Below are positions 1 through 64,000 of a stretch of 64,000 nucleotides of DNA, piece by piece. The notes beneath the pieces are model-generated. The model saw only the letters and a program-made list of their open reading frames with translations, searched no databases and was not told where the DNA came from. The stretch is from an uncultured Gemmatimonadota bacterium (GTDB taxonomy: Bacteria > Gemmatimonadota > Gemmatimonadetes > Gemmatimonadales > Gemmatimonadaceae), in the NCBI GenBank assembly GCA_902826615.1, contig CADEFN010000001.1, forward strand, positions 248,001 to 312,000, written 5' to 3'. Position 1 is the first letter of the stretch. Each line of letters opens with the position of its first letter. Made by a program: the position numbers and the translations under genes.

Positions 1-365
1 GTGAAGTAGCCGATCAGGTCGACCAGGGTGACAATGGAAGTGAGCTCCCACTCGGTGGTGATGCTGACCGGCGACGGAAAGACGTTGATGCGATTGTCGA
101 CGAGGCTCGGCATGCTCTGCACCGCCCCGGAGTTGATGAGCACCGTCAGCGAGTTGGCTGTCACGCCGACCGTGGTGCTGTCGGCGCGCATGTTCCAGGC
201 GGCCACCGACGACAGCGTCGGCACCGACGTGGCCAGACTCCCGACTTGCGCCGTGGCCGTACGCGCGGTGACGGCGAAGGCACTGACACACCAAACGCCC
301 AAAAGGAGGCCCCGCCTGGCGGCGAGCCTCCGAAGGCCGGAGAGAATGGGACTCATCCTCCGCAT
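1..365 (-). CDS. Secreted beta protein, fourth paralogue (partial, runs off left edge)
   Basis: Reading the minus strand from about 365 gives an open frame that reaches base 1 without a stop, so the C-terminus is missing. It starts at ATG 365 or at the in-frame ATG 356, 8-17 bases past the upstream gene's stop at 373. The N-terminus is basic and hydrophobic with an Ala-Gln-type cleavage site (TARTATAQ). The mature part contains the SLVDNRINVFPSPVSITTEW and LVDLIGYF segments, which align with TDNALNNFATPVNITTAW and VVLVGYF in the proteins at 1689 and 2294. It is therefore a more diverged member of the same family. Function is unknown; an exported fibre or coat subunit is inferred from the chaperone-like neighbour. 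Confidence 0.7.
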   Translation of the reverse strand, partial: MRRMSPILSGLRRLAARRGLLLGVWCVSAFAVTARTATAQVGSLATSVPTLSSVAAWNMRADSTTVGVTANSLTVLINSGAVQSMPSLVDNRINVFPSPVSITTEWELTSIVTLVDLIGYF

Positions 366-372
366 CCCGGCG

Positions 373-954
373 TCATGTCGTGAAGGCCCGGACGGTGACG
401 GTGCCGCTATACGTCCCCGAGGTCAGGGCCGGCTGTCCCACCAGGTTCAACCGGAGATCGAGGTCGATCGTGCGACTCGCCTGCAGGTTGGCGTTTGTTA
501 TGGGAACGCGCATGAGCCGCAGCGACGCACCGTTCACGCCAATCCCACGGTTGGCATTCTGGGTGAAGGCCGTCCAGTTCACGGGTTGCCACAACGTCGT
601 GGGGCTGGTCTGTACACGCCCCTGGACGCGCGACGAGGCGAGGTACGTCGTTCCATTCGCCAGCGCCTGAGCGGCATTTCCGAAGTAGGCCAGCATACGC
701 ACCTCATTGGTTCCCGGCGCTACCGCCCAGGATGCGATAATCCGCACGGGGGTGGGAAACGGATTGAGGGCATTGTCCGTGATACTCGCCAGCGTCTGCG
801 TGCCACCCGATGCCACGTTCACGGTGAGTGACGATGAACGGGTTGCGCTCAGCGTCACGGTGCGCACGACCGAGGTGAGCCCGGGCTGCGCCTGCAACGG
901 AACAGACATCAGTCCGCTGAGCGCGACCATCGCCAGAACGAGACGGCAGAGCAT
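373..954 (-). CDS. Secreted beta protein, third paralogue
   Basis: This 193-residue protein has a clear signal peptide (MLCRLVLAMVALSGLMSVPLQAQ). The mature part is made of alternating Thr/Ser/Val strands and shares the TQTLASITDNALNPFPTPV block, the YFGNAAQALANGTTYLASSRVQGRV block and a C-terminal SGTYSGTVTVRAFTT strand with its neighbours. The ATG at 954 is preferred over longer readings because a GGAG sits upstream and the signal peptide begins there; the upstream gene ends at 972. It has no cysteines and no recognisable catalytic motif. A structural surface or fibre subunit is the likeliest role, inferred from the paralogue cluster and the PapD-like gene just upstream. Confidence 0.75.
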   Translation of the reverse strand: MLCRLVLAMVALSGLMSVPLQAQPGLTSVVRTVTLSATRSSSLTVNVASGGTQTLASITDNALNPFPTPVRIIASWAVAPGTNEVRMLAYFGNAAQALANGTTYLASSRVQGRVQTSPTTLWQPVNWTAFTQNANRGIGVNGASLRLMRVPITNANLQASRTIDLDLRLNLVGQPALTSGTYSGTVTVRAFTT

Positions 955-971
955 CAGTGCATTCTCCGAGG

Positions 972-1685
972 CTAACGATCGCTGGCGCTGGCGCGCCGCT
1001 CCTCGAAGGTGAACCCGGCAAACCGCAGCATCACCTTGTCGGGCTCTGCCGCGCCTTCCCACGGCACTTCCACGCGGCGTTTGCTGCGTGGAAAGAGCGG
1101 GAAGCCGCCAAAGGGTGTTCCGAACTTGCCATCAGCACTCAGTTCGGATCCCATGACACGCCCCAGGGACGCGCTGGTGTTCTCGAACTCGAGCACGGCC
1201 TTGCGGGTCGCGGTGTCATACGAGAAGCCGCGCAGGGTGACCGCGTCCTTCTTGAGGGCATCCTTTTGCAGGAGATACACCACGTGGGGCAGCTCAATCC
1301 GGAGATTGAGGCCATTGCTTGCACGTGCCCCACTCATCGAACCGAGCACCATGAACCAGGCCGGAAGCTGCCGAGCTTTAGCTTCGTAGTGAACGGTGTA
1401 GGTGGCCAGCGGGGGGATGCGAAAGCTCATGGTCGAGAGCTTGAGCTCGACGTTGGTGGAGTCGAACGGGAGATCGGTGAGATCGCCGCGTTCGTCCACC
1501 TGGAAGCCGCGAGGCTCCAGCACCACCGTCATGGGGAACAGCGTCTCGTTCACCAGGTCGAACTTCCCCTTGGCCTGGGCCGCGTATTCCACGACCGCGG
1601 GACGGACAGTTTGTGCGTGGGACGATAACGCCGTCGCGGCGAGCGCCGCGACGACGAAAGCAGCCCGAATGGAGCGCATCAGCAT
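972..1685 (-). CDS. PapD-like periplasmic chaperone, probable
   Basis: The 237-residue product begins with a signal peptide ending SSHAQ. Two Ig-like halves can be read. The first has the pattern GKFDLVNETLFPMTVVLEPRGF, then FRIPPLATYTVHYEAK, then LPAWFMVLGSMSGARASNGLNLRIELPHVVY. The second has VLEFENTSASLG, then a P-rich strand and MLRFAGFTFE. This layout resembles the two-domain chaperones of chaperone-usher pathways, which donate a strand to fibre subunits in the periplasm. It starts four bases after the stop at 1689 and sits between four subunit-like paralogues, which supports the call. No usher is visible; it could lie to the left of the window. It could also be another Ig-fold exported protein. 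Confidence 0.5.
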   Translation of the reverse strand: MLMRSIRAAFVVAALAATALSSHAQTVRPAVVEYAAQAKGKFDLVNETLFPMTVVLEPRGFQVDERGDLTDLPFDSTNVELKLSTMSFRIPPLATYTVHYEAKARQLPAWFMVLGSMSGARASNGLNLRIELPHVVYLLQKDALKKDAVTLRGFSYDTATRKAVLEFENTSASLGRVMGSELSADGKFGTPFGGFPLFPRSKRRVEVPWEGAAEPDKVMLRFAGFTFEERRASASDR

Positions 1686-1688
1686 GGG

Positions 1689-2261
1689 TTACTGCGTGAT
1701 CGCGCGAAGGTTCAGCGTGCCGGCATACGTGCCCGGCACCGTGGTGGTGCCCACGAGGTCGATCTGCAGATAGAGGTCATCGGTGCGGCTCGAATTGCGG
1801 TTCACACCGGTGATGCCCTGCGAGAAGATCTGGAGTGATCCACCCGCCACACCGACCGAACTCGCACCACCCGTCACCACACCACCAGTAAAGGGGTTGA
1901 AGGCACCCGCCACACCGACACGTCCCCGCACTCGGCTCGTGGTGATGAAGTTGGTTCCGTTCACCAGCGCCTGCGCGGGCGTGGTGAAGTAGCCAACGAG
2001 CACGACCGCGGCCGCCGACGGATTGATGTCCCACGCAGTCGTGATATTGACCGGCGTGGCGAAGTTGTTGAGCGCGTTGTCGGTGAGCGCGGCCAGGGTC
2101 TGTGTGGCACCGGAGTTGATGGTGACACTCAGGGTGGCCTGTTTCGTGGCATTGATCGTCACGGTCGCCGTTCCGGAGAGCAGACCGGACTGGGCGGACG
2201 CCGAGCCCGCGACCAGAAGCGTCGCGAGCAGGGCGTTGCGGAGTGAGCGTGCAGTCAGCAT
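1689..2261 (-). CDS. Secreted beta protein, second paralogue
   Basis: This 190-residue protein has a signal peptide ending GSASAQ and a Thr/Val/Asn-rich mature region with no cysteine. It matches the protein at 2294-2866 along its full length with only scattered substitutions, including shared blocks INATKQATL, NITTAWDINPSAAAVVLVG, GRVGVAGA and DDLYLQIDL. Nucleotide differences between the two copies are mainly at third positions, which points to an older tandem duplication kept under purifying selection. It lies in one transcription unit with the chaperone-like gene that begins four bases after its stop. The function is not known; exported structural subunit is inferred. Confidence 0.75.
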   Translation of the reverse strand: MLTARSLRNALLATLLVAGSASAQSGLLSGTATVTINATKQATLSVTINSGATQTLAALTDNALNNFATPVNITTAWDINPSAAAVVLVGYFTTPAQALVNGTNFITTSRVRGRVGVAGAFNPFTGGVVTGGASSVGVAGGSLQIFSQGITGVNRNSSRTDDLYLQIDLVGTTTVPGTYAGTLNLRAITQ

Positions 2262-2293
2262 GTGAGTGGCTCGTTAGGTAAGGGAGAGGCCTG

Positions 2294-2866
2294 TTACTGG
2301 GTGATGGCGCGGAGGTTCAGCGTACCAGCGTATGTGCCTGGCACTGCGGTCTGACCAGTGAGGTCGATCTGCAGGTAGAGGTCGTCGGTGCGGTTGGAGT
2401 TGCGGTTCACACCGGTGATGCCCTGCGAGAAGAGCTGGAGCGATCCGCCGGCGACACCGACAGAGTTGGCACCACCGTTCACCACACCACCGGTAAAGGG
2501 GTTGTAGGCGCCGGCGACACCAACGCGTCCCTTCACAAGGCTCGAAGCGATGAAGTTGGTACCGTTGACGAGGGCCTGCGCAGGAGTCGTGAAGTAGCCG
2601 ACCAGCACAACCGCGGCGGCCGAGGGATTGATGTCCCATGCGGTCGTGATGTTGACCGGAGTCGCGAAGTTGTTGGCCGTGTTGTCGGTCAGGGCCGCCA
2701 ACGTCTGCGTACCACCCGAGTTGATCGTGACGGTCAGCGTCGCCTGCTTGGTGGCATTGATGGTGACCGTGGGCGTTCCGGAAAGGAGGCCGGACTGCGC
2801 CGAGGCCGTGGCGGCGGCGAAAACGGTGGCGGTCAGAGCGTGACGGAGGGAGCGGATGGAGAACAT
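2294..2866 (-). CDS. Secreted beta protein, first paralogue of the operon
   Basis: This 190-residue exported protein (signal peptide ending ATASAQ) is the promoter-proximal member of the paralogue operon. The ATG at 2866 is chosen because the signal peptide starts there; the reading frame stays open upstream but that part is not protein-like. The mature region consists of Thr-rich strands and ends with GTYAGTLNLRAITQ, shared with the next gene. No enzyme motif is present. With the next three subunit-like genes and the PapD-like gene it could make a surface fibre or coat. The 475-bp region upstream contains a short inverted repeat and a TGTGA/TCACG dyad that may regulate it. Confidence 0.75.
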   Translation of the reverse strand: MFSIRSLRHALTATVFAAATASAQSGLLSGTPTVTINATKQATLTVTINSGGTQTLAALTDNTANNFATPVNITTAWDINPSAAAVVLVGYFTTPAQALVNGTNFIASSLVKGRVGVAGAYNPFTGGVVNGGANSVGVAGGSLQLFSQGITGVNRNSNRTDDLYLQIDLTGQTAVPGTYAGTLNLRAITQ

Positions 2867-3341
2867 GGCGAGAGGTCTCTTTGTGTGTGGGAGCGGTGTC
2901 TTGCAGTGGTCGTCTGTCCCCGCTGCAGACGAACGTTTTGTGCCCCCGTCACCCTCCTGCACACTGTCGCGTTTGTTGACAGTCGCCGCTTGCTTAGTCC
3001 ATAACGCTTGCAGCCTGCATCACCTGAGAGTCCAGTCCGGCTGAGCCCGTCGCTGCTCCCTGTATTGATCCTTGACAGTTCCTTTCGGGTCGACTCGCAA
3101 GTTCAAACGCCGCAAGCGCTTCAGTTATTCGCGGCCTGGGCCGATACTGCGCCGGCCAGGCGGCTCCGGGGCCGTCGCAATTCGCGTCACTGGCGATTCG
3201 GGCGAGCCGTTGTGCGCAATGCCGACCGTGCGATGACGTGGCACTCGCAGAGCACCTGTGATGTGGGTCACGAGCGCCCCGGCGTCGCATTTCGCTGCCA
3301 CGGCGGGGTTCTGCGCCTCTTTCCTTACCCTTGCCGGAGTC
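2867..3341. other. Intergenic region upstream of the paralogue operon
   Basis: I see no convincing gene in these 475 bases. Short reading frames occur on both strands but none has a plausible start, composition or family. Two structures stand out: a 7-bp inverted repeat TCGTCTG/CAGACGA at 2910-2932 with a 9-nt loop, in the presumed 5' leader of the minus-strand operon, and a CRP-like dyad at 3257-3272. The region probably holds the operon promoter. Confidence 0.5.
3257..3272. promoter_or_regulatory. CRP/FNR-family operator-like dyad
   Basis: The sequence TGTGA-TGTGGG-TCACG matches the symmetric CRP-type consensus TGTGA-N6-TCACA at 9 of 10 half-site positions. It lies in the long gap upstream of the paralogue operon. 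A perfect version of the same dyad is found at 54900-54915, which makes a chance match here less likely, but the link to transcription is inferred. Confidence 0.35.
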
Positions 3342-4505
3342 TCAATAGCGAGGAAACGAGGAGTCGACCTCTTCGCTCCAGGCGTCAATGCCACCCTCCA
3401 GATTCCACACTTCCCTGAAGCCGCGCTCCACCAGGAATTGCGCCGCCGACAGGCTCCGCATTCCATGATGGCAGTAGAGCACCAGCGGTACCGCCGGATC
3501 GAGTTGTGTATGCGCCCTGCCCAGAGTTCCAAGGGGGATGAGTGTGTCGCCCGGGAGATGGACAAGTTCATGTTCCCACTCTTCGCGCACATCGATCAGA
3601 CGGGGTGCAACGCCGTCCTGTCTCCATTGATGTAACGAGGCCGCTGTGAGGCGTCCTACTTTGCCGGGGCCCGGGTGTTCAGCTGCGACACGTGGCTTCG
3701 GTGCGGGCACACCGCAGAAAGCGTCGTAGTCGATGAGCTCGGGCAACGAATGAGTACCACATGCCGGACATCCCGGGCGTCGCTTGAGTCGCATCTCGCG
3801 AAACGACATGGTCAGTGCATCCACCAGCAGGAGCCGCCCCACCAGTGGAGAGCCCACCCCGGTGAGGACCTTGATGGCCTCTGTGGCCTGCAGCATGCCT
3901 AACAAGCCCGGCAACACACCCAGCACACCGGCCTCCGCACAACTTGGCACACTCCCGGCCGGGGGTGGTTCGGGAAAGATGCACCGGTAGCAGGGCCCGT
4001 CAGGCGCACAGAGCACACTCAGCTGCCCGCCAAAGCGCAGCACACTGGCAAACACATTGCGCTTGCCTAAACGCACGCAGATATCGTTGACCAGGTAGCG
4101 GGTGCTGAAGTTGTCGGTGCCATCGACAACCAGGTCCCACGGCTCCACGATGGCCGCGGCGTTCGTCGCGGTGAGGCGCTCGCTGTAGCGGGTAACGTTG
4201 ATGTGTGGATTGATCTCGCGGAGCACACGATCGGTCACTTCGACCTTTCTTTCGCCGACATCGCTCGTGCGGAAGAGCAGCTGCCGATGCAAATTCGCGG
4301 TGTCCACCCGGTCAAAGTCCACCAGACCTATTGCCCCTGTTCCGGCCGCCGCGAGGTACATGGCGACCGGAGAGCCGAGCCCTCCAAGCCCTACAATCAG
4401 CACCCTGCTCCCTGCCAGCCGCCGCTGTCCCTCAAGCCCGAATTCGGGCAGTGAGATCTGCCGGCTGTAGCGCTGGAGCTCCGTTTGTGTGAAGTGCATT
4501 GTCAC
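3342..4505 (-). CDS. moeB: MoeB/ThiF-type adenylyltransferase fused to rhodanese
   Basis: This 387-residue cytoplasmic enzyme has an N-terminal E1-like domain followed by a C-terminal rhodanese domain, the MoeZ layout. The ATP-binding GLGGLGSP motif is near residue 40, the zinc ligands are CYRC and CPAC, and the PSCAEAGVLG segment carries the E1-type cysteine. The rhodanese loop is CHHGMR, with an active-site cysteine. Such proteins adenylate the C-terminal glycine of MoaD- or ThiS-like carriers and pass sulfur to it for molybdopterin, thiamine or cysteine synthesis. No carrier gene is next to it, so the partner cannot be named. Both catalytic cysteines are present, so full function is likely. 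Confidence 0.85.
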   Translation of the reverse strand: MTMHFTQTELQRYSRQISLPEFGLEGQRRLAGSRVLIVGLGGLGSPVAMYLAAAGTGAIGLVDFDRVDTANLHRQLLFRTSDVGERKVEVTDRVLREINPHINVTRYSERLTATNAAAIVEPWDLVVDGTDNFSTRYLVNDICVRLGKRNVFASVLRFGGQLSVLCAPDGPCYRCIFPEPPPAGSVPSCAEAGVLGVLPGLLGMLQATEAIKVLTGVGSPLVGRLLLVDALTMSFREMRLKRRPGCPACGTHSLPELIDYDAFCGVPAPKPRVAAEHPGPGKVGRLTAASLHQWRQDGVAPRLIDVREEWEHELVHLPGDTLIPLGTLGRAHTQLDPAVPLVLYCHHGMRSLSAAQFLVERGFREVWNLEGGIDAWSEEVDSSFPRY

Positions 4506-4637
4506 ATCCTTTTCTTCGGCCCGCCGGTCGAGTGTTGTAAAACCTTGTCAATCAATCATTTACCAAAACACTTGCCTCGCAAGGCAGGGGGCTGGTACTC
4601 CGCTTGCTCCTGTATGGCTGAGCTCGTCAATTAGTCC

Positions 4638-4650
4638 TATAGACCCTTTG
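4638..4650 (+). promoter_or_regulatory. Extreme start-proximal -10 box (leaderless candidate)
   Basis: TATAGA at 4638-4643 lies six bases before the GTG start at 4650 and there is no Shine-Dalgarno sequence. If this is the -10 element, transcription would start at or next to the start codon. No good -35 hexamer is present at the expected place. Confidence 0.3.
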
Positions 4651-6428
4651 TGACCGCACGCCCAACGGCTGATTCACTGCAACGGGCCTACGAGGTAGCC
4701 ATCGTAGGCAATGATATGCTGCTGGCTGCACTGCCCGCTCGGCCAGTGCAGCTTGCGCATGCCGTGCAGGCCATGGGCTTTGACCTTGTCATCCCGGTGA
4801 GCTGGGGTGAGGAAGTGATCGCCGACCACACGCTGCGGATGCTTGGTCAGGCCGGGCCGCGGGCGATGGTCTTTTGCAGCTGCCCGCTGGTCCGCGCGCG
4901 GCTCATGCAAGTCGGCAACGAACTCACGCCGCATCTCATCTCCACCGTCGCACCGCCGGTGGCTGCTGCCCGCTACCTCCGCGCACTGCAGCCCGACACG
5001 CAACTCAGGATCACCTTCCTCGGCAGCTGCGAGGGAGCCGTCGACGCCGCCATCGATGTGCGCATCGCGCCACTCGATTTCCTCAAGCGTCTGGAGCAAC
5101 GCGGCATCTCTGCGGTGCGGCAACCGACCATGTTCGACGCGGTCATCCCGCCGGACCGACGGCGCCATTGGTCGCTCCCTGGTGGGGTGCCTTCACACCC
5201 GGCGCTTGCGGAGCGCGGCGCACAACATCGGCTGGAGGTTTTGATCAATGCTGACCTCGCCTCCAGCATCGCCGACCATCTCCTTTTGGCCGACCAGGTC
5301 GTGGTCGACCTCGCGCCTCAGGTGGGATGTGCCTGCGCCGGATCGGTCGCGGTTCATCACACGGCGGCATCGCGGGAAGCCCTTGCCGCCCTCGAACCGC
5401 CCCGGTCGGCCCTGCCGGTGATCGAGGGCGACGTCCGCGTCGACGTCGAGCTGTCCATGCCGTATCTGGTCGCGTCGGAAGGTGGTGGTTCGCGACCTGT
5501 GTTACGGCTGGCAGACAAAGCGCCCAAAGCGATCGAGTCGGCCGGGAAGCCCACCGCTTCGAATGACGTCGCCCGAACAGACACACCGGTGGTACCAACC
5601 GCGCCAGCCGCAGAGAACCGACGTCCACCCCGGCCGCGGATCGCGGTGACGCCGCCCGGGATTCCGTTGCTCGATGCCGCTGAACCTGCTCGCACCGCGC
5701 CTCCCACGGAGCCAGTGCCACCCGCGCCCACACCACCCGTGGTGGAGCTGCGCATGCTCACTTTTTCTCCGGGCGGCGAGTCGGGAAACGCATCACCAGC
5801 GGTGCCGCGCGCGGCCGCCCCCCCGCCAGCTGGTGGGGACCAAGCAGCCCCACATGACGCGCCCCGGTCAGACGGTCCGGCGCCGCGGCGCCGGACACCT
5901 ACTCATGGTCTGCATCACTTTGCCCGTCAGTCGCCGGCGACTCGTGTGAGCGGGAGCGACGGAAGTGAGGTGCCGCGCGCCTACGCCGCCCTACGCGGAC
6001 GGCGGACGCCTCCCCACGCCCCTGCCATACCATCGCCATCAGGCGATACGGCGACGCTGACTCCACCCGATCTTCCCGCGGTGGTTGAGGCGGACGAACT
6101 CATCCCCGTTGTGCCAATTGGCACAACGCCGGAACCTGTCATTCTGGATGAGGCGCCGGCGCCGGACACCGAAGCCGAGCAGTCCCCCGCGCCAGTCGAC
6201 AGTCTGCCCGAAGCTGCAGCCCAGCACGTCACGAGCACCCCCGTAGTAGAAGCCGTCGTGCTCGAACAGCCGCGTGGCGTCGGCCCAAAGCTCGGCAGTC
6301 GGAAGGCACCGCCGCCGGGTCCTCCCACCAGTCCCGAGAGAAACGGGCGTCGTCTATGGGGGTTGCTGGCATCGGTCGTGGCCATTGCGGCGCTGACCCT
6401 TCTCCTCAAGCTCGTTTTCGACCCCTGA
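4650..6428 (+). CDS. Tail-anchored protein with a decayed [FeFe]-hydrogenase-like domain
   Basis: The 592-residue product has three parts. Residues 30-240 follow the order of motifs in the [FeFe]-hydrogenase large-subunit C-terminal domain: GFD..IPVSWGEE, then FCSCPLV (Cys76, Cys78) where TSCCPxW is expected, GSCEGA (Cys127) where MPCxxKK is expected, and GCACAG (Cys227, Cys229) where the ACxxGC pair is expected. Residues about 280-560 are a Pro/Ala-rich low-complexity linker. A single membrane segment (LLASVVAIAALTLLLKLVF) ends the protein, so the globular part should face the cytoplasm. The Cys spacing is altered, so hydrogenase activity is doubtful; an Fe-S sensor or scaffold is possible. 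Start is GTG at 4650. The family link is from motif order only. Confidence 0.5.
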   Translation: MTARPTADSLQRAYEVAIVGNDMLLAALPARPVQLAHAVQAMGFDLVIPVSWGEEVIADHTLRMLGQAGPRAMVFCSCPLVRARLMQVGNELTPHLISTVAPPVAAARYLRALQPDTQLRITFLGSCEGAVDAAIDVRIAPLDFLKRLEQRGISAVRQPTMFDAVIPPDRRRHWSLPGGVPSHPALAERGAQHRLEVLINADLASSIADHLLLADQVVVDLAPQVGCACAGSVAVHHTAASREALAALEPPRSALPVIEGDVRVDVELSMPYLVASEGGGSRPVLRLADKAPKAIESAGKPTASNDVARTDTPVVPTAPAAENRRPPRPRIAVTPPGIPLLDAAEPARTAPPTEPVPPAPTPPVVELRMLTFSPGGESGNASPAVPRAAAPPPAGGDQAAPHDAPRSDGPAPRRRTPTHGLHHFARQSPATRVSGSDGSEVPRAYAALRGRRTPPHAPAIPSPSGDTATLTPPDLPAVVEADELIPVVPIGTTPEPVILDEAPAPDTEAEQSPAPVDSLPEAAAQHVTSTPVVEAVVLEQPRGVGPKLGSRKAPPPGPPTSPERNGRRLWGLLASVVAIAALTLLLKLVFDP

Positions 6429-6564
6429 CGAAGGCTCGCTTCCAGGACCACGCCATCGATGGATGATGATCCGGCGCGGACTGTACGGGTGAGAAACAGG
6501 GGAGGTGAGCCTCGTTGTTACACCGCAGGCAGGCCGTCACTTCCTTTGCCGCCCGAGGTGGTTC

Positions 6565-7176
6565 ATGCGCATTACCGCTCTGTTTTCGCTGCTGGTGTTC
6601 CCGTGCGTCTTGAGCGCCCAGGTTCCAGCCAGCACACGTCCGGTTCAGCTGGTGGTCTCGGGAGGACTGCAGGTGCCGACCGGCTCATTCGCCGACTTCC
6701 ACGACGCGGGCGTACACGCTGACGTTTCCGTGCTCATCACGGCGTTAGGCCTGCGCCTGCGTCCCGAGATGAGTTTCTCGCGCTTCAACATCAAAGAGGC
6801 CTTCAATCTGCCGACGCTTTCATCGCGCATGGGCGGTGCCGGTGGTGCCAGCGCTCAGCGTGATGCTTATACCGATGCCTTGTCGACCATGCTGTCCGGC
6901 TTCGCCAACATCGAGCTGCCACTCGGGAGCGGGGGCTTTCAGCCCTTCCTGCTCGGTGGCGTTGGCGCCGTGCGTCTGGCCAGCGACGCCACAGTTGACG
7001 CGCTTTCGGTCAGCGACATCCAGGCCTCACTCAATGTTGGCGCAGGGATTCGATTCCGGCTCGGCGGCGTGAGCGGCTTGATCGAAGCCCGGCTCAACAA
7101 TGTGCCCGGCGCAGACACACGGGCATTCTTCAAGGAGGTGCGTACCGTTCCGGTGACCTTCGGGCTCGTCTTCTGA
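6565..7176 (+). CDS. Small outer-membrane beta-barrel protein
   Basis: This 203-residue protein starts at ATG 6565, preceded by a GAGGTGG ribosome site, and has a signal peptide ending CVLSAQ. The mature part shows alternating amphipathic strands (VQLVVSGGLQVPTGSF, FQPFLLGGVGAVRL, IQASLNVGAGIRFRL) and ends with a strand finishing in Phe, VPVTFGLVF, as is typical for outer-membrane barrels. It looks like the eight-stranded OmpA/OmpW-like porin-family domain. Specific function is not evident. It follows the hydrogenase-like gene by 136 bases on the same strand. Confidence 0.65.
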   Translation: MRITALFSLLVFPCVLSAQVPASTRPVQLVVSGGLQVPTGSFADFHDAGVHADVSVLITALGLRLRPEMSFSRFNIKEAFNLPTLSSRMGGAGGASAQRDAYTDALSTMLSGFANIELPLGSGGFQPFLLGGVGAVRLASDATVDALSVSDIQASLNVGAGIRFRLGGVSGLIEARLNNVPGADTRAFFKEVRTVPVTFGLVF

Positions 7177-7181
7177 GTGAC

Positions 7182-7847
7182 CTAGCGGAACTCAGCGATC
7201 TCGCCGAGTGGCTTGCGGTGGATATCCGGTACTTGCGCCTGCGGCGCTGGATAACCCACCGGAAGAATGAGGTACGCGCGTTCGTTGGCGGGGCGGCCGA
7301 GTAATTCCTGCAGGAAGGTCATCGGGTTGGGCGTGTGGGTGAGTGTCACCAGCCCCATCTGATGAATGGCGGCAATGAAAAAACCCACCGCGATCCCGAC
7401 CGACTCGGTCGTATAGTAGTACGTGGTCTTGGCCCCATCGGGCTCCAGCCCATACGCCTTGCGGAAGACCACCACGAGCCAGGGCGCATCGGAGAGGTGC
7501 GGCTTGTGCTGATCGGTGCCTAACGGTGCAAGGGCCTTGATCCAGTCCTCCGGAGCGCGCCCGCTGTAAAAGTGTGCCTCTTCCTTCTCGGCGGCCTCGC
7601 GAATCTGCTGCTTGAGGGCGGGATCGCTGACCGCCACAAAGGTCCAGGGTTGCTGATGTGCGCCGCTGGGCGCCGTCCCCGCCGTGGCAATCGCGCGTTC
7701 GATCACCTCGCGCGGCACGGGCGTGGTGGCAAAATGCCGAGTGGTGCGGCGACGATTCATTTGTTCATAAAACAAGCGACCCCGCTCAAGGCTTTCCTCG
7801 AGCGGGATCGCTTCATGCTGCAGCGGGACAAACTTCGGTTCGGTCAT
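7182..7847 (-). CDS. Nitroreductase-family flavoprotein, iodotyrosine-deiodinase-like
   Basis: The 221-residue protein matches the FMN-binding nitroreductase fold and, within it, the iodotyrosine deiodinase subgroup: RRTTRHF, TAGTAPSGAHQQPWTF, GLVTLTHTPNPM, LLGRPANERAYLILPVGYP and IHRKPLGEI. The three residues that hold the zwitterion of iodotyrosine in animal enzymes are present with the same spacing: Glu90, Tyr94 and Lys115 (4 and 21 apart, as in human 157/161/182). The enzyme would reductively dehalogenate halotyrosines or a related substrate using FMN. Its ATG overlaps the argD stop by four bases, so it is co-transcribed with argC-B-D. The physiological substrate is unknown. Confidence 0.75.
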   Translation of the reverse strand: MTEPKFVPLQHEAIPLEESLERGRLFYEQMNRRRTTRHFATTPVPREVIERAIATAGTAPSGAHQQPWTFVAVSDPALKQQIREAAEKEEAHFYSGRAPEDWIKALAPLGTDQHKPHLSDAPWLVVVFRKAYGLEPDGAKTTYYYTTESVGIAVGFFIAAIHQMGLVTLTHTPNPMTFLQELLGRPANERAYLILPVGYPAPQAQVPDIHRKPLGEIAEFR

Positions 7848-9037
7848 GCCGAGAGGGCTTGCTCCAGCAGGGATAGTCCGCGCGCCACATCCGCTTCGGA
7901 AATCACGAGGGGCGGAAGGAAACGAATGGTGTGTTCTCCGGCCGACACGAGCAAGAGTCCGAGGTCGCGCGCGCGCGAAATCACTTCGGCGGCGGGCTCA
8001 GTGACGTCAATGCCCATCATCAGGCCCAAGCCACGCACAGCGCGCACACGACCTGTCCGCTCCCCGATTGCTTCGAGCCCGGCACGCAACTGGGCACCGC
8101 GGGCGCGGACATGGGCCAGCATGGCAGGATCCGTGACCCGATCGACCACATGATTGGCCACCGCCGCCACAAAGGGACCGCCACCAAACGTCGTCCCATG
8201 GTCGCCAGGCTGCATGGCGCTCGCCACCTGCTCGGTCACCAGAATGGCGCCCATCGGCAGGCCACCAGCGAGTGGCTTGGCCAGCGTCATGATGTCGGGG
8301 CTGACACCAAGTCCTTCGTAGGCAAACACGGTTCCGGTACGGCCGAGGCCACACTGGATTTCGTCGAAGATCAAGGCAATCTGCCGAGCTTTTGTCAGTT
8401 CACGCACGCGCTGCACGAAGGTCTTCTCGAGCACCCGCACGCCCCCCTCACCCTGGATGGGTTCGAGGATGACGGCGGCGACGGTTTCGGCGTTGAGCGC
8501 CAGATCCAGGTCTTCGAGGGCCCGCTCCATGATGCTGATGCCGCCCGCGAGGGGCCGGAACGGCATGCGGTAGTTTGGCCTGTCGGTGGCCGCGAGGGTA
8601 CCGAAGAGGCGTCCATGGAAGGCGCCACGGAAGGCAATGATCTCATGTTTGGCCGGACCACCAATCCCGCGAGCCCAGCGCCGCGCAATCTTGAAGGCAC
8701 CTTCGTTGGCTTCGGCGCCGGAGTTGGAGAAAAAGACGCGGTCGGCAAAGGAGAGTTGCACCAGCTTGTCAGCCAGCTGCTCACCCGGCGCGGTGCGAAA
8801 CAGGTTCGACACGTGGAGCAGACCGTCGGCCGCCTGATGCAGGGCGTGCTGCAGCCCGGGGTCGCCATAGCCTAACGCGTTGACCGCGATACCACTGGTA
8901 AAGTCGAGGTACCGCTTGCCCTCGGCGTCGATGAGTTCCACCCCTTCGCCGGAGACAAACTCCATCGGAGCCCGCTTGTAGACGGGGAGGAGCGAGGCGG
9001 TGATTGCGGTGGACACAGGGGGAGTCATGGTAGCCAT
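7844..9037 (-). CDS. argD: Acetylornithine aminotransferase
   Basis: This 397-residue class III PLP aminotransferase carries NSGAEANEGAFKIAR, the FDEIQCGLGRTG block and the PLP-lysine motif LAKPLAGGLPMGA. It converts N-acetylglutamate semialdehyde to N-acetylornithine, using glutamate as amino donor. It is the third gene of argC-argB-argD, 18 bases after argB, and its end overlaps the deiodinase-like gene. The same enzyme family often also handles succinyl-diaminopimelate in lysine synthesis. Position in the arg operon makes the arginine role the main one. Confidence 0.9.
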   Translation of the reverse strand: MATMTPPVSTAITASLLPVYKRAPMEFVSGEGVELIDAEGKRYLDFTSGIAVNALGYGDPGLQHALHQAADGLLHVSNLFRTAPGEQLADKLVQLSFADRVFFSNSGAEANEGAFKIARRWARGIGGPAKHEIIAFRGAFHGRLFGTLAATDRPNYRMPFRPLAGGISIMERALEDLDLALNAETVAAVILEPIQGEGGVRVLEKTFVQRVRELTKARQIALIFDEIQCGLGRTGTVFAYEGLGVSPDIMTLAKPLAGGLPMGAILVTEQVASAMQPGDHGTTFGGGPFVAAVANHVVDRVTDPAMLAHVRARGAQLRAGLEAIGERTGRVRAVRGLGLMMGIDVTEPAAEVISRARDLGLLLVSAGEHTIRFLPPLVISEADVARGLSLLEQALSA

Positions 9038-9055
9038 TGGGAATGTCTCGCTGGG

Positions 9056-9823
9056 TTACTGCGATGGCGCAACCGCGGTTGCGCGCGTGATGACGGTGCC
9101 GGCAGCGGGGTCGGTGATGGCGGCGACGCCGCCAATCCGTACCCGTGTGACACCATGCTCGAGTGCGCGAAGTGCTGCTTCGAGTTTGGCAATCATGCCA
9201 CCAGTTGCCACACCGGTGGCGATGTAGTGTGCGGCGGTGGCGGCGTCGAGATGCGCGACCACCGTGCCACCCCCGTCGCGAAAGCCGTCGACGTCGGCGA
9301 CCAGCAGGAGTTCGTCGGCACCGAGCGCGCCGGCAATCGCCGACGCCGCATCGTCGCCATTCACGTTGCAGCCACTCCCGTCCTGGACAAACCTTCCGAC
9401 GGGAGAGACCACGGGCACAAAGCCACCATCCATCAGGATCTCAACCACTGCCGGCTTCACCGTGTGCGGTTCACCCACGGCACCTAACGAGCCGTCGCCG
9501 TAGACCGCACACCGCAGCAGGTCGCCGTCTTCGCCCGAGATGCCCACGGACGGGACCCCCGCCTGCTGCCACAGACCCACCAGACGTTTGTTCACCGTAC
9601 CCGAGAGCACCATACGCACCAGGTTCAGCTCTTCCGGCGACGTGGCGCGCCGGCCATTCACGAAGGTCGGCTCCTGGCCCAGTGCACGTTGCAGCGCGGT
9701 GACTTCGTCTCCGCCACCATGCACCACACAGAGGCGATCGCCTCCGGCGCGTGCATCGCGCAGCGCGATCGGGAGACGTGAATCGCCCTGTGCCCGCCCG
9801 CCGATCTTGATCACGCGCATCAT
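9056..9823 (-). CDS. argB: Acetylglutamate kinase
   Basis: The 255-residue amino-acid-kinase-fold protein has KIGGRAQGD at the N-terminus, VHGGGDEV, the VNGDDAASAIAGALGADELLLVADVDG block and GGMIAKLEAALRALEHGV near the end. It phosphorylates N-acetylglutamate, the second committed step of arginine synthesis. It is shorter than the roughly 290-300 residues of hexameric, arginine-inhibited forms, which suggests an arginine-insensitive type. Its start overlaps the argC stop by four bases (ATGA), a sign of translational coupling. Confidence 0.88.
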   Translation of the reverse strand: MMRVIKIGGRAQGDSRLPIALRDARAGGDRLCVVHGGGDEVTALQRALGQEPTFVNGRRATSPEELNLVRMVLSGTVNKRLVGLWQQAGVPSVGISGEDGDLLRCAVYGDGSLGAVGEPHTVKPAVVEILMDGGFVPVVSPVGRFVQDGSGCNVNGDDAASAIAGALGADELLLVADVDGFRDGGGTVVAHLDAATAAHYIATGVATGGMIAKLEAALRALEHGVTRVRIGGVAAITDPAAGTVITRATAVAPSQ

Positions 9824-10779
9824 CGCGGGAGACCCGCGGCTTCGGCAAAGCCGAAGGACAGGTTGGCGTTCTGAATCGCTTGTCCCGCGGCGCCTTTGAC
9901 CAGGTTGTCGATCGCGGAGAGAATGATCAGCGTGGGCACACGCATGCCCGCCGCCGCGCGGACGGTCATACGCACCACGTTGCGATGCTGGACGTCGCGG
10001 AGGGTCGGCAGATCGGGTGTGACTTCGATGAAGGGCTCACCCGCGAAGTGGTCGCGCCAGATGGTGAGTGGTTCTTCGAGAGGTGCGCGGAGTTGCACCG
10101 TGGTCGTGGCCAGAATGCCACGCGCCACCGGGAGCAGGTGGGGTGTGAAGAGCAGATCGGCGTTGGTTTCGTAGCTGTCGACCAGCGCGCGCATCTCGGG
10201 CAAATGCCGATGTTCGTTACCCACGCCGTACGCGCGGTAGTTCTCCGTGACCTCACCAAAGAGCAGCTCAGGTTTGGGCGAGTTGCCCGCGCCGGTTACA
10301 CCGCTGGCCGCGTCGACCACGATCGAACTCTCGGGCCTGATGAGCCCGCGTTCGAGCAGCGGGGTAAGCGAGAGAAGAATCGCCGTCGGATAGCATCCGG
10401 GATTGGCAATCACCTCGGCGCCACGCAGCGAGTCGCGTTTGACCTCGGTGAGCCCGTACGGGATGTTCTGTTTGGTGTGGCCGGGGCGCAGATCCGAGGA
10501 GAGATCAACCACCCGTGCGCCGTGCTCCTGAGCGCGCTCCACCCAGGTCGCCGACGCGCCATGCGGCAGCGCGCTGAAGATCAGTTCGGCCGAGCGAATC
10601 GGGGCGTCATCTGTCGCAATGAAGCGCACTTCGCGCCCACCTAGGAACGCTTGTTCCCCTCGCTGCGCATTTGCGGTCGCGAAGGTGAGTTCGAAGTGCG
10701 GGTGGGCAGAAAGGAGTGCACAGAGCTCGCGGCCGGCGTATCCGCTGGCCCCGAAGACTCCGACGGGGATCTTATGCAT
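9820..10779 (-). CDS. argC: N-acetyl-gamma-glutamyl-phosphate reductase
   Basis: This 319-residue NADPH-dependent enzyme has the Rossmann motif GASGYAGRE, the catalytic cysteine in NPGCYPTA and the catalytic histidine in HRHLPE. It reduces the acyl phosphate made by ArgB to the semialdehyde used by ArgD. It is the first gene of the arg operon and reads away from argR across a 55-bp gap. The start at 10779 lies only six bases from a -10-like TATGCA, so the mRNA may be leaderless. An ARG-box-like element overlaps that promoter. Confidence 0.93.
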   Translation of the reverse strand: MHKIPVGVFGASGYAGRELCALLSAHPHFELTFATANAQRGEQAFLGGREVRFIATDDAPIRSAELIFSALPHGASATWVERAQEHGARVVDLSSDLRPGHTKQNIPYGLTEVKRDSLRGAEVIANPGCYPTAILLSLTPLLERGLIRPESSIVVDAASGVTGAGNSPKPELLFGEVTENYRAYGVGNEHRHLPEMRALVDSYETNADLLFTPHLLPVARGILATTTVQLRAPLEEPLTIWRDHFAGEPFIEVTPDLPTLRDVQHRNVVRMTVRAAAGMRVPTLIILSAIDNLVKGAAGQAIQNANLSFGFAEAAGLPR

Positions 10780-10781
10780 GC

Positions 10782-10792
10782 TGAATGCATAT
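10782..10792. promoter_or_regulatory. Putative ArgR operator (TGAATRCATAT) in the argC/argR gap
   Basis: TGAATGCATAT at 10782-10792 resembles one half and centre of the ARG box (TGAAT-N4-ATTCA in enterobacteria). The same word, with A for G, recurs at 11470-11480 before argG. It overlaps the proposed argC -10 hexamer, so binding would block argC and could autoregulate argR. Confidence 0.45.
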
Positions 10793-10814
10793 TATTGCAC
10801 GATCCGCATGTCAA
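10786..10814 (-). promoter_or_regulatory. argC promoter
   Basis: On the minus strand a perfect TTGACA (10814-10809) is followed by a 17-bp spacer and TATGCA (10791-10786). Only six bases then separate it from the argC ATG at 10779. The spacing predicts transcription starting at the A of ATG. Confidence 0.5.
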
Positions 10815-10834
10815 GCGCTTCAAGGAGTTGTTCC

Positions 10835-11371
10835 GTGATCGCAACCACCGCTAGCCTGTCGCCATCGTCGGCCGTAATGTCCGCGCCAACCAGTACCGGG
10901 AGACGCACGCGCGTGAAAAAGCGAGACCGCCACCAGGTCATTCGAGAGCTCATCGGGTCGCGAGTTGTGGGGTCTCAGGAAGAGCTGCGGCTGCTCCTCG
11001 ACAAGGCGGGATGGGAGGTGACACAGTCGACCCTGTCACGTGATCTCCGCGAAATGCGCGTCGCGCGCATGCCCACTCCCGACGGCCCGCGGTATGTCAC
11101 CCCCGAAACACTTGGAGACACGGGCGAAGACCGGACGCTGGTGGAAGAGGTTCTCCCGCAGTTCTTCTCGTCGGTGGACGGGGTTGGTGAGCTCCTCATT
11201 CTCAAGACCATTTACGGTGGTGCTCAACCGGTCGCCGAAGCCATTGATGACGCCGGCTGGAGTGAGGTGGTGGGAACCATCGGCGGTGAGAACACGATCT
11301 TGATTGTGTGTCGTTCAGCGGCGGCGCGTGAGGTGGTTGCTGACCGGCTCGTGCGGATTGCTGAGGCGTAG
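10835..11371 (+). CDS. argR: Arginine repressor ArgR
   Basis: The product has the N-terminal winged helix (RHQVIRELIGSRVVGSQEEL...TQSTLSRDLREMRVAR) and the C-terminal oligomerisation/arginine-binding domain (LILKTIYGGAQPVAEAIDDAG, GTIGGENTILIVC). ArgR is an arginine-responsive hexameric repressor. A GTG at 10835 is chosen because AAGGAG lies seven bases upstream, giving 178 residues; ATG 10877 would give 164, closer to the usual size. It is divergent from argC and upstream of argG, so it sits in the middle of its probable regulon. Gene order and shared TGAATRCATAT words suggest it controls both sides. Confidence 0.9.
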   Translation: MIATTASLSPSSAVMSAPTSTGRRTRVKKRDRHQVIRELIGSRVVGSQEELRLLLDKAGWEVTQSTLSRDLREMRVARMPTPDGPRYVTPETLGDTGEDRTLVEEVLPQFFSSVDGVGELLILKTIYGGAQPVAEAIDDAGWSEVVGTIGGENTILIVCRSAAAREVVADRLVRIAEA

Positions 11372-11381
11372 TCTGGTCGCC

Positions 11382-11395
11382 CCCGCGAAAGCGGG
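11382..11395. repeat. Short GC-rich palindrome after argR
   Basis: CCCGC-GAAA-GCGGG forms a 5-bp stem with a GNRA tetraloop just after the argR stop. It resembles short palindromic intergenic elements of some bacteria. The following bases are not a clear U-run, so terminator function is uncertain. Confidence 0.4.
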
Positions 11396-11429
11396 AGTGC
11401 TTTCGGTTTTACCGTGTGATTGCATGCCG

Positions 11430-11480
11430 TTGACTGGGCCGCGACTTTTGGTAAATTATGCAGCTGCAGTGAATACATAT
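11430..11480 (+). promoter_or_regulatory. argG promoter and putative ArgR operator
   Basis: TTGACT (11430-11435), a 16-bp spacer and TAAATT (11452-11457) make a plausible promoter. TGAATACATAT at 11470-11480, just downstream of the predicted start point, matches the element in the argC/argR gap. GGAG at about 11489 serves the argG ATG at 11500. Confidence 0.45.
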
Positions 11481-11499
11481 CCCACTTCGGAGCATCTAA

Positions 11500-12759
11500 A
11501 TGCGCAAAATCGCCCTCGCCTACTCGGGCGGGCTTGATACATCGGTCATCGTCCCCTGGCTCAAGGAGAACTATCCGGGAGCCGAGGTCATCTGTGTCGC
11601 CGCTGACATCGGCCAGGGCGAAGACGAGCTGCGCGGGGTGCGCGAGAAGGCCATCGCCTCCGGCGCCAGCGAGTGCTACGTCGAAGACATGCGCAAGGAA
11701 TTCGTGGAAGACTTCGTCTATCCCACGCTCCGTGCCGGTGCCATCTACAATCGCAAGTATCTGTTAGGCACGTCCATCGCGCGGCCAATCATTGCCAAAC
11801 GTCAGGTCGACGTCGCGCGCGCCGTTGGCGCCGATGCGTTGTCGCACGGCTGCACGGGCAAGGGGAACGATCAGGTGCGTTTTGAGCTCACCTACATGAC
11901 CTTTGCTCCGGACCTTCCCGTCATCGCGCCCTGGCGTGAGGCGGCGTGGAAGATCCGTTCGCGTGAAGACGCGCTCAAGTACGCCGCCGAGCACAACGTG
12001 CCGGTGACGGCGAGCGCCAAGAAGATCTATTCACGTGACCGCAATCTCTGGCACATCTCCCATGAAGGTGGTGTGCTCGAAGACCCGGGTCAGGGTGCCC
12101 CCAAGGATCTCTTCCTGCTCACGACTGATCCAGCTGATGCCCCCAACACACCCGAGGTCGTCACGATCGGCTTCGAGCAGGGCACGCCGGTAAGCGTGAA
12201 TGGTGAGTCACTCGACGCCGTTGCGCTGCTCACGCGGCTCAACGAAATCGCGGGACGTCATGGCGTGGGCCGTGCCGACATCGTCGAAGACCGGCTCATC
12301 GGCATGAAGTCCCGTGGCGTGTACGAAACCCCGGGTGGCACGCTGCTCTACACGGCCCTCTCCGAGCTGGAGATGCTGGTGCTCGACCGCCGCACCCTGG
12401 CCGCGAAGGACAACATCTCGCCTCGTTATGCAGACCTGGTGTACGAAGGGCGCTGGTGGACCACGGAGAAGAAGGCCTACGACGCCATGATCAACGTGAT
12501 CCAGGGTCGGGTGACAGGCTCCATCGGGTTGTCGCTCTTCAAGGGCACCGCCACCATTGTCAGCCGCAAGAGTGATCACGCGCTCTACGACGAAGCCTTC
12601 GTCACCTTTGGCGAAGACGACGTGTACCAGCAGAGTGATGCCACGGGCTTCATTCGGTTGTTCGGTTTGCCGCAGCGTGTGCGGGCGCTCAAGGATCGCA
12701 AGCTGATCGCCGAGGGGAAACTCGAGGCACCGGCTGAGACCACGCTCGAGCTGACCTAA
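11500..12759 (+). CDS. argG: Argininosuccinate synthase
   Basis: This 419-residue ATP-pyrophosphatase-family enzyme starts with the P-loop-like AYSGGLDTSVIVPWL and contains SHGCTGKGNDQVRFE, EDPGQGAPKDLFLLT and SDHALYDEAFVTF. It joins citrulline and aspartate using ATP. Length and motifs are standard. It follows argR by 128 bases and is followed by argH after 12 bases. The KYLLGTS codons include one TGTTAGGC copy, and its stop lies within an ACCTAAC word. Ornithine carbamoyltransferase, which makes citrulline, is not in the window. Confidence 0.95.
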   Translation: MRKIALAYSGGLDTSVIVPWLKENYPGAEVICVAADIGQGEDELRGVREKAIASGASECYVEDMRKEFVEDFVYPTLRAGAIYNRKYLLGTSIARPIIAKRQVDVARAVGADALSHGCTGKGNDQVRFELTYMTFAPDLPVIAPWREAAWKIRSREDALKYAAEHNVPVTASAKKIYSRDRNLWHISHEGGVLEDPGQGAPKDLFLLTTDPADAPNTPEVVTIGFEQGTPVSVNGESLDAVALLTRLNEIAGRHGVGRADIVEDRLIGMKSRGVYETPGGTLLYTALSELEMLVLDRRTLAAKDNISPRYADLVYEGRWWTTEKKAYDAMINVIQGRVTGSIGLSLFKGTATIVSRKSDHALYDEAFVTFGEDDVYQQSDATGFIRLFGLPQRVRALKDRKLIAEGKLEAPAETTLELT

Positions 12760-12771
12760 CTACTCAATCAC

Positions 12772-14187
12772 GTGACTGATACCACCGACACGGGGACGCC
12801 GGCACAGCCGGCGTCCTCGCATCGTCTCTGGGGCGGGCGCTTCGGCGCACAAACCGCCGCCGCGCTCGATGCGGTCAACCGATCCATCGGCGTCGACTTC
12901 CGCCTCTGGCCCCACGACATCCGCCTCTCCAAAGCCTGGGCTGCAGCACTCGGCCGGGCAGGGGTGCTCACCGACGCCGAGGTGTCGGCGATTGTGCAGG
13001 GGCTCGATGTCGTGTCCGCACAGATTGCGGCGGGCGCACAACCCGACGCCTCGGACGAAGACATCCACACCATGGTCGACCGGCTGCTGCACGCGGCCGC
13101 TGGAGCGCCGGCAGCCAAGCTGCACACGGGCCGCTCGCGCAACGATCAGGTGGCCACGGGCACGCGGCTCTGGGCCATGGAGGCGTGCCGCACACTCGAC
13201 CAGGCCATTCGCGATCTGCAGCAGGTGTTGCTGGAGCAGGCCGAGTTGTTGCAGGATGCCATCATGCCCGCGTACACACATCTGCAGCGCGCCCAGCCTG
13301 TGCTGGCTGCACACTGGGTGATGGCGCACTTCTGGCCGCTGCAGCGTGATCGTGAGCGGCTGGCGCAGGCGGCGCAATCGGCGTCGATTCTCCCGTTAGG
13401 CTCGGGCGCCATCGCCGGCTCGGCCTTCCCGGTGGATCGCGAGTTCATTCGCGAGCAGCTGGGCTTTCGGGTGGTGTCGCCCAACTCCATCGATGCCGTC
13501 GCCGATCGCGACTTTATCGCCGAGCTGCTCTTTGTGCTGGCACTGCTGGGTGTCCATGCGTCGCGGATTGCCGAGGATTTCATTCTGCTGGGCACCAGCG
13601 AGTTTGGCTTTGTGAAGTTTGGCGACACCTTCACGACCGGTTCCAGCATGATGCCGCAAAAGCGGAACCCCGATGCGCTGGAGATTGCACGTGGGAGCGG
13701 GGCGCGTTTCCTTGGCGACCTTGTCGCGTTGTTAGGCACCCTCAAGGGGCTGCCGAGTGGTTACAACAAGGACCTGCAGGACGACAAGCGCGCCTTGTTC
13801 GGGGCGGTCGATGCCATGCTGCTGGTGCTGCCAGGTGTCGCGGGGACGGTGGCCGAGTTGTCGTGGCAGCGCGAGCGCATGCGAGCGGCGGTGTCGAGTG
13901 TGATGATGGCGACTGACCTGGCCGACTATCTCGTGGATCGAAAGGTGCCCTTTCGCGATGCGCACAAGGCGGTGGGTGCGATTGTGCGGGAGGCGGAGGT
14001 GTCAGGGATCGAGGTGCACACGTTGCCGTTGTCGGTGTATGCTGCCGCGCATCCGGTGTTTGGGGATGACGTGAAGGAGGCGTTGTCGCCTGAGGCGTCA
14101 CTGGCGCGTCGGGAGGTGGAGGGGGGGACGGGGACGGGTGCAGTGGCTCGGCAGATAGCAAAGGCGCGCAGCGCGTTGGCCCGCTAG
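12772..14187 (+). CDS. argH: Argininosuccinate lyase
   Basis: The 471-residue fumarase/aspartase-superfamily protein has LWGGRFGAQT at the N-terminus, the HTGRSRNDQVATGTRLW block, TGSSMMPQKRNPD (superfamily signature with the catalytic serine loop) and DAHKAVGAIV near the end. It cleaves argininosuccinate to arginine and fumarate. It begins with GTG 12 bases after the argG stop and lacks a clear Shine-Dalgarno, so it is probably translated by coupling. The C-terminal 30 residues are Gly/Glu rich and variable. Confidence 0.93.
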   Translation: MTDTTDTGTPAQPASSHRLWGGRFGAQTAAALDAVNRSIGVDFRLWPHDIRLSKAWAAALGRAGVLTDAEVSAIVQGLDVVSAQIAAGAQPDASDEDIHTMVDRLLHAAAGAPAAKLHTGRSRNDQVATGTRLWAMEACRTLDQAIRDLQQVLLEQAELLQDAIMPAYTHLQRAQPVLAAHWVMAHFWPLQRDRERLAQAAQSASILPLGSGAIAGSAFPVDREFIREQLGFRVVSPNSIDAVADRDFIAELLFVLALLGVHASRIAEDFILLGTSEFGFVKFGDTFTTGSSMMPQKRNPDALEIARGSGARFLGDLVALLGTLKGLPSGYNKDLQDDKRALFGAVDAMLLVLPGVAGTVAELSWQRERMRAAVSSVMMATDLADYLVDRKVPFRDAHKAVGAIVREAEVSGIEVHTLPLSVYAAAHPVFGDDVKEALSPEASLARREVEGGTGTGAVARQIAKARSALAR

Positions 14188-14200
14188 GCACTTGACGACC

Positions 14201-15973
14201 ATGCCATCAGTTCGGGACTCCGCGGGCGGTCTTCCGGCTGTTTGGCGTGGCCGAGTACGTCCGGGGCTTCTGTCGAGGCTGGCCATGCTTGGGCTGGCGG
14301 CGTGCGGAGCGGATGCACCAACGCCACCTCCTAGCGCGTCGCGCATCGTCGTTACACCGGATCGTGTGGTGCTTTCACAGCGTGACGGTGTGATGCTCAG
14401 GGTGGAGGTTCTCGACGATGCGTCGCGGCCGATCGGCAATGCCGCCGTCGCCTTCCGGATCGGCAACGAACAACTGGCGGAGATGCGGGCAGACGGGTTT
14501 GTCGTGACTGGCCTCGCGACAGGGACCTCCACGATCACCGTGTCGTCGCTCGGCAAGAGCGTATCGGTTCCGGTGGAGGTGTACCCGAAGCTGCAAAGTG
14601 TCGTGCTCGACGGTGTGCAGGAAGTTGGGCAGCTGGACTCCCTGCGCTTGCGGACGATTGCATACGACATCGCAGGCAACGTTGCCGGCGGCGTCACCGT
14701 CGTCGCAGCGTCGCGCACCGAGGCAATTCTTCGTGTGACCCCGTCGGGCTTGCTTGCCTCGGTCGGACCGGTTGGGGAGGCGGTGATTGAATTCAGCGCC
14801 ATCGTGCCTGGCTCCAGTGTGAGCAATGGAGCGCGCATCGCGGTACGTCCACGCCTCTCGCGGCTCAACGTTGCGTTGACGCCACCAGTGATCAGTCAAG
14901 GCTCGTCCGCACGCTTCTCCGCGGGAGGCGTAGACCTGCTGGGCAAAGACGTGGTGAGGCCCGTGCTAACGTACGTGTCGAGTGACACCACGGTCGTCGC
15001 AGTTACCAACGATGGCGTCGCGTACTCCACTGGCGGTGTCGGCCGGGCGGTGATCACAGTGCGTGGAGATGGTGCGGTAGCAACGCTCGAGGCGGTGGTG
15101 TCGCCCCCCACACGTCGTGAGTGGAATCCCGTCATGAGCTGGTACTGGGAAGACTCTCCTCCCAGGACCTTGGCGCTTTCGGGAGTTGGGGGTTTTCTCA
15201 CCTCGGGAGGTGACGCTGCTTCGTGGACCCGACGTAGTCCTGTGCTCTCGCAGTACTTGCCTGTGAAGGACGAGTTTGCGGTCGCCGTCGACACGCTACG
15301 TCAGCGCGCCTTCTTCCTGACCCGCTTTGGTGCTTCGGCCGTCAATCTCGGCACAAAACGACTCCTGTGGACGCATAACGACAGCTCGGGACATCATCTC
15401 ACTGCCATCGCCACGGTGCCGGGCGACCGGCTTGTGCATGCTGGTGATGGAGACGTCTTCCTGCTGAATGCCACCACCGGGCAGCGATTGTGGAAATACT
15501 CATCTGGCGCCGGGGGTGCGTTTGCGCTGACATCGCATCCATCCGTCGCGAAGGTCTGGGTGAGCTGGGCTGGTGCCGGGTTCGTCACCGAGCTCGATCT
15601 GGATCGACAGCAGGTGCGAAGGATCGACATTGGGAGTGCGGTGGCCGGGATCTACCTGTCACGTGACGCGAGTCGACTTTACGTGCTGGAGCCGGAAGGT
15701 CGGCTCCTGCACACCTTTGATGCTGTCACCTTGCAGCCCGTGGCGCGCCTCGACGTCGGCGCGCGATGCTTCACGATGACCGCATCACTGGATGACACCG
15801 AACTCTACCTCGGCTGCTCCCAGAGCCCGGAGATGGTAGTCATCGATCGTGCCGGCCTGCGTCCGGTGCGTCGTGTGAATGTCGGAGGGTGGCCGCAGTT
15901 CCTGGTGGCCACGCCGGACGGTGCAGGACTGCTCGTCGCTCTTACCGATATCGGCATCAAATTCATCAAGTGA
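14201..15973 (+). CDS. Lipoprotein with Big-type domains and a beta-propeller
   Basis: The 590-residue protein starts at ATG 14201 and has a lipobox (LAAC). Residues about 45-310 form three bacterial Ig-like (Big_2-type) repeats with the usual SVSVPVEV / VVAVTNDGVAYSTGGVGRAVITV pattern. The rest is a propeller of roughly seven blades with YVTN/PQQ-like strands (RQRAFFLTRF, GDVFLLNATTGQRLWKYSS, SRLYVLEPEGRLLHTF, AELYLGCSQSPEMVVIDRAGL). It should be anchored in the outer membrane. No ligand is evident. It is followed eight bases later by another Big lipoprotein, suggesting co-expression. Confidence 0.6.
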   Translation: MPSVRDSAGGLPAVWRGRVRPGLLSRLAMLGLAACGADAPTPPPSASRIVVTPDRVVLSQRDGVMLRVEVLDDASRPIGNAAVAFRIGNEQLAEMRADGFVVTGLATGTSTITVSSLGKSVSVPVEVYPKLQSVVLDGVQEVGQLDSLRLRTIAYDIAGNVAGGVTVVAASRTEAILRVTPSGLLASVGPVGEAVIEFSAIVPGSSVSNGARIAVRPRLSRLNVALTPPVISQGSSARFSAGGVDLLGKDVVRPVLTYVSSDTTVVAVTNDGVAYSTGGVGRAVITVRGDGAVATLEAVVSPPTRREWNPVMSWYWEDSPPRTLALSGVGGFLTSGGDAASWTRRSPVLSQYLPVKDEFAVAVDTLRQRAFFLTRFGASAVNLGTKRLLWTHNDSSGHHLTAIATVPGDRLVHAGDGDVFLLNATTGQRLWKYSSGAGGAFALTSHPSVAKVWVSWAGAGFVTELDLDRQQVRRIDIGSAVAGIYLSRDASRLYVLEPEGRLLHTFDAVTLQPVARLDVGARCFTMTASLDDTELYLGCSQSPEMVVIDRAGLRPVRRVNVGGWPQFLVATPDGAGLLVALTDIGIKFIK

Positions 15974-15981
15974 GCTGGCCA

Positions 15982-16626
15982 ATGAGGACTTGTTCGGTGC
16001 TGGTGGTGGCCGCCTCACTCGTGAGCGTCCTCACGGGATGCGGATCGACGTCCGAGCCGGCCGTGCCAGTGGCCACGACGATTTTGGCATCACCCACGTC
16101 GGCTACCATCGACCAGGGTGACGCATTTCAGGTTGTGTATCGTGTTGTTGATCAGTCTGGCTTGCTGTTGTCTGACAATACCGCACGGGTAACGTTGTCG
16201 GACACCGCCATATTGCAGATGCGCCCTAACCTCGTCGTGCGTGCACACGGCCGGAAGGGTAGTGCACAGGTGATCATTGAGGCTGGGTCGGCACGCACCA
16301 CAATCCCCGTGACGGTGCGGCCGGTTGTAGCGTTCCTGTTCGGGCTTGGAGACAGCACTCGGCGTGTGGTGCCCTTTGATACCGTACGATTGCTGGCAGT
16401 GCCGCGGGATCCGTACGAGGCTTTTATCCCGGAGGCGGTCGTGACTTTCACGTCCAGTGATACGACGCGTGCCCGGGTGGAACGCGACGGTCTGGTGCGT
16501 GTTGGCAGTCGCACGGGGCACTTCAACATACTTGTGACGGCACGGGCGGGCGCATCCTCCCACGGGCAGAGCGTGGGGTTTCAGGTCGTCCTTCCGACGG
16601 CGCCAAAGGTCGCCTCATCGCGTTAG
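15982..16626 (+). CDS. Small Big-domain lipoprotein
   Basis: This 214-residue lipoprotein has a lipobox LTGC and two Ig-like repeats, each with the SDTxxxxxRxxLVVRAHG or SDTTRARVERDGLVRVG pattern seen in Big_2 domains. The ATG at 15982 is eight bases past the previous stop, so the pair is probably one operon. The stop TAG is part of a CGTTAGGT word at 16621. No enzyme motif is present; it may work with the propeller lipoprotein before it. Confidence 0.55.
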   Translation: MRTCSVLVVAASLVSVLTGCGSTSEPAVPVATTILASPTSATIDQGDAFQVVYRVVDQSGLLLSDNTARVTLSDTAILQMRPNLVVRAHGRKGSAQVIIEAGSARTTIPVTVRPVVAFLFGLGDSTRRVVPFDTVRLLAVPRDPYEAFIPEAVVTFTSSDTTRARVERDGLVRVGSRTGHFNILVTARAGASSHGQSVGFQVVLPTAPKVASSR

Positions 16627-16837
16627 GTCCACCGCTGTTGACGCGTGCCCCTGATCGCGAACCCGGGTGGTCAGTAACTCAGCGAATCGTGGCGGCGGTC
16701 GAGGACCAGCAAACGGGCGCCCTACGAACCTGTGCGTTTCGAGCCGGAGGTGGGCGACACCGTACTGTTGGTGTGCTCAGGCCAGGACGCCGAGGGCCAT
16801 GCAGGCGAGCCGCCGCATCGCCGTGTATTCTTTGGCG

Positions 16838-17416
16838 ATGCTGATCCGTCGCGCCCAGCTCGATGAAATCGTCGCGGGACGAATATCCCTCGCCTTCCGC
16901 CGCTGGAAGACCCCAACCGTCAAGAGCGGCGGTACGCTGCGCACCGCAGTCGGTGTGCTCGCCATCGACGCCGTGGACGTCGTCGCGCTTGCGTCCATCA
17001 CCGCGCGCGATGCGAAGGCGGCGGGCTACCCATCTCTCTCCGCCCTCGTCGAACACCTGAACTCCCGAGACGACGGGGTGATCTACCGCGTGCGGCTGCG
17101 ATACGCGGGCTCGGATCCCCGCATCGCTCTGCGTGAGAGTGGCAGCCTGTCCGCCGACGACCTCTCCGCTCTGACCGCCAAACTCGATCGCCTCGACGCC
17201 AACTCACGCCACGGCGCGTGGACTCGTCAGGCACTCAACGCCATCCGCGCCAACCCCGGACTCTACTCCGGTGTGCTCGCGACACAGCTTGGCTTTGAAC
17301 GGCTCTGGCTCAAGGCCCAGATCCGCAAACTCAAGGAACTGGGCCTCACCGAGAGTCTCGAGGTGGGTTATCGCCTCTCCGCGCGCGGGGAGGCGCTGCT
17401 GAGCGCCGGAGCCTAA
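16838..17416 (+). CDS. ASCH-domain protein with C-terminal winged helix
   Basis: The 192-residue protein begins MLIRRAQLDEIVAGRISLAFRRWKTPTVKSGGTLRT, a typical ASCH (PUA-like) opening in which the RRW-K-P and GG segments shape an RNA or nucleotide pocket. Residues about 100-192 look like a winged helix (WTRQALNAIRANPGLYSGVLATQLGFERLWLKAQIRKLKELGLTESLE). ATG 16838 is chosen because the domain starts there; the 211 bases upstream hold no clear gene. The stop overlaps the convergent SDR stop. Function is unknown; an RNA- or modified-base-responsive regulator is possible. Confidence 0.6.
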   Translation: MLIRRAQLDEIVAGRISLAFRRWKTPTVKSGGTLRTAVGVLAIDAVDVVALASITARDAKAAGYPSLSALVEHLNSRDDGVIYRVRLRYAGSDPRIALRESGSLSADDLSALTAKLDRLDANSRHGAWTRQALNAIRANPGLYSGVLATQLGFERLWLKAQIRKLKELGLTESLEVGYRLSARGEALLSAGA

Positions 17417-18360
17417 CGCGGTGTGGCGGCCCGTGCGATGGCGCGGTCGAGCATGGCCACCAGCGAATCACGGCTGTACTGGAACTTCTGCCCCTGGTTG
17501 AGCTGTGCCAGCCGGGTGATGGCCCCCTGAATGGTCACGCGGGCCTGGGCCTCTGCCGGCACGACCATGTAGCGGATCCGCGGGGTGGCGTCGCCTAACG
17601 CGTGCAGTGCCGCCTGCGCCACGTCGTCGGGCGAAGGGTCGGCGGTGTTGTCGGCGCGACCAAAGAATCCATCCATCTCCTGCTTGAAAAGCGACCCTTC
17701 GGTGGTTTGCCCACGGGCGGCGCGCCGAGCGAGGATCCCCTTGCCGATATCCGACCCGTAGTTACCCGGCTCGATCACACTCACCCGCACACCAAAGCGC
17801 GCCATCTCCGCGGCCAGCGCGTCGGTGTAGGCCTCAACGGCAAACTTGCTCATGCTGTAGGGCCCCGAAAGCATGCCGCTCAGGAATCCCGAGAGGGACC
17901 CGGTGGTCACAATGCGACCCTTCGACGCGATGATGAGCGGAGCAAAGGCCTTCGTGACCCGATAGGGTCCCATGACGTTGATGTCCATCTGATAACGCAT
18001 GTCCTCTTCATCTACTTCGATGAGAGGCGAGATGACGGCAACACCGGCGTTGTTCACCAGACCGTAGAGCCCACGCCCGGCTTTGCGCACCGTCTCGACG
18101 GCCGCCGCGATATCAGCGGGGACGGTGACGTCGAGTTTGATGCCCTGCACGTTGGGGATCGCGCTCAGCTCCCTGATATCGGCGTCCTTTCGCGCCCCGG
18201 CGTAGACGAAGTATCCACTGGTCGCGAGCGATTCGGTGATCTTGCGCCCGATACCCGATGACGCTCCCGTCACGAGGACCGCGCGCTGCGCAGGGGCCTG
18301 CGCGTGAACGACGTCCGTCATTACTCCAACAACAAACAGCAGAACCAGTGCAGCTCGCAT
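17413..18360 (-). CDS. Short-chain dehydrogenase with predicted export signal
   Basis: The 315-residue protein from ATG 18360 has a classic SDR body: TGASSGIG cofactor motif, LVNNAGVAV, the catalytic Ser in TTGSLSG, and YSMSK. It begins with MRAALVLLFVVGVMTDVVHAQ, which reads as a signal peptide. SDRs normally need cytoplasmic NAD(P)H, so export would be unusual; the segment may be a membrane anchor, or the true start could be internal. A longer frame reaches 18456 but lies past the start of the lipoprotein gene's end and is not protein-like. Substrate is unknown. Confidence 0.7.
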   Translation of the reverse strand: MRAALVLLFVVGVMTDVVHAQAPAQRAVLVTGASSGIGRKITESLATSGYFVYAGARKDADIRELSAIPNVQGIKLDVTVPADIAAAVETVRKAGRGLYGLVNNAGVAVISPLIEVDEEDMRYQMDINVMGPYRVTKAFAPLIIASKGRIVTTGSLSGFLSGMLSGPYSMSKFAVEAYTDALAAEMARFGVRVSVIEPGNYGSDIGKGILARRAARGQTTEGSLFKQEMDGFFGRADNTADPSPDDVAQAALHALGDATPRIRYMVVPAEAQARVTIQGAITRLAQLNQGQKFQYSRDSLVAMLDRAIARAATPR

Positions 18361-18452
18361 GATGTGCGCCTCGGCCGGTGGATTGCGCACAAGGTAATGC
18401 GTGGCCATCCGTCGTGACGCACCAACACCCGACAGGCGGTGGCGCGCCCTGG

Positions 18453-20414
18453 TCACCGCACGAACACCGTCATGAGTGCTGTTCGTGTGATGCCGCCACT
18501 CGTCCCCTGGATCGTCACGACGTGGTACCCCGGTGACACGAGCTCGCTGACGTAAATCTCCCCCTGCACGTTGTCGCTCGTGGTCGACGTCGGTGTGAGG
18601 TTGACGGCGTAGGCGCCGGGCTGATCGGTGATGACCGTCAATGCCACATTCCCCGCAAATCCGTTGGCGCGCAGAATGGAAAGCGTGAATGGGGTGAAGG
18701 GAGAGCTGCGCACGATGTTGAACTCGCGCGGCGTGGGAAGGAGCGAGAAATCCGGGGTGGTGGCGCCACTCACGGTGACATTCACCGACGCGCTGGGATT
18801 TGTGGCACCCAAAACCGCGGTGACCGTCGTGACGGCGGTGCCGGGCGTACCTCCAACAATCTGCAGCGTGGCGGTGTCACCGGTGACAAAATTGGGCGAC
18901 ACCCAGGCAATGCCTCCTGGCGGGAATCCTGCCACGCGCAGCTCGAGCAGGCGCCCCACGGCGTTCCCGGTGCGGGTGAGTCGTACCGGGATCTGCGCGG
19001 TGCCTCGTGGCCCGATGGTGACGGCGCTGCTGCCGAGCTGCACCACGACGTTGCTGGCCGGTGGCGGGGGGATGGTGAGCGAGAGTGGTGCGCTTCGGGT
19101 GAGTGCGCCTGCGATACCACGAACGGTGAGTGGGTAGGTCCCTGGCACCGCCGCCGCCGTGACGGCGAATGTGATGACACTGCTCGCACCGGTGACGCTG
19201 GCGGGATTGGGCACTGCGGTCACCCCGGCGGGGAGGCCGGCCAAATCGATGACGACAGCGCCGGGCGCTCCGGTGCGCTGGATGCTGGCAGTGACTTGCC
19301 CGGTCGCACCTTGAGCGATGGTGAGTGTGGCCGGACTCACCGTGAGCGCGAAGTCGGGAGGTGTTGCCACGGTCAATGACACCGTCGTTTGCCTGACGAG
19401 TGCCCCGGCCGTGCCGCTGATGACAACGGGATATGTCCCATCAGGGGTGGCGGCCGTAGTTGTGATGACCAGTTGCGACGAGGTGCCACTCGCTGCCGCT
19501 GGCGTGAAGGTGGGCGTAGCGCCACTTGGGAGACCGGATGCAGCAAGGGCGATGTTCCCAACCGGTGGCCCCGACCGGGAGAGCGCCAGGTTGAAGCTCG
19601 CGTTTGCACCTGGCGCCACCGTGGCCGCTGTCGGCGTGGAGGTGATGGTGAAGTCAGATGGCAGGGACGCTGCGCTCACCGTGAGCGCCATGAGTGTCGT
19701 GTCGGCGAAGGTAGGCGCGGTGGCGATGACCTTGAGGATGTGGGTTGCTGGAGGAGAAGCCGCGGCCACATCGAAGCGCAGGGTAGTGGTGGTGCCCGAC
19801 GAGACAGGAGGGGACCAGGAAGCGCTGATACCCAATGGAAGCGTGGCACCATCGACACTGAAGGTGACTGGGCTCGTAACTCCCTGCGCGCGGGAGAGCA
19901 GGACGGGGATGTCGAGCGCACTCCCTGCTGTGACGCTTTGTGGTGCGATGCGTTCCAGGCGAAACGGCGGAACAACCCGGACCGGTACCAGCACAGAGCT
20001 GTTGACACGGTTGAGGCCATCGGTTGCCGCCACGTTCACCGTGAGCACATCGCTTGTGAGAGCAGCGGTTGGCAGGGCGGCTATGGTCAGCTGTGCCGGC
20101 TGGTTGTTGCCGACAACTGCTGGAGTGAAGGTCGCGGTGACGCCTGAGGGCACCGGACCGGTGATGCTGAGGGTGGCGGGACGCAGCCGAGCGTCGAGTT
20201 GCGCCGAGATCGTGGTCGATGCCGTTCCGCCAGGAAGTACCTGGATGTCTGGCGGGGAGGCTACCACGAAGGGTGGCAGGAGAGGTTCGGGGGGTACCGG
20301 CAGGGGATTGGTCACCCGATTCGCGCATTGCCAGCCCAATCCCTCACAGCCCACCAGAGACAGCGCAAAGAGTGTCTGCAGCGAGCGACGCACCGGATTC
20401 TTGACCCACAACAT
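18453..20414 (-). CDS. Lipoprotein of tandem Ig-like repeats
   Basis: The 653-residue protein has a lipobox LVGC and then about six repeats of roughly 90 residues. Each shows a P-D-F or P-P-x start, a proline/glycine-rich loop such as SGLPSGATPTFTPAA or AGLPAGVTAVPNPA, and a closing strand such as GTYPLTVRGIAG. This is the pattern of Ig-like or cadherin-like surface repeats. It has no catalytic motif and is very Thr/Ala/Pro rich. Likely a surface-exposed stalk or adhesion protein; this is inferred from architecture. It reads toward the SDR gene 92 bases downstream. Confidence 0.6.
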   Translation of the reverse strand: MLWVKNPVRRSLQTLFALSLVGCEGLGWQCANRVTNPLPVPPEPLLPPFVVASPPDIQVLPGGTASTTISAQLDARLRPATLSITGPVPSGVTATFTPAVVGNNQPAQLTIAALPTAALTSDVLTVNVAATDGLNRVNSSVLVPVRVVPPFRLERIAPQSVTAGSALDIPVLLSRAQGVTSPVTFSVDGATLPLGISASWSPPVSSGTTTTLRFDVAAASPPATHILKVIATAPTFADTTLMALTVSAASLPSDFTITSTPTAATVAPGANASFNLALSRSGPPVGNIALAASGLPSGATPTFTPAAASGTSSQLVITTTAATPDGTYPVVISGTAGALVRQTTVSLTVATPPDFALTVSPATLTIAQGATGQVTASIQRTGAPGAVVIDLAGLPAGVTAVPNPASVTGASSVITFAVTAAAVPGTYPLTVRGIAGALTRSAPLSLTIPPPPASNVVVQLGSSAVTIGPRGTAQIPVRLTRTGNAVGRLLELRVAGFPPGGIAWVSPNFVTGDTATLQIVGGTPGTAVTTVTAVLGATNPSASVNVTVSGATTPDFSLLPTPREFNIVRSSPFTPFTLSILRANGFAGNVALTVITDQPGAYAVNLTPTSTTSDNVQGEIYVSELVSPGYHVVTIQGTSGGITRTALMTVFVR

Positions 20415-20616
20415 TCAGCCTGACTCCGACGGGATCCAGAAGGCTTCACGTCGAGAGGGGTCCGTTTGTCTCACTCCCTCCGCACGAGCAGGTGGCCCGA
20501 CAAGGACGTCACGGAATCCCTGAACGGAGATGGGGCGGAACACTACAGAAAGCGGTATTCGCCATGCCGCATTCTGATTGGCGTTTCAGCGCCCCCCGGA
20601 ACCGAGGATTCCAATC

Positions 20617-21159
20617 ATGCGAGCGACACTCCCCATTCTTGTGATCACCCTTGTGGCCTGCCAGTCCTCAGACCAGCAAGCCGGCACGTCGGCCGCGGCG
20701 GCCAATCCGTCGGCGCTGACCGGTCAGTCGGGGGTGAAGGACTCCGAATCACAACCTGACGTCGTGAAAATCGCCGCCGGGTCGCCCGATCACACAACCC
20801 TGGTCGCTGCCGTGACGGCCGCCAAACTCGTTGACGCACTCTCCAACGCGGGGCCCTTTACGGTGTTTGCCCCCACCAACGCGGCGTTCGACAAACTCCC
20901 GAAAGGAACCGTCGACGACCTGCTCAAACCCGAGAACGAGAACAAGCTGCGCGGCATCCTGCAGCATCATGTCACCGTGTCAGCGTTCGAGATGGATCAG
21001 CTCACCGATGGGTTGGTGCTGGGGATGGCCGACGGGGGACAAGCCACGATCTCCAAACGCGGCACTGACACCTATATCGGAGACGCGAAAATCCTGGCCT
21101 CAGTGCGCGGCTCGAATGGGATGGTGCATGTGATCGATGCGGTGGTGGTGCCGAAATGA
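20617..21159 (+). CDS. Fasciclin-domain lipoprotein
   Basis: The 180-residue protein starts at ATG 20617, has lipobox LVAC, a short linker and one fasciclin (FAS1) domain. Motifs GPFTVFAPTNAAFDKLPKGTVDDLL (H1) and MVHVIDAVVVP (H2) are both present, with LRGILQHHVT between them. FAS1 domains mediate adhesion or ligand binding at the cell surface in bacteria. GAGG upstream of the ATG supports the start. It stands alone between two minus-strand genes. Confidence 0.8.
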   Translation: MRATLPILVITLVACQSSDQQAGTSAAAANPSALTGQSGVKDSESQPDVVKIAAGSPDHTTLVAAVTAAKLVDALSNAGPFTVFAPTNAAFDKLPKGTVDDLLKPENENKLRGILQHHVTVSAFEMDQLTDGLVLGMADGGQATISKRGTDTYIGDAKILASVRGSNGMVHVIDAVVVPK

Positions 21160-21199
21160 CGCTTCTCGCGAGACGGTAGAGGTCGGACAGCGCGTGCGG

Positions 21200-22366
21200 C
21201 TACTTCGCGGACGGGCACGCCATCACGTCGTAGTACGCCTGCATCGCGCCCGACAGATAGGCTGCCACATGTTTGTCAATCGGGCAGAGCATCGTCACAG
21301 ATCGGGGTCCGGGTGACGGTCCATACCCACTCATGTTGAAGATGGCCCGGATGAAGGTGCTCTGCGGCGTGGTGGGGAGTGCAGCCACGTTCCCGAAGAA
21401 CGCACGCCAGGTCTCCTCTGACTGGAAGAGGTACTGCTCCACGTTGCTGGTATAAAACGCCGTGATGGTCGCGCCATGATCGCGCACCCAGTTGCCGACG
21501 GCGCGTAGCGCACCTGGCCCGGCGAAGTCGCCGGTGACGGGCACGATCAGGTTGCGCTGCTGCATGTCACGAATGATCCGGTAGTTGGCCTCGCTTCCCA
21601 GGTAACCCCGGGGCACACCAGCACCGTCAGCCTCGGCCATCATCTGGCCGTAGGTGGGCATGAAGCGGCGCGCACCCCATCCACCGCGCCCTGTTCCGAA
21701 GTTGTAGGTCAGGTCGGGGCCCGCGCCATAGAACGCCGTGGACACGTAGTCGACCCCGGCAAACTCCTCATCGGTCAGTGGAAAGCCGTGCGTGCGGGTG
21801 AGCAGGGTCCGAATCTCCCGCATGGTCGACTGCTGGAGTGCCGAGTCGGCCGCGACCATGCCAAAGGCAGTCATGAGCACTTCGGCGGACGACGACGTGT
21901 CGAGCCCGGCGGGGCGGGGCCGCGCAAAAAGTCGCGAGAGGAAATCGGCGCGGGTGGGACTGAGCTCGAAGAGTGACTTGTAGAACAGATGCTGCATCAC
22001 GTTGAGCCGCCGGATATCCACGACAAAGGCAATACGCGGCTTGATGGCGGCGATGTACGTGAAATTCTGGTCGGGACCCACGCCCAGGTAGACGCCGCCA
22101 CGTGGGGTGTTGGCGACGAGGTCAGGGATGGGGTGCTGCATGGTGACTTCGTTGCCGACGAGGTTGTCGGAACGGAAGTAGCCGGCGGGTTCAGAGAGCG
22201 ATTTGTGCAGCGCCCAGAAGGTGCTGTCGCTGAGCCGCTCGGGAATGGGCTCCACCACGCGGGAGCGGGCACTCCCATCGGTCACGCGGAACAGGCCAGC
22301 CAGAACGAGCGCTCCCGTGGCCAGACGCGTAGTAGCGTGACGGCGCCACGAGGTATTGTTTCTCAC
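21200..22366 (-). CDS. Conserved exported protein, possible methyltransferase-like fold
   Basis: The product is about 388 residues from GTG 22366, with a basic start (RRHATTRLATGALVLAGLF) that may be a signal peptide. The segment GGVYLGVGPDQNFTYIAAIKPRIAFVVDIRR looks like a Rossmann-type SAM-binding loop, so the protein resembles a methyltransferase-like family known from Leptospira and Acidobacteria (LIC_10091 type). ATG readings at 22408-22417 would overlap the start of the divergent peptidase gene, so the GTG with its upstream GAGAGG is preferred. Function is not established. Confidence 0.5.
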   Translation of the reverse strand: MRNNTSWRRHATTRLATGALVLAGLFRVTDGSARSRVVEPIPERLSDSTFWALHKSLSEPAGYFRSDNLVGNEVTMQHPIPDLVANTPRGGVYLGVGPDQNFTYIAAIKPRIAFVVDIRRLNVMQHLFYKSLFELSPTRADFLSRLFARPRPAGLDTSSSAEVLMTAFGMVAADSALQQSTMREIRTLLTRTHGFPLTDEEFAGVDYVSTAFYGAGPDLTYNFGTGRGGWGARRFMPTYGQMMAEADGAGVPRGYLGSEANYRIIRDMQQRNLIVPVTGDFAGPGALRAVGNWVRDHGATITAFYTSNVEQYLFQSEETWRAFFGNVAALPTTPQSTFIRAIFNMSGYGPSPGPRSVTMLCPIDKHVAAYLSGAMQAYYDVMACPSAK

Positions 22367-22406
22367 GGCCTGCCCTCTCCACTCCGACCATCGGGAAAGC
22401 GTTTTC

Positions 22407-23927
22407 ATGTCACGCATTTCGTCCCTCCTGGCGCTCGTCCTCGTCCTGGCTCCACAGCTCACAGCCGCCCAAGCGGCGACAGCACGACCCGCCACGGCCG
22501 CCCCACAGGCACCACGTGCCGCTGTTACCGAACTGTTCAGCTCGAGCGGGGGCTCCGTCACGATCGGTGGCGCCGAAGTGAAGTACCGCGCCACCACCGG
22601 GACGTTGGCACTGAAGCACGCCAACGGCAAGACGAAGGCGAACATCTTCTTTGTGGCCTACACACGTGAGGGGCAGGACCCGCGGTCGCGTCCCATCACG
22701 TTCACCTACAACGGAGGGCCGGGGTCACCCGCCATCTGGCTGCACATGGGTCTCATGGGCCCTAAGCGTGTACAGATGGCCCCCGACGGATTCCAGCCCG
22801 CGCCGCCCTACCAGCTGGTCGACAACGACCAGTCGCCCCTCGACCTCACCGACATCGTCCTCCTCGACCCGGTGAACACGGGGTTCAGCCGCGCGGCCGA
22901 GGGAGAAGCCCTGAGCCAGTTCACCGGTGTTCGTGGCGACATCGAGTCGGTGGCCGAGTTCATTCGGGTGTACCTGAACACCTTTGAGCGCTGGCGTTCG
23001 CCCAAGTTTCTGCTGGGTGAGAGTTATGGCACCATGCGTTCGGCTGGGGTTGCCGAAGAGTTGCAGACGCGACATGGCGTCGAGCTCAACGGTATCGTGC
23101 TGGTGTCGTCGATTCTCGACTACCAGAGCAAGGGATACGTGCCGGGGAATGACTATCCCTACGCGAACTTTCTGCCGACGATGGCCGCCACGGCCTGGTA
23201 TCACAAGAAGCTCGCGCCCGAACTGCAAGGCGACCTGAAGAAGACGGTTGACGAGGCGCGCACCTTTGCCTTTGGCGAGTATCTCCAGGCGCTCGTAAAG
23301 GGGAGCCGCCTGACGAGTGCCGAACGCAAAGCGATCGCGCAGAAAGTGGCTCGGTACAGCGGGTTGTCGGTGGAGTACATCGAGCAGTCGAATCTGCGCG
23401 TGACCGACCCGCGATTCCGGAAAGAACTACTGCGCGATCGTGGTGTGATGATTGGCCGACTCGACGGACGATATACCGCACTCGACGCTGACGACGCGGG
23501 CGAAGACCAGGAGTTCGATCCGTCGAACCACGCACTCACCGGTCCCTACTCCGCCCTCTTTCTCGACTATGTGAAGAAGGAGCTCGGCTACCAAAGCGAG
23601 GTGCCGTATTTCACCAGTGGTCAGGTGCAACCGTGGGACTATCGTCCATTTCAGAACCGGTATCTCAACCTGGTCGAGTCCCTGCGCGCGACGATGGCGC
23701 GGAACCCGGCGCTGCGTGTATTCGTAGCAAACGGCTACTATGACTTCGCCACACCCTTTGGTGGCACCGAATACACTTTCGATCACCTGGGCTACGAGCC
23801 GACGTATGGCGAGCGGGTGACGATGAAGTACTACGAGGGTGGGCACATGATGTACATCATCCCGGAGCAGTTGCGGGCCCTCAAGCGTGATCTGACGGGG
23901 TTCTACGCGGGCGGGGTAAGACCATAA
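22407..23927 (+). CDS. Secreted S10-family serine carboxypeptidase
   Basis: This 506-residue exported protein (signal peptide ending LTAAQ) has the S10 hallmarks: NGGPGSP for the oxyanion region, catalytic serine in GESYG, aspartate in NGYYDFATPF and histidine in YEGGHMMY. It would remove C-terminal residues from peptides in the periplasm or outside, best at acidic pH for the family. It begins at ATG 22407, which nearly abuts the divergent minus-strand gene. It fits a lifestyle of peptide scavenging along with the M16 and DUF5117 peptidases in the window. Confidence 0.85.
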   Translation: MSRISSLLALVLVLAPQLTAAQAATARPATAAPQAPRAAVTELFSSSGGSVTIGGAEVKYRATTGTLALKHANGKTKANIFFVAYTREGQDPRSRPITFTYNGGPGSPAIWLHMGLMGPKRVQMAPDGFQPAPPYQLVDNDQSPLDLTDIVLLDPVNTGFSRAAEGEALSQFTGVRGDIESVAEFIRVYLNTFERWRSPKFLLGESYGTMRSAGVAEELQTRHGVELNGIVLVSSILDYQSKGYVPGNDYPYANFLPTMAATAWYHKKLAPELQGDLKKTVDEARTFAFGEYLQALVKGSRLTSAERKAIAQKVARYSGLSVEYIEQSNLRVTDPRFRKELLRDRGVMIGRLDGRYTALDADDAGEDQEFDPSNHALTGPYSALFLDYVKKELGYQSEVPYFTSGQVQPWDYRPFQNRYLNLVESLRATMARNPALRVFVANGYYDFATPFGGTEYTFDHLGYEPTYGERVTMKYYEGGHMMYIIPEQLRALKRDLTGFYAGGVRP

Positions 23928-24003
23928 CGGCCGACGAGGGCAGCAAGACGCTGGACCTCAGCCTTCCTTCGTGTCAGCATTCGGACACTCGACTCACCAG
24001 CCA

Positions 24004-24945
24004 ATGACACATCCTTCGCGCCGCGACGCACTTCGCTCTGCCTTCCTTGCCACCGCTGGTGTCGCCGCAGCGCCATCATGGCTCTCGGCGCTCGAGGCAC
24101 TGCTGCAGTCGCCGCTCAACACCCGCCCGATTCCCTCGAGCGGGGAGCGTATCCCGGTCATCGGTATCGGGACGGCGCGGCGCTACGATGTGGGTGCCAC
24201 ACCTGCCGAACGTGACCCGCTCAAGGCGGTCCTCGCGCGGTTCCCCGAACTCGGTGGCAAACTCATCGACACCGCCCCGGGGTACGGCGCGGCCGAGACG
24301 GTCACTGGCGACCTCATCAAGCAGCTGGGCAATCGCGACAAACTCTTCCTTGCCACGAAGGTCTCCTCACGCACGGGTGACGTCGCGGCGGCGGGGCAGA
24401 GCATCGAGCAGTCCATGGCGCGATTCGGCTCCTCGATGATCGACTGCATGCAGGTACACAACCTTGGTGGCACCAAGGCGTTGCTGCCCATGCTGCGGGA
24501 TCTCAAGGCGCAGAAGAAGATCCGCTACACCGGCATGACCACGTCGTCGGACCGTCAGTACGCCGAGTTTGAGCAACTGATGAAGGATGAGACGATGGAT
24601 ATCATCCAGGTGGACTACGCCATCGACAACCGCGGCGCCGAGGAGCGCATTCTTCCGCTGGCTGCCGACCGCGGGATGGGTGTGCTCGTCAATCTGCCAT
24701 TCGGGCGCACGAGTGTCTTCCAGAAGGTGCAGGGTCGTCCCCTGCCCGATTGGTCGAAGGAAATCGATTGCACCAGCTGGGCGCAGATTTTCCTCAAGTA
24801 CATCGTGTCACACCCGAGTGTTACGGCCGCCATCCCCGGGACGGCCAAGATGGAGTACCTGATGGACAACATCGCCGCAGCGCGCGGGCGTGTTCCCGAT
24901 GCGGCCATGCGCAAGCGCATCGAGCAGTACTTCGACACCGTGTAG
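24004..24945 (+). CDS. Aldo/keto reductase with Tat-like signal
   Basis: The 313-residue protein has SRRDALRSAFLATAGVAAA at the start, a twin-arginine-type signal. The barrel carries the AKR catalytic set: Asp and Tyr in LIDTAPGYG, Lys in FLATKV and His in MQVHNL. Tat export would allow the protein to carry its folded nicotinamide cofactor to the periplasm. ATG 24004 is preferred over a GTG at 23971 since the Tat motif follows it. The next gene begins directly after its stop. Substrate is unknown. Confidence 0.75.
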   Translation: MTHPSRRDALRSAFLATAGVAAAPSWLSALEALLQSPLNTRPIPSSGERIPVIGIGTARRYDVGATPAERDPLKAVLARFPELGGKLIDTAPGYGAAETVTGDLIKQLGNRDKLFLATKVSSRTGDVAAAGQSIEQSMARFGSSMIDCMQVHNLGGTKALLPMLRDLKAQKKIRYTGMTTSSDRQYAEFEQLMKDETMDIIQVDYAIDNRGAEERILPLAADRGMGVLVNLPFGRTSVFQKVQGRPLPDWSKEIDCTSWAQIFLKYIVSHPSVTAAIPGTAKMEYLMDNIAAARGRVPDAAMRKRIEQYFDTV

Positions 24946-25503
24946 GTGTCCGTCGACGCGTTCATCGCCGCGCTGCAGGGGCTCGGGCCCTGGGCGTTCC
25001 CGGTCTGTCTCTGTGTGATGGTTGTCTGCGCAATTATTCCGGTGCCTGCGGAACTGCCAGCGCTGGTGAATGGCGCGGTGCTCGGTGTGGTGGGCGGTTC
25101 GGTGGTCACCTGGCTTGGCGCGATGATTGGTGCCGTGGTGAGTTACGAGCTCGGTGACGTGCTGCAGCAGCGATTTGGTACCCGGCTGTTCAGTGAGCGC
25201 TCGCGCCAGCGTCTGGCGGCCATCGGACAGGAATCGACAGCGGCCGAACTCCTGGTGCTGCGCTTCACCCCCGTGGTGGCCTTTCATCTGCTCAACTATG
25301 TGGCGGGCGTATCGCGGGTCCCGCGTCGCCGCTTTCTCCTCACCACGGCGTTCGGCATCCTGCCCGGCGCGGTTGCCTTTACCGGTGCGGGGAGCGCGTT
25401 TGGGGGATGGATGGTGGCTCCGGAGGTGAAGTGGGGCGTTGTGGTCGCACTTGCCCTGCTGATTGGGTGGCGTGTCACACGCCACCGTACGCGAGCGCAA
25501 TAG
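24946..25503 (+). CDS. DedA/VTT-family membrane protein
   Basis: This 185-residue integral membrane protein starts with GTG directly after the preceding TAG. It has about four hydrophobic segments. The VTT/SNARE-associated core can be seen in IIPVPAELPALVNGAVLG, GAMIGAVVSYELGD, LVLRFTPVVAFHLLNYVAGVSRVPRRRFLLTT and LPGAVAFTGAGSAFG. Members act as lipid scramblases or carry undecaprenyl phosphate. No specific role is shown here. It is likely co-transcribed with the AKR gene. Confidence 0.75.
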   Translation: MSVDAFIAALQGLGPWAFPVCLCVMVVCAIIPVPAELPALVNGAVLGVVGGSVVTWLGAMIGAVVSYELGDVLQQRFGTRLFSERSRQRLAAIGQESTAAELLVLRFTPVVAFHLLNYVAGVSRVPRRRFLLTTAFGILPGAVAFTGAGSAFGGWMVAPEVKWGVVVALALLIGWRVTRHRTRAQ

Positions 25504-25597
25504 GGGAACTTCGGAGAGCGGCCTGGCGTACGGAGTTGGCGTTCGGCTCATCCGCCTGAGGCCGGCGTACATCCGCGGGTTACCTCTCCAGGGTCAT

Positions 25598-27766
25598 GTG
25601 ATCGTCTTTCTGCTTGCAGCGCAAATCGCCGCCGCCGATTCTGTCTACGCGTCCGAGGCACTTCGTGGCTTCGTGAACGAAGCGTCCCTGCGCAATCGCA
25701 CACCTCCCGCCGGTCTGCGGTCGTATCGGGCGAGTGCCGAGAGCGAGATCGGCATTGTGACGCGTCGTGCCGAGGGCATGGAGGGCGTGTTTTCCCTGGA
25801 GCAGATCAAGAGCGATGTGCGGTGGCGTCGTCCCGGGGAGTTCGAGCAGCGAGTTGCGGGGTATCGCAATCAATCGCTTGGGGTGCAGTTCTCGTCGTTG
25901 AGTTTTCTTCGGCAGCCTTGGGCGGTGCCGATTTTGTATGGCGACCGGCTGTCGATTCTTTTCGGGCGCGATACCTCGAGGGCCGCACGCCGGAGCGCGG
26001 AGCGGCGGCCGACGCTGGCGATCCATCCCCTCGCCAGCGACCGCGACACCTATTATCGGTTTGCCGGTGGCGATACGGTCGTGACCATGCGCTTCGGCGA
26101 TCGCGAGTTGCCTATTGTCAGGGTACAGGTCGAACCGCGAGCGGGTGTTGGGGCACGTACACTCCGGTTTCGCGGTGAACTCGACATCGACGCCACCCGT
26201 CATCACCTGGTGCGGATGCGCGGGTACTTCGTCGCCCCGCCGCCAACACGGTCACTCGTCTCGCTGGCCTTTGCTGCGAGCGGGTTTGAGGCGGTGGCCT
26301 TTGTGGAGTTGGAGAACGGGGAGTTCGAGGGGGAGTATTGGTTGCCGACGTATCAGCGCTTTGAGGCACAAGCGGCATGGACGGCGGCCACCGATTCGCG
26401 GAATGTCTTTCGGATTGTGTCGCGATACCAGCGGCATCAAATCAACGACACCCTGGTTGTGGCACTCGACTCGGATTCCCTGATCTCGATGCCATACAGA
26501 CTCGCGCTCGCTCCGCCAGATTCGCTGGCCGCATTTGCGAGCTGGCAGCGGGATATTGGCGTGTTGTCGGAGGGTATTCATGCCAATGACTTCGACGACA
26601 TCGCCCCCGATATCTGGCGACCGACGGGTGGGGCACGCACCAACTTTCGGGTGCAACGGGTCATGGACGCGGTACGAGTGAACCGCGTCGAAGGGCTCTT
26701 TACCGGCTGGGGCGTGCAAACTCGCTTTCGCGACGCCTTCCCCGGACTGACCCTGCGAGGGAACGCCGGCTGGGCGTGGAGCGAGCAAACCGTTCGCGGG
26801 CGTGTCAGTGCAGAGTTGGCACGCGGGAACTGGACCGGCGTGGCGCGGGCCGGGCGCTCGCTGGACATCACCAACGACTTTCGCAGCACCTTCGACAGCG
26901 GGTCGACGTTAGGCGCGGTGTTCGGGCAGGACAACTACGACTACGTGGACCGCTATGTGGCCGCACTTGGGGTCCATCGCCGTATTGGTCGTTCGCAGAG
27001 TATCTGGCGGCTGGAGACGGGACCCGCGCGTGATGAGGGTGCGGTGCGCAACCTGTCCCGGGGCGTCTTTCGGGGAGACTCCGGCTTTCGCGAGAATCGC
27101 GGGGTGCGCGAGGGCACGTACTGGCGCACCTGGAGTGCGCTGGAGTGGCGCCCGGATGTCAACGCGGAGTTCATGCGCACGGGGGTGGGCGGACTGCTGA
27201 CCATGGAACACGCAGCCGGTGATCTGCGATATACCCGCGTGGATGCGCGTCTGGTGGGACGGAAGAATCGTGGGCGGCTGAGTGTGGTGGGGCGTGCCGA
27301 TGCGGGCGCGGTGTGGGGCGGCGGTGTGCCCCCGCAACAGCTCTACGAACTCGGTCAGAATCAGAACCTGCAGGGGTACGGCTACAAGGAGTTTGTCGGT
27401 GACCGCGCCGTGGTGGGGCGCACCCTGGCGATGTGGCGCTTTCCCGTATTCGAGGGTCCGATGCGGTTGGGGCGCTGGATTCTCCCGGGGTTGTCGCCCG
27501 CGTTTGCCGTTGGGGCGCAGAGTGCCTGGACGACGTTGTCAAACGATCAGGCCAGGTATGCGAATCTCCTGCTGGGTACTCGCGTGGTCGGCAGTGGCGG
27601 GTTCGGGGCGCTCGTTGTTCCCATCGCGCGGCCTACTGACGGTGTACGCACATCCGTGACCATCGGCCTCCGCTTTGTGGGAGGAGCGATAGGTGTCGGG
27701 GTGGCGCGGCCGGTGGATCGCGAGGGGCGCTGGAAGCTGCGCGTCGACTTCGGGCAGATTATCTGA
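25598..27766 (+). CDS. Large outer-membrane beta-barrel protein (Omp85-like C-terminus)
   Basis: The product is about 722 residues from GTG 25598, where a hydrophobic signal (VIVFLLAAQIAAADS) begins; a longer reading from 25463 overlaps the previous gene. The C-terminal third has barrel strands and the LYELGQNQNLQGYGYKEFVGDRAVVGRTLAMWRFPV segment, which resembles the LGG..LRGY...F.GD...EYRFP signature of BamA/Omp85-superfamily barrels. The N-terminal part has no POTRA domain that I can recognise. Likely a surface or transport barrel; the assignment is moderate. It ends 20 bases from the convergent symporter. Confidence 0.45.
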   Translation: MIVFLLAAQIAAADSVYASEALRGFVNEASLRNRTPPAGLRSYRASAESEIGIVTRRAEGMEGVFSLEQIKSDVRWRRPGEFEQRVAGYRNQSLGVQFSSLSFLRQPWAVPILYGDRLSILFGRDTSRAARRSAERRPTLAIHPLASDRDTYYRFAGGDTVVTMRFGDRELPIVRVQVEPRAGVGARTLRFRGELDIDATRHHLVRMRGYFVAPPPTRSLVSLAFAASGFEAVAFVELENGEFEGEYWLPTYQRFEAQAAWTAATDSRNVFRIVSRYQRHQINDTLVVALDSDSLISMPYRLALAPPDSLAAFASWQRDIGVLSEGIHANDFDDIAPDIWRPTGGARTNFRVQRVMDAVRVNRVEGLFTGWGVQTRFRDAFPGLTLRGNAGWAWSEQTVRGRVSAELARGNWTGVARAGRSLDITNDFRSTFDSGSTLGAVFGQDNYDYVDRYVAALGVHRRIGRSQSIWRLETGPARDEGAVRNLSRGVFRGDSGFRENRGVREGTYWRTWSALEWRPDVNAEFMRTGVGGLLTMEHAAGDLRYTRVDARLVGRKNRGRLSVVGRADAGAVWGGGVPPQQLYELGQNQNLQGYGYKEFVGDRAVVGRTLAMWRFPVFEGPMRLGRWILPGLSPAFAVGAQSAWTTLSNDQARYANLLLGTRVVGSGGFGALVVPIARPTDGVRTSVTIGLRFVGGAIGVGVARPVDREGRWKLRVDFGQII

Positions 27767-27786
27767 CGCCAGCTGACGTCGCGGAG

Positions 27787-29034
27787 CTATTCGTCTTTTG
27801 GGGCGCCACGCGCGACAATACTCACCGCCGCCATATCGGCCGTGACGTTCATGGTCGTGGCAAACATGTCGGGGATGACGTCGACGGCAAAGAGCAGTGC
27901 CACACCATCCACCGGCACACCAATCCCCACCAGCACCTGCGATAGCAACAGCAGCCACCCGTGCGGAATACCGGGCACGCTGAAGCTCGACAGGAGCGCC
28001 GTCGCGGCAATCGTGAGACGATCGGTGAAGGTGACATCAACACCGTACAGTCTCGCGAGAAAAAGCGCCGCCGTGGTCCACATGACGGGTGATGTGATCT
28101 TGAACGTCGAGACGGCTAGCGGGAGCACCACACTCGTGACCGATTTGGGCAACGACAACCGCTGTTCTGCGCCTTCGATCAACGCGGGGAGTGAGGCCAG
28201 TGACGAACTGGTGCTCACCGCGACCGCTTGCGCCGGGAGCACGCCTCGTGCGAATCGCATCACCGGGATACCCGAGAATATCGAGGTCACGGGGTAGACA
28301 ACGAGCGCGAGAATGGTGCAGCCCGCAGCTATCGCCACCATGTAATAGGTGAGCGCCCCAGCGGTCTCGAGCCCCGCTCTGGTGGCGAGGGGCACCATCA
28401 GTGCGAAGACACCGATGGGTGAGAGGTCGATGATCCAGCGCACCACCACCAGCATGGCGTCGGCCAGCGCCTTGAAGAAACCCAACACCGGCGCACGCTT
28501 TTCGGTGTCGAGTTTGAGCACGGCGAATCCGAAGGCGATCGAGAAGATCACCAGGGGGAGCATGGCGCCATCGGCCGCCGCCTTGACGGGATTGGTGGGG
28601 ACGAGATTGACCAGAAACTGCGAAAAGGTCGGGATGTTTTTCGCAGCGTCAGCCACTTCCTGCACGCCACGTGTAGCACTTTCGCGCAGCGTGGCGCTGG
28701 TGGCGGGGTCGATGGTGAGCCAGGTGAAAAGCAGTGGCACCACGAAAAGTCCCACCAGCGCTGCCAGGCCAAGGAGACCGAAGAAGGTGAGGAAGGAGCG
28801 ACCTCCCACTTGTCGCACCTTTGCCGGGTCCGCCGCCGAGCTCACTCCGGTAATGAGGAGTGAGACCACCAGCGGGACGACGGTCATCCGGATGGAATTC
28901 ACCCAGAGTGCACCCACAACCTCTGCCCCCCGGATGAACTCGGCGAACGGTGTGGCGGTGGCCACGGGCTCCAACAGGATGCCGCCCGCGAGGCCAACGA
29001 CGAGGGCAAGGAGGACGCGTGAGGTGAGAGACAT
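27787..29034 (-). CDS. Dicarboxylate/amino acid:cation symporter
   Basis: The 415-residue protein belongs to the DAACS (GltP/DctA) family. It has around eight membrane segments, the Ser-rich re-entrant loop STSSSLASLPALIEGAE and the substrate-site helix PDMFATTMNVTADMAAVSIVA with the Asn/Asp pair. These proteins take up glutamate, aspartate or C4-dicarboxylates with sodium or protons. ATG 29034 follows a GAGGTGAG ribosome site; longer readings into the aminotransferase upstream region are not protein-like. It is divergent from an aminotransferase, which could relate to amino acid use. Confidence 0.85.
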   Translation of the reverse strand: MSLTSRVLLALVVGLAGGILLEPVATATPFAEFIRGAEVVGALWVNSIRMTVVPLVVSLLITGVSSAADPAKVRQVGGRSFLTFFGLLGLAALVGLFVVPLLFTWLTIDPATSATLRESATRGVQEVADAAKNIPTFSQFLVNLVPTNPVKAAADGAMLPLVIFSIAFGFAVLKLDTEKRAPVLGFFKALADAMLVVVRWIIDLSPIGVFALMVPLATRAGLETAGALTYYMVAIAAGCTILALVVYPVTSIFSGIPVMRFARGVLPAQAVAVSTSSSLASLPALIEGAEQRLSLPKSVTSVVLPLAVSTFKITSPVMWTTAALFLARLYGVDVTFTDRLTIAATALLSSFSVPGIPHGWLLLLSQVLVGIGVPVDGVALLFAVDVIPDMFATTMNVTADMAAVSIVARGAPKDE

Positions 29035-29167
29035 TGCGGGCGGAAATACGGTGCGGGCGGGGGCTTTCGCCAGAGCCTGCTGTTTGATTTTGCGCCACAA
29101 AACACTGGGCCTCCGATCAAGTCCGGGGAACGATTTAACTTGATTGACGCCTCGGCCCGCCCCGCCA

Positions 29168-30343
29168 ATGACCACCACACCCGCACCCTTCCTCTCCACC
29201 CGCGCCCGCGAGATCCAGCCTTTTTACGCGGTCGACATCTATCGGCAGGCGCTCGCCCTCTCAGAGAAGGGACGCACCATCCTGATGTGTGTGGGTGAGC
29301 CCGATTTCACCACTCCTGAGCGTGTGATTCGCGCTGCAATGGAGGCGGCGCTCCGCGGCGAAACGCACTACACCATGCCGATGGGGATTCCCCCGCTTCG
29401 CCGCGCCCTCGTGCAACACTATCGCGAGCGGTATGGAGTGGAAGTCGACCAGTCCCGAGTGCTCGTGACCGCCGGCGCGTCTGGAGCACTTACCCTGGCC
29501 TTCTCGGCCATCGCCGAACCGGGCGACGAAATCATGATGGCCGATCCGGCCTATCCGTCGAACCGGGCCTGCCTGCTTGCCTGCGGCGCGTCTGCCGGCC
29601 TGGTGCCCGTGGGCGCCGACACGCGATTCCAGCTGACGGCCGAACTGGTTGCGGCCAATTGGAACCCGCGCACGCGAGGAGTCATGATCGCGTCACCGTC
29701 CAACCCTACCGGCACGACCATTCCGCACGAGGAGCTGGCCGCCATCCATCAGGTGGTGCGTGACCGCGGTGGAGTGCTGCTGGTGGATGAGATCTACCAC
29801 GGACTCACCTACGGACACCGCCCACCCTCGGCGTTGTCGCTGGGTGACGATGTGTTTGTGGTGAACTCCTTCTCCAAGTACTACTGCATGACCGGATGGC
29901 GGCTCGGCTGGCTAGTGGCGCCGGCGGCGTATGTCCCGGCCATCGAACGCATGCAGGCGCATTTCTTTATTTGTCCTGCGGCGCCATCGCAATGGGCGGG
30001 TGTGGCCGCGCTGGAGCCCGAGAGCACGGCGATCTTCGAGCAGCAGCGCGCGGAGCTCCAGGCCCGCCGCGACTTTCTGGTGCCCACGCTGAATGCGATG
30101 GGACTGCGCGTGGCCTGCGAGCCGGATGGCGCCTTTTACGTGTACGTGGACATCACCGCCCACTCACACGACAGCTGGGCTTTTGCCACTGAACTGCTGC
30201 AGGCGACGGGCGTTGCGGTGACGCCGGGGCGCGATTTCGGTGTGCATCGCGCGACCGAACACATCCGGATGTCATACACGTCGTCGATGGCCCAGCTGAG
30301 AGAAGGGACGGAGGCGATCGGCGCGTTCTTGCAGCGACGGTAA
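29168..30343 (+). CDS. Class I/II PLP aminotransferase
   Basis: This 391-residue fold-type I enzyme has CVGEPDFTTPE at the start, THYTMPMG, the SNPTGT loop, VDEIYHGL, and the PLP-lysine motif NSFSKYYCMTGWRLGW. The closest subgroup is aspartate/aromatic-type aminotransferases. The exact amino acid cannot be read from sequence. ATG 29168 is chosen over an upstream TTG; the motif spacing fits. It is followed by a hairpin at 30352-30372 and is divergent from the dicarboxylate symporter. Confidence 0.85.
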   Translation: MTTTPAPFLSTRAREIQPFYAVDIYRQALALSEKGRTILMCVGEPDFTTPERVIRAAMEAALRGETHYTMPMGIPPLRRALVQHYRERYGVEVDQSRVLVTAGASGALTLAFSAIAEPGDEIMMADPAYPSNRACLLACGASAGLVPVGADTRFQLTAELVAANWNPRTRGVMIASPSNPTGTTIPHEELAAIHQVVRDRGGVLLVDEIYHGLTYGHRPPSALSLGDDVFVVNSFSKYYCMTGWRLGWLVAPAAYVPAIERMQAHFFICPAAPSQWAGVAALEPESTAIFEQQRAELQARRDFLVPTLNAMGLRVACEPDGAFYVYVDITAHSHDSWAFATELLQATGVAVTPGRDFGVHRATEHIRMSYTSSMAQLREGTEAIGAFLQRR

Positions 30344-30351
30344 AAAGTGAA

Positions 30352-30372
30352 GGGCGCCAATCTCTGGCGCCC
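30352..30372. terminator. Convergent-gene hairpin (bidirectional terminator)
   Basis: GGGCGCCA-ATCTC-TGGCGCCC is a perfect 8-bp stem between the aminotransferase stop and the end of the CHAP gene. On the minus strand it is followed by TTCACTTTTTA, a U-rich run, so it should terminate the CHAP transcript; on the plus strand the run is weak. Confidence 0.65.
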
Positions 30373-30387
30373 CTCATGCTGACCTGC

Positions 30388-30990
30388 TTACCGCTTCACC
30401 GGTCGCAACTTCTCCACTTCGTCCGAGCCCATGGGATGCAGGAACCCACGTAGCCAGAGTCCGGGCTTCTTCTTGAAGTCGAGCGAGCGGACCTTCTTGT
30501 AGACGCCGTCACCTTCACGATCGGCCTGTGCACTCGCCGGTGATGGACTGGTGTTTCCCTCGATGGTGGAAAAGTTCACCTGCCCGGGTGTGACCACGAG
30601 CCCTGCGTGGCCCGTGCCCGTGTCTCCCTTCTGCATGAAGAAGATCGCGCCCGGCACCGGCACCTTCTTCTGTGCATACTTGCCGCTCGCCGTGTAGCTC
30701 TGCATCACGCTGGCGTTAAAACGCTGCGAGATGAGTTTGAGTACCTCGGGAGACGCGCCCAGGTTGGTGTAGGCCCGCATGTAGACGGCCTTGCAGAAGG
30801 CCATGCAATAAGGCCACCCCGTCTGCCACCCGACGGATTGGAGCAGCTGCAGTAGTTCTTTTGCTGCGGCGTCTTCCCCCGCGGTGTCGGGGTCGTCCCA
30901 GGCGGCGTTGTTGGCCGTCTCTTTCAGGTTCAGAAAGTGGCTGGCGACGCGAAGAATTTCGTCAGCGGCCTGCGTGGCAGTGTATCCCAT
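30388..30990 (-). CDS. CHAP-domain peptidoglycan amidase-like protein
   Basis: The 200-residue protein starts at ATG 30990 behind a strong AGGAGG ribosome site. The CHAP (cysteine/histidine amidohydrolase) core has WPYCMAFCKAVY for the catalytic cysteine, TGHAGLVV for the histidine, and EGNTS for the third residue. CHAP enzymes cut peptidoglycan cross-links or related amides. There is no signal peptide, so it is either exported by another route or cytoplasmic. It sits 49 bases after murB, which would fit a cell-wall gene pair. It also resembles phage endolysin modules, but no phage genes are near. Confidence 0.7.
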   Translation of the reverse strand: MGYTATQAADEILRVASHFLNLKETANNAAWDDPDTAGEDAAAKELLQLLQSVGWQTGWPYCMAFCKAVYMRAYTNLGASPEVLKLISQRFNASVMQSYTASGKYAQKKVPVPGAIFFMQKGDTGTGHAGLVVTPGQVNFSTIEGNTSPSPASAQADREGDGVYKKVRSLDFKKKPGLWLRGFLHPMGSDEVEKLRPVKR

Positions 30991-31039
30991 CCCCTCCTCC
31001 TGTTCTCCTCGGTTTGCGCCGCCCCCAATGGGCGACCCT

Positions 31040-31996
31040 TCAGAACTCCCCGATAAACCCGATCTCCGGTTCCAGCTGCTGATTGAACTTTGTCTGCACG
31101 GCCTCCTGCGCGTGGGCAATCAACGCGCGGACATCAGCGGCTGTGGCGTGGCCAAGGTTCACCATGATGTTGGCATGCATGTGCGAAATCTGTGCCCCGC
31201 CAATGCGGAATCCCTTGAGTCCGCACTGATCCACCAGACGTCCCGCGCCCACGCCCTCGATCTTCTTGAAAATCGAACCCGCGCTGGGATGAATCTCGAG
31301 CCAGGGATGCCGTGCGCCCCGCCAGCTGAGGTTCTCCTGCAGAATCCGGTGCATCACCGCCGGATCACCCGGCGTTAGGCGGAAGGTCACCGCGAGCGCA
31401 ATGTCCTGCCGATGGTGAAACACACTTTCATCGTACCCGAACGCCAGGTAGTCCGGCCCCACCACCTTCCTCTGGCCCTCCTCGGTGAGAATCTCGCACG
31501 ATTCCACGACTTCGGCGATGAACATCGTACGCTCACGTTCAGGCGCCGGGGAGAGGAAGTGAAGGTTCTGCCACACGGCCCCGCCCACAGTGGACGGGAT
31601 GCCGATGTAGTGCTCCAGCCCACTCAGGGAGGCGCCAATCGCGGCGAAAATGAGATCCTTGCAGGTGGTCCCGCTCTCGGCCCAGAGCCGGGTGTCGTCC
31701 ACAAATCGGTGGGCGGCGGCCTGGTTGCGGACCACCACTCCCCGGAACCCCTTGTCCCCCACCAGGATGTTGGCGCCAAGTCCGAGGACGAAGTGCGGCA
31801 CATCCAGCTCCCGCGCCAGAATGACCGCGTTTGCCAGGTCGTCCGCCGAGGTGGCATCGTACAGGAGGTCGGCGGGACCACCAATCCGGAATGTGGTGTA
31901 CGGAGCCAGGGGTGCGTCCGAGCGCAGGCGCTGCGGATCGAGGAAGGTCCGTGCCGACGCACGAAAGTTCGCGAGAGCGCGTTCAACAGTGGTCAT
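31040..31996 (-). CDS. murB: UDP-N-acetylenolpyruvoylglucosamine reductase MurB
   Basis: This 318-residue flavoprotein has the VAO-type FAD motif (TTFRIGGPADLL, GLGANILVGD), GIPSTVGGAVWQN and the C-terminal SAGSIFKKIEGVGAGRLVDQCGLKG. It reduces enolpyruvyl-UDP-GlcNAc to UDP-MurNAc in peptidoglycan synthesis. Length is normal. The CHAP gene follows it on the same strand. A GCCTAACG copy here is out of the Leu-Gly frame (31373-31380). Confidence 0.88.
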   Translation of the reverse strand: MTTVERALANFRASARTFLDPQRLRSDAPLAPYTTFRIGGPADLLYDATSADDLANAVILARELDVPHFVLGLGANILVGDKGFRGVVVRNQAAAHRFVDDTRLWAESGTTCKDLIFAAIGASLSGLEHYIGIPSTVGGAVWQNLHFLSPAPERERTMFIAEVVESCEILTEEGQRKVVGPDYLAFGYDESVFHHRQDIALAVTFRLTPGDPAVMHRILQENLSWRGARHPWLEIHPSAGSIFKKIEGVGAGRLVDQCGLKGFRIGGAQISHMHANIMVNLGHATAADVRALIAHAQEAVQTKFNQQLEPEIGFIGEF

Positions 31997-32083
31997 GTCG
32001 TGAATCTGGCGGGAGCGGCTATCCCAATCCAGCCGCCAGCCGGTCGTGGCATCACCTCTCTTTCTGAAACAAGGAGCACACGC

Positions 32084-33487
32084 TTGTCAGGCATGCTGAA
32101 CATGGTGGGACGCTGGACCCGACGCGCAACAGCCGTCGCTCTCCTGCTGGCACCAGCACTCCTCGCGGCCCAGCGGGCCGAGCTGGAGAAGGTGCTGCAA
32201 ACGAAGACCCTGGCCAATGGGATGGAGATCATCGTCCTCGAGAACCATGGAGTCCCGCTCGCCACGGTCGAGATCAATGTGCGCAATGGCTCCTTCACCC
32301 AGAGCAAGGGGTTCGAGGGGCTGGCCCACATGTACGAGCACATGTTCTTCAAGGCTAACGACAAACTGCCGCGCCCGGACGAATTTGTGTCGAGAGCGTC
32401 GGAGCTGGGGGCGGTGTTCAACGCGACCACGCAGGAAGAGCGCGTCAACTATTACATGACGCTTCCGCGGGACAGCGTGGGTGGGGCGATCGAACTGATG
32501 GCGGCCGCGCTGCGCACACCGAAATTCCTGCGCGAAGAACTGGAAAGCGAGCGCCAGGTGGTACTCGGCGAATACGACCGGAATGAATCGAGCCCCGGGT
32601 TTGCCTTTCAGAACGATTTGCACAAACTGCTTTATCCCGGTCAGTTCGGACGCAAGAACATCATTGGCGAACGATCGGTGCTTCAGACGGTGACCCCCGA
32701 GCAGCTGCGTGCCATTCAGAAGAAGTACTACATCCCCAACAACTCGGTACTGATCGTCACGGGCGACGTGAAGCCCGCCGAGATCTTCACGCTGGCTGAG
32801 GCTGCCTTCGGCGACTGGAAGCCGGGCCCCGATCCTTTCAAGACCGATCCAATCCCCCCGATTCCCGCACTCACAGGGAACGATGCCATCATCACCGAGG
32901 AGTCGGTGAATGCGGTCACGGTGTACGTCATGTGGCAGGGGCCGAGTGTCCGTAAGGATCGTGCCGCCACCTTTGCGGCTGACGTCTTCTCCGACGCCAT
33001 CAACCAGTCGGTCTCGACCTTCCAGAAACGTCTGGTCGACACCGGGCTCTTCTCGGCAGTCGGGTTCAACTACTACACCCTCGACCAGGTCGGGCCGATT
33101 TCGGTGCAGGGCCAGACCACACCGGACAAACTGAAGGCAGCACTGGCGGCGCTCGACAAGGAGCTCACGCAGCTCGCCGATCCGGGCTACCTCACCAACG
33201 ATGCCGTGGAGTCCACCAAGGCCGAACGGGCGGTGAGCACGGCCTTCGGCATGGACCGCGCCAGCGACTTCGCCCATACGCTGGGCTTCTGGTGGAGTGT
33301 GGCCGACCTCGAATACTACATGGGGTACATCGACACGATGGCGAAGATGACTGCGCAGGATCTGCAGGCGTACGCAAAGAAGTACATCATCGGCAAACCA
33401 CGAATTACCGGCGTGCTGATCCATCCTGAAGCCCGCAAAGCTCTGGGTCTCACCAAGGCCGACCTGCTGCCGAGGGCCGTGCAATGA
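32084..33487 (+). CDS. M16-family zinc metalloprotease, active subunit
   Basis: The 467-residue protein is exported (signal peptide ending ALLAAQ). It contains the M16 zinc motif HMYEH (His82, Glu85, His86) and the downstream ELESERQVVLGEYDRNE glutamate, so it should be catalytic. Family members cut short peptides. A TTG at 32084 has AAGGAG seven bases upstream and is preferred over ATG 32093, although the latter gives the same protein core. Its stop overlaps the ATG of the next gene, an inactive M16 partner, which suggests a heterodimer like mitochondrial processing peptidase. Confidence 0.85.
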   Translation: MSGMLNMVGRWTRRATAVALLLAPALLAAQRAELEKVLQTKTLANGMEIIVLENHGVPLATVEINVRNGSFTQSKGFEGLAHMYEHMFFKANDKLPRPDEFVSRASELGAVFNATTQEERVNYYMTLPRDSVGGAIELMAAALRTPKFLREELESERQVVLGEYDRNESSPGFAFQNDLHKLLYPGQFGRKNIIGERSVLQTVTPEQLRAIQKKYYIPNNSVLIVTGDVKPAEIFTLAEAAFGDWKPGPDPFKTDPIPPIPALTGNDAIITEESVNAVTVYVMWQGPSVRKDRAATFAADVFSDAINQSVSTFQKRLVDTGLFSAVGFNYYTLDQVGPISVQGQTTPDKLKAALAALDKELTQLADPGYLTNDAVESTKAERAVSTAFGMDRASDFAHTLGFWWSVADLEYYMGYIDTMAKMTAQDLQAYAKKYIIGKPRITGVLIHPEARKALGLTKADLLPRAVQ

Positions 33488-34791
33488 TGCGGCGTCTTGT
33501 GGCTGTTGTGCTGAGCATGGTGGGTATCGTGCCGGCCGCGCTGGCACAGGCGACCGCCGATAGCGCCACCACGCAGTTTGATGTGGCGGGGATCAAGGTG
33601 ATCCACCGGCCGTCGGGTGGCGACATGGTGGTGGCCAACCTCTACTTGTTAGGCGGGGTGCGGCAGGTGTCGTGGGACAATGCGGGGATCGAGCTGCTGC
33701 TGCTCGATGCCAGCGAACGTGGCACCCGCACCTATTCGCGCGAGCGCTTGCGTCGCACCATGGCGCGGCTCGGCACCGGCATCGTGATCGGTTCCGAACA
33801 TGACTGGACCTCGCTCGGCATTCGCGCCACGCGCGCCACCTTCGACTCCACCTGGGCTGTCTTTGCCAGCCGTGTCATGGAGCCGACGCTCGATCCTGGC
33901 GAAGTGGAGCTGGCGCGGCAGCAGTATCTGCTGGCGGTGAGTCAGCGGCAGGACAACCCCGATGCGCTGGCCGAGTTTCTGGCCGATTCGCTGGCGTACG
34001 ATGGCCATCCGTACGCGGTGCCCGCCACCGGAACAGCAGCCTCGCTTCGAAAGATTGCGATCGCCGATCTGCGCAAGTACCACACAGAACAGTTTGTCAA
34101 ATCGCGTATGCTGCTGGTGGTCGTTGGCAACATCACACGCGACAAGATCACGCGGCTCATCACCTCCTCGCTCGGCAAGCTGCCGGCGGGTGCGTACACC
34201 TGGACCCTGCCCGACACCTTGCCACGCCGGAAGGCGTCGGCGTTTGGTCTGCAGCGTGACCTGCCGACCAACTATATCCTCGGTCGTTATGCGGGGCCCC
34301 CGGCTGGTACGAAGGACTACTACGCACTACGGATCGCGACCGCAGTGCTTGGGGGGCAGTTCTTCAGTGAGATTCGCTCGCGGCGCAACCTCACGTATGC
34401 CGTCGACGCGCCCTTTATTGACCGGGCGATCAGCGGGGGTGGGTTGTATGTGACGGCGGCGTCCCCGGCGCAGACGGTGGATCTCATGCGTCAGCAGCTG
34501 GCGGGTGTGCGGACGGGCGAGGTGAGCGAGGAGGGGCTGAGTCGCCTGATTCACCAGTTCTTGACGCAGTTCTTTCTGGAGAACGAGACGAACACGGAGC
34601 AGGCGGATTTTCTGGCGAAGTCGTTCCTGTTCGAGGGTGACATTCGCGCGGTAGGTCATTTCGAGGAGCAGCTGCGTTCGATCACGCCGGGGGATATCCG
34701 GCGGGTGGCGCAGCGGTGGATACGGGATGTGCAGTGGGCATATATCGGCGACGTGAGCAAGTTGCCGAAGGCGAGCATGGAGCGGTGGTAG
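33484..34791 (+). CDS. M16-like partner lacking the zinc motif
   Basis: This 435-residue exported protein (signal ending ALAQ) has the M16 fold: VANLYLLGGVRQVSW at the start of the first domain and the IRSRRNLTYAV loop late in the chain. Where HxxEH is expected the chain reads GIELLLLD, so no zinc site is present. It starts within the stop of the preceding active subunit (ATGA overlap), so the two are almost surely made in equal amounts. It probably helps bind peptide substrate in a two-chain enzyme. Confidence 0.82.
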   Translation: MMRRLVAVVLSMVGIVPAALAQATADSATTQFDVAGIKVIHRPSGGDMVVANLYLLGGVRQVSWDNAGIELLLLDASERGTRTYSRERLRRTMARLGTGIVIGSEHDWTSLGIRATRATFDSTWAVFASRVMEPTLDPGEVELARQQYLLAVSQRQDNPDALAEFLADSLAYDGHPYAVPATGTAASLRKIAIADLRKYHTEQFVKSRMLLVVVGNITRDKITRLITSSLGKLPAGAYTWTLPDTLPRRKASAFGLQRDLPTNYILGRYAGPPAGTKDYYALRIATAVLGGQFFSEIRSRRNLTYAVDAPFIDRAISGGGLYVTAASPAQTVDLMRQQLAGVRTGEVSEEGLSRLIHQFLTQFFLENETNTEQADFLAKSFLFEGDIRAVGHFEEQLRSITPGDIRRVAQRWIRDVQWAYIGDVSKLPKASMERW

Positions 34792-34799
34792 GCGCTAGC

Positions 34800-35348
34800 T
34801 CAGAAGAGCGCTGAAAGCTCGATCACCAGCGCTTCCGCAGCTCCGTGGGGCTGCCAGACCAGACGTTCGGACTCGTACACCGGCGCCGTCGCCTCGGGGG
34901 TCCACACCTCTGCTCGCTGTTCGTCCGGATCGATGATCCAGTAGACCGGCACGCCAAGCTCCTGATACAGTCGGCGTTTGGTGAACCGGTCGTAGCGCGA
35001 GGTCGATGGGCTCAGCACCTCAACGACAAGTGATAGTTTGCGCACGTGGCCCCACTCCAGACCCCGTGCGCTGAGGTCCGAGATGACAAACACGTCAGGC
35101 TGGAGAATGAGATCGTTCCGGCCAAACGAGAGGTCGGCCGGCGAGATCGCGACCACGCCAAGTTGGTGACGACGGACGTACTGCCGGAGCGCCGTCGCAA
35201 CTTCGAGAACCGCCGCCTGGTGACGAAACCGGGGCGAGGGGCTCACCAGCAGCTCCCCATGCACAAGTTCGTAGCGCATCCCGTCGTCCGGGAGTGCGAG
35301 TACTTCTTCTCGTGTGTAGTACCGGTCCAACGCGGCAGGCATGGACAT
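34800..35348 (-). CDS. Uma2-family endonuclease (DUF820)
   Basis: The 182-residue protein from ATG 35348 is a standard Uma2 protein: YTREEVLALPDDGMRYELVHGELLVSPSP at the start, LQPDVFVISDL, and VVEVLSPSTSRYDRFTKRRLYQELGVPVYWIIDP. The fold is of the PD-(D/E)XK nuclease type. These genes are widespread, often in many copies and of unknown role, sometimes tied to mobile elements. Here it stands alone with no transposon features next to it. Confidence 0.85.
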   Translation of the reverse strand: MSMPAALDRYYTREEVLALPDDGMRYELVHGELLVSPSPRFRHQAAVLEVATALRQYVRRHQLGVVAISPADLSFGRNDLILQPDVFVISDLSARGLEWGHVRKLSLVVEVLSPSTSRYDRFTKRRLYQELGVPVYWIIDPDEQRAEVWTPEATAPVYESERLVWQPHGAAEALVIELSALF

Positions 35349-35571
35349 ACGATCGGCTCGGCGTCGCCGAATGCGCAAGGGTGGACGCCAACGGACATCA
35401 CCCACTTTGTCGCCGTAAGGGCCGAGGAGCGTCATCATACTGTCCCCGGTGTCATCAATTCGTCGTGGATGAGCTGGGTGACGCTGTTACGTCCCCGCGA
35501 ATCAAGAAGGGAATCTGCGACTTGTGCCCCTCTTGGCACGGATGAAAAGTTGAGGCCTCTTCGACTGCTCA

Positions 35572-36876
35572 ATGAAGGCTCTCCGCGTCGCTCCGCTCGT
35601 GTTTCTCGCCGGCCTCGTCGCCAGCACCGTGGCCATGCTGCCTCCTCGGCAGCCCCGGTCATCACCACCCGCTGCGCCCCCGCCGGTGGCCGTCGCGGAC
35701 CCTATCGCTCGCTTGCAAGAGCAGATCAATCGAGGAGCCGTCACACTTGCCTTCGACTCCACCTTCGGGTTCCTGCCGTCGCTCCTGCGGGCCCTCGACA
35801 TCCCGGTTTCGACTCAGGGACTCGTCTTCTCCCGCACGTCGCTCCAGACTGACAAAATCGCGCCCTGGTCGCCGCGGGCCCTCTACTTCAGCGACGACGT
35901 CTACATCGGCTACGTCCAGGAGAGCCACTTCCTCGAGATCGCGTCGATGCACCCGTCGCAGGGTGCAGTGTTTTATACGCTCAACCAGGACGGGTCCAAA
36001 CCGCCAGCCTTTCAGCGCGAGGGGCGGCAGTGTCTGATGTGCCACGAGTCAAAGGTGACGATGGGTGTTCCAGGTCTCATGACGCTGTCCACCATCTCCG
36101 ATCGGCTTGGTTATCCGATCATGGGAGTGCAGGACGAACCCATGAGCGATGCCACTCCACTCGCCCAGCGTTATGGAGGCTGGTATGTCACGGGCTCCCA
36201 TGGACCCGCCGGGCACTCGGGCAACGTGCGTTCACCAAAGCTCAATCACGAGGTGGACAAGACACGGTATCGCTCGCAGATCGACCTGACCTCGGAGAGC
36301 CAGCGCACGACGCTTGCCGACTACTTCGACACCAAGGCGTATCTGAGCGGACAGAGCGATCTGGTAGCGCTGATGGTGCTGGTTCATCAGGCGTCCGTGC
36401 ACAACCTCGTGACCCGTGTCCACGCCGCCGTCGCGGAGGCCAGACGGCAGTTCCCTGGCGACCCCGACACGGTACCGGGCGGACTCCCAGCCACACTGGC
36501 GCTGCAGACGGCCTCTCGCCGTCTGGTGCAGGCACTCTTTTTTGACGACGAAGCGCCACTCAGTGCCGAGGTATCTGGCAGTACGTCGTTTGTCACTGAC
36601 TTCGTGCGCCCTGGACCTCGCGACTCCCAGGGTCGCTCGCTGCGTGACTTCGACCTGCGCCAGAGGTTGTTCAGGTATCCGCTGAGTTTTCTTGTGTACT
36701 CCGATGGAATTCGGGAACTCCCGCCCGTCGCGCGCAAAGAGGTGTACGGCATGATCGTCGCCGTAGTGCAAGGCACGGCGAACTCACCTCTGAAGCGGCC
36801 GCTCGATGCCGCCACGCGGGAGGCCATTTCGGGTATTCTGCGCGAGACCTTCCCTGCGGTGCTGGAAGGACGATAA
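35572..36876 (+). CDS. Exported protein with a single CxxCH heme motif
   Basis: This 434-residue protein has a signal or anchor segment (APLVFLAGLVASTVAML) and a proline-rich linker. It has one CxxCH site, CLMCHES near residue 155, which could bind heme covalently, and conserved blocks such as YFSDDVYIGYVQ, GAVFYTLNQDG and YVTGSHGPAGHSGN. It resembles exported proteins of Planctomycetes and Acidobacteria with similar cytochrome-like motifs. A redox role in the periplasm is inferred; distal ligand and partner are unknown. Confidence 0.5.
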   Translation: MKALRVAPLVFLAGLVASTVAMLPPRQPRSSPPAAPPPVAVADPIARLQEQINRGAVTLAFDSTFGFLPSLLRALDIPVSTQGLVFSRTSLQTDKIAPWSPRALYFSDDVYIGYVQESHFLEIASMHPSQGAVFYTLNQDGSKPPAFQREGRQCLMCHESKVTMGVPGLMTLSTISDRLGYPIMGVQDEPMSDATPLAQRYGGWYVTGSHGPAGHSGNVRSPKLNHEVDKTRYRSQIDLTSESQRTTLADYFDTKAYLSGQSDLVALMVLVHQASVHNLVTRVHAAVAEARRQFPGDPDTVPGGLPATLALQTASRRLVQALFFDDEAPLSAEVSGSTSFVTDFVRPGPRDSQGRSLRDFDLRQRLFRYPLSFLVYSDGIRELPPVARKEVYGMIVAVVQGTANSPLKRPLDAATREAISGILRETFPAVLEGR

Positions 36877-36931
36877 CGCCGCGCCGGGAGATTTCTTTTT
36901 TGAACGGAAGGTGGGAACCCCTGTGGTCCAG

Positions 36932-39016
36932 CTACGGTCTGCGAACCGAACCCACCTCGAGCCCCTGAAAACGGCGCACCAGCAGCTGCTGTCCGCTCCA
37001 CGCCACTGAACTGCATGGCGAGGGAATGGGCTCAGGAGTGGCGGCGGTGACCCACAGACGCGCGTCCGTGCTGTAGAGCAGATTGGCCGACAACACCTGG
37101 CACGCCACAAGCACCGAGCCAACGCGCGTGATGGTTTCTGTCTTGATGTTCGATGCGTTCTGATCGATGTCGCCGGCCAGCGTCCAGGTGAGCCCATCGG
37201 GAGAACGGACCACCCGCGAGCGATTCATGCCTAACAACTCCGCACCGGTCCAGACCAGGTGTGTCACCGGAGAGGGAAGTGCGGCCGATGTCTGCCAGGT
37301 GAGCCCGTCGGGACTCGACAGGGTGACATCACTTGCCGACACCACAAATCGCTGCCCCGTCCACTCCAGATCCTGCAGCTGGCGCGCCACGAGCGTTCGG
37401 CCGCTCCACGTGATGCCGTCGGTGCTGGTTGTCACCGCACCGGCTTGCCCCATGGCGACCACACGACCGCTGGCAAAAAGGATGTCGCGGATGTTGTCCG
37501 ACATGCCACTCTGTCGCGTGGTCCATGTGACGCCGTCCGGGCTCGTGAAAATGCGCCCACTGGACGCCCCAATGATGTACAGCGACCCATTCCATGTGAC
37601 AACGGCGTCCGCCGAGAGCGTTGGCACGAGGGTGCGTTCCCATGCCTGCCCATCTCGGCTTACTAGCAGTCCCTCACCATCGAGCACGAGAAATCGATCG
37701 ATTGACCAGGTGATGGCGCGCTCCGGCACCTGCATCTCGGTGAGGCGCATGGTCCACGTGTCTCCCCGTGCGGATTGCAGTGTGGCCGCGCCGAACACAA
37801 ACAAGCCCGCGGTGGTGCGCACCACGTTGCGAAGCAGACCATGGGCGCCAGTCGCCACTTCGGTCCACTGTCTGCCGTCGGGACTGGTGACGATGGCACC
37901 ACCATCAAGCGTGACGCCGTTGAAGCTGCGGCGTACGAGTGCCACGTACCGGTCACCACTCCACACCATGTCTTCCACCGGCGCGGCGGCGCCTCGTGTA
38001 CCGGAGATGGGCCATGTTACCGTCGTCGCCAACTCCTGCCACACCAATCCATCGGCACTGGTGCCAAAGGCTCGCCCCCGCCATTTCACAAAGCGGGTGC
38101 CGTCCCATGCCAGCCCGGGACCGGCGAGATCGGACGGCAGCCCCTGGCTCACCCGCCAGGTGCGCCCCGTGTCGCTGCTCACTGCAGTTTGGCCGCTCGC
38201 AGCGCCCACGTTTCCGGCGAGCGTGGCTCCAGTCCACACCAGATCCACCACGCCATTGGTCGGGATACCGGGGATCGCCGTCCAGGTGGTCCCGTTAGGC
38301 GAACGGAAGAGATTGCCATTGTCGCTGGCAATCAGCTCGCTCCCCGTCCACACAATCGAACGCCGCAAGGTGGCCGAGCCGGGTGACTGACCAATCCCGG
38401 TGGCCGGTGTCCAGGTGATGCCGTCGTTGCTGGTCACAACACCGGGAAAGCCCATTGCCACGAAGCGTGTCCCGGTCCAGACCACCTCGACCGGCGTAAA
38501 CGACGATGACGCCGTGTATCGCTCCCACGACGCGCCGTCCGTGCTGACAAATGCAGCGCCGGTGGCGAGTGCAACCCAACGGTTATTGCCGTACGTGCCG
38601 GTCACCGGCACCGCACCCACGAGTCGCCAGTCGAAGGCGGGCACCGTGGGAGCGAGCGAGCGGATGACCACCACACTGGATGCAGACAAACTCCCGGTAG
38701 TGGCCGTGATGCGGGTGGTCCCGCCGGTGACCGCGGTGACCGTGGCCGTTGTGCCGGTTCCGCTCACCGTGACTACCAGCGGGTTAGCACTGGTCCACGC
38801 GACGGTGGGGTTCGCCACCACGCCCGCGGTGGACCGCACGGTGGCAGTGAGTTGGCCGGTGGCGCCAACGGCGGCGAGTACGAGTGTGTCGGGCGCGACC
38901 GAGATGGAGACGAGGGTTGGCGTGGTTGGAGGGGGTGGCGGCTGTGTGCCCGGCGATCCGGAGGAGCATGCGCCACATATCCACATCGTCAGACATACCA
39001 ACACGTTGCGAGCCAT
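36932..39016 (-). CDS. Big-domain plus BNR-type propeller exported protein
   Basis: The 694-residue protein begins with a signal segment and a cysteine near residue 17 that may serve as a lipid anchor, though the lipobox is weak. A Pro-rich linker is followed by one Big_2-type domain (about 35-115). The rest is about twelve repeats of roughly 45 residues with the signature SxDGxTWT (FTSPDGVTWTT, TTSTDGITWSG, LSSPDGLTWQT, VRSPDGLTWTL). This is the BNR/sialidase-type Asp-box propeller pattern, here as a binding or display fold rather than an enzyme. Confidence 0.6.
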   Translation of the reverse strand: MARNVLVCLTMWICGACSSGSPGTQPPPPPTTPTLVSISVAPDTLVLAAVGATGQLTATVRSTAGVVANPTVAWTSANPLVVTVSGTGTTATVTAVTGGTTRITATTGSLSASSVVVIRSLAPTVPAFDWRLVGAVPVTGTYGNNRWVALATGAAFVSTDGASWERYTASSSFTPVEVVWTGTRFVAMGFPGVVTSNDGITWTPATGIGQSPGSATLRRSIVWTGSELIASDNGNLFRSPNGTTWTAIPGIPTNGVVDLVWTGATLAGNVGAASGQTAVSSDTGRTWRVSQGLPSDLAGPGLAWDGTRFVKWRGRAFGTSADGLVWQELATTVTWPISGTRGAAAPVEDMVWSGDRYVALVRRSFNGVTLDGGAIVTSPDGRQWTEVATGAHGLLRNVVRTTAGLFVFGAATLQSARGDTWTMRLTEMQVPERAITWSIDRFLVLDGEGLLVSRDGQAWERTLVPTLSADAVVTWNGSLYIIGASSGRIFTSPDGVTWTTRQSGMSDNIRDILFASGRVVAMGQAGAVTTSTDGITWSGRTLVARQLQDLEWTGQRFVVSASDVTLSSPDGLTWQTSAALPSPVTHLVWTGAELLGMNRSRVVRSPDGLTWTLAGDIDQNASNIKTETITRVGSVLVACQVLSANLLYSTDARLWVTAATPEPIPSPCSSVAWSGQQLLVRRFQGLEVGSVRRP

Positions 39017-39131
39017 TCGCCGGTTTCCTCGTCCGCAGATCGTTTGCTGCCCGGGGACCTGGAGTCGGCCCCTGAGTCACCGTTGCGCATCTTCGCGCAA
39101 AAACGGTCAACAATCGCGGACGGGCCCGCCG

Positions 39132-41579
39132 TCAGCGGGCAATCACCAGACGATACTCAGCTCCCTTTCGAGTCGGAAAGGCGACAGTGCCGCTTTCCGT
39201 ACGTGTGAAGCGGACCGCTCGACCATTCTCCGTCACGCCTGTGACCCCGCGCCCCGACACTGAGAGTCGCTCCCCGGCGAGTGAGCGGATGGACGCCGTC
39301 GTGATCCGCCCCTGCTGCCAGGTCATTCCCACTTCGAACCCACCTCTCGCTCGCAGCCCGCTCACCTGACCGTCGCGCCACTCGTCGGGGATCGCGGGCA
39401 GCAGTCGCAATACTCCGTCATGCGACTGCAGGAGCAGCTCGCTCATCCCGGCCACTGTGCCCAGTGTGCCATCCACCTGCAGCGCACGACCGCATAACGA
39501 GAAGAAGTTCACCAGCGACGACTTCACCAGATGCCCCCGGAACTGCGCGAGTGCCTCGGCCCCATCGAGCAGGCGAGCACGCAGGGCCATGCGCCAGGCG
39601 TACGACCAGCCGCATCCACCAGTACCGCGACGATCGAGGGTGACGGCTGCCGCGCGTGCGAGGGCAGGCGTCGCGCCGGGAGTGATCTCGGAACCGGGAT
39701 AGAGACCCCAGAGATGCGAGTTGTGGCGGTGCTGGGGCTCGAGGTCCTCCCAGTCTTCCTGCCACTCCTGGATCTGTCCGTGTTTCCCGATTTTGGTGGG
39801 TGCCAGACGCGCGCGGGCACGAACCGCTTCCTCGATCATCACGCTATCGCGCCCGAGCCGACGAGCGGCCTCAGCGAAATCCGCGAACACAGCGCGCACA
39901 ATCTGCATATCCATGGTAGGGCCGGCAGCCATGGTGCGTGCCGTCAGCTCGAGCCCGCTGGTCTCGTCAAAGAAGAGCCCATTCCCCGGCGACGCCGGAA
40001 AATTCTCGGGTGAGTTGCTGGGCGCCGTCACCAGAAAGCCCGTGTTGGGGTCCGTGACCAGGACGTCGAGCAGAAATCGTGTCTGGTCGCGCAAGAGCGC
40101 GTAGATCGATTCGAGATAGGCCGCATCCATCGTGTAGCGGTAGTGATCGTACAGCTGCGTCATGAGCCAGGCGCCACCCACGGGCCACGCACCCCACGAG
40201 GGCCCGTCCATGGGTGTGGTCGAGCGCCAGAGGTCGGTGTTCTGATGCAGCACCCAGCCACGAGCCCCCCAGTGCTCACGCGCGGTTGCAGTACCGGCGA
40301 CCGCAACATCCCGCACCAGGGCATCGAGTGGCTGCAGGAGTTCGGGAAGCCCCGCCGCATCCGCCGGCCAGTAGTTCATCGGCAGATTGATGTTCACGGT
40401 GTACTTGGAGTCCCACCAGGGGTTGGAGTTGTCGTTCCAGATACCCTGGAGGTTGGCCGCTTGCGTGCCAGGGCGAGAGCTGGCGATGAGCAGGTAGCGC
40501 CCGAACTGGAAGTAGAGCGCCGCCAGACCGGGATCGGGCTGATCGGCAAAACGCCGGATGCGCTCGTCGGTGGACATCGCCGTCACCGCAGCGTCGGGTG
40601 TACCTAACGAGAGTTGCACACGATGGAACCACTGCCCATGTTCGGCAAGATGGTCGCGCCGCATCGCGTCGATGGGTTTCGTGGCCAGTCCGGACAAGGT
40701 GCTGGCCACACGCGCCGCCGGGATGGCGCTCACGTTTTGATAGTCCACAAACGAGGTGGCAGCGGCGAGAATCACCGTCACACTCGTTGCACCGTTGATC
40801 TGCAGGGCACGATGCCCCGCCGTGACGGAGCCCCCGTTGTGTCGTACGACCGCCCGCGCTTCGTACCGCAACCGGCCGGCAACACCAAGGTAGTCAGTGC
40901 TGCGCCCGGTGAGCCGGAGTGTATCCGGCGCGAGCGCATCCATCTCGAAGTAGTCGGTGCCGTAGTTGGAGTGCGCCGGGTTGCGTGCACCGCGCAGCTC
41001 CATACTCCCCGTGATAGCGCCCTCGCGGTCAGCGGTTATGTGCACAACGATGACCTGATCTACCGCACTGGCGAACGTTTCGCGCGTGTACTGCACATCG
41101 CCAACCTTGTAACGCACCGTAACCGTCGCGGCATTCAGGTCGAGAGCGCGCCGGTACTCCTGCGCCTTTTCATGACCGGGAAAGCGGAACACCAGGTCGC
41201 CAAGCGGCTGGTACTTCATCTGCTCGATGGGCCGCCCCATCATGGTGCGTCCAAACAGGTCATGCGCCTCGGCGGTCCGTCCCGCAAAGAGAAGGCGGCG
41301 AATGGTGGGGAGCGAGTCCCGCGCACCGCGCACCACGGGATCGTACGGGCCACCCGACCAGAGCGTCTCTTCGTTGAGCTGCACACGTTCGGTTGCCGTT
41401 CCGCCAAAGACCATCGCGCCCAGACGCCCGTTGCCGACGGGGAGCGCTTCCGCCCATTGGCTGGCAGGGGTGCGATACCAGAGGGTGTTGTCGGCCTCGC
41501 GTGACTGGCCGAGCGCGACCGCTGCGCCCTGAGTGAGGGCAACGAGGGCGCCGAGCAGGAGAGAGAGCTGTTTCTGCAT
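39132..41579 (-). CDS. GH95-family alpha-L-fucosidase
   Basis: The 815-residue exported protein (signal ending ALGQ) starts at ATG 41579. GH95 features are LWYRTPASQWAEALPVGNGRLGAMVFG at the N-terminus, NLQGIWNDNSNPWWDSKYTVNINLPMNYW with the Asn pair that helps catalysis, WGARGWVLHQNTDLWR and EWQEDWEDLEPQHRHNSHLWGLYPG with the acidic catalytic region. It would remove fucose or similar deoxysugars from glycans by inversion. There are no adjacent sugar-uptake genes, so the product may be used by others in the cell or the role is cell-surface glycan trimming. Confidence 0.85.
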   Translation of the reverse strand: MQKQLSLLLGALVALTQGAAVALGQSREADNTLWYRTPASQWAEALPVGNGRLGAMVFGGTATERVQLNEETLWSGGPYDPVVRGARDSLPTIRRLLFAGRTAEAHDLFGRTMMGRPIEQMKYQPLGDLVFRFPGHEKAQEYRRALDLNAATVTVRYKVGDVQYTRETFASAVDQVIVVHITADREGAITGSMELRGARNPAHSNYGTDYFEMDALAPDTLRLTGRSTDYLGVAGRLRYEARAVVRHNGGSVTAGHRALQINGATSVTVILAAATSFVDYQNVSAIPAARVASTLSGLATKPIDAMRRDHLAEHGQWFHRVQLSLGTPDAAVTAMSTDERIRRFADQPDPGLAALYFQFGRYLLIASSRPGTQAANLQGIWNDNSNPWWDSKYTVNINLPMNYWPADAAGLPELLQPLDALVRDVAVAGTATAREHWGARGWVLHQNTDLWRSTTPMDGPSWGAWPVGGAWLMTQLYDHYRYTMDAAYLESIYALLRDQTRFLLDVLVTDPNTGFLVTAPSNSPENFPASPGNGLFFDETSGLELTARTMAAGPTMDMQIVRAVFADFAEAARRLGRDSVMIEEAVRARARLAPTKIGKHGQIQEWQEDWEDLEPQHRHNSHLWGLYPGSEITPGATPALARAAAVTLDRRGTGGCGWSYAWRMALRARLLDGAEALAQFRGHLVKSSLVNFFSLCGRALQVDGTLGTVAGMSELLLQSHDGVLRLLPAIPDEWRDGQVSGLRARGGFEVGMTWQQGRITTASIRSLAGERLSVSGRGVTGVTENGRAVRFTRTESGTVAFPTRKGAEYRLVIAR

Positions 41580-41681
41580 GTTGTGGAGATGGACCAGCGG
41601 AAGTTGATGCTCTGGTTCCCCACGTCCAGCCCGCCGATGACTGCCGGGTTGCCGCCGGACCACGCGACGCGTCCCTGATGG

Positions 41682-43058
41682 ATGCGTACCACCACCCGCT
41701 CACTCACCAAAATCGGCCTCTACCTGCTGCCGCTTGTCCTCGGGTCGGCCGGCTGTGGTGACAACTACCCCAACGAGTGGTCGCCCATGCCATCGGCCGT
41801 GGTGGGCGCGATTGGGCGCGACTGTCCCGATCTCACGGGAACCTGGCGTGTGCAGTTTGTGCGCGAGTTCTCGCAGTCCGCGTTCGCGCGGGTCATTGGG
41901 ACTCGGCTTCCGCGATTCAACTGGGAGACGCTCACCATCGCGGGGCGCACGAGCGACTCACTGATCCTGACCACACGCCGCAGTGATTCCCTGCTGGCGG
42001 CACAGCGCCGCTGGGCCCGGGAACATGGCGATGTGGCCGAGTATGAGGCGGCCAAGTTGCGGGACCCGGTAGTTCGGTGGAGGGAGGGTGCGTTCTTCGA
42101 GATGTCCGACGCCGAGTATGCGGACAACATCGAGAAGCTGATCATGTCCGGGGAGCGCACGCGTGTACTGCGCCACGGTACCGATTACTCGTGCGACGAC
42201 GGCCGCCTCATCAGCGATCGATTGCTCAAGGGCTGGTATCGGGACGAGAACGGGAATCCGCGCGACACAATCATTGGCGTGGTGGCCACGGGGCGTAACA
42301 AGGCCGGTGATCTGGTGTTCGAGGCGCGCTATCGCGAGGAAGTGAAGTTCGCGATCTGGGCGGAGACCAACGCCGGCATCCCGTTAGGCACGTGGCGGAT
42401 GCACCGGTGGTCGCGACTGGAGCCCACCCAGCCAGTGGTGGCGACGCCGGAGCCGCGTCCCTGGGCGGAGCCCTTTGTTCATCCGTATCCAACGGGTGGC
42501 GCATACGACGATCGCCGCTCGGCCATGACGCCTGATGAAATCGCGGCCATCGTGCGCCCCGTCATGCCCTCAGACGTGTCCGCCGGGCAGGTCGAGCGGG
42601 CCGGGCGTGCGTTCCGGCTGGTGGTGCGTGCGACCACAACCGACGCCTTTGCCCGCATGTTTGCCCGGCTTCGTCAGACGCAGCGCTTCAGCGCCCTGCA
42701 GGTCGCGCGACTCGATGGAGAGCCGGGGCGTTGGGAAATGGATGTGCGACTCGTGCCGGGGCTGCGTCCTTCGACAATGGCGGCGGATGAGTTGCAGCAG
42801 CGCGTCGAGACGTTGCTGGGGAGCGCCGTGCGGGTGGATTCGCTGAGGGCGCGCGACGGACTGGCGTCGCTCTATCTCGTTTGTACCGGGCGGGGTGAGT
42901 GGCAGCGTGCCATCGAGGTGCTGTCGCGGACACGGGAGGTAAAGCTGGCGAGCTACATGTTTGACCGACTCGACCCCGGCGACATTTCCCGCGGCTGGGT
43001 GACGGTGGGAGAACGCGTTGAGCTGTACGAGAACGGCGTGGCCGGACCACCGCGCTAG
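41682..43058 (+). CDS. Lipoprotein of unknown function
   Basis: The 458-residue protein has a lipobox (GSAGC) and no family that I can name. The central part is charged, with YRDENGNPRDTIIGVVATGRNKAGDLVFEARYREE, and the C-terminal half has a short amphipathic core (MTPDEIAAIVRPVMPS, RMFARLRQTQRFSALQV). A single gene with its start about 100 bases from the divergent fucosidase. A role in envelope maintenance is possible; no evidence is available. Confidence 0.5.
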   Translation: MRTTTRSLTKIGLYLLPLVLGSAGCGDNYPNEWSPMPSAVVGAIGRDCPDLTGTWRVQFVREFSQSAFARVIGTRLPRFNWETLTIAGRTSDSLILTTRRSDSLLAAQRRWAREHGDVAEYEAAKLRDPVVRWREGAFFEMSDAEYADNIEKLIMSGERTRVLRHGTDYSCDDGRLISDRLLKGWYRDENGNPRDTIIGVVATGRNKAGDLVFEARYREEVKFAIWAETNAGIPLGTWRMHRWSRLEPTQPVVATPEPRPWAEPFVHPYPTGGAYDDRRSAMTPDEIAAIVRPVMPSDVSAGQVERAGRAFRLVVRATTTDAFARMFARLRQTQRFSALQVARLDGEPGRWEMDVRLVPGLRPSTMAADELQQRVETLLGSAVRVDSLRARDGLASLYLVCTGRGEWQRAIEVLSRTREVKLASYMFDRLDPGDISRGWVTVGERVELYENGVAGPPR

Positions 43059-43120
43059 TGAGCGGATGGTGACGCGTGTGAGGTCTTCCGCGCGGGCCGT
43101 GTGGCGTCGTACTCTGTTGC

Positions 43121-43480
43121 ATGGCCAAGCATCGAATCTTCACGACCAGCGTTGCCAGTGTCTACCCGCACTACATCGCCAAAGCTCAAAAGAAGGGGCG
43201 GACGAAGGGAGAGGTGGACACGATCATGACCTGGCTGACGGGTTATGACCAGGCGGCGCTCGACGCGCACCTGACAGCGCGCACCGACTTCGAGACCTTC
43301 TTTGCCAAAGCTCCCCGTCTCAACCCCTTGCGTGCGCTGATCACGGGAGTGATTTGCGGGATTCGTGTGGAGGAGATGGAGGCGGGGACGATGCAGGAGA
43401 TCCGGTACCTGGACAAGCTGGTGGATGAGCTGTCGAAGGGGAAAGCGATGGAGAAGATCCTGCGTTTGGGTGTACTTTAA
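43121..43480 (+). CDS. DUF2200-family protein
   Basis: This 119-residue protein is a near-full match in pattern to DUF2200: [73 protein letters not shown], and [24 protein letters not shown]. Members are small soluble proteins of unknown function found in many bacteria. The last codons overlap the first TACTTTAAGTA box. A possible -10 (TACTCT) lies five bases before its ATG. Confidence 0.85.
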
Positions 43481-43525
43481 GTAGCGTGAGTGTTACTTTA
43501 AGTACTCGCCCTCGTACTTAAAGTG
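43473..43525. promoter_or_regulatory. Three phased palindromic operator boxes (TACTTNAAGTA)
   Basis: Three near-identical 11-bp palindromes occur: TACTTTAAGTA at 43473-43483, TACTTTAAGTA at 43494-43504 and TACTTAAAGTG at 43515-43525. Their centres are exactly 21 bp apart, two helical turns, so a dimer on each box would face the same side. The third ends two bases before the ATG at 43528. The second and third also form an 11-bp inverted repeat around TCGCCCTC. Confidence 0.75.
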
Positions 43526-43527
43526 AC

Positions 43528-44097
43528 ATGACCCTTTCCAGCGATCGCATCGAGCTTGCTCTGACGAAAGTGGGGGAACGCGTCCACGCCGCCGGAGAGC
43601 AGGCCTCGATTGTGATCGTGGGAGGGGCCGCCCTTGTCCTGCGCGCCGTCATTCGCCGGGCAACGAGCGACGTGGATGTAATCGCATGGCAGACTGATGG
43701 GAGGCTGGAGAAGCCGCCGAGACCACTGCCCGAGGTTTTGGGCAGGTCAGTGGATGCTGTTGGCCGAGAGCTTGGCCTATCCGGCGAGTGGTTCGATTTG
43801 CGGGTGGCTACCGAGTGGCAGCTCGGTCTTCCTGCGGGCTTCGAAACTCGTATCGACTGGCGGGTCTATGGACTGGGGCTCCGGGTTGGGCTTGCTGGAC
43901 GACGGGATCTCATCTGCTTCAAGCTTGTAGCGGCCGCAGACGGCCAGCACGGCCGGCATCTGCAGGATCTGCTGCATCTCGCGCCAAACGATGAGGAGCT
44001 GCACTTCGCGCTGACAGAGGCCTCACGGACCAACGCCGGTATCGAGTCCGACCTTGAGCGCGTCACCGCCCGTGTTCGGAGCGCTCGTCGTGCATAG
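43528..44097 (+). CDS. Nucleotidyltransferase-fold protein (DUF6036-like)
   Basis: The 189-residue protein has a minimal nucleotidyltransferase core: VGGAALVLRAVIRRATSDVDVI (Gly32-Gly33, Asp48, Asp50), a FDLRVA strand near residue 90, and CFKLVAAADGQHGRHLQDLLHL with the lysine common in DUF6036/AbiEii-like proteins. These are toxins or toxin-like regulators in several two-gene systems. It starts at ATG 43528, directly under the third operator box, and overlaps the next gene. Toxicity is inferred from the family, not shown. Confidence 0.65.
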   Translation: MTLSSDRIELALTKVGERVHAAGEQASIVIVGGAALVLRAVIRRATSDVDVIAWQTDGRLEKPPRPLPEVLGRSVDAVGRELGLSGEWFDLRVATEWQLGLPAGFETRIDWRVYGLGLRVGLAGRRDLICFKLVAAADGQHGRHLQDLLHLAPNDEELHFALTEASRTNAGIESDLERVTARVRSARRA

Positions 44098-44947
44098 CAG
44101 CGTCGCCGGAGCGCTCGATCGTGCGGCGGAAGCCGCCGTGAATTTGCTGTGGCGCCAGTGGTCTGCTTTGGGTGTCGCGTCTGCCAGGCCGGCACGATGT
44201 GTGGTTGACGTCGAGGCACTCCTGCTCGCGTCCGAATGGTTTGCTCTCGACGAAGCGCGGCTCACCTCGGCGTCGGAGACCTGGCGGGGTACGTCCGACG
44301 CGCTGATTTCTACACAGCGTCTGCGCAACCTCGCCCAGCGTGCGGCGCTGTCTCCCCCCTCGTGGCTCGACACTCCAGCGCCTCGCCCCAACGGTAGTCG
44401 CAGGTCGGCGGCCACTCCCGTGACGGCGCACTGCGCGTTGCTCCAGATCCAGCTGCGCCTGCTGCTGGGTGTTGGTGCCAAGGCGGACTGCCTTGCCCTA
44501 TTCCTCGGCCGTGTGGCGGACGAATCGCTCCCCATGCACATCATCGCCGAGGAGACCCGCTACGGCTCCATCCTGAGGCGAGTCACGCGCGATCTGGCCT
44601 GGGCTCGGGCGATCTCTTCCTCGAGGGATGGGCGTCACGGTGTTGTCGCACCCGATGCGTGGTGGAGAGTGCTTCAGCTGCGCCCACCGAAACACAATGC
44701 GTGGCAGAGCTGGTGGAAGATCTTTGCGAGAATCGCGATTGGTCGTGCGGTGGTCGCGGACGCCAGCGCGCGAGCAGTCACGGAGTACGGGATGATCTCG
44801 AGGATCGACGACTTGTGGGCGACACTTGGCGAGCTGCTCCCCTGGATGACGTCACTGCCAACCATTCCGCGCGCAGCAACCAGCGGCGCTCCCGCGATCG
44901 AGGCGTGGTGTGAGGAGATCGCACGTCTCATGGGAGACGACGGGTAG
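44072..44947 (+). CDS. Partner protein with probable winged helix
   Basis: The product is about 291 residues from GTG 44072; TTG 44054 and GTG 44090 are also possible. All choices overlap the nucleotidyltransferase gene, so the two are translationally coupled. The central segment LLLGVGAKADCLALFLGRVADESLPMHIIAEETRYGSILRRVTRDLAWARAI reads as a winged helix, as in regulators paired with DUF6036 nucleotidyltransferases. It is the best candidate for the protein that binds the three boxes. N-terminal 110 residues have no clear match. Confidence 0.55.
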   Translation: MFGALVVHSSVAGALDRAAEAAVNLLWRQWSALGVASARPARCVVDVEALLLASEWFALDEARLTSASETWRGTSDALISTQRLRNLAQRAALSPPSWLDTPAPRPNGSRRSAATPVTAHCALLQIQLRLLLGVGAKADCLALFLGRVADESLPMHIIAEETRYGSILRRVTRDLAWARAISSSRDGRHGVVAPDAWWRVLQLRPPKHNAWQSWWKIFARIAIGRAVVADASARAVTEYGMISRIDDLWATLGELLPWMTSLPTIPRAATSGAPAIEAWCEEIARLMGDDG

Positions 44948-45047
44948 CTCATAACCCCGGCGCATCAGGCCGGCGCTGCCAGACAATGTCCAGTCCCGAA
45001 CTTGATTGTCGCCTCCCCCAGTGAACTCACGACTTCCGGGGACGACG

Positions 45048-47387
45048 ATGCACAGTGGACGCATGGTATTGAGGCTGGGCTGGGCCGCGATGGTTGCCGT
45101 ACTGACAGCATGCGGGGAGGCGCCGCAAGCGCCGAGCGACAACACCGAACTTCGGGTGCCCACCGTGGTCCGAACGACAGTCCCCGCGCTCTGCGAAAAG
45201 AACTGGCTTTACGCCGAGGATGGGACATGGGGCGATACGTACCAATGGCTCCCCTCCGGCGCTCCCGGGCCGACCGATGAAGTCTGCATTTCGGGTCCCG
45301 GCACCTACACCATCGAACTCGACGGCTCGTTTCTGGCCGACAGCATCTACATCGGCCCTGGGGTGAACCTCACTTTGCGCCCCGCCACACCCGGTATCGG
45401 CTACGTCCTCGGTGTCATGGAAGAAGTTGTCGTGCCTCCGGGGGCTTCACTCACGCTGACAGACGACTTCTTCCTGTCGGCGCGCGACATCATCAACGAT
45501 GGCTCGCTGGTGGTCGTGGACAGCAGCACCATCCAGGCAAATGGTGTCTTCGAGAACCGCGGGTACCTCGAGCTGGAGAGTGCACCAAACACCATCGTGA
45601 GTGACTTCCGTAACTCAGGGGACTTGCTGATTGCCGAAGACCTGACGATCTCGCTCCGGGAGAGCTGGGAGTTTGTGGCGGGACGAGTGCTTGGACCCGG
45701 AAAGCTGCGGCTGAAAACGTACAGCAACTACACACCGGCAGTCATCTGGTCGGGAGGACAACTGGGCTTGCGCGGCGCCAGCAGCAATGCCGCGTCGGTC
45801 ACGCTGGAGCACGTCAACCTTACCCTTGCCAATACGGGCCTGGGTGGTGCGATCGACATGGAAGTCGACCATGACACCCTGTTCGGCGACCTTGGCGCCA
45901 ATGTCGATGTGAAGCTGATCGCCGATGGCTATCAGATGCAGGTGACGTTGCTCCCAAACAGTGGGACGGTGTACTCAAACTTTGGCGTGCTGCAGGCGAC
46001 TTTGCATCCCAACGAGACCGACGAAGGGTTGCGCCTGATCGCGCCGAACACACTCGACAACCGCGGCGAACTCAGGGGCATGGACGGCGTGCTCGATATT
46101 GACGCGGCACAGTTCCTCAATCAGGGTCGCCTGGTGGTGGACGACACACTGGTACTCGGCGCTTTTCGGCCAATGGCAACCACCAATCGCGGATCCATGG
46201 AGGTCAGGCCTGGCGCAGTCGCGGAACTGCGTGACGGAGTGTTCACGGCGGAGCCCGCAGGGAGCCAGACGGGGCGGTTGCGCCTGACCGGTGGCACCCT
46301 CACGGGCAGCGGGCGTGTAGGTGACGTACGGGTCGATGGCGGCTTCGTCTCCCCGGGACCGGGGATCCGCACCCTGACCTTCGATCGCCTGACACTCGGC
46401 CCGGCCGCCACGGTGAAGCTGGAGGCCAGTGGACTCTCGACCTTCGACCGCCTGCGTGTCGATGGTGAAGCGCGATACGGCGGTCATCTCGAGATCCAGT
46501 CGGTTGGCAGCTTCACCTCGCTCGCGGGCAGCTGTGGACAGGTGCTCCCCATGTTCACCGACCGCAATTCACAGACGGGGTATGCGCCAGGAGCATTCCA
46601 GACCTTCGCCCAGGTACCTGCAGCGCTCGGGCGTTTCTGGCGAGCACACTACGGGCGAGACTCGGTGTTTGTCGTCGGCTACGATCCCACGGCGTGGGTG
46701 ACCGCCACGTCTCCATCTGGAGCACTCGCCGAGGGAGGGCCCTCGCGCCACGGCCAGTTCTGTCTCAACGTGCCCGTGACCGGCGCCGACGTCACCGCGC
46801 AGCTCACCGCAGCGCGCGCCCAGTTCACACTCGCATCGACTGCGCTCACGTTCACGTCGGCCAACTTTGCGCTGCCGCAACCGGTGCAGTACACGGCGGT
46901 GGACGATGGCGCCAGCGAGGGACCGCATGGAGACACGCTGCGTGTCACCTTGCAGCGTTCCGGGTTACCCTATGGCGGGACAATGCCCAAACCGGTGTTT
47001 GCCATCACCGACAATGATCCCGCCGTAGACCTGGCAGTGAGCATGGTGTCAGCCAACAATCCCGTGCTGGCAGGTCAGACGATCGAGCGCCGTTTTCGGG
47101 TGACGAACGTCGGACCCGGGGCTTCGACGGGCTCCACCTTCTCCATTCCCGCACTGACCGGGGTGACCTTTCTTGCGAACTCGACCGGTGCGTCGTGCGC
47201 GATGAATGGGAGCGCGTTGCAATGCGCTGTTGGTGCTCTGGCCTCAGGAGCGCAGTATGAGTTTGTCGTGCTCTTTACGGCACCTGCGGCGACTGGCAGC
47301 TACAACAACACGCTCCGCGTCCGCGGCAATGACTGGGACAACGTGGCATCAAACGACAGCGCGTTGTGGACACTCATTGTGAACTGA
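45048..47387 (+). CDS. Large lipoprotein with beta-helix, Calx-beta and CARDB/DUF11-like regions
   Basis: The 779-residue protein starts at ATG 45048 and has lipobox LTAC. Residues about 60-500 show short repeated strands (LSGxxxNxG, FRNSGDLLIAEDLTI, TLDNRGELRGMDGVLDI) that suggest a right-handed beta-helix. Then comes FTSANFALPQPVQYTAVDDGASEG, a Calx-beta motif, and DLAVSMVSANNPVLAGQTIERRFRVTNVGPGASTG, a DUF11/CARDB-like domain. It is likely a surface adhesin or enzyme scaffold. The start was chosen for the signal; an upstream TTG gives no signal peptide. Confidence 0.6.
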   Translation: MHSGRMVLRLGWAAMVAVLTACGEAPQAPSDNTELRVPTVVRTTVPALCEKNWLYAEDGTWGDTYQWLPSGAPGPTDEVCISGPGTYTIELDGSFLADSIYIGPGVNLTLRPATPGIGYVLGVMEEVVVPPGASLTLTDDFFLSARDIINDGSLVVVDSSTIQANGVFENRGYLELESAPNTIVSDFRNSGDLLIAEDLTISLRESWEFVAGRVLGPGKLRLKTYSNYTPAVIWSGGQLGLRGASSNAASVTLEHVNLTLANTGLGGAIDMEVDHDTLFGDLGANVDVKLIADGYQMQVTLLPNSGTVYSNFGVLQATLHPNETDEGLRLIAPNTLDNRGELRGMDGVLDIDAAQFLNQGRLVVDDTLVLGAFRPMATTNRGSMEVRPGAVAELRDGVFTAEPAGSQTGRLRLTGGTLTGSGRVGDVRVDGGFVSPGPGIRTLTFDRLTLGPAATVKLEASGLSTFDRLRVDGEARYGGHLEIQSVGSFTSLAGSCGQVLPMFTDRNSQTGYAPGAFQTFAQVPAALGRFWRAHYGRDSVFVVGYDPTAWVTATSPSGALAEGGPSRHGQFCLNVPVTGADVTAQLTAARAQFTLASTALTFTSANFALPQPVQYTAVDDGASEGPHGDTLRVTLQRSGLPYGGTMPKPVFAITDNDPAVDLAVSMVSANNPVLAGQTIERRFRVTNVGPGASTGSTFSIPALTGVTFLANSTGASCAMNGSALQCAVGALASGAQYEFVVLFTAPAATGSYNNTLRVRGNDWDNVASNDSALWTLIVN

Positions 47388-47406
47388 CAGCGTCCGCGAG
47401 TGGACC

Positions 47407-47440
47407 CCGCCGCACCATGCCACAGTCTCAGGTGCGGCGG
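47407..47440. repeat. Inverted repeat at convergent gene ends
   Basis: CCGCCGCACC (47407-47416) and GGTGCGGCGG (47431-47440) form a perfect 10-bp stem around a 14-nt loop. It covers the end of the large lipoprotein transcript and of the his operon. No U-run follows on either strand, so intrinsic termination is doubtful. Confidence 0.5.
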
Positions 47441-48021
47441 TCTCCGAGGGTTCGCTGCACCTCGCGCCACGTCACCCCCAGCGCGCTCAACGCCACCATC
47501 GCGTGGTACATCAGATCCGCAGCTTCTTCGGTGGCTCGCACCGCGTCACCATCCGCGCACGCCACCGCCAGCTCCGACGCCTCTTCGCCCAGCTTTTTCA
47601 GTCGCAGGTTGCGGTTCTCCAGCAACTTCTGCGTGTAGCTCTTCTCGGTGGCGTCTGCTGCGCTGGCCTTGCGGGCCTCAATCACCTGCTGGAGCACACC
47701 TGACACATCTCCCGCCGCTCCGGGGTCACCAAAACATGACGTCGTGCCGGTGTGGCAGGCAGGTCCCGCAGGAATTACCCGTGCGAGCACGGCGTCGCCG
47801 TCGCAGTCCGGCGTCAAACTCACCACACGCTGCACATTCCCGCTGGTCGCGCCCTTGTGCCACAAGCCGCGGGTGCGAGAGTGATAGTGCATCTCACCAG
47901 TACTGATGGTGCGCTCGATTGCTTCCCGGTCCGCCCGTGCCACCATGAGCACCGCGCCGGTGCGGTGATCCTGGCATACGACGGTGACGAAGCCGCCTTG
48001 TTTGTCGAAGTCGAGGTTCAT
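47428..48021 (-). CDS. hisIE: Bifunctional phosphoribosyl-AMP cyclohydrolase/phosphoribosyl-ATP pyrophosphatase
   Basis: This 197-residue fusion has the HisI domain first (DKQGGFVTVVCQD, SRTRGLWHKGATSGN, DCDGDAVLARVIPAGPACHTGTTSCF with the zinc cysteines) and the HisE domain second (RLKKLGEEASELAVACADGDAVRATEEAADLMYH). It performs steps 2 and 3 of histidine synthesis. It is the last gene of the operon, with a 57-bp gap to hisN. Confidence 0.92.
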   Translation of the reverse strand: MNLDFDKQGGFVTVVCQDHRTGAVLMVARADREAIERTISTGEMHYHSRTRGLWHKGATSGNVQRVVSLTPDCDGDAVLARVIPAGPACHTGTTSCFGDPGAAGDVSGVLQQVIEARKASAADATEKSYTQKLLENRNLRLKKLGEEASELAVACADGDAVRATEEAADLMYHAMVALSALGVTWREVQRTLGDRRT

Positions 48022-48028
48022 AAGAGCG

Positions 48029-48065
48029 GAAGCACGAGAGTCACGGGAAGCACGAGAAGCACGGA
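48029..48065. repeat. Short direct repeat GAAGCACGRG in the hisN-hisIE gap
   Basis: GAAGCACGAG occurs at 48029-48038 and 48047-48056, and a third copy with G for A at 48056-48065. This is the only untranslated gap of notable size in the operon, whose other genes overlap. Function is unknown; the spacer may be a small repeat element. Confidence 0.35.
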
Positions 48066-48078
48066 CACGGGGCGCTGG

Positions 48079-48852
48079 CTATCCTGCGGCCCGGTACAGC
48101 AGGCGGCGCACCGAGTTTGCGAGCGCGGTATTTGTGGCGATGCCGTCGCCCCCATCCACGGCTCCGCCGCCACGCCAGTCGGTGTACACACCCCCGGCCT
48201 CCGTAATAATCGGGATCAACGCGGCCGCGTCCCACGGACTGAGCTTGTCATCCACCATCACCTCGGCGCGCCCGGTGGCTACCAATACATAGCCGTAACA
48301 GTCTCCCCAGGTCCGCGCGACGGCTGCCTGACGAGCCAGTGCGGCCCATCGCGGCGCGCGCTCGGGGTTGTAGCGAAAGGTGTCGTCGGTCGTGAGGAGC
48401 GTGGCTTCCTCCAACCGGGCAATGCTGGACACCTGGCATCGCACGCCGTTCAACCAGCACCCTTCACCCACCGCCGCCGTCACCAGCTCTTCTACCGCCG
48501 GACAATAGATCGCGCCGGCGAGCACCGTGTCGCCCTCGGCCACACCAATCATCGACCCCCACAGCGGTACGCCACGCACAAAGGTCTTGGTGCCGTCAAT
48601 GGGGTCGATAAACCAGCGACGCCCCTTCCCCGCCGTGTATCCGAACTCTTCGCCCAGCACCTCATCCCCGGGAAAGTGCCGCGCAATCCACCCGCGCGCG
48701 GCCTGCTCTGCCTCGCGATCGGCAATGGTCACGGGACTTCCATCACCCTTGGACTCAACCGACACGCCACGCCGATAGTACGACAGGGCAATGTCACCGG
48801 CCACACGCGCGGCATCGTGCACGGCCTGCAGCAAGAGAGCGTTTGACGTCAT
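48079..48852 (-). CDS. hisN: Histidinol-phosphatase, inositol-monophosphatase type
   Basis: The 257-residue protein belongs to the IMPase superfamily: [24 protein letters not shown] with the metal aspartates, and the [40 protein letters not shown] block. In the his operon this enzyme is the histidinol-phosphate phosphatase. It overlaps hisF by four bases. The operon HisB has only the dehydratase, so this gene is needed to complete the pathway. Confidence 0.88.
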
Positions 48853-49610
48853 GCGGCACTCCTCACGGGAATACCCCGGGCACGCATGGCGTGCTTGAGC
48901 GCACCCACGGTCGTCACGCCGTCATGCAGGATACCCGCCACCAGGGCCGCCGATGCACCCGCGGTGTGCAGCACATCGCACACATGGTCCGCATTCCCCG
49001 CCCCACCGCTCGCGACCACCGGGATCGACACGGCACTGCTCACCGCGCGGGTGAAGGCCACGTCGTACCCGTTACGTGCGCCATCGCGATCGATACTCGT
49101 CAGCAGGATTTCCCCGGCGCCGCGGCGCTCACATTCACGGGCCCACTCCACGGCGTCGAGGGCCGTCGCCTCGCGGCCGCCCTTCACATACACGCGCCAC
49201 TTTTCGCCGTCCCATTTGCCATCGATGCTCGCCACCACGCACTGCGCACCATACCGGTCGGCGCACTGCGTGAGCACCTCGGGCCGGCTGACGGCGGCAG
49301 AGTTGAGACTCACCTTGTCTGCTCCGGCTCGCAGCGCCTCGCCCACATCGTCAACACTGCGTACGCCACCACCCACGGTGAGCGGAATGAAGAGCCGCTC
49401 CGCAGTGCGTCGCACGAGGTCGAACAGGGTGCCGCGCCCATCATGCGACGCCGAGATGTCCAGGAAGACCAATTCATCAGCGCCCTCGGCCTCGTAACGC
49501 ACCGCAAGCTCCACTGGGTCGCCTACATCGCGCAAGCCGACAAAGTTGGTCCCCTTCACCACGCGACCATCCTTCACATCGAGGCATACGATCAGTCGTT
49601 TGCGCAGCAT
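48849..49610 (-). CDS. hisF: Imidazole glycerol phosphate synthase, cyclase subunit
   Basis: The 253-residue TIM barrel has [15 protein letters not shown] at the start, [40 protein letters not shown] and [13 protein letters not shown]. The catalytic aspartates (Asp11-type and Asp130-type) are visible in CLDVKDG and SIDRDG. It joins ammonia from HisH to PRFAR, making IGP and AICAR. It overlaps hisB by one base. Confidence 0.95.
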
Positions 49611-50152
49611 CAGGTCGAGCCTTCACGACGCCATGCCACACTGCCCTTGGTGGAAAACACCGCACCGCTGTCCTTGAGCGCGTCGCGAACGCAGAGGCCC
49701 ATCGCCTTGAACGCCGCCTCCACGATGTGGTGGCGGTCGCTCCCGCGCCGGACGACGATGTGCAGCGTACACTGGGCATTGTCCGCGAACGAACGCATCC
49801 AGTGATCGTAGAGTGAGCTGGGAATCGGCCCCTCGTAAAAGGGGCGCCCACCGAGGTCGAGGGCGACTTCCACGAGCGCCTCGTCCATGGGGATCACAGA
49901 ATGACCGTACCGCGCCGCGTGCGCCGGGACCACCTCCCGCACCGCTGCGCCTAACGTGATAGCCACATCCTCGATGAGGTGATGTTTCAGGTCACCTGTG
50001 GCCTGGACACGCAGCCCGACGCCCGCGTACCTGGCCCACGTCTCCAGCATGTGCGTGAGAAAGGGGACGGTGGTGGTTACTGCGACGGTGGAATCAGTGA
50101 GCGACAACTCCAGCTCGATCTGCGTTTCGCGCGTCTTGCGCTCCATTTTCAT
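49610..50152 (-). CDS. hisB: Imidazoleglycerol-phosphate dehydratase
   Basis: The 180-residue protein is the dehydratase domain only: [32 protein letters not shown], and [21 protein letters not shown] with metal-binding His/Asp. There is no phosphatase domain, in line with the separate HisN. The start at ATG 50152 overlaps hisA by four bases. It carries a CGTTAGGC copy as Leu-Gly. Confidence 0.93.
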
Positions 50153-50862
50153 TGGGCAAACTCCCCCGCGACGGCGCGCGGATCCACAGCTCCCGTGTAC
50201 AGCGCCATCCCGATCACGGCCCCGGCCACACCACGATCCTCGAGGGCCCACAGGTCACCCATCGACCCGACACCTCCGGCGGCAAACACGGGAAAGTCGG
50301 CGGCATCCACCACATCTTCCATCAGCGGGAGATCGACGCCAAGCATCTGCCCTTCCTTGTGCACGGCCGTCACCAGGAGCGCCGCCAGTGGAAGCACGTT
50401 GATCTCCTCCACCACATCGAGAATGGTGCGGTTGAGAGTGCGTTGCCATCCTTGCGTGGTGATCTTCCGCTCGCGTACGTCGGCGGCAAGGATGATCTCA
50501 CCGGGGTTGGCATGCGCAATCTCCGCCAGCCAGTCGAGGTCTTCCAGCGCGCGCGTGCCGACAATGGCGTATCGCGCTCCGGCGTCGAGCATGTCTTCCA
50601 CGGCGTCGGTGGCGCGTAGTCCCCCGCCCACCTGCACCTCAGCCGTCTGCTCGTCGAGAATGCGGCGTACCATCGATGCGTTCGCGCCCTTCTTCATGGC
50701 GGCGTCGAGGTCCACTACGTGCAGGCGTGCAAAACCCTGCTCTGCCCAATGACGCGCTGCAGCCACGGGGTCCTCCCAGCGCACTTTCTCGGTCGCATAG
50801 GATCCACCGACCAGCTGCACACATGCGCCGTCGCGCAGGTCAATCGCGGGAATCGCAATCAT
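50149..50862 (-). CDS. hisA: ProFAR isomerase HisA
   Basis: The 237-residue TIM barrel starts AIPAIDLRDGACVQLVGG and contains VQVGGGLRATDAVEDMLDAGA, ILAADVRERKITTQGW and VFAAGGVGSMGDL. It isomerises ProFAR to PRFAR by an Amadori rearrangement. It sits between hisH and hisB with ATGA overlaps both sides. Conserved aspartates (Asp9-type and Asp127-type) are present. Confidence 0.92.
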   Translation of the reverse strand: MIAIPAIDLRDGACVQLVGGSYATEKVRWEDPVAAARHWAEQGFARLHVVDLDAAMKKGANASMVRRILDEQTAEVQVGGGLRATDAVEDMLDAGARYAIVGTRALEDLDWLAEIAHANPGEIILAADVRERKITTQGWQRTLNRTILDVVEEINVLPLAALLVTAVHKEGQMLGVDLPLMEDVVDAADFPVFAAGGVGSMGDLWALEDRGVAGAVIGMALYTGAVDPRAVAGEFAQ

Positions 50863-51452
50863 CGCGCTGCCTCCTCCAGAAAAGCCCTGATGAAACGCAC
50901 CCCGGGCGCCGACGACTTCTCGGGGTGGAATTGCACGCCTACCGTATTGCCGTGGCGCACAATCGCGGGAAAGCGGTCGCCTTCGTGTTCACTCCACGCC
51001 TGCACCACACCGGCCTCAGCGCGGCAAACGTAGGAGTGGGCGTAGTAGACCTCGCGCAAATCACTCTCCTGGGCGAGATCCTCAACAGATTCGTCGAGGG
51101 AGTTCCATCCGATCTGCGGGACCGAGTGCGCGCTGAGTCGTGTCACGCGTCCGCTGAACACACCAAGCCCCGCCCCCGGGCCTTCGTCGCTGCTCTCGAA
51201 GAGCAACTGCATCCCCAGGCAGATGCCTAACGTCGGGAGTCCGGCGGCAATGTGCTCCGCCAGCAATGTTCGTTCGCGGGCAAAGTGTTCGGCCGCCGGC
51301 TCCCACGCACCCACACCCGGCAGAATGAGGGCCTGCGCATGAATTGCGGCGATGGGGTCACTGGTCACGACGGGCGTTGCACCGGCCGCCACCACCGCCT
51401 TGGTGAGGGAGTGGAGGTTGCCCACCCGATAATCGAAAATGCTCACCTGCAC
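50859..51452 (-). CDS. hisH: Imidazole glycerol phosphate synthase, glutaminase subunit
   Basis: The class I amidotransferase carries LILPGVGAW, the nucleophile loop CLGMQLLF and the His-Glu pair GVQFHPEKS. It supplies ammonia to HisF. A GTG at 51452 is preferred over GTG 51461 because AGGAG then lies ten bases upstream; the two differ by three residues. It overlaps hisC by 10 bases and hisA by four. Confidence 0.9.
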   Translation of the reverse strand: MQVSIFDYRVGNLHSLTKAVVAAGATPVVTSDPIAAIHAQALILPGVGAWEPAAEHFARERTLLAEHIAAGLPTLGICLGMQLLFESSDEGPGAGLGVFSGRVTRLSAHSVPQIGWNSLDESVEDLAQESDLREVYYAHSYVCRAEAGVVQAWSEHEGDRFPAIVRHGNTVGVQFHPEKSSAPGVRFIRAFLEEAAR

Positions 51453-52492
51453 GGCGCACACTCCTGCAGCGACGCCAGCACACGTGGCATGTCGTAAGGC
51501 AAGCCCACGCTGATACGTAGCGCGTCACCAAGGCCCGGCAGTGCCTCAAAGTGCCTGACGAGTATCCCCTTCTCGCGGAGCGCTGCACCAACAGACGCCG
51601 CACCGGGGATTGGCACAAGGACAAAGTTCGCCGCCGACGGAAGGGTGGTATATCCGGCAGCATGCAGACCGCCCACAAAGCGATCGCGTGTTGCGCACAC
51701 CTCCGCCACCTTGTCCTGGATCCATGGCAGGTCGTGCTGCAGCGCCACAAGCGCCACCTGCTCCGAGAGGGCCGGCACCGCGTAGGGGCCGCGAGCCTTC
51801 TCGAGTTCAGCAATGAGCGCGCGTTCACCCACAGCAAAACCCAGCCTGATGCCGGCCAGCCCGAAGGCCTTGGACATCGTACGCAACACCAGCATTCCAT
51901 CGCGCCCTGGCGCCTTGGCGGCGAGGTTGCTGCCGGCAAACTCGGCGTAGGCCTCGTCGACCATCACCAGACCGCGTGCCTCGTCTATCACCTTATCCAG
52001 TGTCGCGCGCTGAACCGGGGTGCCGGTGGGGTTGTTCGGTGCGCAGAGGTAGATGATGTCGGCCTCAGACGCCAGCAGCGCATCGGCGTCGGCGTCGTAC
52101 GATGCCGTGAGTCCCACCGGCACGACGCGCAGTGAGTTGGTGATGGCAAAGACCCGTGTCATCACGAACGTGGGATGCATGTGGGCAACCAGGGCACCCG
52201 GGCTGCCTAACGCGCGGAAGGTGCTGCTGAGAATTTCGTCTGAGCCGGCGCCCACCATGATCTCGTCTGGCGCCACACCGATGTACGCCGCCAGCGCGTC
52301 GCGCAGCGGGCGCGAGTACGTGGTCGGGTACCGCGAGAGGTTCACACCCGGTGCGCCAGCAAGAAAGTCGCGCACCGCGGGTGGTGTGCCGTAGGGCGAC
52401 GTGTTGTCCGCCAGCTCCAGGCTGAAGCGGGCGGCATCCACGTCATAGGCGCGAATGTCGCGATACACATCACGCAGCGGCACACGCGTCAT
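51443..52492 (-). CDS. hisC: Histidinol-phosphate aminotransferase
   Basis: The 349-residue fold-type I PLP enzyme has LADNTSPYGTPPAVRDF, NNPTGTPV, MVDEAYAEFAG and the PLP-lysine motif RTMSKAFGLAGIRLG. It turns imidazole acetol phosphate into histidinol phosphate. Overlaps hisD by four bases. It has one GCCTAACG (as Leu-Gly). Confidence 0.93.
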   Translation of the reverse strand: MTRVPLRDVYRDIRAYDVDAARFSLELADNTSPYGTPPAVRDFLAGAPGVNLSRYPTTYSRPLRDALAAYIGVAPDEIMVGAGSDEILSSTFRALGSPGALVAHMHPTFVMTRVFAITNSLRVVPVGLTASYDADADALLASEADIIYLCAPNNPTGTPVQRATLDKVIDEARGLVMVDEAYAEFAGSNLAAKAPGRDGMLVLRTMSKAFGLAGIRLGFAVGERALIAELEKARGPYAVPALSEQVALVALQHDLPWIQDKVAEVCATRDRFVGGLHAAGYTTLPSAANFVLVPIPGAASVGAALREKGILVRHFEALPGLGDALRISVGLPYDMPRVLASLQECAPCR

Positions 52493-53793
52493 GCGGGCGT
52501 CCCAAAGCCGCGGGCACTCCGCGCATGACCGTCCAGCCCCTCGGCGTCCGCAAAGATGCCCACATCTTCGGCCAGACGCGCGGCTGCCTCGGGACTCACC
52601 CGCTGCCAGGTGGTCCAGCGAATGAAGTCCTGTGTGGAAAGCCCCGAGTACGACCGGGCGAGCCCGTTGGTGGGGAGCACATGGTTGGCTCCCGTCATGT
52701 AGTCGCCAAAGGCCACCGACGTGGTTGTGCCAAGAAAGACCGTGCCGGCATGCCGGATGGTGGCGGCCAGTGCTTCGGCGTCCCGAGTGGCAATAAGCAG
52801 GTGTTCCGGCGCATAGGCGGTGGCCAATGCCGCCGCCTGTTCGCGCGAGCTGGCCACGAGCACACCACCCTGTCGTTCCAGCGCCCGTCGTACAATGGAC
52901 GCCCGTTTGGTGGCCGCCGCCTGCGCCATCAGCGACGTCTCGATGCGGTCCGCCAGTTCGCCGCCTAACGCCACCGTCACCACACAGGCCAGTTCATCAT
53001 GTTCAGCCTGGGCCACCATCTCCCGCGCGATCGCCGAGGGGTCGGCGCTGTCGTCGGCAATCACCAGCAGCTCCGACGGGCCGGCCGGTGAGTCGATGGC
53101 CACGGCACTCGACACCATCACCTTGGCCGCGGTGACATAGGTGTTCCCCGGTCCCACGATGCGGTCGACACGAGGCACGGTGTCGGTGCCATAGGCCATG
53201 GCAGCCACGGCACCGGCCCCACCAATCGCAAACACCCGATCCACGCCGGCAATGGCACACGCCGCCAGCACGCCGGCCGACGGTTTGCCTGTGCTGTCGG
53301 GCGGGGAGCAGACAATCACTTCACCGACCCCGGCCACCCGGGCGGGGATCGCTCCCATGAGCACGGAGCTGGGGTACGCGGCCTTGCCACCCGGTGCATA
53401 GACACCAACCCTGCCTAACGGCTCGGGACGGCGCCTGATGATGATCCCGGGCTCGGGTTCCACTTCGACGGCGGTCTGAATCCCCGCCTTGTGGACCGAC
53501 TCGATATTGCGCGCGGCCCGCTCGAGGGCGGCGCGCAACGCCGGGTCAACCGCCGCGAGGGCGGCGGCAATGGCCGGTTTGGGGACCTCGATGTGCGTGA
53601 TCCGCACATTGTCGTACTCACGTGCCAGCGACTTGAGCGCCGTATCTCCCTCGCGGCGCACCAGGTCGATGATGGCCGCCACGGTGTCACGCAGCAAATC
53701 GTCATCATCGGGGGTGCGGTCCAGCAGGTCGCGGCGGTCGGCCTCGGCCATATCGCTCAATTGCCCACGGAAACGCAGCGTCAGCACACTCAC
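52489..53793 (-). CDS. hisD: Histidinol dehydrogenase
   Basis: The 434-residue zinc enzyme has GPGNTYVTAAKVMVSS, the PAGPSELLVIADD segment, MVAQAEHDELA with zinc ligands, YAPEHLLIAT and MTGANHVLPTNGLARSYSG. It oxidises histidinol to histidine in two NAD-dependent steps. Two CGTTAGGC copies encode Leu-Gly here. Overlaps hisG by four bases. Confidence 0.95.
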   Translation of the reverse strand: MSVLTLRFRGQLSDMAEADRRDLLDRTPDDDDLLRDTVAAIIDLVRREGDTALKSLAREYDNVRITHIEVPKPAIAAALAAVDPALRAALERAARNIESVHKAGIQTAVEVEPEPGIIIRRRPEPLGRVGVYAPGGKAAYPSSVLMGAIPARVAGVGEVIVCSPPDSTGKPSAGVLAACAIAGVDRVFAIGGAGAVAAMAYGTDTVPRVDRIVGPGNTYVTAAKVMVSSAVAIDSPAGPSELLVIADDSADPSAIAREMVAQAEHDELACVVTVALGGELADRIETSLMAQAAATKRASIVRRALERQGGVLVASSREQAAALATAYAPEHLLIATRDAEALAATIRHAGTVFLGTTTSVAFGDYMTGANHVLPTNGLARSYSGLSTQDFIRWTTWQRVSPEAAARLAEDVGIFADAEGLDGHARSARGFGTPA

Positions 53794-54644
53794 GGCATCA
53801 ACCTCTCGATTCGGGTCACCAGGATTCCTTCGGCGCCTAACGCCTTGAGCGCGGCAATCGTGCGATAGATCGTGCTTGCCCCCACCACGGCGTGGACGGC
53901 GACATACGTACCACCATTGAGGATATCAATCACGGTCGGGCCATTGAGGCCCGGGAGTACCTCTCGCACGCGCTCCAGAGCAGCGCGTGGGACATTGGCC
54001 ATCAGGTAACGCTGTCCGCGAGCCCGCAGCACCGACTCGAGGGCCGTCACCAATTCGCGCACCGACGCATTTTCGGCTGCCAGTCCCGGTCGTGCGATGA
54101 GGTGTGCTGTCGACACGAGGATGGTTTCGAGCTCGCGCAGCCCGTTCACTTTGAGCGTCGAACCGGTCGACGTGAGGTCGACCACCACGTCGGCAATGCC
54201 AAGGTGCGGCGCCACTTCGGCCGCTCCGCTCACCGGCACCACCTCGACCGCGAGATTCCGTGATTTGAAGTGTTGAGCCGCCACCCGAGGGAATACCGTC
54301 GCCACGCGTGAGCCGGGCTTGAGATCGGCCACGCTGCGCACGTCGGCGTCGTCTCGAACGGCGACCACCAGGCGGCAGCGCCCGAATGTGAGGTCGATGA
54401 GACTTTCCAGTGTCCGGCCCGATTCCGACACCAGATCCAGCCCGGTCACCCCAAGATGCGCGGCACCGTCAGCCACGAACTCCGGGATGTCCTGGGCCCT
54501 CACAAAGATGGCCTGAAAGTCGTCGCCGAGCTGGGCTGTGAGCGCCCGGTCGCCGACCGACCTCAGTTCCAGACCTGCTTCGGCCAGGAGTTCTCGGGTC
54601 TCGTCGGCGAGTCGACCCTTGTTTGGTAAAGCTATGCGAATCAT
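53790..54644 (-). CDS. hisG: ATP phosphoribosyltransferase, long form
   Basis: This 284-residue enzyme starts RIALPNKGRLADET and contains the DLTSTGSTLK loop for phosphate binding and a C-terminal extension of about 80 residues, typical of long HisG, which does not need HisZ. It makes phosphoribosyl-ATP, the first and feedback-controlled step. ATG 54644 lies about 20 bases past an intrinsic terminator and has no clear Shine-Dalgarno. Confidence 0.92.
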   Translation of the reverse strand: MIRIALPNKGRLADETRELLAEAGLELRSVGDRALTAQLGDDFQAIFVRAQDIPEFVADGAAHLGVTGLDLVSESGRTLESLIDLTFGRCRLVVAVRDDADVRSVADLKPGSRVATVFPRVAAQHFKSRNLAVEVVPVSGAAEVAPHLGIADVVVDLTSTGSTLKVNGLRELETILVSTAHLIARPGLAAENASVRELVTALESVLRARGQRYLMANVPRAALERVREVLPGLNGPTVIDILNGGTYVAVHAVVGASTIYRTIAALKALGAEGILVTRIERLMP

Positions 54645-54655
54645 TGGTTTACGCT

Positions 54656-54688
54656 GAAAACAAAACGGCCCGTCGCAGTGACGGGCCG
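54656..54688 (-). terminator. his operon attenuator hairpin
   Basis: CGGCCCGTC-loop-GACGGGCCG is a perfect 9-bp stem with a 5-nt loop. On the minus strand it is followed by TTTTGTTTTC. It lies between the His-rich leader peptide and hisG, so it should end transcription when histidyl-tRNA is plentiful. Confidence 0.8.
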
Positions 54689-54719
54689 AGGCAGTGAAAG
54701 TCGGTACGCGCTGAACCCG

Positions 54720-54797
54720 CTAACGCACGCCGCTCCCGCCAAGGCCCAGGTGGCCGTGGACGTGATGGGCATGATGGTGGCGCGAGTACAGGTTCAT
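54720..54797 (-). CDS. hisL: His leader peptide (attenuator control peptide)
   Basis: A 25-codon frame reads ATG AAC CTG TAC TCG CGC and then HHHAHHVHGH, seven histidines within ten codons (residues 7-16), before a TAG stop. It is too short for a normal gene call. Its stop is 31 bases upstream of the terminator stem, and hisG follows. This is the leader-peptide architecture of classical his attenuation, where a ribosome stalled at His codons lets an antiterminator form. Rho-independent termination otherwise follows. A weak promoter is just upstream; no strong Shine-Dalgarno is visible. Confidence 0.8.
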   Translation of the reverse strand: MNLYSRHHHAHHVHGHLGLGGSGVR

Positions 54798-54807
54798 CGT
54801 GGGGCGG

Positions 54808-54837
54808 AACGTAGCCCGGAGGTCAGGCGGACGTCAA
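54808..54837 (-). promoter_or_regulatory. Possible his operon promoter
   Basis: TTGACG (54837-54832), an 18-bp spacer and TACGTT (54813-54808) lie 11 bases before the leader peptide ATG. The -10 match is only partial. Confidence 0.35.
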
Positions 54838-54897
54838 CACCTGCCGATACTGGAACTTGCCGTGGTGCCGGGCGTTTACCCACTACACATCGTGGAC

Positions 54898-54917
54898 ATT
54901 GTGAATAAATTCACAAT
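54898..54917. promoter_or_regulatory. Perfect CRP/FNR-type operator
   Basis: TGTGA-ATAAAT-TCACA (54900-54915) is a perfect match to the CRP-type symmetric consensus, with arms ATTGTGAA and TTCACAAT around TAAA. It sits between the divergent his leader and the cupredoxin gene. The gene it controls is more likely the cupredoxin lipoprotein; this is inferred from distance. Confidence 0.6.
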
Positions 54918-54920
54918 CGT

Positions 54921-54936
54921 CCGCAGGGCCCTGCGG
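54921..54936. repeat. Perfect 16-bp palindrome CCGCAGGG/CCCTGCGG
   Basis: The word CCGCAGGGCCCTGCGG is self-complementary over its whole length and starts four bases after the CRP-like operator. It could be a second operator or a cruciform-forming site. Confidence 0.4.
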
Positions 54937-54987
54937 GCGACCACGATTACCCGATCTTTTTGTAAGGCTCTGGAGGCCTCCAAAACA

Positions 54988-55479
54988 ATGCGGTTCAAAG
55001 GATTTGCTCTCGTCGCTGGCGGCATGCTGGCGATGGCTTGCGGCGGCGGCGGCGAGACGCCCAAGACGGAAACCCCGGCTCCCGCTCCCGAAATGGCACC
55101 CGCTGCACCGGCGGCCCCGGCTGCTGGCACGGCTGCTCCGATCACCGGCACCACGCACGAGATCAAGATGGTTGGCGATGAGAAGGGCTATCGCTTTGAG
55201 CCCGCTTCCATCACCGCCAAGGCTGGTGACGGCATCAAGTTCGTCATGGTTTCCGGCGGCCCACACAACGTCGCCTTCGACGCCGCCACCATCCCGGAAG
55301 ATGTGAAGGGTCAGCTGCAGGCCAACATGCCCAACTCGACCGACTTCGCTTCGCCGATGATGATGAACGCCAACGAAGCCTGGACTGTCTCGCTCGGCAA
55401 CATCAAGGCTGGCACGTACGGCATCATCTGCACGCCGCACCTCGCCATGGGCATGAAGATGGAGCTGATCGTTCAGTAA
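54988..55479 (+). CDS. Cupredoxin (plastocyanin/amicyanin-like) lipoprotein
   Basis: The 163-residue protein has lipobox LAMAC, a Pro/Ala-rich linker and a cupredoxin domain. Copper ligands are His in GPHNVAFD, Cys and His in CTPHLAMGM, and the late Met. It is probably a small blue-copper electron carrier anchored to the membrane, with partners such as an oxidase or reductase elsewhere in the genome. GGAGG precedes the ATG, and it ends with a strong terminator, so it looks well expressed as a single gene. Confidence 0.85.
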   Translation: MRFKGFALVAGGMLAMACGGGGETPKTETPAPAPEMAPAAPAAPAAGTAAPITGTTHEIKMVGDEKGYRFEPASITAKAGDGIKFVMVSGGPHNVAFDAATIPEDVKGQLQANMPNSTDFASPMMMNANEAWTVSLGNIKAGTYGIICTPHLAMGMKMELIVQ

Positions 55480-55501
55480 GCTGCATCACACTGTTGGATC
55501 A

Positions 55502-55537
55502 CGCGGGGGTGCCACATCGGCACCCCCGCGTTTCTTT
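55502..55537 (+). terminator. Intrinsic terminator after the cupredoxin gene
   Basis: CGCGGGGGTGCC-ACATC-GGCACCCCCGCG is a perfect 12-bp stem followed by TTTCTTTT. It lies 22 bases past the stop at 55479. Confidence 0.9.
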
Positions 55538-55596
55538 TGCAACCCGGCGCGCGTCGCGAGAGTCTGTAGAGAGCGCACATCTCCGGCCACCGTTTC

Positions 55597-57273
55597 GTGG
55601 CGACCACTACCACTCGATTCCCTTCTGTCTCTCGTCGGCTGCGGCTGCCATCGCGTGCAGCCTGGCTTGGCGCGCGCGCAACCAACGTCCTGCGACGCCC
55701 ACGACGTCTCCTCACCCTGGGCATCGCGACCTTCGTCGCGGTCCTCGGTGGCTACATCGCCTTCCCGCTCGGCGTGGACAAGGCACGTCAGATCCGTCCC
55801 GCACGCCTCGCGGCGGCGCAGGACACCATTGGTCCGATGCGTGAGCTGCTGCGCGCGCGAACCGAAGTGCTGCGGATCGACTCGGCACTGGCTGTGGCGC
55901 GTGTGCCGGCCGAAACACCGGTGGTTGTTCCCTTTCTCACCGCGGACCAGCGACGCCAGCGCGATTCGTTAGGCACGCAGATCGCCCAGCTCTCGGCGCT
56001 GGTACAGCGGGCCAGTACGTCTCCGCTGGCAGAAAGTTATCGTGCCCTCGCGGGCGCACCCGCGCTGCGCGGCGACGCCGGTATGCGCGCCCTCCTTGAC
56101 TCCCTGGTCGACATCGAGCGCGAACGTGAAGAGCTGGGCGGTGGCGGTGCCACAGTCGACCCGGTGTATGTCGCCCTCACCACCGAGGCCAACGCCAAGG
56201 GGCGGGCCATGCTGGCCATCGCAGAGCGCGAGCTGGCCCAACTGCAGCGTGCAGTCGCGGATATTGTTCCTGCTCCCGCTGTGGCACCCTCGGCGCCACC
56301 GGTCGAGCCAACTCAGCTGGCTGACACACTCGCGTTGTCGGGCATACGCCAGCAGCTCGCAGGCACCATGCAAGCGTCCGAACGAAACCTCGCCCGCGTT
56401 CGTGCCTCAAATGCCGCGCGCGACAGCGTGAGCGCCGCGCAGCGTGCGAGCACTCAGCTGGCGCCGGTCCCAGTGCTCCTCCTCGCGGCATTCACGCTCG
56501 CAGCGTTTGTCGCACTCACTCTTGGACTCGTTGACGAAATGCGAAGCCCGCGGGTCGCCGACGCCAATGAAGCTGAGCGACTCTCGGGCTTGCGGGTTCT
56601 TTCCGTGGCGAGGCAGCGGGAGGTGCCGCAGGAACGAGCCCGACGTGCGGCCGACCGCACGCTCCCCGTGGCTCTCGATCCCACGTCTGACCAGTACCGG
56701 ATGCTCGCCTGGCATCTCACCTCCCCGTGGCCACGCGAAGGGATTGTCACGGTTACGGGAGATCGCCCCGAGGTCGCCGCAACGGTGGCCGCCAACCTGG
56801 CGGCCGTCTTTGCGGTCGACGCCCGTTCGACCCTGCTCGTTGACGCGGATTTCTCACTCGAACCCGTGCGCGCGGTGCTGGCCCTCCCCAAGTCACCGGG
56901 CCTCGCCGCTGCCATCGAAAACAAGCGCAAATGGTCGGAGTCGCTGCTGTCCGTTCCCGTGGGTCGCAGCAGAAGTATGGATGTATTGCCGGCCGGCACG
57001 CGCGACCGGCCCCTGGGACCTGCCGAGGCACAGGCCGCCATCGCCGATGTGAGGCGAGCGGCGCAGCGGCATGACGCCACGGTGATCGTCGCGAGCGGGC
57101 CGCAATCGCTCAAGCTGCGCGCCGGCGACGACGTGGTGATTTGCGCCGTTCAGGGCGTTACACGCCTGGCTACGCTGGCTCGTGCCGTCGCCTCACTCAT
57201 CGAGGGTGGGGCCCGTGTGCGCGGGGTCGTGTTGTGGGAAGGTGATGAGCCCGTGGTCGCACAACCCGCGTAA
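55597..57273 (+). CDS. Wzz/BY-kinase-like protein with degenerate ATPase domain
   Basis: The 558-residue protein has one N-terminal membrane segment (LLTLGIATFVAVLGGYIAFPLG), a long coiled-coil-rich periplasmic region, a second segment (LAPVPVLLLAAFTLAAFVALTLGLV) and a cytoplasmic P-loop-like domain. This is the polysaccharide co-polymerase layout. In the last domain the Walker A loop reads TVTGDRPEVAATVAANLA, lacking the usual GKS/T, while Walker A' (TLLVDADF) is kept. No C-terminal tyrosine cluster is seen. It probably controls export or chain length of an exopolysaccharide without kinase activity. Confidence 0.6.
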   Translation: MATTTTRFPSVSRRLRLPSRAAWLGARATNVLRRPRRLLTLGIATFVAVLGGYIAFPLGVDKARQIRPARLAAAQDTIGPMRELLRARTEVLRIDSALAVARVPAETPVVVPFLTADQRRQRDSLGTQIAQLSALVQRASTSPLAESYRALAGAPALRGDAGMRALLDSLVDIEREREELGGGGATVDPVYVALTTEANAKGRAMLAIAERELAQLQRAVADIVPAPAVAPSAPPVEPTQLADTLALSGIRQQLAGTMQASERNLARVRASNAARDSVSAAQRASTQLAPVPVLLLAAFTLAAFVALTLGLVDEMRSPRVADANEAERLSGLRVLSVARQREVPQERARRAADRTLPVALDPTSDQYRMLAWHLTSPWPREGIVTVTGDRPEVAATVAANLAAVFAVDARSTLLVDADFSLEPVRAVLALPKSPGLAAAIENKRKWSESLLSVPVGRSRSMDVLPAGTRDRPLGPAEAQAAIADVRRAAQRHDATVIVASGPQSLKLRAGDDVVICAVQGVTRLATLARAVASLIEGGARVRGVVLWEGDEPVVAQPA

Positions 57274-57334
57274 CGCTCCTGCCGCCCAACTGGGGCGGGG
57301 GGTATCTTTGCCACCCGCTTCTTCCCGTCGAGAC

Positions 57335-57949
57335 GTGCCCGGATACTCCGACCGCATCAACCACGCGCTGGCCTTTGCCGCCAAACATCATGACCAGCAA
57401 GTGCGGAAGGGAACGCGTGCGCCATACCTCACCCAGCCGGCCAATGTCGCGATCATCCTCACGCGATACGGGCAGGACGACACTACGGTCATCGCCGGCA
57501 TCCTGCACGATGTAGCCGAAGACTACGCGCGCGAGGGCGCCTCGCGTGAGATGATGTCGGGACGGCTCGGTGACAAATTCGGCAGTGAAGTGCTGGCAGT
57601 GTTGCAGGGCGTGACCCATCGCAAGGTCGACGACGATGGGGTGGAGTTGTCGCCTGATGAGCGACGCGACGATCTGCTGATGCGTCTGGCGACGGCACCC
57701 GAGGCGGCGCGATGGGTGTGTGCGGCCGATGAGCTGCACAGTGTGTCTAGCCTGGTGGCCGATTTGCGGCGCACCGTGGACCCTGCCACGGTGTGGGGGC
57801 GGGTCAGCGGTGGTGCCGAGCACACGCTCCGCTGGTATCGCAAGGTGCACGAGCGGCTCACGGCGGGCGGGTTCCTCGCGCCCATCATGGACGAGCTGGC
57901 CGCCGCCATCAGCGAGCTCGAGACGCTGGCCCCTGCTCAGGCCCCGTAA
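57335..57949 (+). CDS. RelA/SpoT-like HD hydrolase with altered metal site
   Basis: The 204-residue HD protein begins at GTG 57335 and resembles small alarmone hydrolases (Mesh1-type): [39 protein letters not shown], then [24 protein letters not shown] and [12 protein letters not shown]. In RSH hydrolases the residue before the LHD pair, 24 positions ahead, is His; here it is Gln (TQP in place of xHP). The aspartate in ADELH is kept. So it may be inactive or use a changed metal. Ends overlap ispG by 13 bases (convergent). Confidence 0.7.
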
Positions 57950-59151
57950 CGCTGGGCCACGTAGTTCTCGAGAATCTCCAGGAACTCCGGCACGATCGTG
58001 TCCCCCTTTAGGGTCGTGCGCAGCGCACCATCGACATACACTGGCGCTTTGGGCTCCTCAAACGTTCCCGGGAGTGAAATGCCGATGTTGGCATGTTTCG
58101 ACTCACCTGGCCCGTTCACCACGCATCCCATGACCGCCACCTTCAGCTCCTCTACACCGGGATAGCGCCCGCGCCACACCGGCATCTGCTCCCGCAGATA
58201 CGTCTGGATATCCTCGGCCATATGCTGGAAAAAGGTCGACGTCGTGCGGCCACACCCGGGACACGCCGTCACCTGCGGGGCAAACGACCGCAGACCTAAC
58301 GATTGCAGCACCTGCTGCGCCACGTACACTTCCTCCGTCCGATCGCCACCGGGCTTGGGCGTCAGCGACACGCGAATCGTGTCGCCAATCCCCTCGGCCA
58401 GCAGGATGGACAACCCGGCCGTGCTGGCGATGATGCCCTTGCTGCCCAGCCCTGCCTCGGTCAAACCGAGATGCAGCGGATAGTCACACCGTCTGGCAAG
58501 ACGTCGGTAGACCTCCACGAGGTCCTGCACCACCGAGACCTTGGCCGAGATGATGATCTGATCGTGCCGGAGCCCGGTTTCTTCGGCGAGGGCAGCTGAG
58601 CGAAGAGCGCTCTCCAGCATCGCCTCCATATAGACGTCTTTCGCGTCGCGCGGCGATTGAGCGCGCGCGTTGTCGTCCATCATCCGCGTCAGCAGATCCT
58701 GATCCAGCGAACCCCAGTTGACCCCGATCCGCACCGGCTTGTTGTGCTCAACGGCCAGGCGCACGATGGTCTGGAAGTTTTCGTCGCGCCGCTTGGCTCC
58801 CACATTCCCGGGATTGATCCGGTACTTCGCCAACGCCGACGCGCAGGCAGGGTACTTGGCCAGGAGCAGGTGCCCGTTGTAGTGGAAGTCGCCGACAATC
58901 GGCACGTCGACCCCGGCATCGGCGAGGCGCGCCATGAGCTCGGGGACCGCCGCTGCCGCCTCGTCGTTATTGACGGTGACGCGTACGATCTGGCTCCCAG
59001 CCCGCGCCAGCGCCGCGACCTGGTCGGCCGTCGAGGCGGGATCGGCCGTGTCGGTATTGGTCATCGACTGCACAACGACAGGTTGTTGGGATCCAACCTT
59101 GACCCCGCCAACCGAGACCGTCACCGTATTCCGACGCGATTGCAACGTCAC
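57937..59151 (-). CDS. ispG: 4-hydroxy-3-methylbut-2-enyl-diphosphate synthase IspG
   Basis: This 404-residue enzyme of the MEP isoprenoid pathway has [13 protein letters not shown], the [10 protein letters not shown] strand and the Fe-S cysteines in [11 protein letters not shown] and [14 protein letters not shown] at 59151 is preferred because GGAG lies six bases upstream and the family starts there; a longer reading reaches 59250. It reduces MEcPP to HMBPP using a 4Fe-4S cluster. The other MEP genes are not in this window. Confidence 0.92.
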
Positions 59152-59270
59152 TTCGCACTCCAGGCGCACGTAAGGTTGGGAAAAGTAGCCCACCGGGAGA
59201 GCGACCGGCACATCTTTCGTGTTGTTCAGACCGTAGCCCACCGACTCCACCTTCCCCCGCCCACGCAGCC

Positions 59271-59726
59271 ATGGCCCAGGACCCGGATATTCCCGCCCGC
59301 GAGATCAATACCGAGGACGTGGTCAGCGTATCTCCCGAGAAGAAGAAGGGGCTTTTTCGCCGTCACTGGGGGAAACTCACCCTTCTGATGCTGCTCGGTG
59401 TTCCGACCCTGATTGTTACGGTCTGGTCCTTTGCCGCCCGGGCCATCACCTACTCCTCAGGTAATCGGGTCGGCTTCGTTCAGAAACTCTCCAACAAGGG
59501 ATGGGTCTGCAAAACCTGGGAAGGGGAGCTGCAGCTCTCGAGTATTCCCGGAAGTGCACCGGTGCTGTTCCAGTTCACCGTCAGGGACGACAATGTGGCA
59601 AAAGCCATCGAGGCAGTGATGGGCCGCCAGGTTGAGCTGCAGTACCGGGAAACACCGCACATTCCTCTCTCCTGCTTCGGCGAGACGACGTACTTCGTGG
59701 AAGGGGTCAAGCCAGTCGGCGGCTGA
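59271..59726 (+). CDS. Membrane-anchored protein of unknown function
   Basis: The 151-residue protein has a charged N-terminus, one membrane segment ([21 protein letters not shown]) and an extracytoplasmic domain with a CKTWEGEL segment and a [11 protein letters not shown] ending; both contain a cysteine. I do not recognise the family with confidence. It is divergent from ispG. Confidence 0.5.
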
Positions 59727-60070
59727 GCGCGCGCTCACCCATTGCCGCTCCCCGGACTTGATCCGGGGCCCAGAGTCTCCCGGTTCGTCGCTGGGACCAA
59801 CGCGAGGCGCGTCATTTGCCAGGTACCGTTAAGGTGCCTGGGTCAGTACGGGCCCTCTCACCGAAGTGCGAACGGGAGTCCGGACCGCGCATTGTTGACC
59901 CCGCTACCCCGCTCTATATTCGTCGCGCTCCGGCTCCCGGCTCTCGGGGGCTGCGCGCCACGGCGGGTGGCGTGCCTAACGGGCGCTGGGTTCCGCAGAA
60001 CAGCGATCGCCGGGGCCCTACGCTCCGCGCATCCTCTGGCGAATCGCCCAATTATCAGGAGCGCGTAGCG
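59727..60070 (+). promoter_or_regulatory. Long leader and promoter of the cold-shock gene
   Basis: No gene is seen in these 344 bases. A REP-like hairpin CCCCGGA-CTTGA-TCCGGGG is at 59750-59768 and a second imperfect stem (CCAGG...CCTGG) at 59819-59841. A -10-like TATATT (59915-59920) with TTGTTG at 59892-59897 would start a transcript with a leader of around 145 bases before the cspA-like ATG at 60071. A GCCTAACG copy lies in the leader at 59974-59981. Confidence 0.45.
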
Positions 60071-60280
60071 ATGCGTACGACCGGAAAAGTGAAGTGGTTC
60101 AACGATGCCAAGGGCTTTGGCTTCATCACGCCCGACAACGGGAGCAAGGACTGTTTCGTGCACTACAGCGCGATCCAGGGCTCCGGGTTCAAGACCCTCG
60201 CCGAGGGTGACGCCGTTGAGTTCGAGATTGTACAGGGGCAGAAAGGCCCCGCGGCTGAGGGCGTGACGAAGATCAGCTAA
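60071..60280 (+). CDS. csp: Cold-shock domain protein
   Basis: The 69-residue protein has both RNA-binding motifs, KGFGFI (RNP1) and CFVHYSAI (RNP2), and W11 in KVKWFND. It is an OB-fold nucleic-acid chaperone. AGGAG lies about ten bases upstream. The long leader upstream and the terminator after it are usual for cold-shock genes, suggesting post-transcriptional control. Confidence 0.95.
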
Positions 60281-60307
60281 GGCTGTCCGGTCAACGCACC
60301 GCACCAC

Positions 60308-60345
60308 CATCGGGGGCTCCTCACGGGGCCCCCGATGCTTTTTCT
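60308..60345 (+). terminator. Intrinsic terminator after the cold-shock gene
   Basis: CATCGGGGGC-loop-GCCCCCGATG is a perfect 10-bp stem followed by CTTTTT. Confidence 0.9.
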
Positions 60346-60374
60346 CCCTCTGTCCTCCGGTTGTTCCGCGCACC

Positions 60375-62885
60375 ATGCTTCGCGCTTCCTCAATCATCCG
60401 TATGCGCATTCTTTCGTTCGCCGCTTTGCTGCTCATCGCCGGGCAGGCTGCCGCTCAGGCCACCCCGCCCGCCGCCAATCCGCCAGCCGCGACCCAACCG
60501 GCGCGTCGTGGCCCTCGGCCCTATGCCCAGGTGGTCACCGACAAAGCGGTGACTGACGCAGGAGGCATTACGGTGCATCGGGTGGATGACCGCTGGTTCC
60601 TCGAGGTGCCCGACTCCCTGCTGCGCCGCGACTTCCTGCTGGTGAGTCGTGTGGCCGCGGTGCCGACGAACTTCTCCGGCTTCACATCAGCCGGAACGTC
60701 GATCGCCGAGCGTGTGGTGCGTTGGGAGCGCAATGGTGATCGCTTGATGCTCCGGTCGATTGGATTCAGCGCCTTTGCGGACGACTCGCTCCCAGTCGCC
60801 CTTTCAGTCGCCAGCAACAACCTCGGCCCCATACTCGGCGCCTTCCCCATCCAGGCCTTCACTCGGGATAGCGCCAGTGCCGTCCTCGATGTCACCGACT
60901 TCTTCAGCGGCGATATCCCGGCCATCAGTGCGCTCGACGCGGCGCAACGACGCACCTATCAGGTTCGGCGCCTCGACCCCGCGCGCAGTTATGTGAACCA
61001 TGTCCGATCTTTTCCGCTCAACGTCGAGGTGCGACACACCCAGACATTCGACGCCGGTGAGCCACCGAGTGATCGAGATGCCGGCACGATCTCGGTGGAA
61101 ATGCGCCAGTCGCTCGTGCTGCTGCCGAGGGAGCCCATGCGTCCGCGCCACGCCGACGAGCGCATCGGCTTTTTCAGTGTCGAGCGCGTGAACTACGGGC
61201 TCGACGAGCAGAAGGCGGCCTCACAGAGTTTTGTTCGACGCTGGCGGCTCGAGCCCAAGGACCCCGCGGCGTATGCGCGTGGCGAGCTTGTCGAACCCGT
61301 GAAGCCCATCGTCTACTATCTCGACCCGGCCACACCCACCAAGTGGCGCTCCTATATGCGGCGCGGTGTGGAGGACTGGCAGAAGGCGTTTGAGAAGGCC
61401 GGATTCAAGAACGCCATCATCGCCCGCGACGCCCCCACACCGCAGCAGGACCCCGAGTGGGACCCCGAAGACATTCGCTACTCCGTGGTCCGCTGGACCG
61501 CCTCACTCGTGCGCAATGCGGTCGGACCCAGCACCACCGACCCGCGGTCGGGTGAAATCATCGAGAGCGACATCACCTGGTATCACAATCACATGCGGTC
61601 GTACCGCAATCGTCTCCTGATCGAGACCGGGGCCGCCAATCCCGCGGCGCGTACCCTCGACATCCCCGAAGACCTCATGGGAGAGACGATGCGCCAGGTG
61701 ATCACCCACGAGGTCGGGCATGCGTTAGGCCTCCCGCACAACATGATCGCTTCGGCGTCGTTCCCGGTGGACTCGCTGCGCAAGGTGACGTTCACCAGCA
61801 AGTACGGTGTGTCGGCCACCATCATGGACTACGCGCGCCAGAACTACGTCGCGCAACCCGGTGACGGCTTGGCACCCAAGGACTTTGTGCGCCGCCTTGG
61901 CCCCTTCGATGATTTCATCATCAACTGGGGGTACCGGGTCATTCCGCAGGCGCGGACTCCCGAAGACGAACGCCCGGTGCTGAATGGCTGGTACACCCAG
62001 CAGACCGGCCCCATGCCGTATCGCTACCTCCCGCAGCAGCTGGTGGGCATCGATCCTCGCGCCCAGACCGAAGACCTGGGCGACGACGCTGTACGGGCCA
62101 GCGGGTACGCTGTGGAAAATCTCAAGAAGGTGGTCCCCAATCTCGTCGCCTGGACCTCGAAAGACGGTGAGGATTTTACCGAACTGAACGAGATCTACGG
62201 CGAGACGTTAGGCATGTGGAGTCAGTACATGGGCCACGTGGTCAACTGGGTGGGCGGTATGCGCGTGGAGCTCAAGACGGCGGAACAGGCGGGGGCCACC
62301 TACGCCGTCGTACCGATGCCGCGGCAACGCGCGGCGCTCCAGTTTCTGGCTGACAATGCCTTTGCCACACCCACCTGGCTGGCAAATCCCGGCATTCTCT
62401 CGCGACTCGGTCCTGCGCTCGGCCCCCTCTCGCTCAGCAACCGTCAGGCTGGAGTGCTCACCCAGCTCTTCGACCCACGACGTCTGGCTCGCCTGAGTGA
62501 ATCCGAGTCTCTCGACCCGGTAAACGCGTACCCGCTCGCCACATATCTCGATGACCTGCGTCGGGCCGTCTTCACCGGTACCCCCGACGCAAATCGCCGG
62601 CTGCTGCAGCGGGTGTATCTCGAGCGGCTCGAGGCGTTGATCGCCCCTCCTGCCGCCGGCCCAGCAGGGCCGGGCGGGGGTGGTGGCTTTGGTGGCCCGC
62701 TGCCGCCATTGCTTACGCCGCCTAACGTGCGACGCACCGACATCACACCCCTCGCGCGTGCGCAGCTGCGAGCCATTCAGGCTGAAGCTCGGCGACTTAC
62801 CGCCTCGGCGTCAGGAGTCAACCGGGCACACTGGTCCGATCTGGCCGACAGAGCAACAGCCGTGTTGGAGCGCGAGAGACGGTAG
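60375..62885 (+). CDS. Exported zinc metalloprotease (DUF5117/DUF5118 type)
   Basis: The 836-residue protein has a signal peptide (LIAGQAAAQ) and the zinc motif HEVGHALGLPHN, characteristic of gluzincin/metzincin-like proteases of the DUF5117-DUF4953-DUF5118 family common in Bacteroidetes and Gemmatimonadota. Supporting blocks are WYHNHMRSYRNRL, MDYARQNY and GPFDDFIINWGY. It is secreted and probably degrades peptides or cell-surface proteins. ATG 60375 or 60402 could be the start; both keep the signal peptide. The gene carries three CGTTAGGC-type words. Confidence 0.85.
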   Translation: MLRASSIIRMRILSFAALLLIAGQAAAQATPPAANPPAATQPARRGPRPYAQVVTDKAVTDAGGITVHRVDDRWFLEVPDSLLRRDFLLVSRVAAVPTNFSGFTSAGTSIAERVVRWERNGDRLMLRSIGFSAFADDSLPVALSVASNNLGPILGAFPIQAFTRDSASAVLDVTDFFSGDIPAISALDAAQRRTYQVRRLDPARSYVNHVRSFPLNVEVRHTQTFDAGEPPSDRDAGTISVEMRQSLVLLPREPMRPRHADERIGFFSVERVNYGLDEQKAASQSFVRRWRLEPKDPAAYARGELVEPVKPIVYYLDPATPTKWRSYMRRGVEDWQKAFEKAGFKNAIIARDAPTPQQDPEWDPEDIRYSVVRWTASLVRNAVGPSTTDPRSGEIIESDITWYHNHMRSYRNRLLIETGAANPAARTLDIPEDLMGETMRQVITHEVGHALGLPHNMIASASFPVDSLRKVTFTSKYGVSATIMDYARQNYVAQPGDGLAPKDFVRRLGPFDDFIINWGYRVIPQARTPEDERPVLNGWYTQQTGPMPYRYLPQQLVGIDPRAQTEDLGDDAVRASGYAVENLKKVVPNLVAWTSKDGEDFTELNEIYGETLGMWSQYMGHVVNWVGGMRVELKTAEQAGATYAVVPMPRQRAALQFLADNAFATPTWLANPGILSRLGPALGPLSLSNRQAGVLTQLFDPRRLARLSESESLDPVNAYPLATYLDDLRRAVFTGTPDANRRLLQRVYLERLEALIAPPAAGPAGPGGGGGFGGPLPPLLTPPNVRRTDITPLARAQLRAIQAEARRLTASASGVNRAHWSDLADRATAVLERERR

Positions 62886-62907
62886 AAAATCTGCCACCTG
62901 CCGTCTC

Positions 62908-63900
62908 CTACGCCTTCCGCCGCTCCTTCATCACACTCGCCACCACCCCCGCCATCAGGATGAGCGCCACCATCCCCAGGAGATAGAAGTTGAAGTTCGG
63001 CCCGATGTACTCCTTGAGCAGATCGGCCAACAACATCTTGAGCCCTACCAGCCCCAGGATCGCCGACAGCGACACCTTGAGGTAGGTGAACTTCTCAATG
63101 GCTCCTGCCAGCGCAAAGTAGAGTGACCGCAGGCCGAGGATCGCGAAGACGTTGCTCGTGAACACGATGAACGGATCGGTCGTAATGGCGAAGATCGCCG
63201 GAATGGAATCGACCGCAAAAAGAAGGTCCGTCGTCTCGACCAGCACCAGCGCCACGGCAAGCGGCGTGAGGACACGCCGCCCATCCTGGATGATGGAAAA
63301 TTGCTGCTCGTGGTATGTGGGCGTGACCGGAAAGAAACGGCGTACCCACTTGATCACGACAGAGTCCCCGACCGCGTCCGCGTCTTCCTTTTGCACCAGC
63401 ATGCGCCAGGCCGTGATCACCAGAAAGGCACCAAAGAGATAAAGGATCCAGTGATACCTGGCGATAAGCGTCGCACCGAGAAGAATCATGGCGCCGCGCA
63501 TGACCAGCGCGCCCAGAATGCCCCAGAACAGCACCCGATGCTGATACTGAGCCGGCACACGCAGATACTGAAAAATCATCGCGATCACGAACACGTTGTC
63601 CGCGCTCAGTGATATCTCGATGATGTACCCGGTGAAGAACTTGACGGCGGCCAGTTGCCCGTCATTTACGACACCATCGAGTTTGTCGAGGTGGGTGCCC
63701 AGCCCCATCCACTGGTTCTCATAGGCCAGGAACACCAGGGCGTTGAAGCCGAGCGCGAGCACAAAAAGGCCTGCCGTAAAGGTCAGTGCCTCGCGAATCG
63801 ACACCACATGGGCGTGACGATTGAGCACGCCCAGATCGAGTGCCAGCACCACCAGCACGAAGGCGATGAACCCGCCCCAGGCCCACAGTTCAGGATTAAT
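62908..63900 (-). CDS. TerC/Alx-family membrane protein, probable AUU start
   Basis: The TerC family signatures are LSADNVFVIAMIF and AVDSIPAIFAIT, with about seven membrane segments; it is a metal (manganese/calcium) export-related family. The first ATG/GTG codons start inside the first membrane segment (GTG at 63858). The family start INPELWAWAGFIAFVLVVLALDLG is reached only by reading ATT at 63900 (or ATC at 63903) in frame, before an in-frame TGA. GGAG lies seven bases upstream of the ATT, so an AUU start is likely. Confidence 0.8.
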   Translation of the reverse strand: MNPELWAWGGFIAFVLVVLALDLGVLNRHAHVVSIREALTFTAGLFVLALGFNALVFLAYENQWMGLGTHLDKLDGVVNDGQLAAVKFFTGYIIEISLSADNVFVIAMIFQYLRVPAQYQHRVLFWGILGALVMRGAMILLGATLIARYHWILYLFGAFLVITAWRMLVQKEDADAVGDSVVIKWVRRFFPVTPTYHEQQFSIIQDGRRVLTPLAVALVLVETTDLLFAVDSIPAIFAITTDPFIVFTSNVFAILGLRSLYFALAGAIEKFTYLKVSLSAILGLVGLKMLLADLLKEYIGPNFNFYLLGMVALILMAGVVASVMKERRKA

Positions 63901-63928
63901 GATTCAGCTCCACAAGCAGGGCGAGAGT

Positions 63929-63942
63929 GGCCGACGTCGGCC
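63929..63942. repeat. Perfect 14-bp palindrome GGCCGAC/GTCGGCC upstream of terC
   Basis: The word GGCCGACGTCGGCC is self-complementary and lies in the terC leader. It could be an operator or a hairpin. Only 100 bases upstream are visible, so a metal riboswitch cannot be judged. Confidence 0.35.
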
Positions 63943-64000
63943 CTCCCGCGCATTCATCAGGGAAAGAGATGCAAAACTAGCGGGAAGGGGCGAGGAGAAG

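Follow-up and report, generated by a model that had tools for sequence, protein, structure and literature searches.

The histidine operon of this Gemmatimonadota bacterium, hisGDCHABFN-IE, appears to be controlled by ribosome-mediated transcription attenuation, a reading to which we give a probability of about 0.93. The evidence is wholly computational: a histidine-rich leader, a terminator, a promoter, the conservation of all three, the covariation of two RNA helices (1:2 and 3:4) and the complementarity of segment 2 to segment 3. From it we infer the order of events, the leaderless initiation and the response to histidine.

The leader, the terminator and the his operon

The window, by which we mean the whole 64,000-nucleotide stretch analysed, contains a complete operon of nine his genes on one strand, most of which overlap (Table 1). 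The original prediction placed hisG downstream of a hairpin, and the gene found there was indeed identified as hisG by TIGR00070; a biosynthetic operon for the cognate amino acid thus follows the leader. The predicted 25-codon leader frame, MNLYSRHHHAHHVHGHLGLGGSGVR, is also present, running over 78 bases from the ATG at 54797 to the end of its stop codon at 54720. Seven of its codons 7 to 16 are His, and the frame goes on for about ten codons beyond this run. It is a short ORF rich in codons for the very amino acid that the operon produces. All the parts of the element were where they had been expected; their strand, which had not been given, is the minus strand. When all six frames of the 64 kb were scanned, the leader site alone had at least seven His per ten codons, and simulated first-order Markov sequences of the same length gave a mean of 0.1 windows with at least six. 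Chance is ruled out because the layout is kept in relatives (see below).

Between the leader ORF and the first gene lies an intrinsic terminator. The anticipated perfect hairpin with a U-run is found at 54688-54657; it has nine pairs, eight of them G-C, and a loop of five, and is followed on its 3' side by TTTTGTTTTC. The hairpin begins 31 bases after the leader stop codon and lies 22 bases ahead of hisG, with about 12-13 bases from the U-tract to the gene. The single-fold stability of the whole leader is unremarkable (z -1.19), a measure that is hardly informative for a switching RNA.

Table 1. Position of the attenuator elements and his genes in the window.
Feature	Position	Strand	Basis
-35 element TTGACG	54832..54837	-	position-conserved promoter across relatives
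-10 element TACGTT, 18 bases from -35	54808..54813	-	promoter comparison across relatives
Inferred transcription start (~54801), 2-6 bases ahead of leader ATG	54799..54803	-	-10 position
Leader peptide frame MNLYSRHHHAHHVHGHLGLGGSGVR	54720..54797	-	sequence; kept in relatives
His-codon run HHHAHHVHGH, putative sensor	54750..54779	-	translation of leader ORF
Segment 1 (GGCC), partner of segment 2 (anti-antiterminator 1:2)	54752..54755	-	predicted fold; homologous helix covaries, 53 relatives
Segment 2 (UGGGCC), within leader ORF; predicted antiterminator partner of terminator 5' arm	54743..54748	-	MFE fold of pre-terminator transcript, ribosome on His codons; complementarity tests
Intrinsic terminator hairpin, segments 3 and 4, CGGCCCGTC-ACTGC-GACGGGCCG	54666..54688	-	hairpin scan; covariation in relatives
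U-tract TTTTGTTTT	54657..54665	-	sequence
hisG, first structural gene	53790..54644	-	TIGR00070, 213 bits (cut-off 75.75)
hisD	52489..53793	-	TIGR00069, 482.8 bits
hisC	51443..52492	-	TIGR01141, 264.8 bits, slightly below cut-off
hisH	50859..51461	-	TIGR01855
hisA	50149..50862	-	TIGR00007, slightly below cut-off
hisB (dehydratase)	49610..50158	-	HisB models, scores under cut-offs
hisF	48849..49610	-	TIGR00735
hisN-type histidinol-phosphatase	48079..48852	-	TIGR02067
hisIE	47428..48021	-	NF002747

Conservation in relatives

The comparison drew on HisG from 60 relatives and from 149 members of the class, to which 80 named loci from GTDB genomes were added. A His-rich ORF stands ahead of hisG at about 55 of the 63 Gemmatimonadota loci with HisG identity of at least 56% and enough upstream sequence (a hand count); those without one are a Gemmatimonadaceae genome and a group from another family. 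About 110 non-identical relatives, nearly all of them Gemmatimonadota plus the Myxococcaceae, share the layout. A terminator separates leader from hisG in 133 of the 141 upstream regions that have a leader, usually with the core GGCCCGTC...GACGGGCC-Un; 118 are non-identical. Most Gemmatimonadaceae keep the order His run, U-run hairpin, hisG, as do further families of the class and the Myxococcaceae, and the spacing from the last His codon to the terminator is conserved as well (median 74.5 nt, interquartile range 70-80). Aligning the regions upstream of related hisG genes, the check proposed with the original prediction, therefore shows that both the His run and the hairpin are conserved.

Covariation and the predicted antiterminator

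Unaided, RNAalifold found two helices in an alignment of 53 diverse relatives. One, 1:2, follows the His run immediately within the leader ORF and joins CGGCCC to GGGYCG; the other, 3:4, is the terminator. Across both, 98.2% of cells are paired, 8 of the 14 pairs have changed on both sides, and none of 500 shuffles matches them on any measure. Segment 2 is nearly the same sequence as segment 4 and can therefore pair with segment 3, giving the antiterminator whose prediction had been called for. This 2:3 helix is paired in 87.9% of cells, as against 29-47% when it is slid; 4 of its 9 pairs have changed on both sides, which 3 of 500 shuffles equal, although its covariation is modest (3-36 of 500 shuffles reach it). 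Given the likeness of segment 1 to 3 and of segment 2 to 4, the tests depend on one another, and the 2:3 signal cannot be fully disentangled from 1:2 and 3:4. Each leader segment is more complementary to its own terminator arm than to noncognate arms (z 5.8, a value that overstates independence since the sequences are related; none of 5000 permutations is as high), and it also beats shuffled segments. In one locus, L042, the four segments have been altered together (CCTG/CAGG/CCTGTC/GACAGG). In the source genome itself the 2:3 helix is weak, with six pairs of which one is G-U.

The reading frame of the GGGYC segment 2 behind the His run is not fixed with respect to the His codons: each of the three frames is used (65, 20 and 9 leaders), so that almost identical RNA yields the tails GPTGRG, GPDGSRR or GSRAG, while the His codons are always in frame. 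This argues for selection on the RNA rather than on the peptide tail. Taken as a model, these comparisons support a four-segment attenuator in which segment 1 comes immediately after the His codons, the 3' part of the leader ORF holds segment 2, and segments 3 and 4 form the terminator.

Modelling the stalled ribosome

For a transcript ending at the terminator 5' arm, with the ribosome stalled on the His codons, that arm is paired upstream in most leaders (mean 0.72-0.78, and 0.75-0.78 for the early His codons); the mean drops to about 0.42 once the ribosome has passed. Once the full terminator has been made, it wins at equilibrium in the majority of leaders, wherever the ribosome stands, and the proven E. 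coli his attenuator behaves in the same way in this calculation. The equilibrium probability of the terminator was tried as a test of switching and dropped, the E. coli control giving 1.00 at every position. As the terminator wins at equilibrium even in E. coli, the decision of the switch must be kinetic. For the source transcript with a stalled ribosome, the minimum free energy fold (-32.1 kcal/mol) forms a long antiterminator with UGGGCC:GGCCCG as its closing helix; as the ribosome advances this antiterminator is lost, the energy going to -5.2 with the ribosome at the stop codon. In the source sequence the ribosome states cannot be told apart by pairing probabilities alone, and support for the antiterminator there comes from the homologues. 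An antiterminator that excludes the terminator according to ribosome position is thus found across the relatives and is weak in the source sequence.

On this basis, a sigma-70-type promoter would begin transcription no more than a few bases from the leader ATG, and a ribosome would load on the 5' end of the mRNA. When charged tRNA-His is scarce the ribosome would stall in the His run, covering segment 1 or leaving segment 2 free, and free segment 2 would pair with segment 3 while segment 4 has yet to be transcribed, allowing read-through into hisG. When histidine is plentiful the ribosome would reach the stop codon over segment 2, and the 3:4 terminator would end transcription before hisG. With no translation, helices 1:2 and 3:4 would both form, and transcription should end as well.

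A predicted promoter next to the leader start codon

The comparison of relatives reveals a promoter of the form TTGAC-N17/18-TA(G/C)NTT upstream of the leader start, scoring at least 11.5 in 115 of 116 relatives and in 27% of shuffles; it was absent from our consensus scan because the threshold there was 9 of 12. In 100 of the 115 leaders the start codon follows the end of the -10 element by 5-10 bases, most commonly 6-7, and in the source genome by 10. Transcription usually starts 6-8 bases from the -10 element. With the -10 so near the start codon, the 5' UTR would have from zero to a few bases, and the leader mRNA is probably leaderless. This spacing would place the 5' end of the transcript at or very near the leader ATG, upstream of the hairpin. 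Comparing Shine-Dalgarno matches did not settle the matter, since even hisG frequently lacks a good one.

Alternative explanations

It could be argued that the terminator is constitutive and merely damps hisG, the His-rich ORF being translated yet uncoupled from it, and the fact that equilibrium favours the terminator in nearly all leaders is in keeping with this. Such a terminator would, however, leave unexplained the conserved antiterminator complementarity, a segment 2 that is conserved regardless of frame, the conserved spacing from His codons to terminator, and an amino acid that is cognate (His before hisG); we consider it very unlikely. Just as improbable, in our judgement, is that hisG is governed in some other way and the leader is incidental, either by a hairpin that hides the start of translation, or by a T-box or a DNA-binding repressor. 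The 22-base distance of the hairpin from hisG in the source genome would suit the first of these, but among the relatives that distance ranges from 8 to more than 100 bases, which is unsuited to masking a start site, and the U-run is conserved. T-boxes and HisR do control his genes elsewhere, according to excerpts of PMC9413887, but the 64-kb window has no Rfam match of any kind.

His-rich peptides bind metals, and a divergent gene for a plastocyanin-like cupredoxin lies upstream, on the plus strand with its start near 54988. The leader might then be a functional metal-binding peptide and not a sensor, but its tails vary freely in frame and sequence, the His run is its sole conserved feature, and that run always precedes hisG and a terminator. 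This we find scarcely credible, even less so than the other two, and ribosome-mediated attenuation remains the reading that we prefer.

Comparison with known attenuators

With the enteric his attenuator (hisL of E. coli and Salmonella, RF00514) the Gemmatimonadota element shares a His-rich ORF containing seven His codons, RNA segments that can pair in alternative ways, and an intrinsic terminator just before hisG. It differs in that its antiterminator segment is part of the leader ORF, which extends about ten codons past the His run, and in that the promoter abuts the leader start codon. The RF00514 model has no match in the window, either at its gathering cut-off or at E values up to 10, and none in six relatives, while the E. 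coli control scores 131.6 bits. The original prediction of a his attenuator with the layout known from enteric bacteria is supported, with some corrections: the model of the enteric RNA family does not match, the antiterminator segment is within the leader ORF and, unlike the enteric one, the leader is probably leaderless.

Attenuators for his genes have been described in Proteobacteria and some Firmicutes, according to excerpts of PMC9413887. Those of the Firmicutes (Bacillus cereus group, Peptostreptococcaceae, Erysipelotrichales) likewise have a predicted His leader, terminator and antiterminator, but they belong to another phylum and have three to five consecutive His codons, and the same excerpts make no claim of leaderless initiation for them (PMC9413887). 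A leaderless leader peptide is known from trpL of Sinorhizobium meliloti, where the 5' end of the attenuator RNA, rnTrpL, was shown experimentally to be the leader ATG; the likeness is to a Gemmatimonadota start predicted from promoter spacing, and trpL is a Trp leader before trpE(G) in an alphaproteobacterium (PMC7298713). Searches on attenuation in Gemmatimonadetes, Gemmatimonas and Myxococcota, and on Myxococcus histidine, gave nothing relevant in a literature from which subscription papers were mostly absent; no earlier description was found within it, an absence of evidence that is in keeping with the surmise that such control is little described in this lineage.

Distribution and possible transfer

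A covariance model built for the element, R1, has a single strong match in the source genome (79.5 bits, the next being 16.7), and the terminator pattern also occurs there once; nothing here speaks for more than one such switch in the genome. Across the phylum R1 has matches in 92 of 200 genomes (E <= 0.01), some weak ones being other elements or chance, and in the Myxococcaceae it matches five of five genomes at 63-74 bits. The myxococcal loci (L093-L139) have a GTG-started leader, VRSxSVHHHHAHHRPxxDGTVRRAHAWV. In the HisG tree, for which myxococcal sequences were chosen by similarity and one of which (L129) may be a binning error, the Myxococcaceae branch at two or more points inside the clade of the Gemmatimonadaceae (99/99). 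This position suggests, as far as the sequences go, that operon and attenuator were transferred together from Gemmatimonadaceae to Myxococcaceae. Three MAG contigs labelled Eisenbacteria or Kuenenia (L100, L113, L157) also carry a Gemmatimonadaceae-type hisG with its leader; they are probably mislabelled or mis-binned.

Other leaders and neighbouring elements

Several other leaders and one neighbouring element were seen. In some Gemmatimonadaceae, short Tyr/Phe-rich ORFs with a promoter near the start codon (L221/L235, L238, L242/L222, L245 and L231; for example MTRAQSYAYYYYYTTHTTGRSWRTR and MNRDPRSYAYYYRTARSTGRERRRMRG) occur, and DAHP synthase was identified downstream at the loci other than L231; judging by their sequences they are probably aromatic attenuators of the same style. 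At L230 (G135:C128, minus strand, ~286-360 of the reversed locus) a candidate Thr-run leader, MSALITTTTTTTTGRTTGLGAACVD, lies upstream of thrS (TIGR00418), and its DNA is His-rich if read in another frame. A scan of the regions upstream of thrS and leuA in 30 relatives gave no convincing leader; L230 comes from a different genome. A second His leader, MISVTAHPHHHVHHTPRTGRVVVGVGA, at L216 (G114:C210, ~276-359), precedes a hisC-like aminotransferase about 9 kb from hisG on the same contig. Finally, the interval that separates the his promoter of the source genome from the divergent cupredoxin gene holds a perfect palindrome, TTGTGAATAAATTCACAA (54899-54916), occurring once in the window; it looks like a putative repressor operator, perhaps Rex- or CRP/FNR-like.

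Perhaps there is a phylum-wide class of leaderless attenuators, whose His module moved with the operon to the Myxococcaceae and was re-coded for other amino acids (Tyr/Phe before DAHP synthase, Thr before thrS), but we put this forward tentatively and would sooner bet against it.

Implications

Attenuation of his genes by a leader peptide is extended by these results to the Gemmatimonadota and the Myxococcaceae, and about 110 small ORFs that gene finders have missed are now available to them. If the operon did cross from one phylum to another together with its RNA switch, it would be a neat example of a regulatory RNA travelling along with the genes that it controls. The leaderless start, if it too is true, would mean that ribosome-mediated attenuation operates throughout a bacterial class without a leader led by a Shine-Dalgarno sequence.
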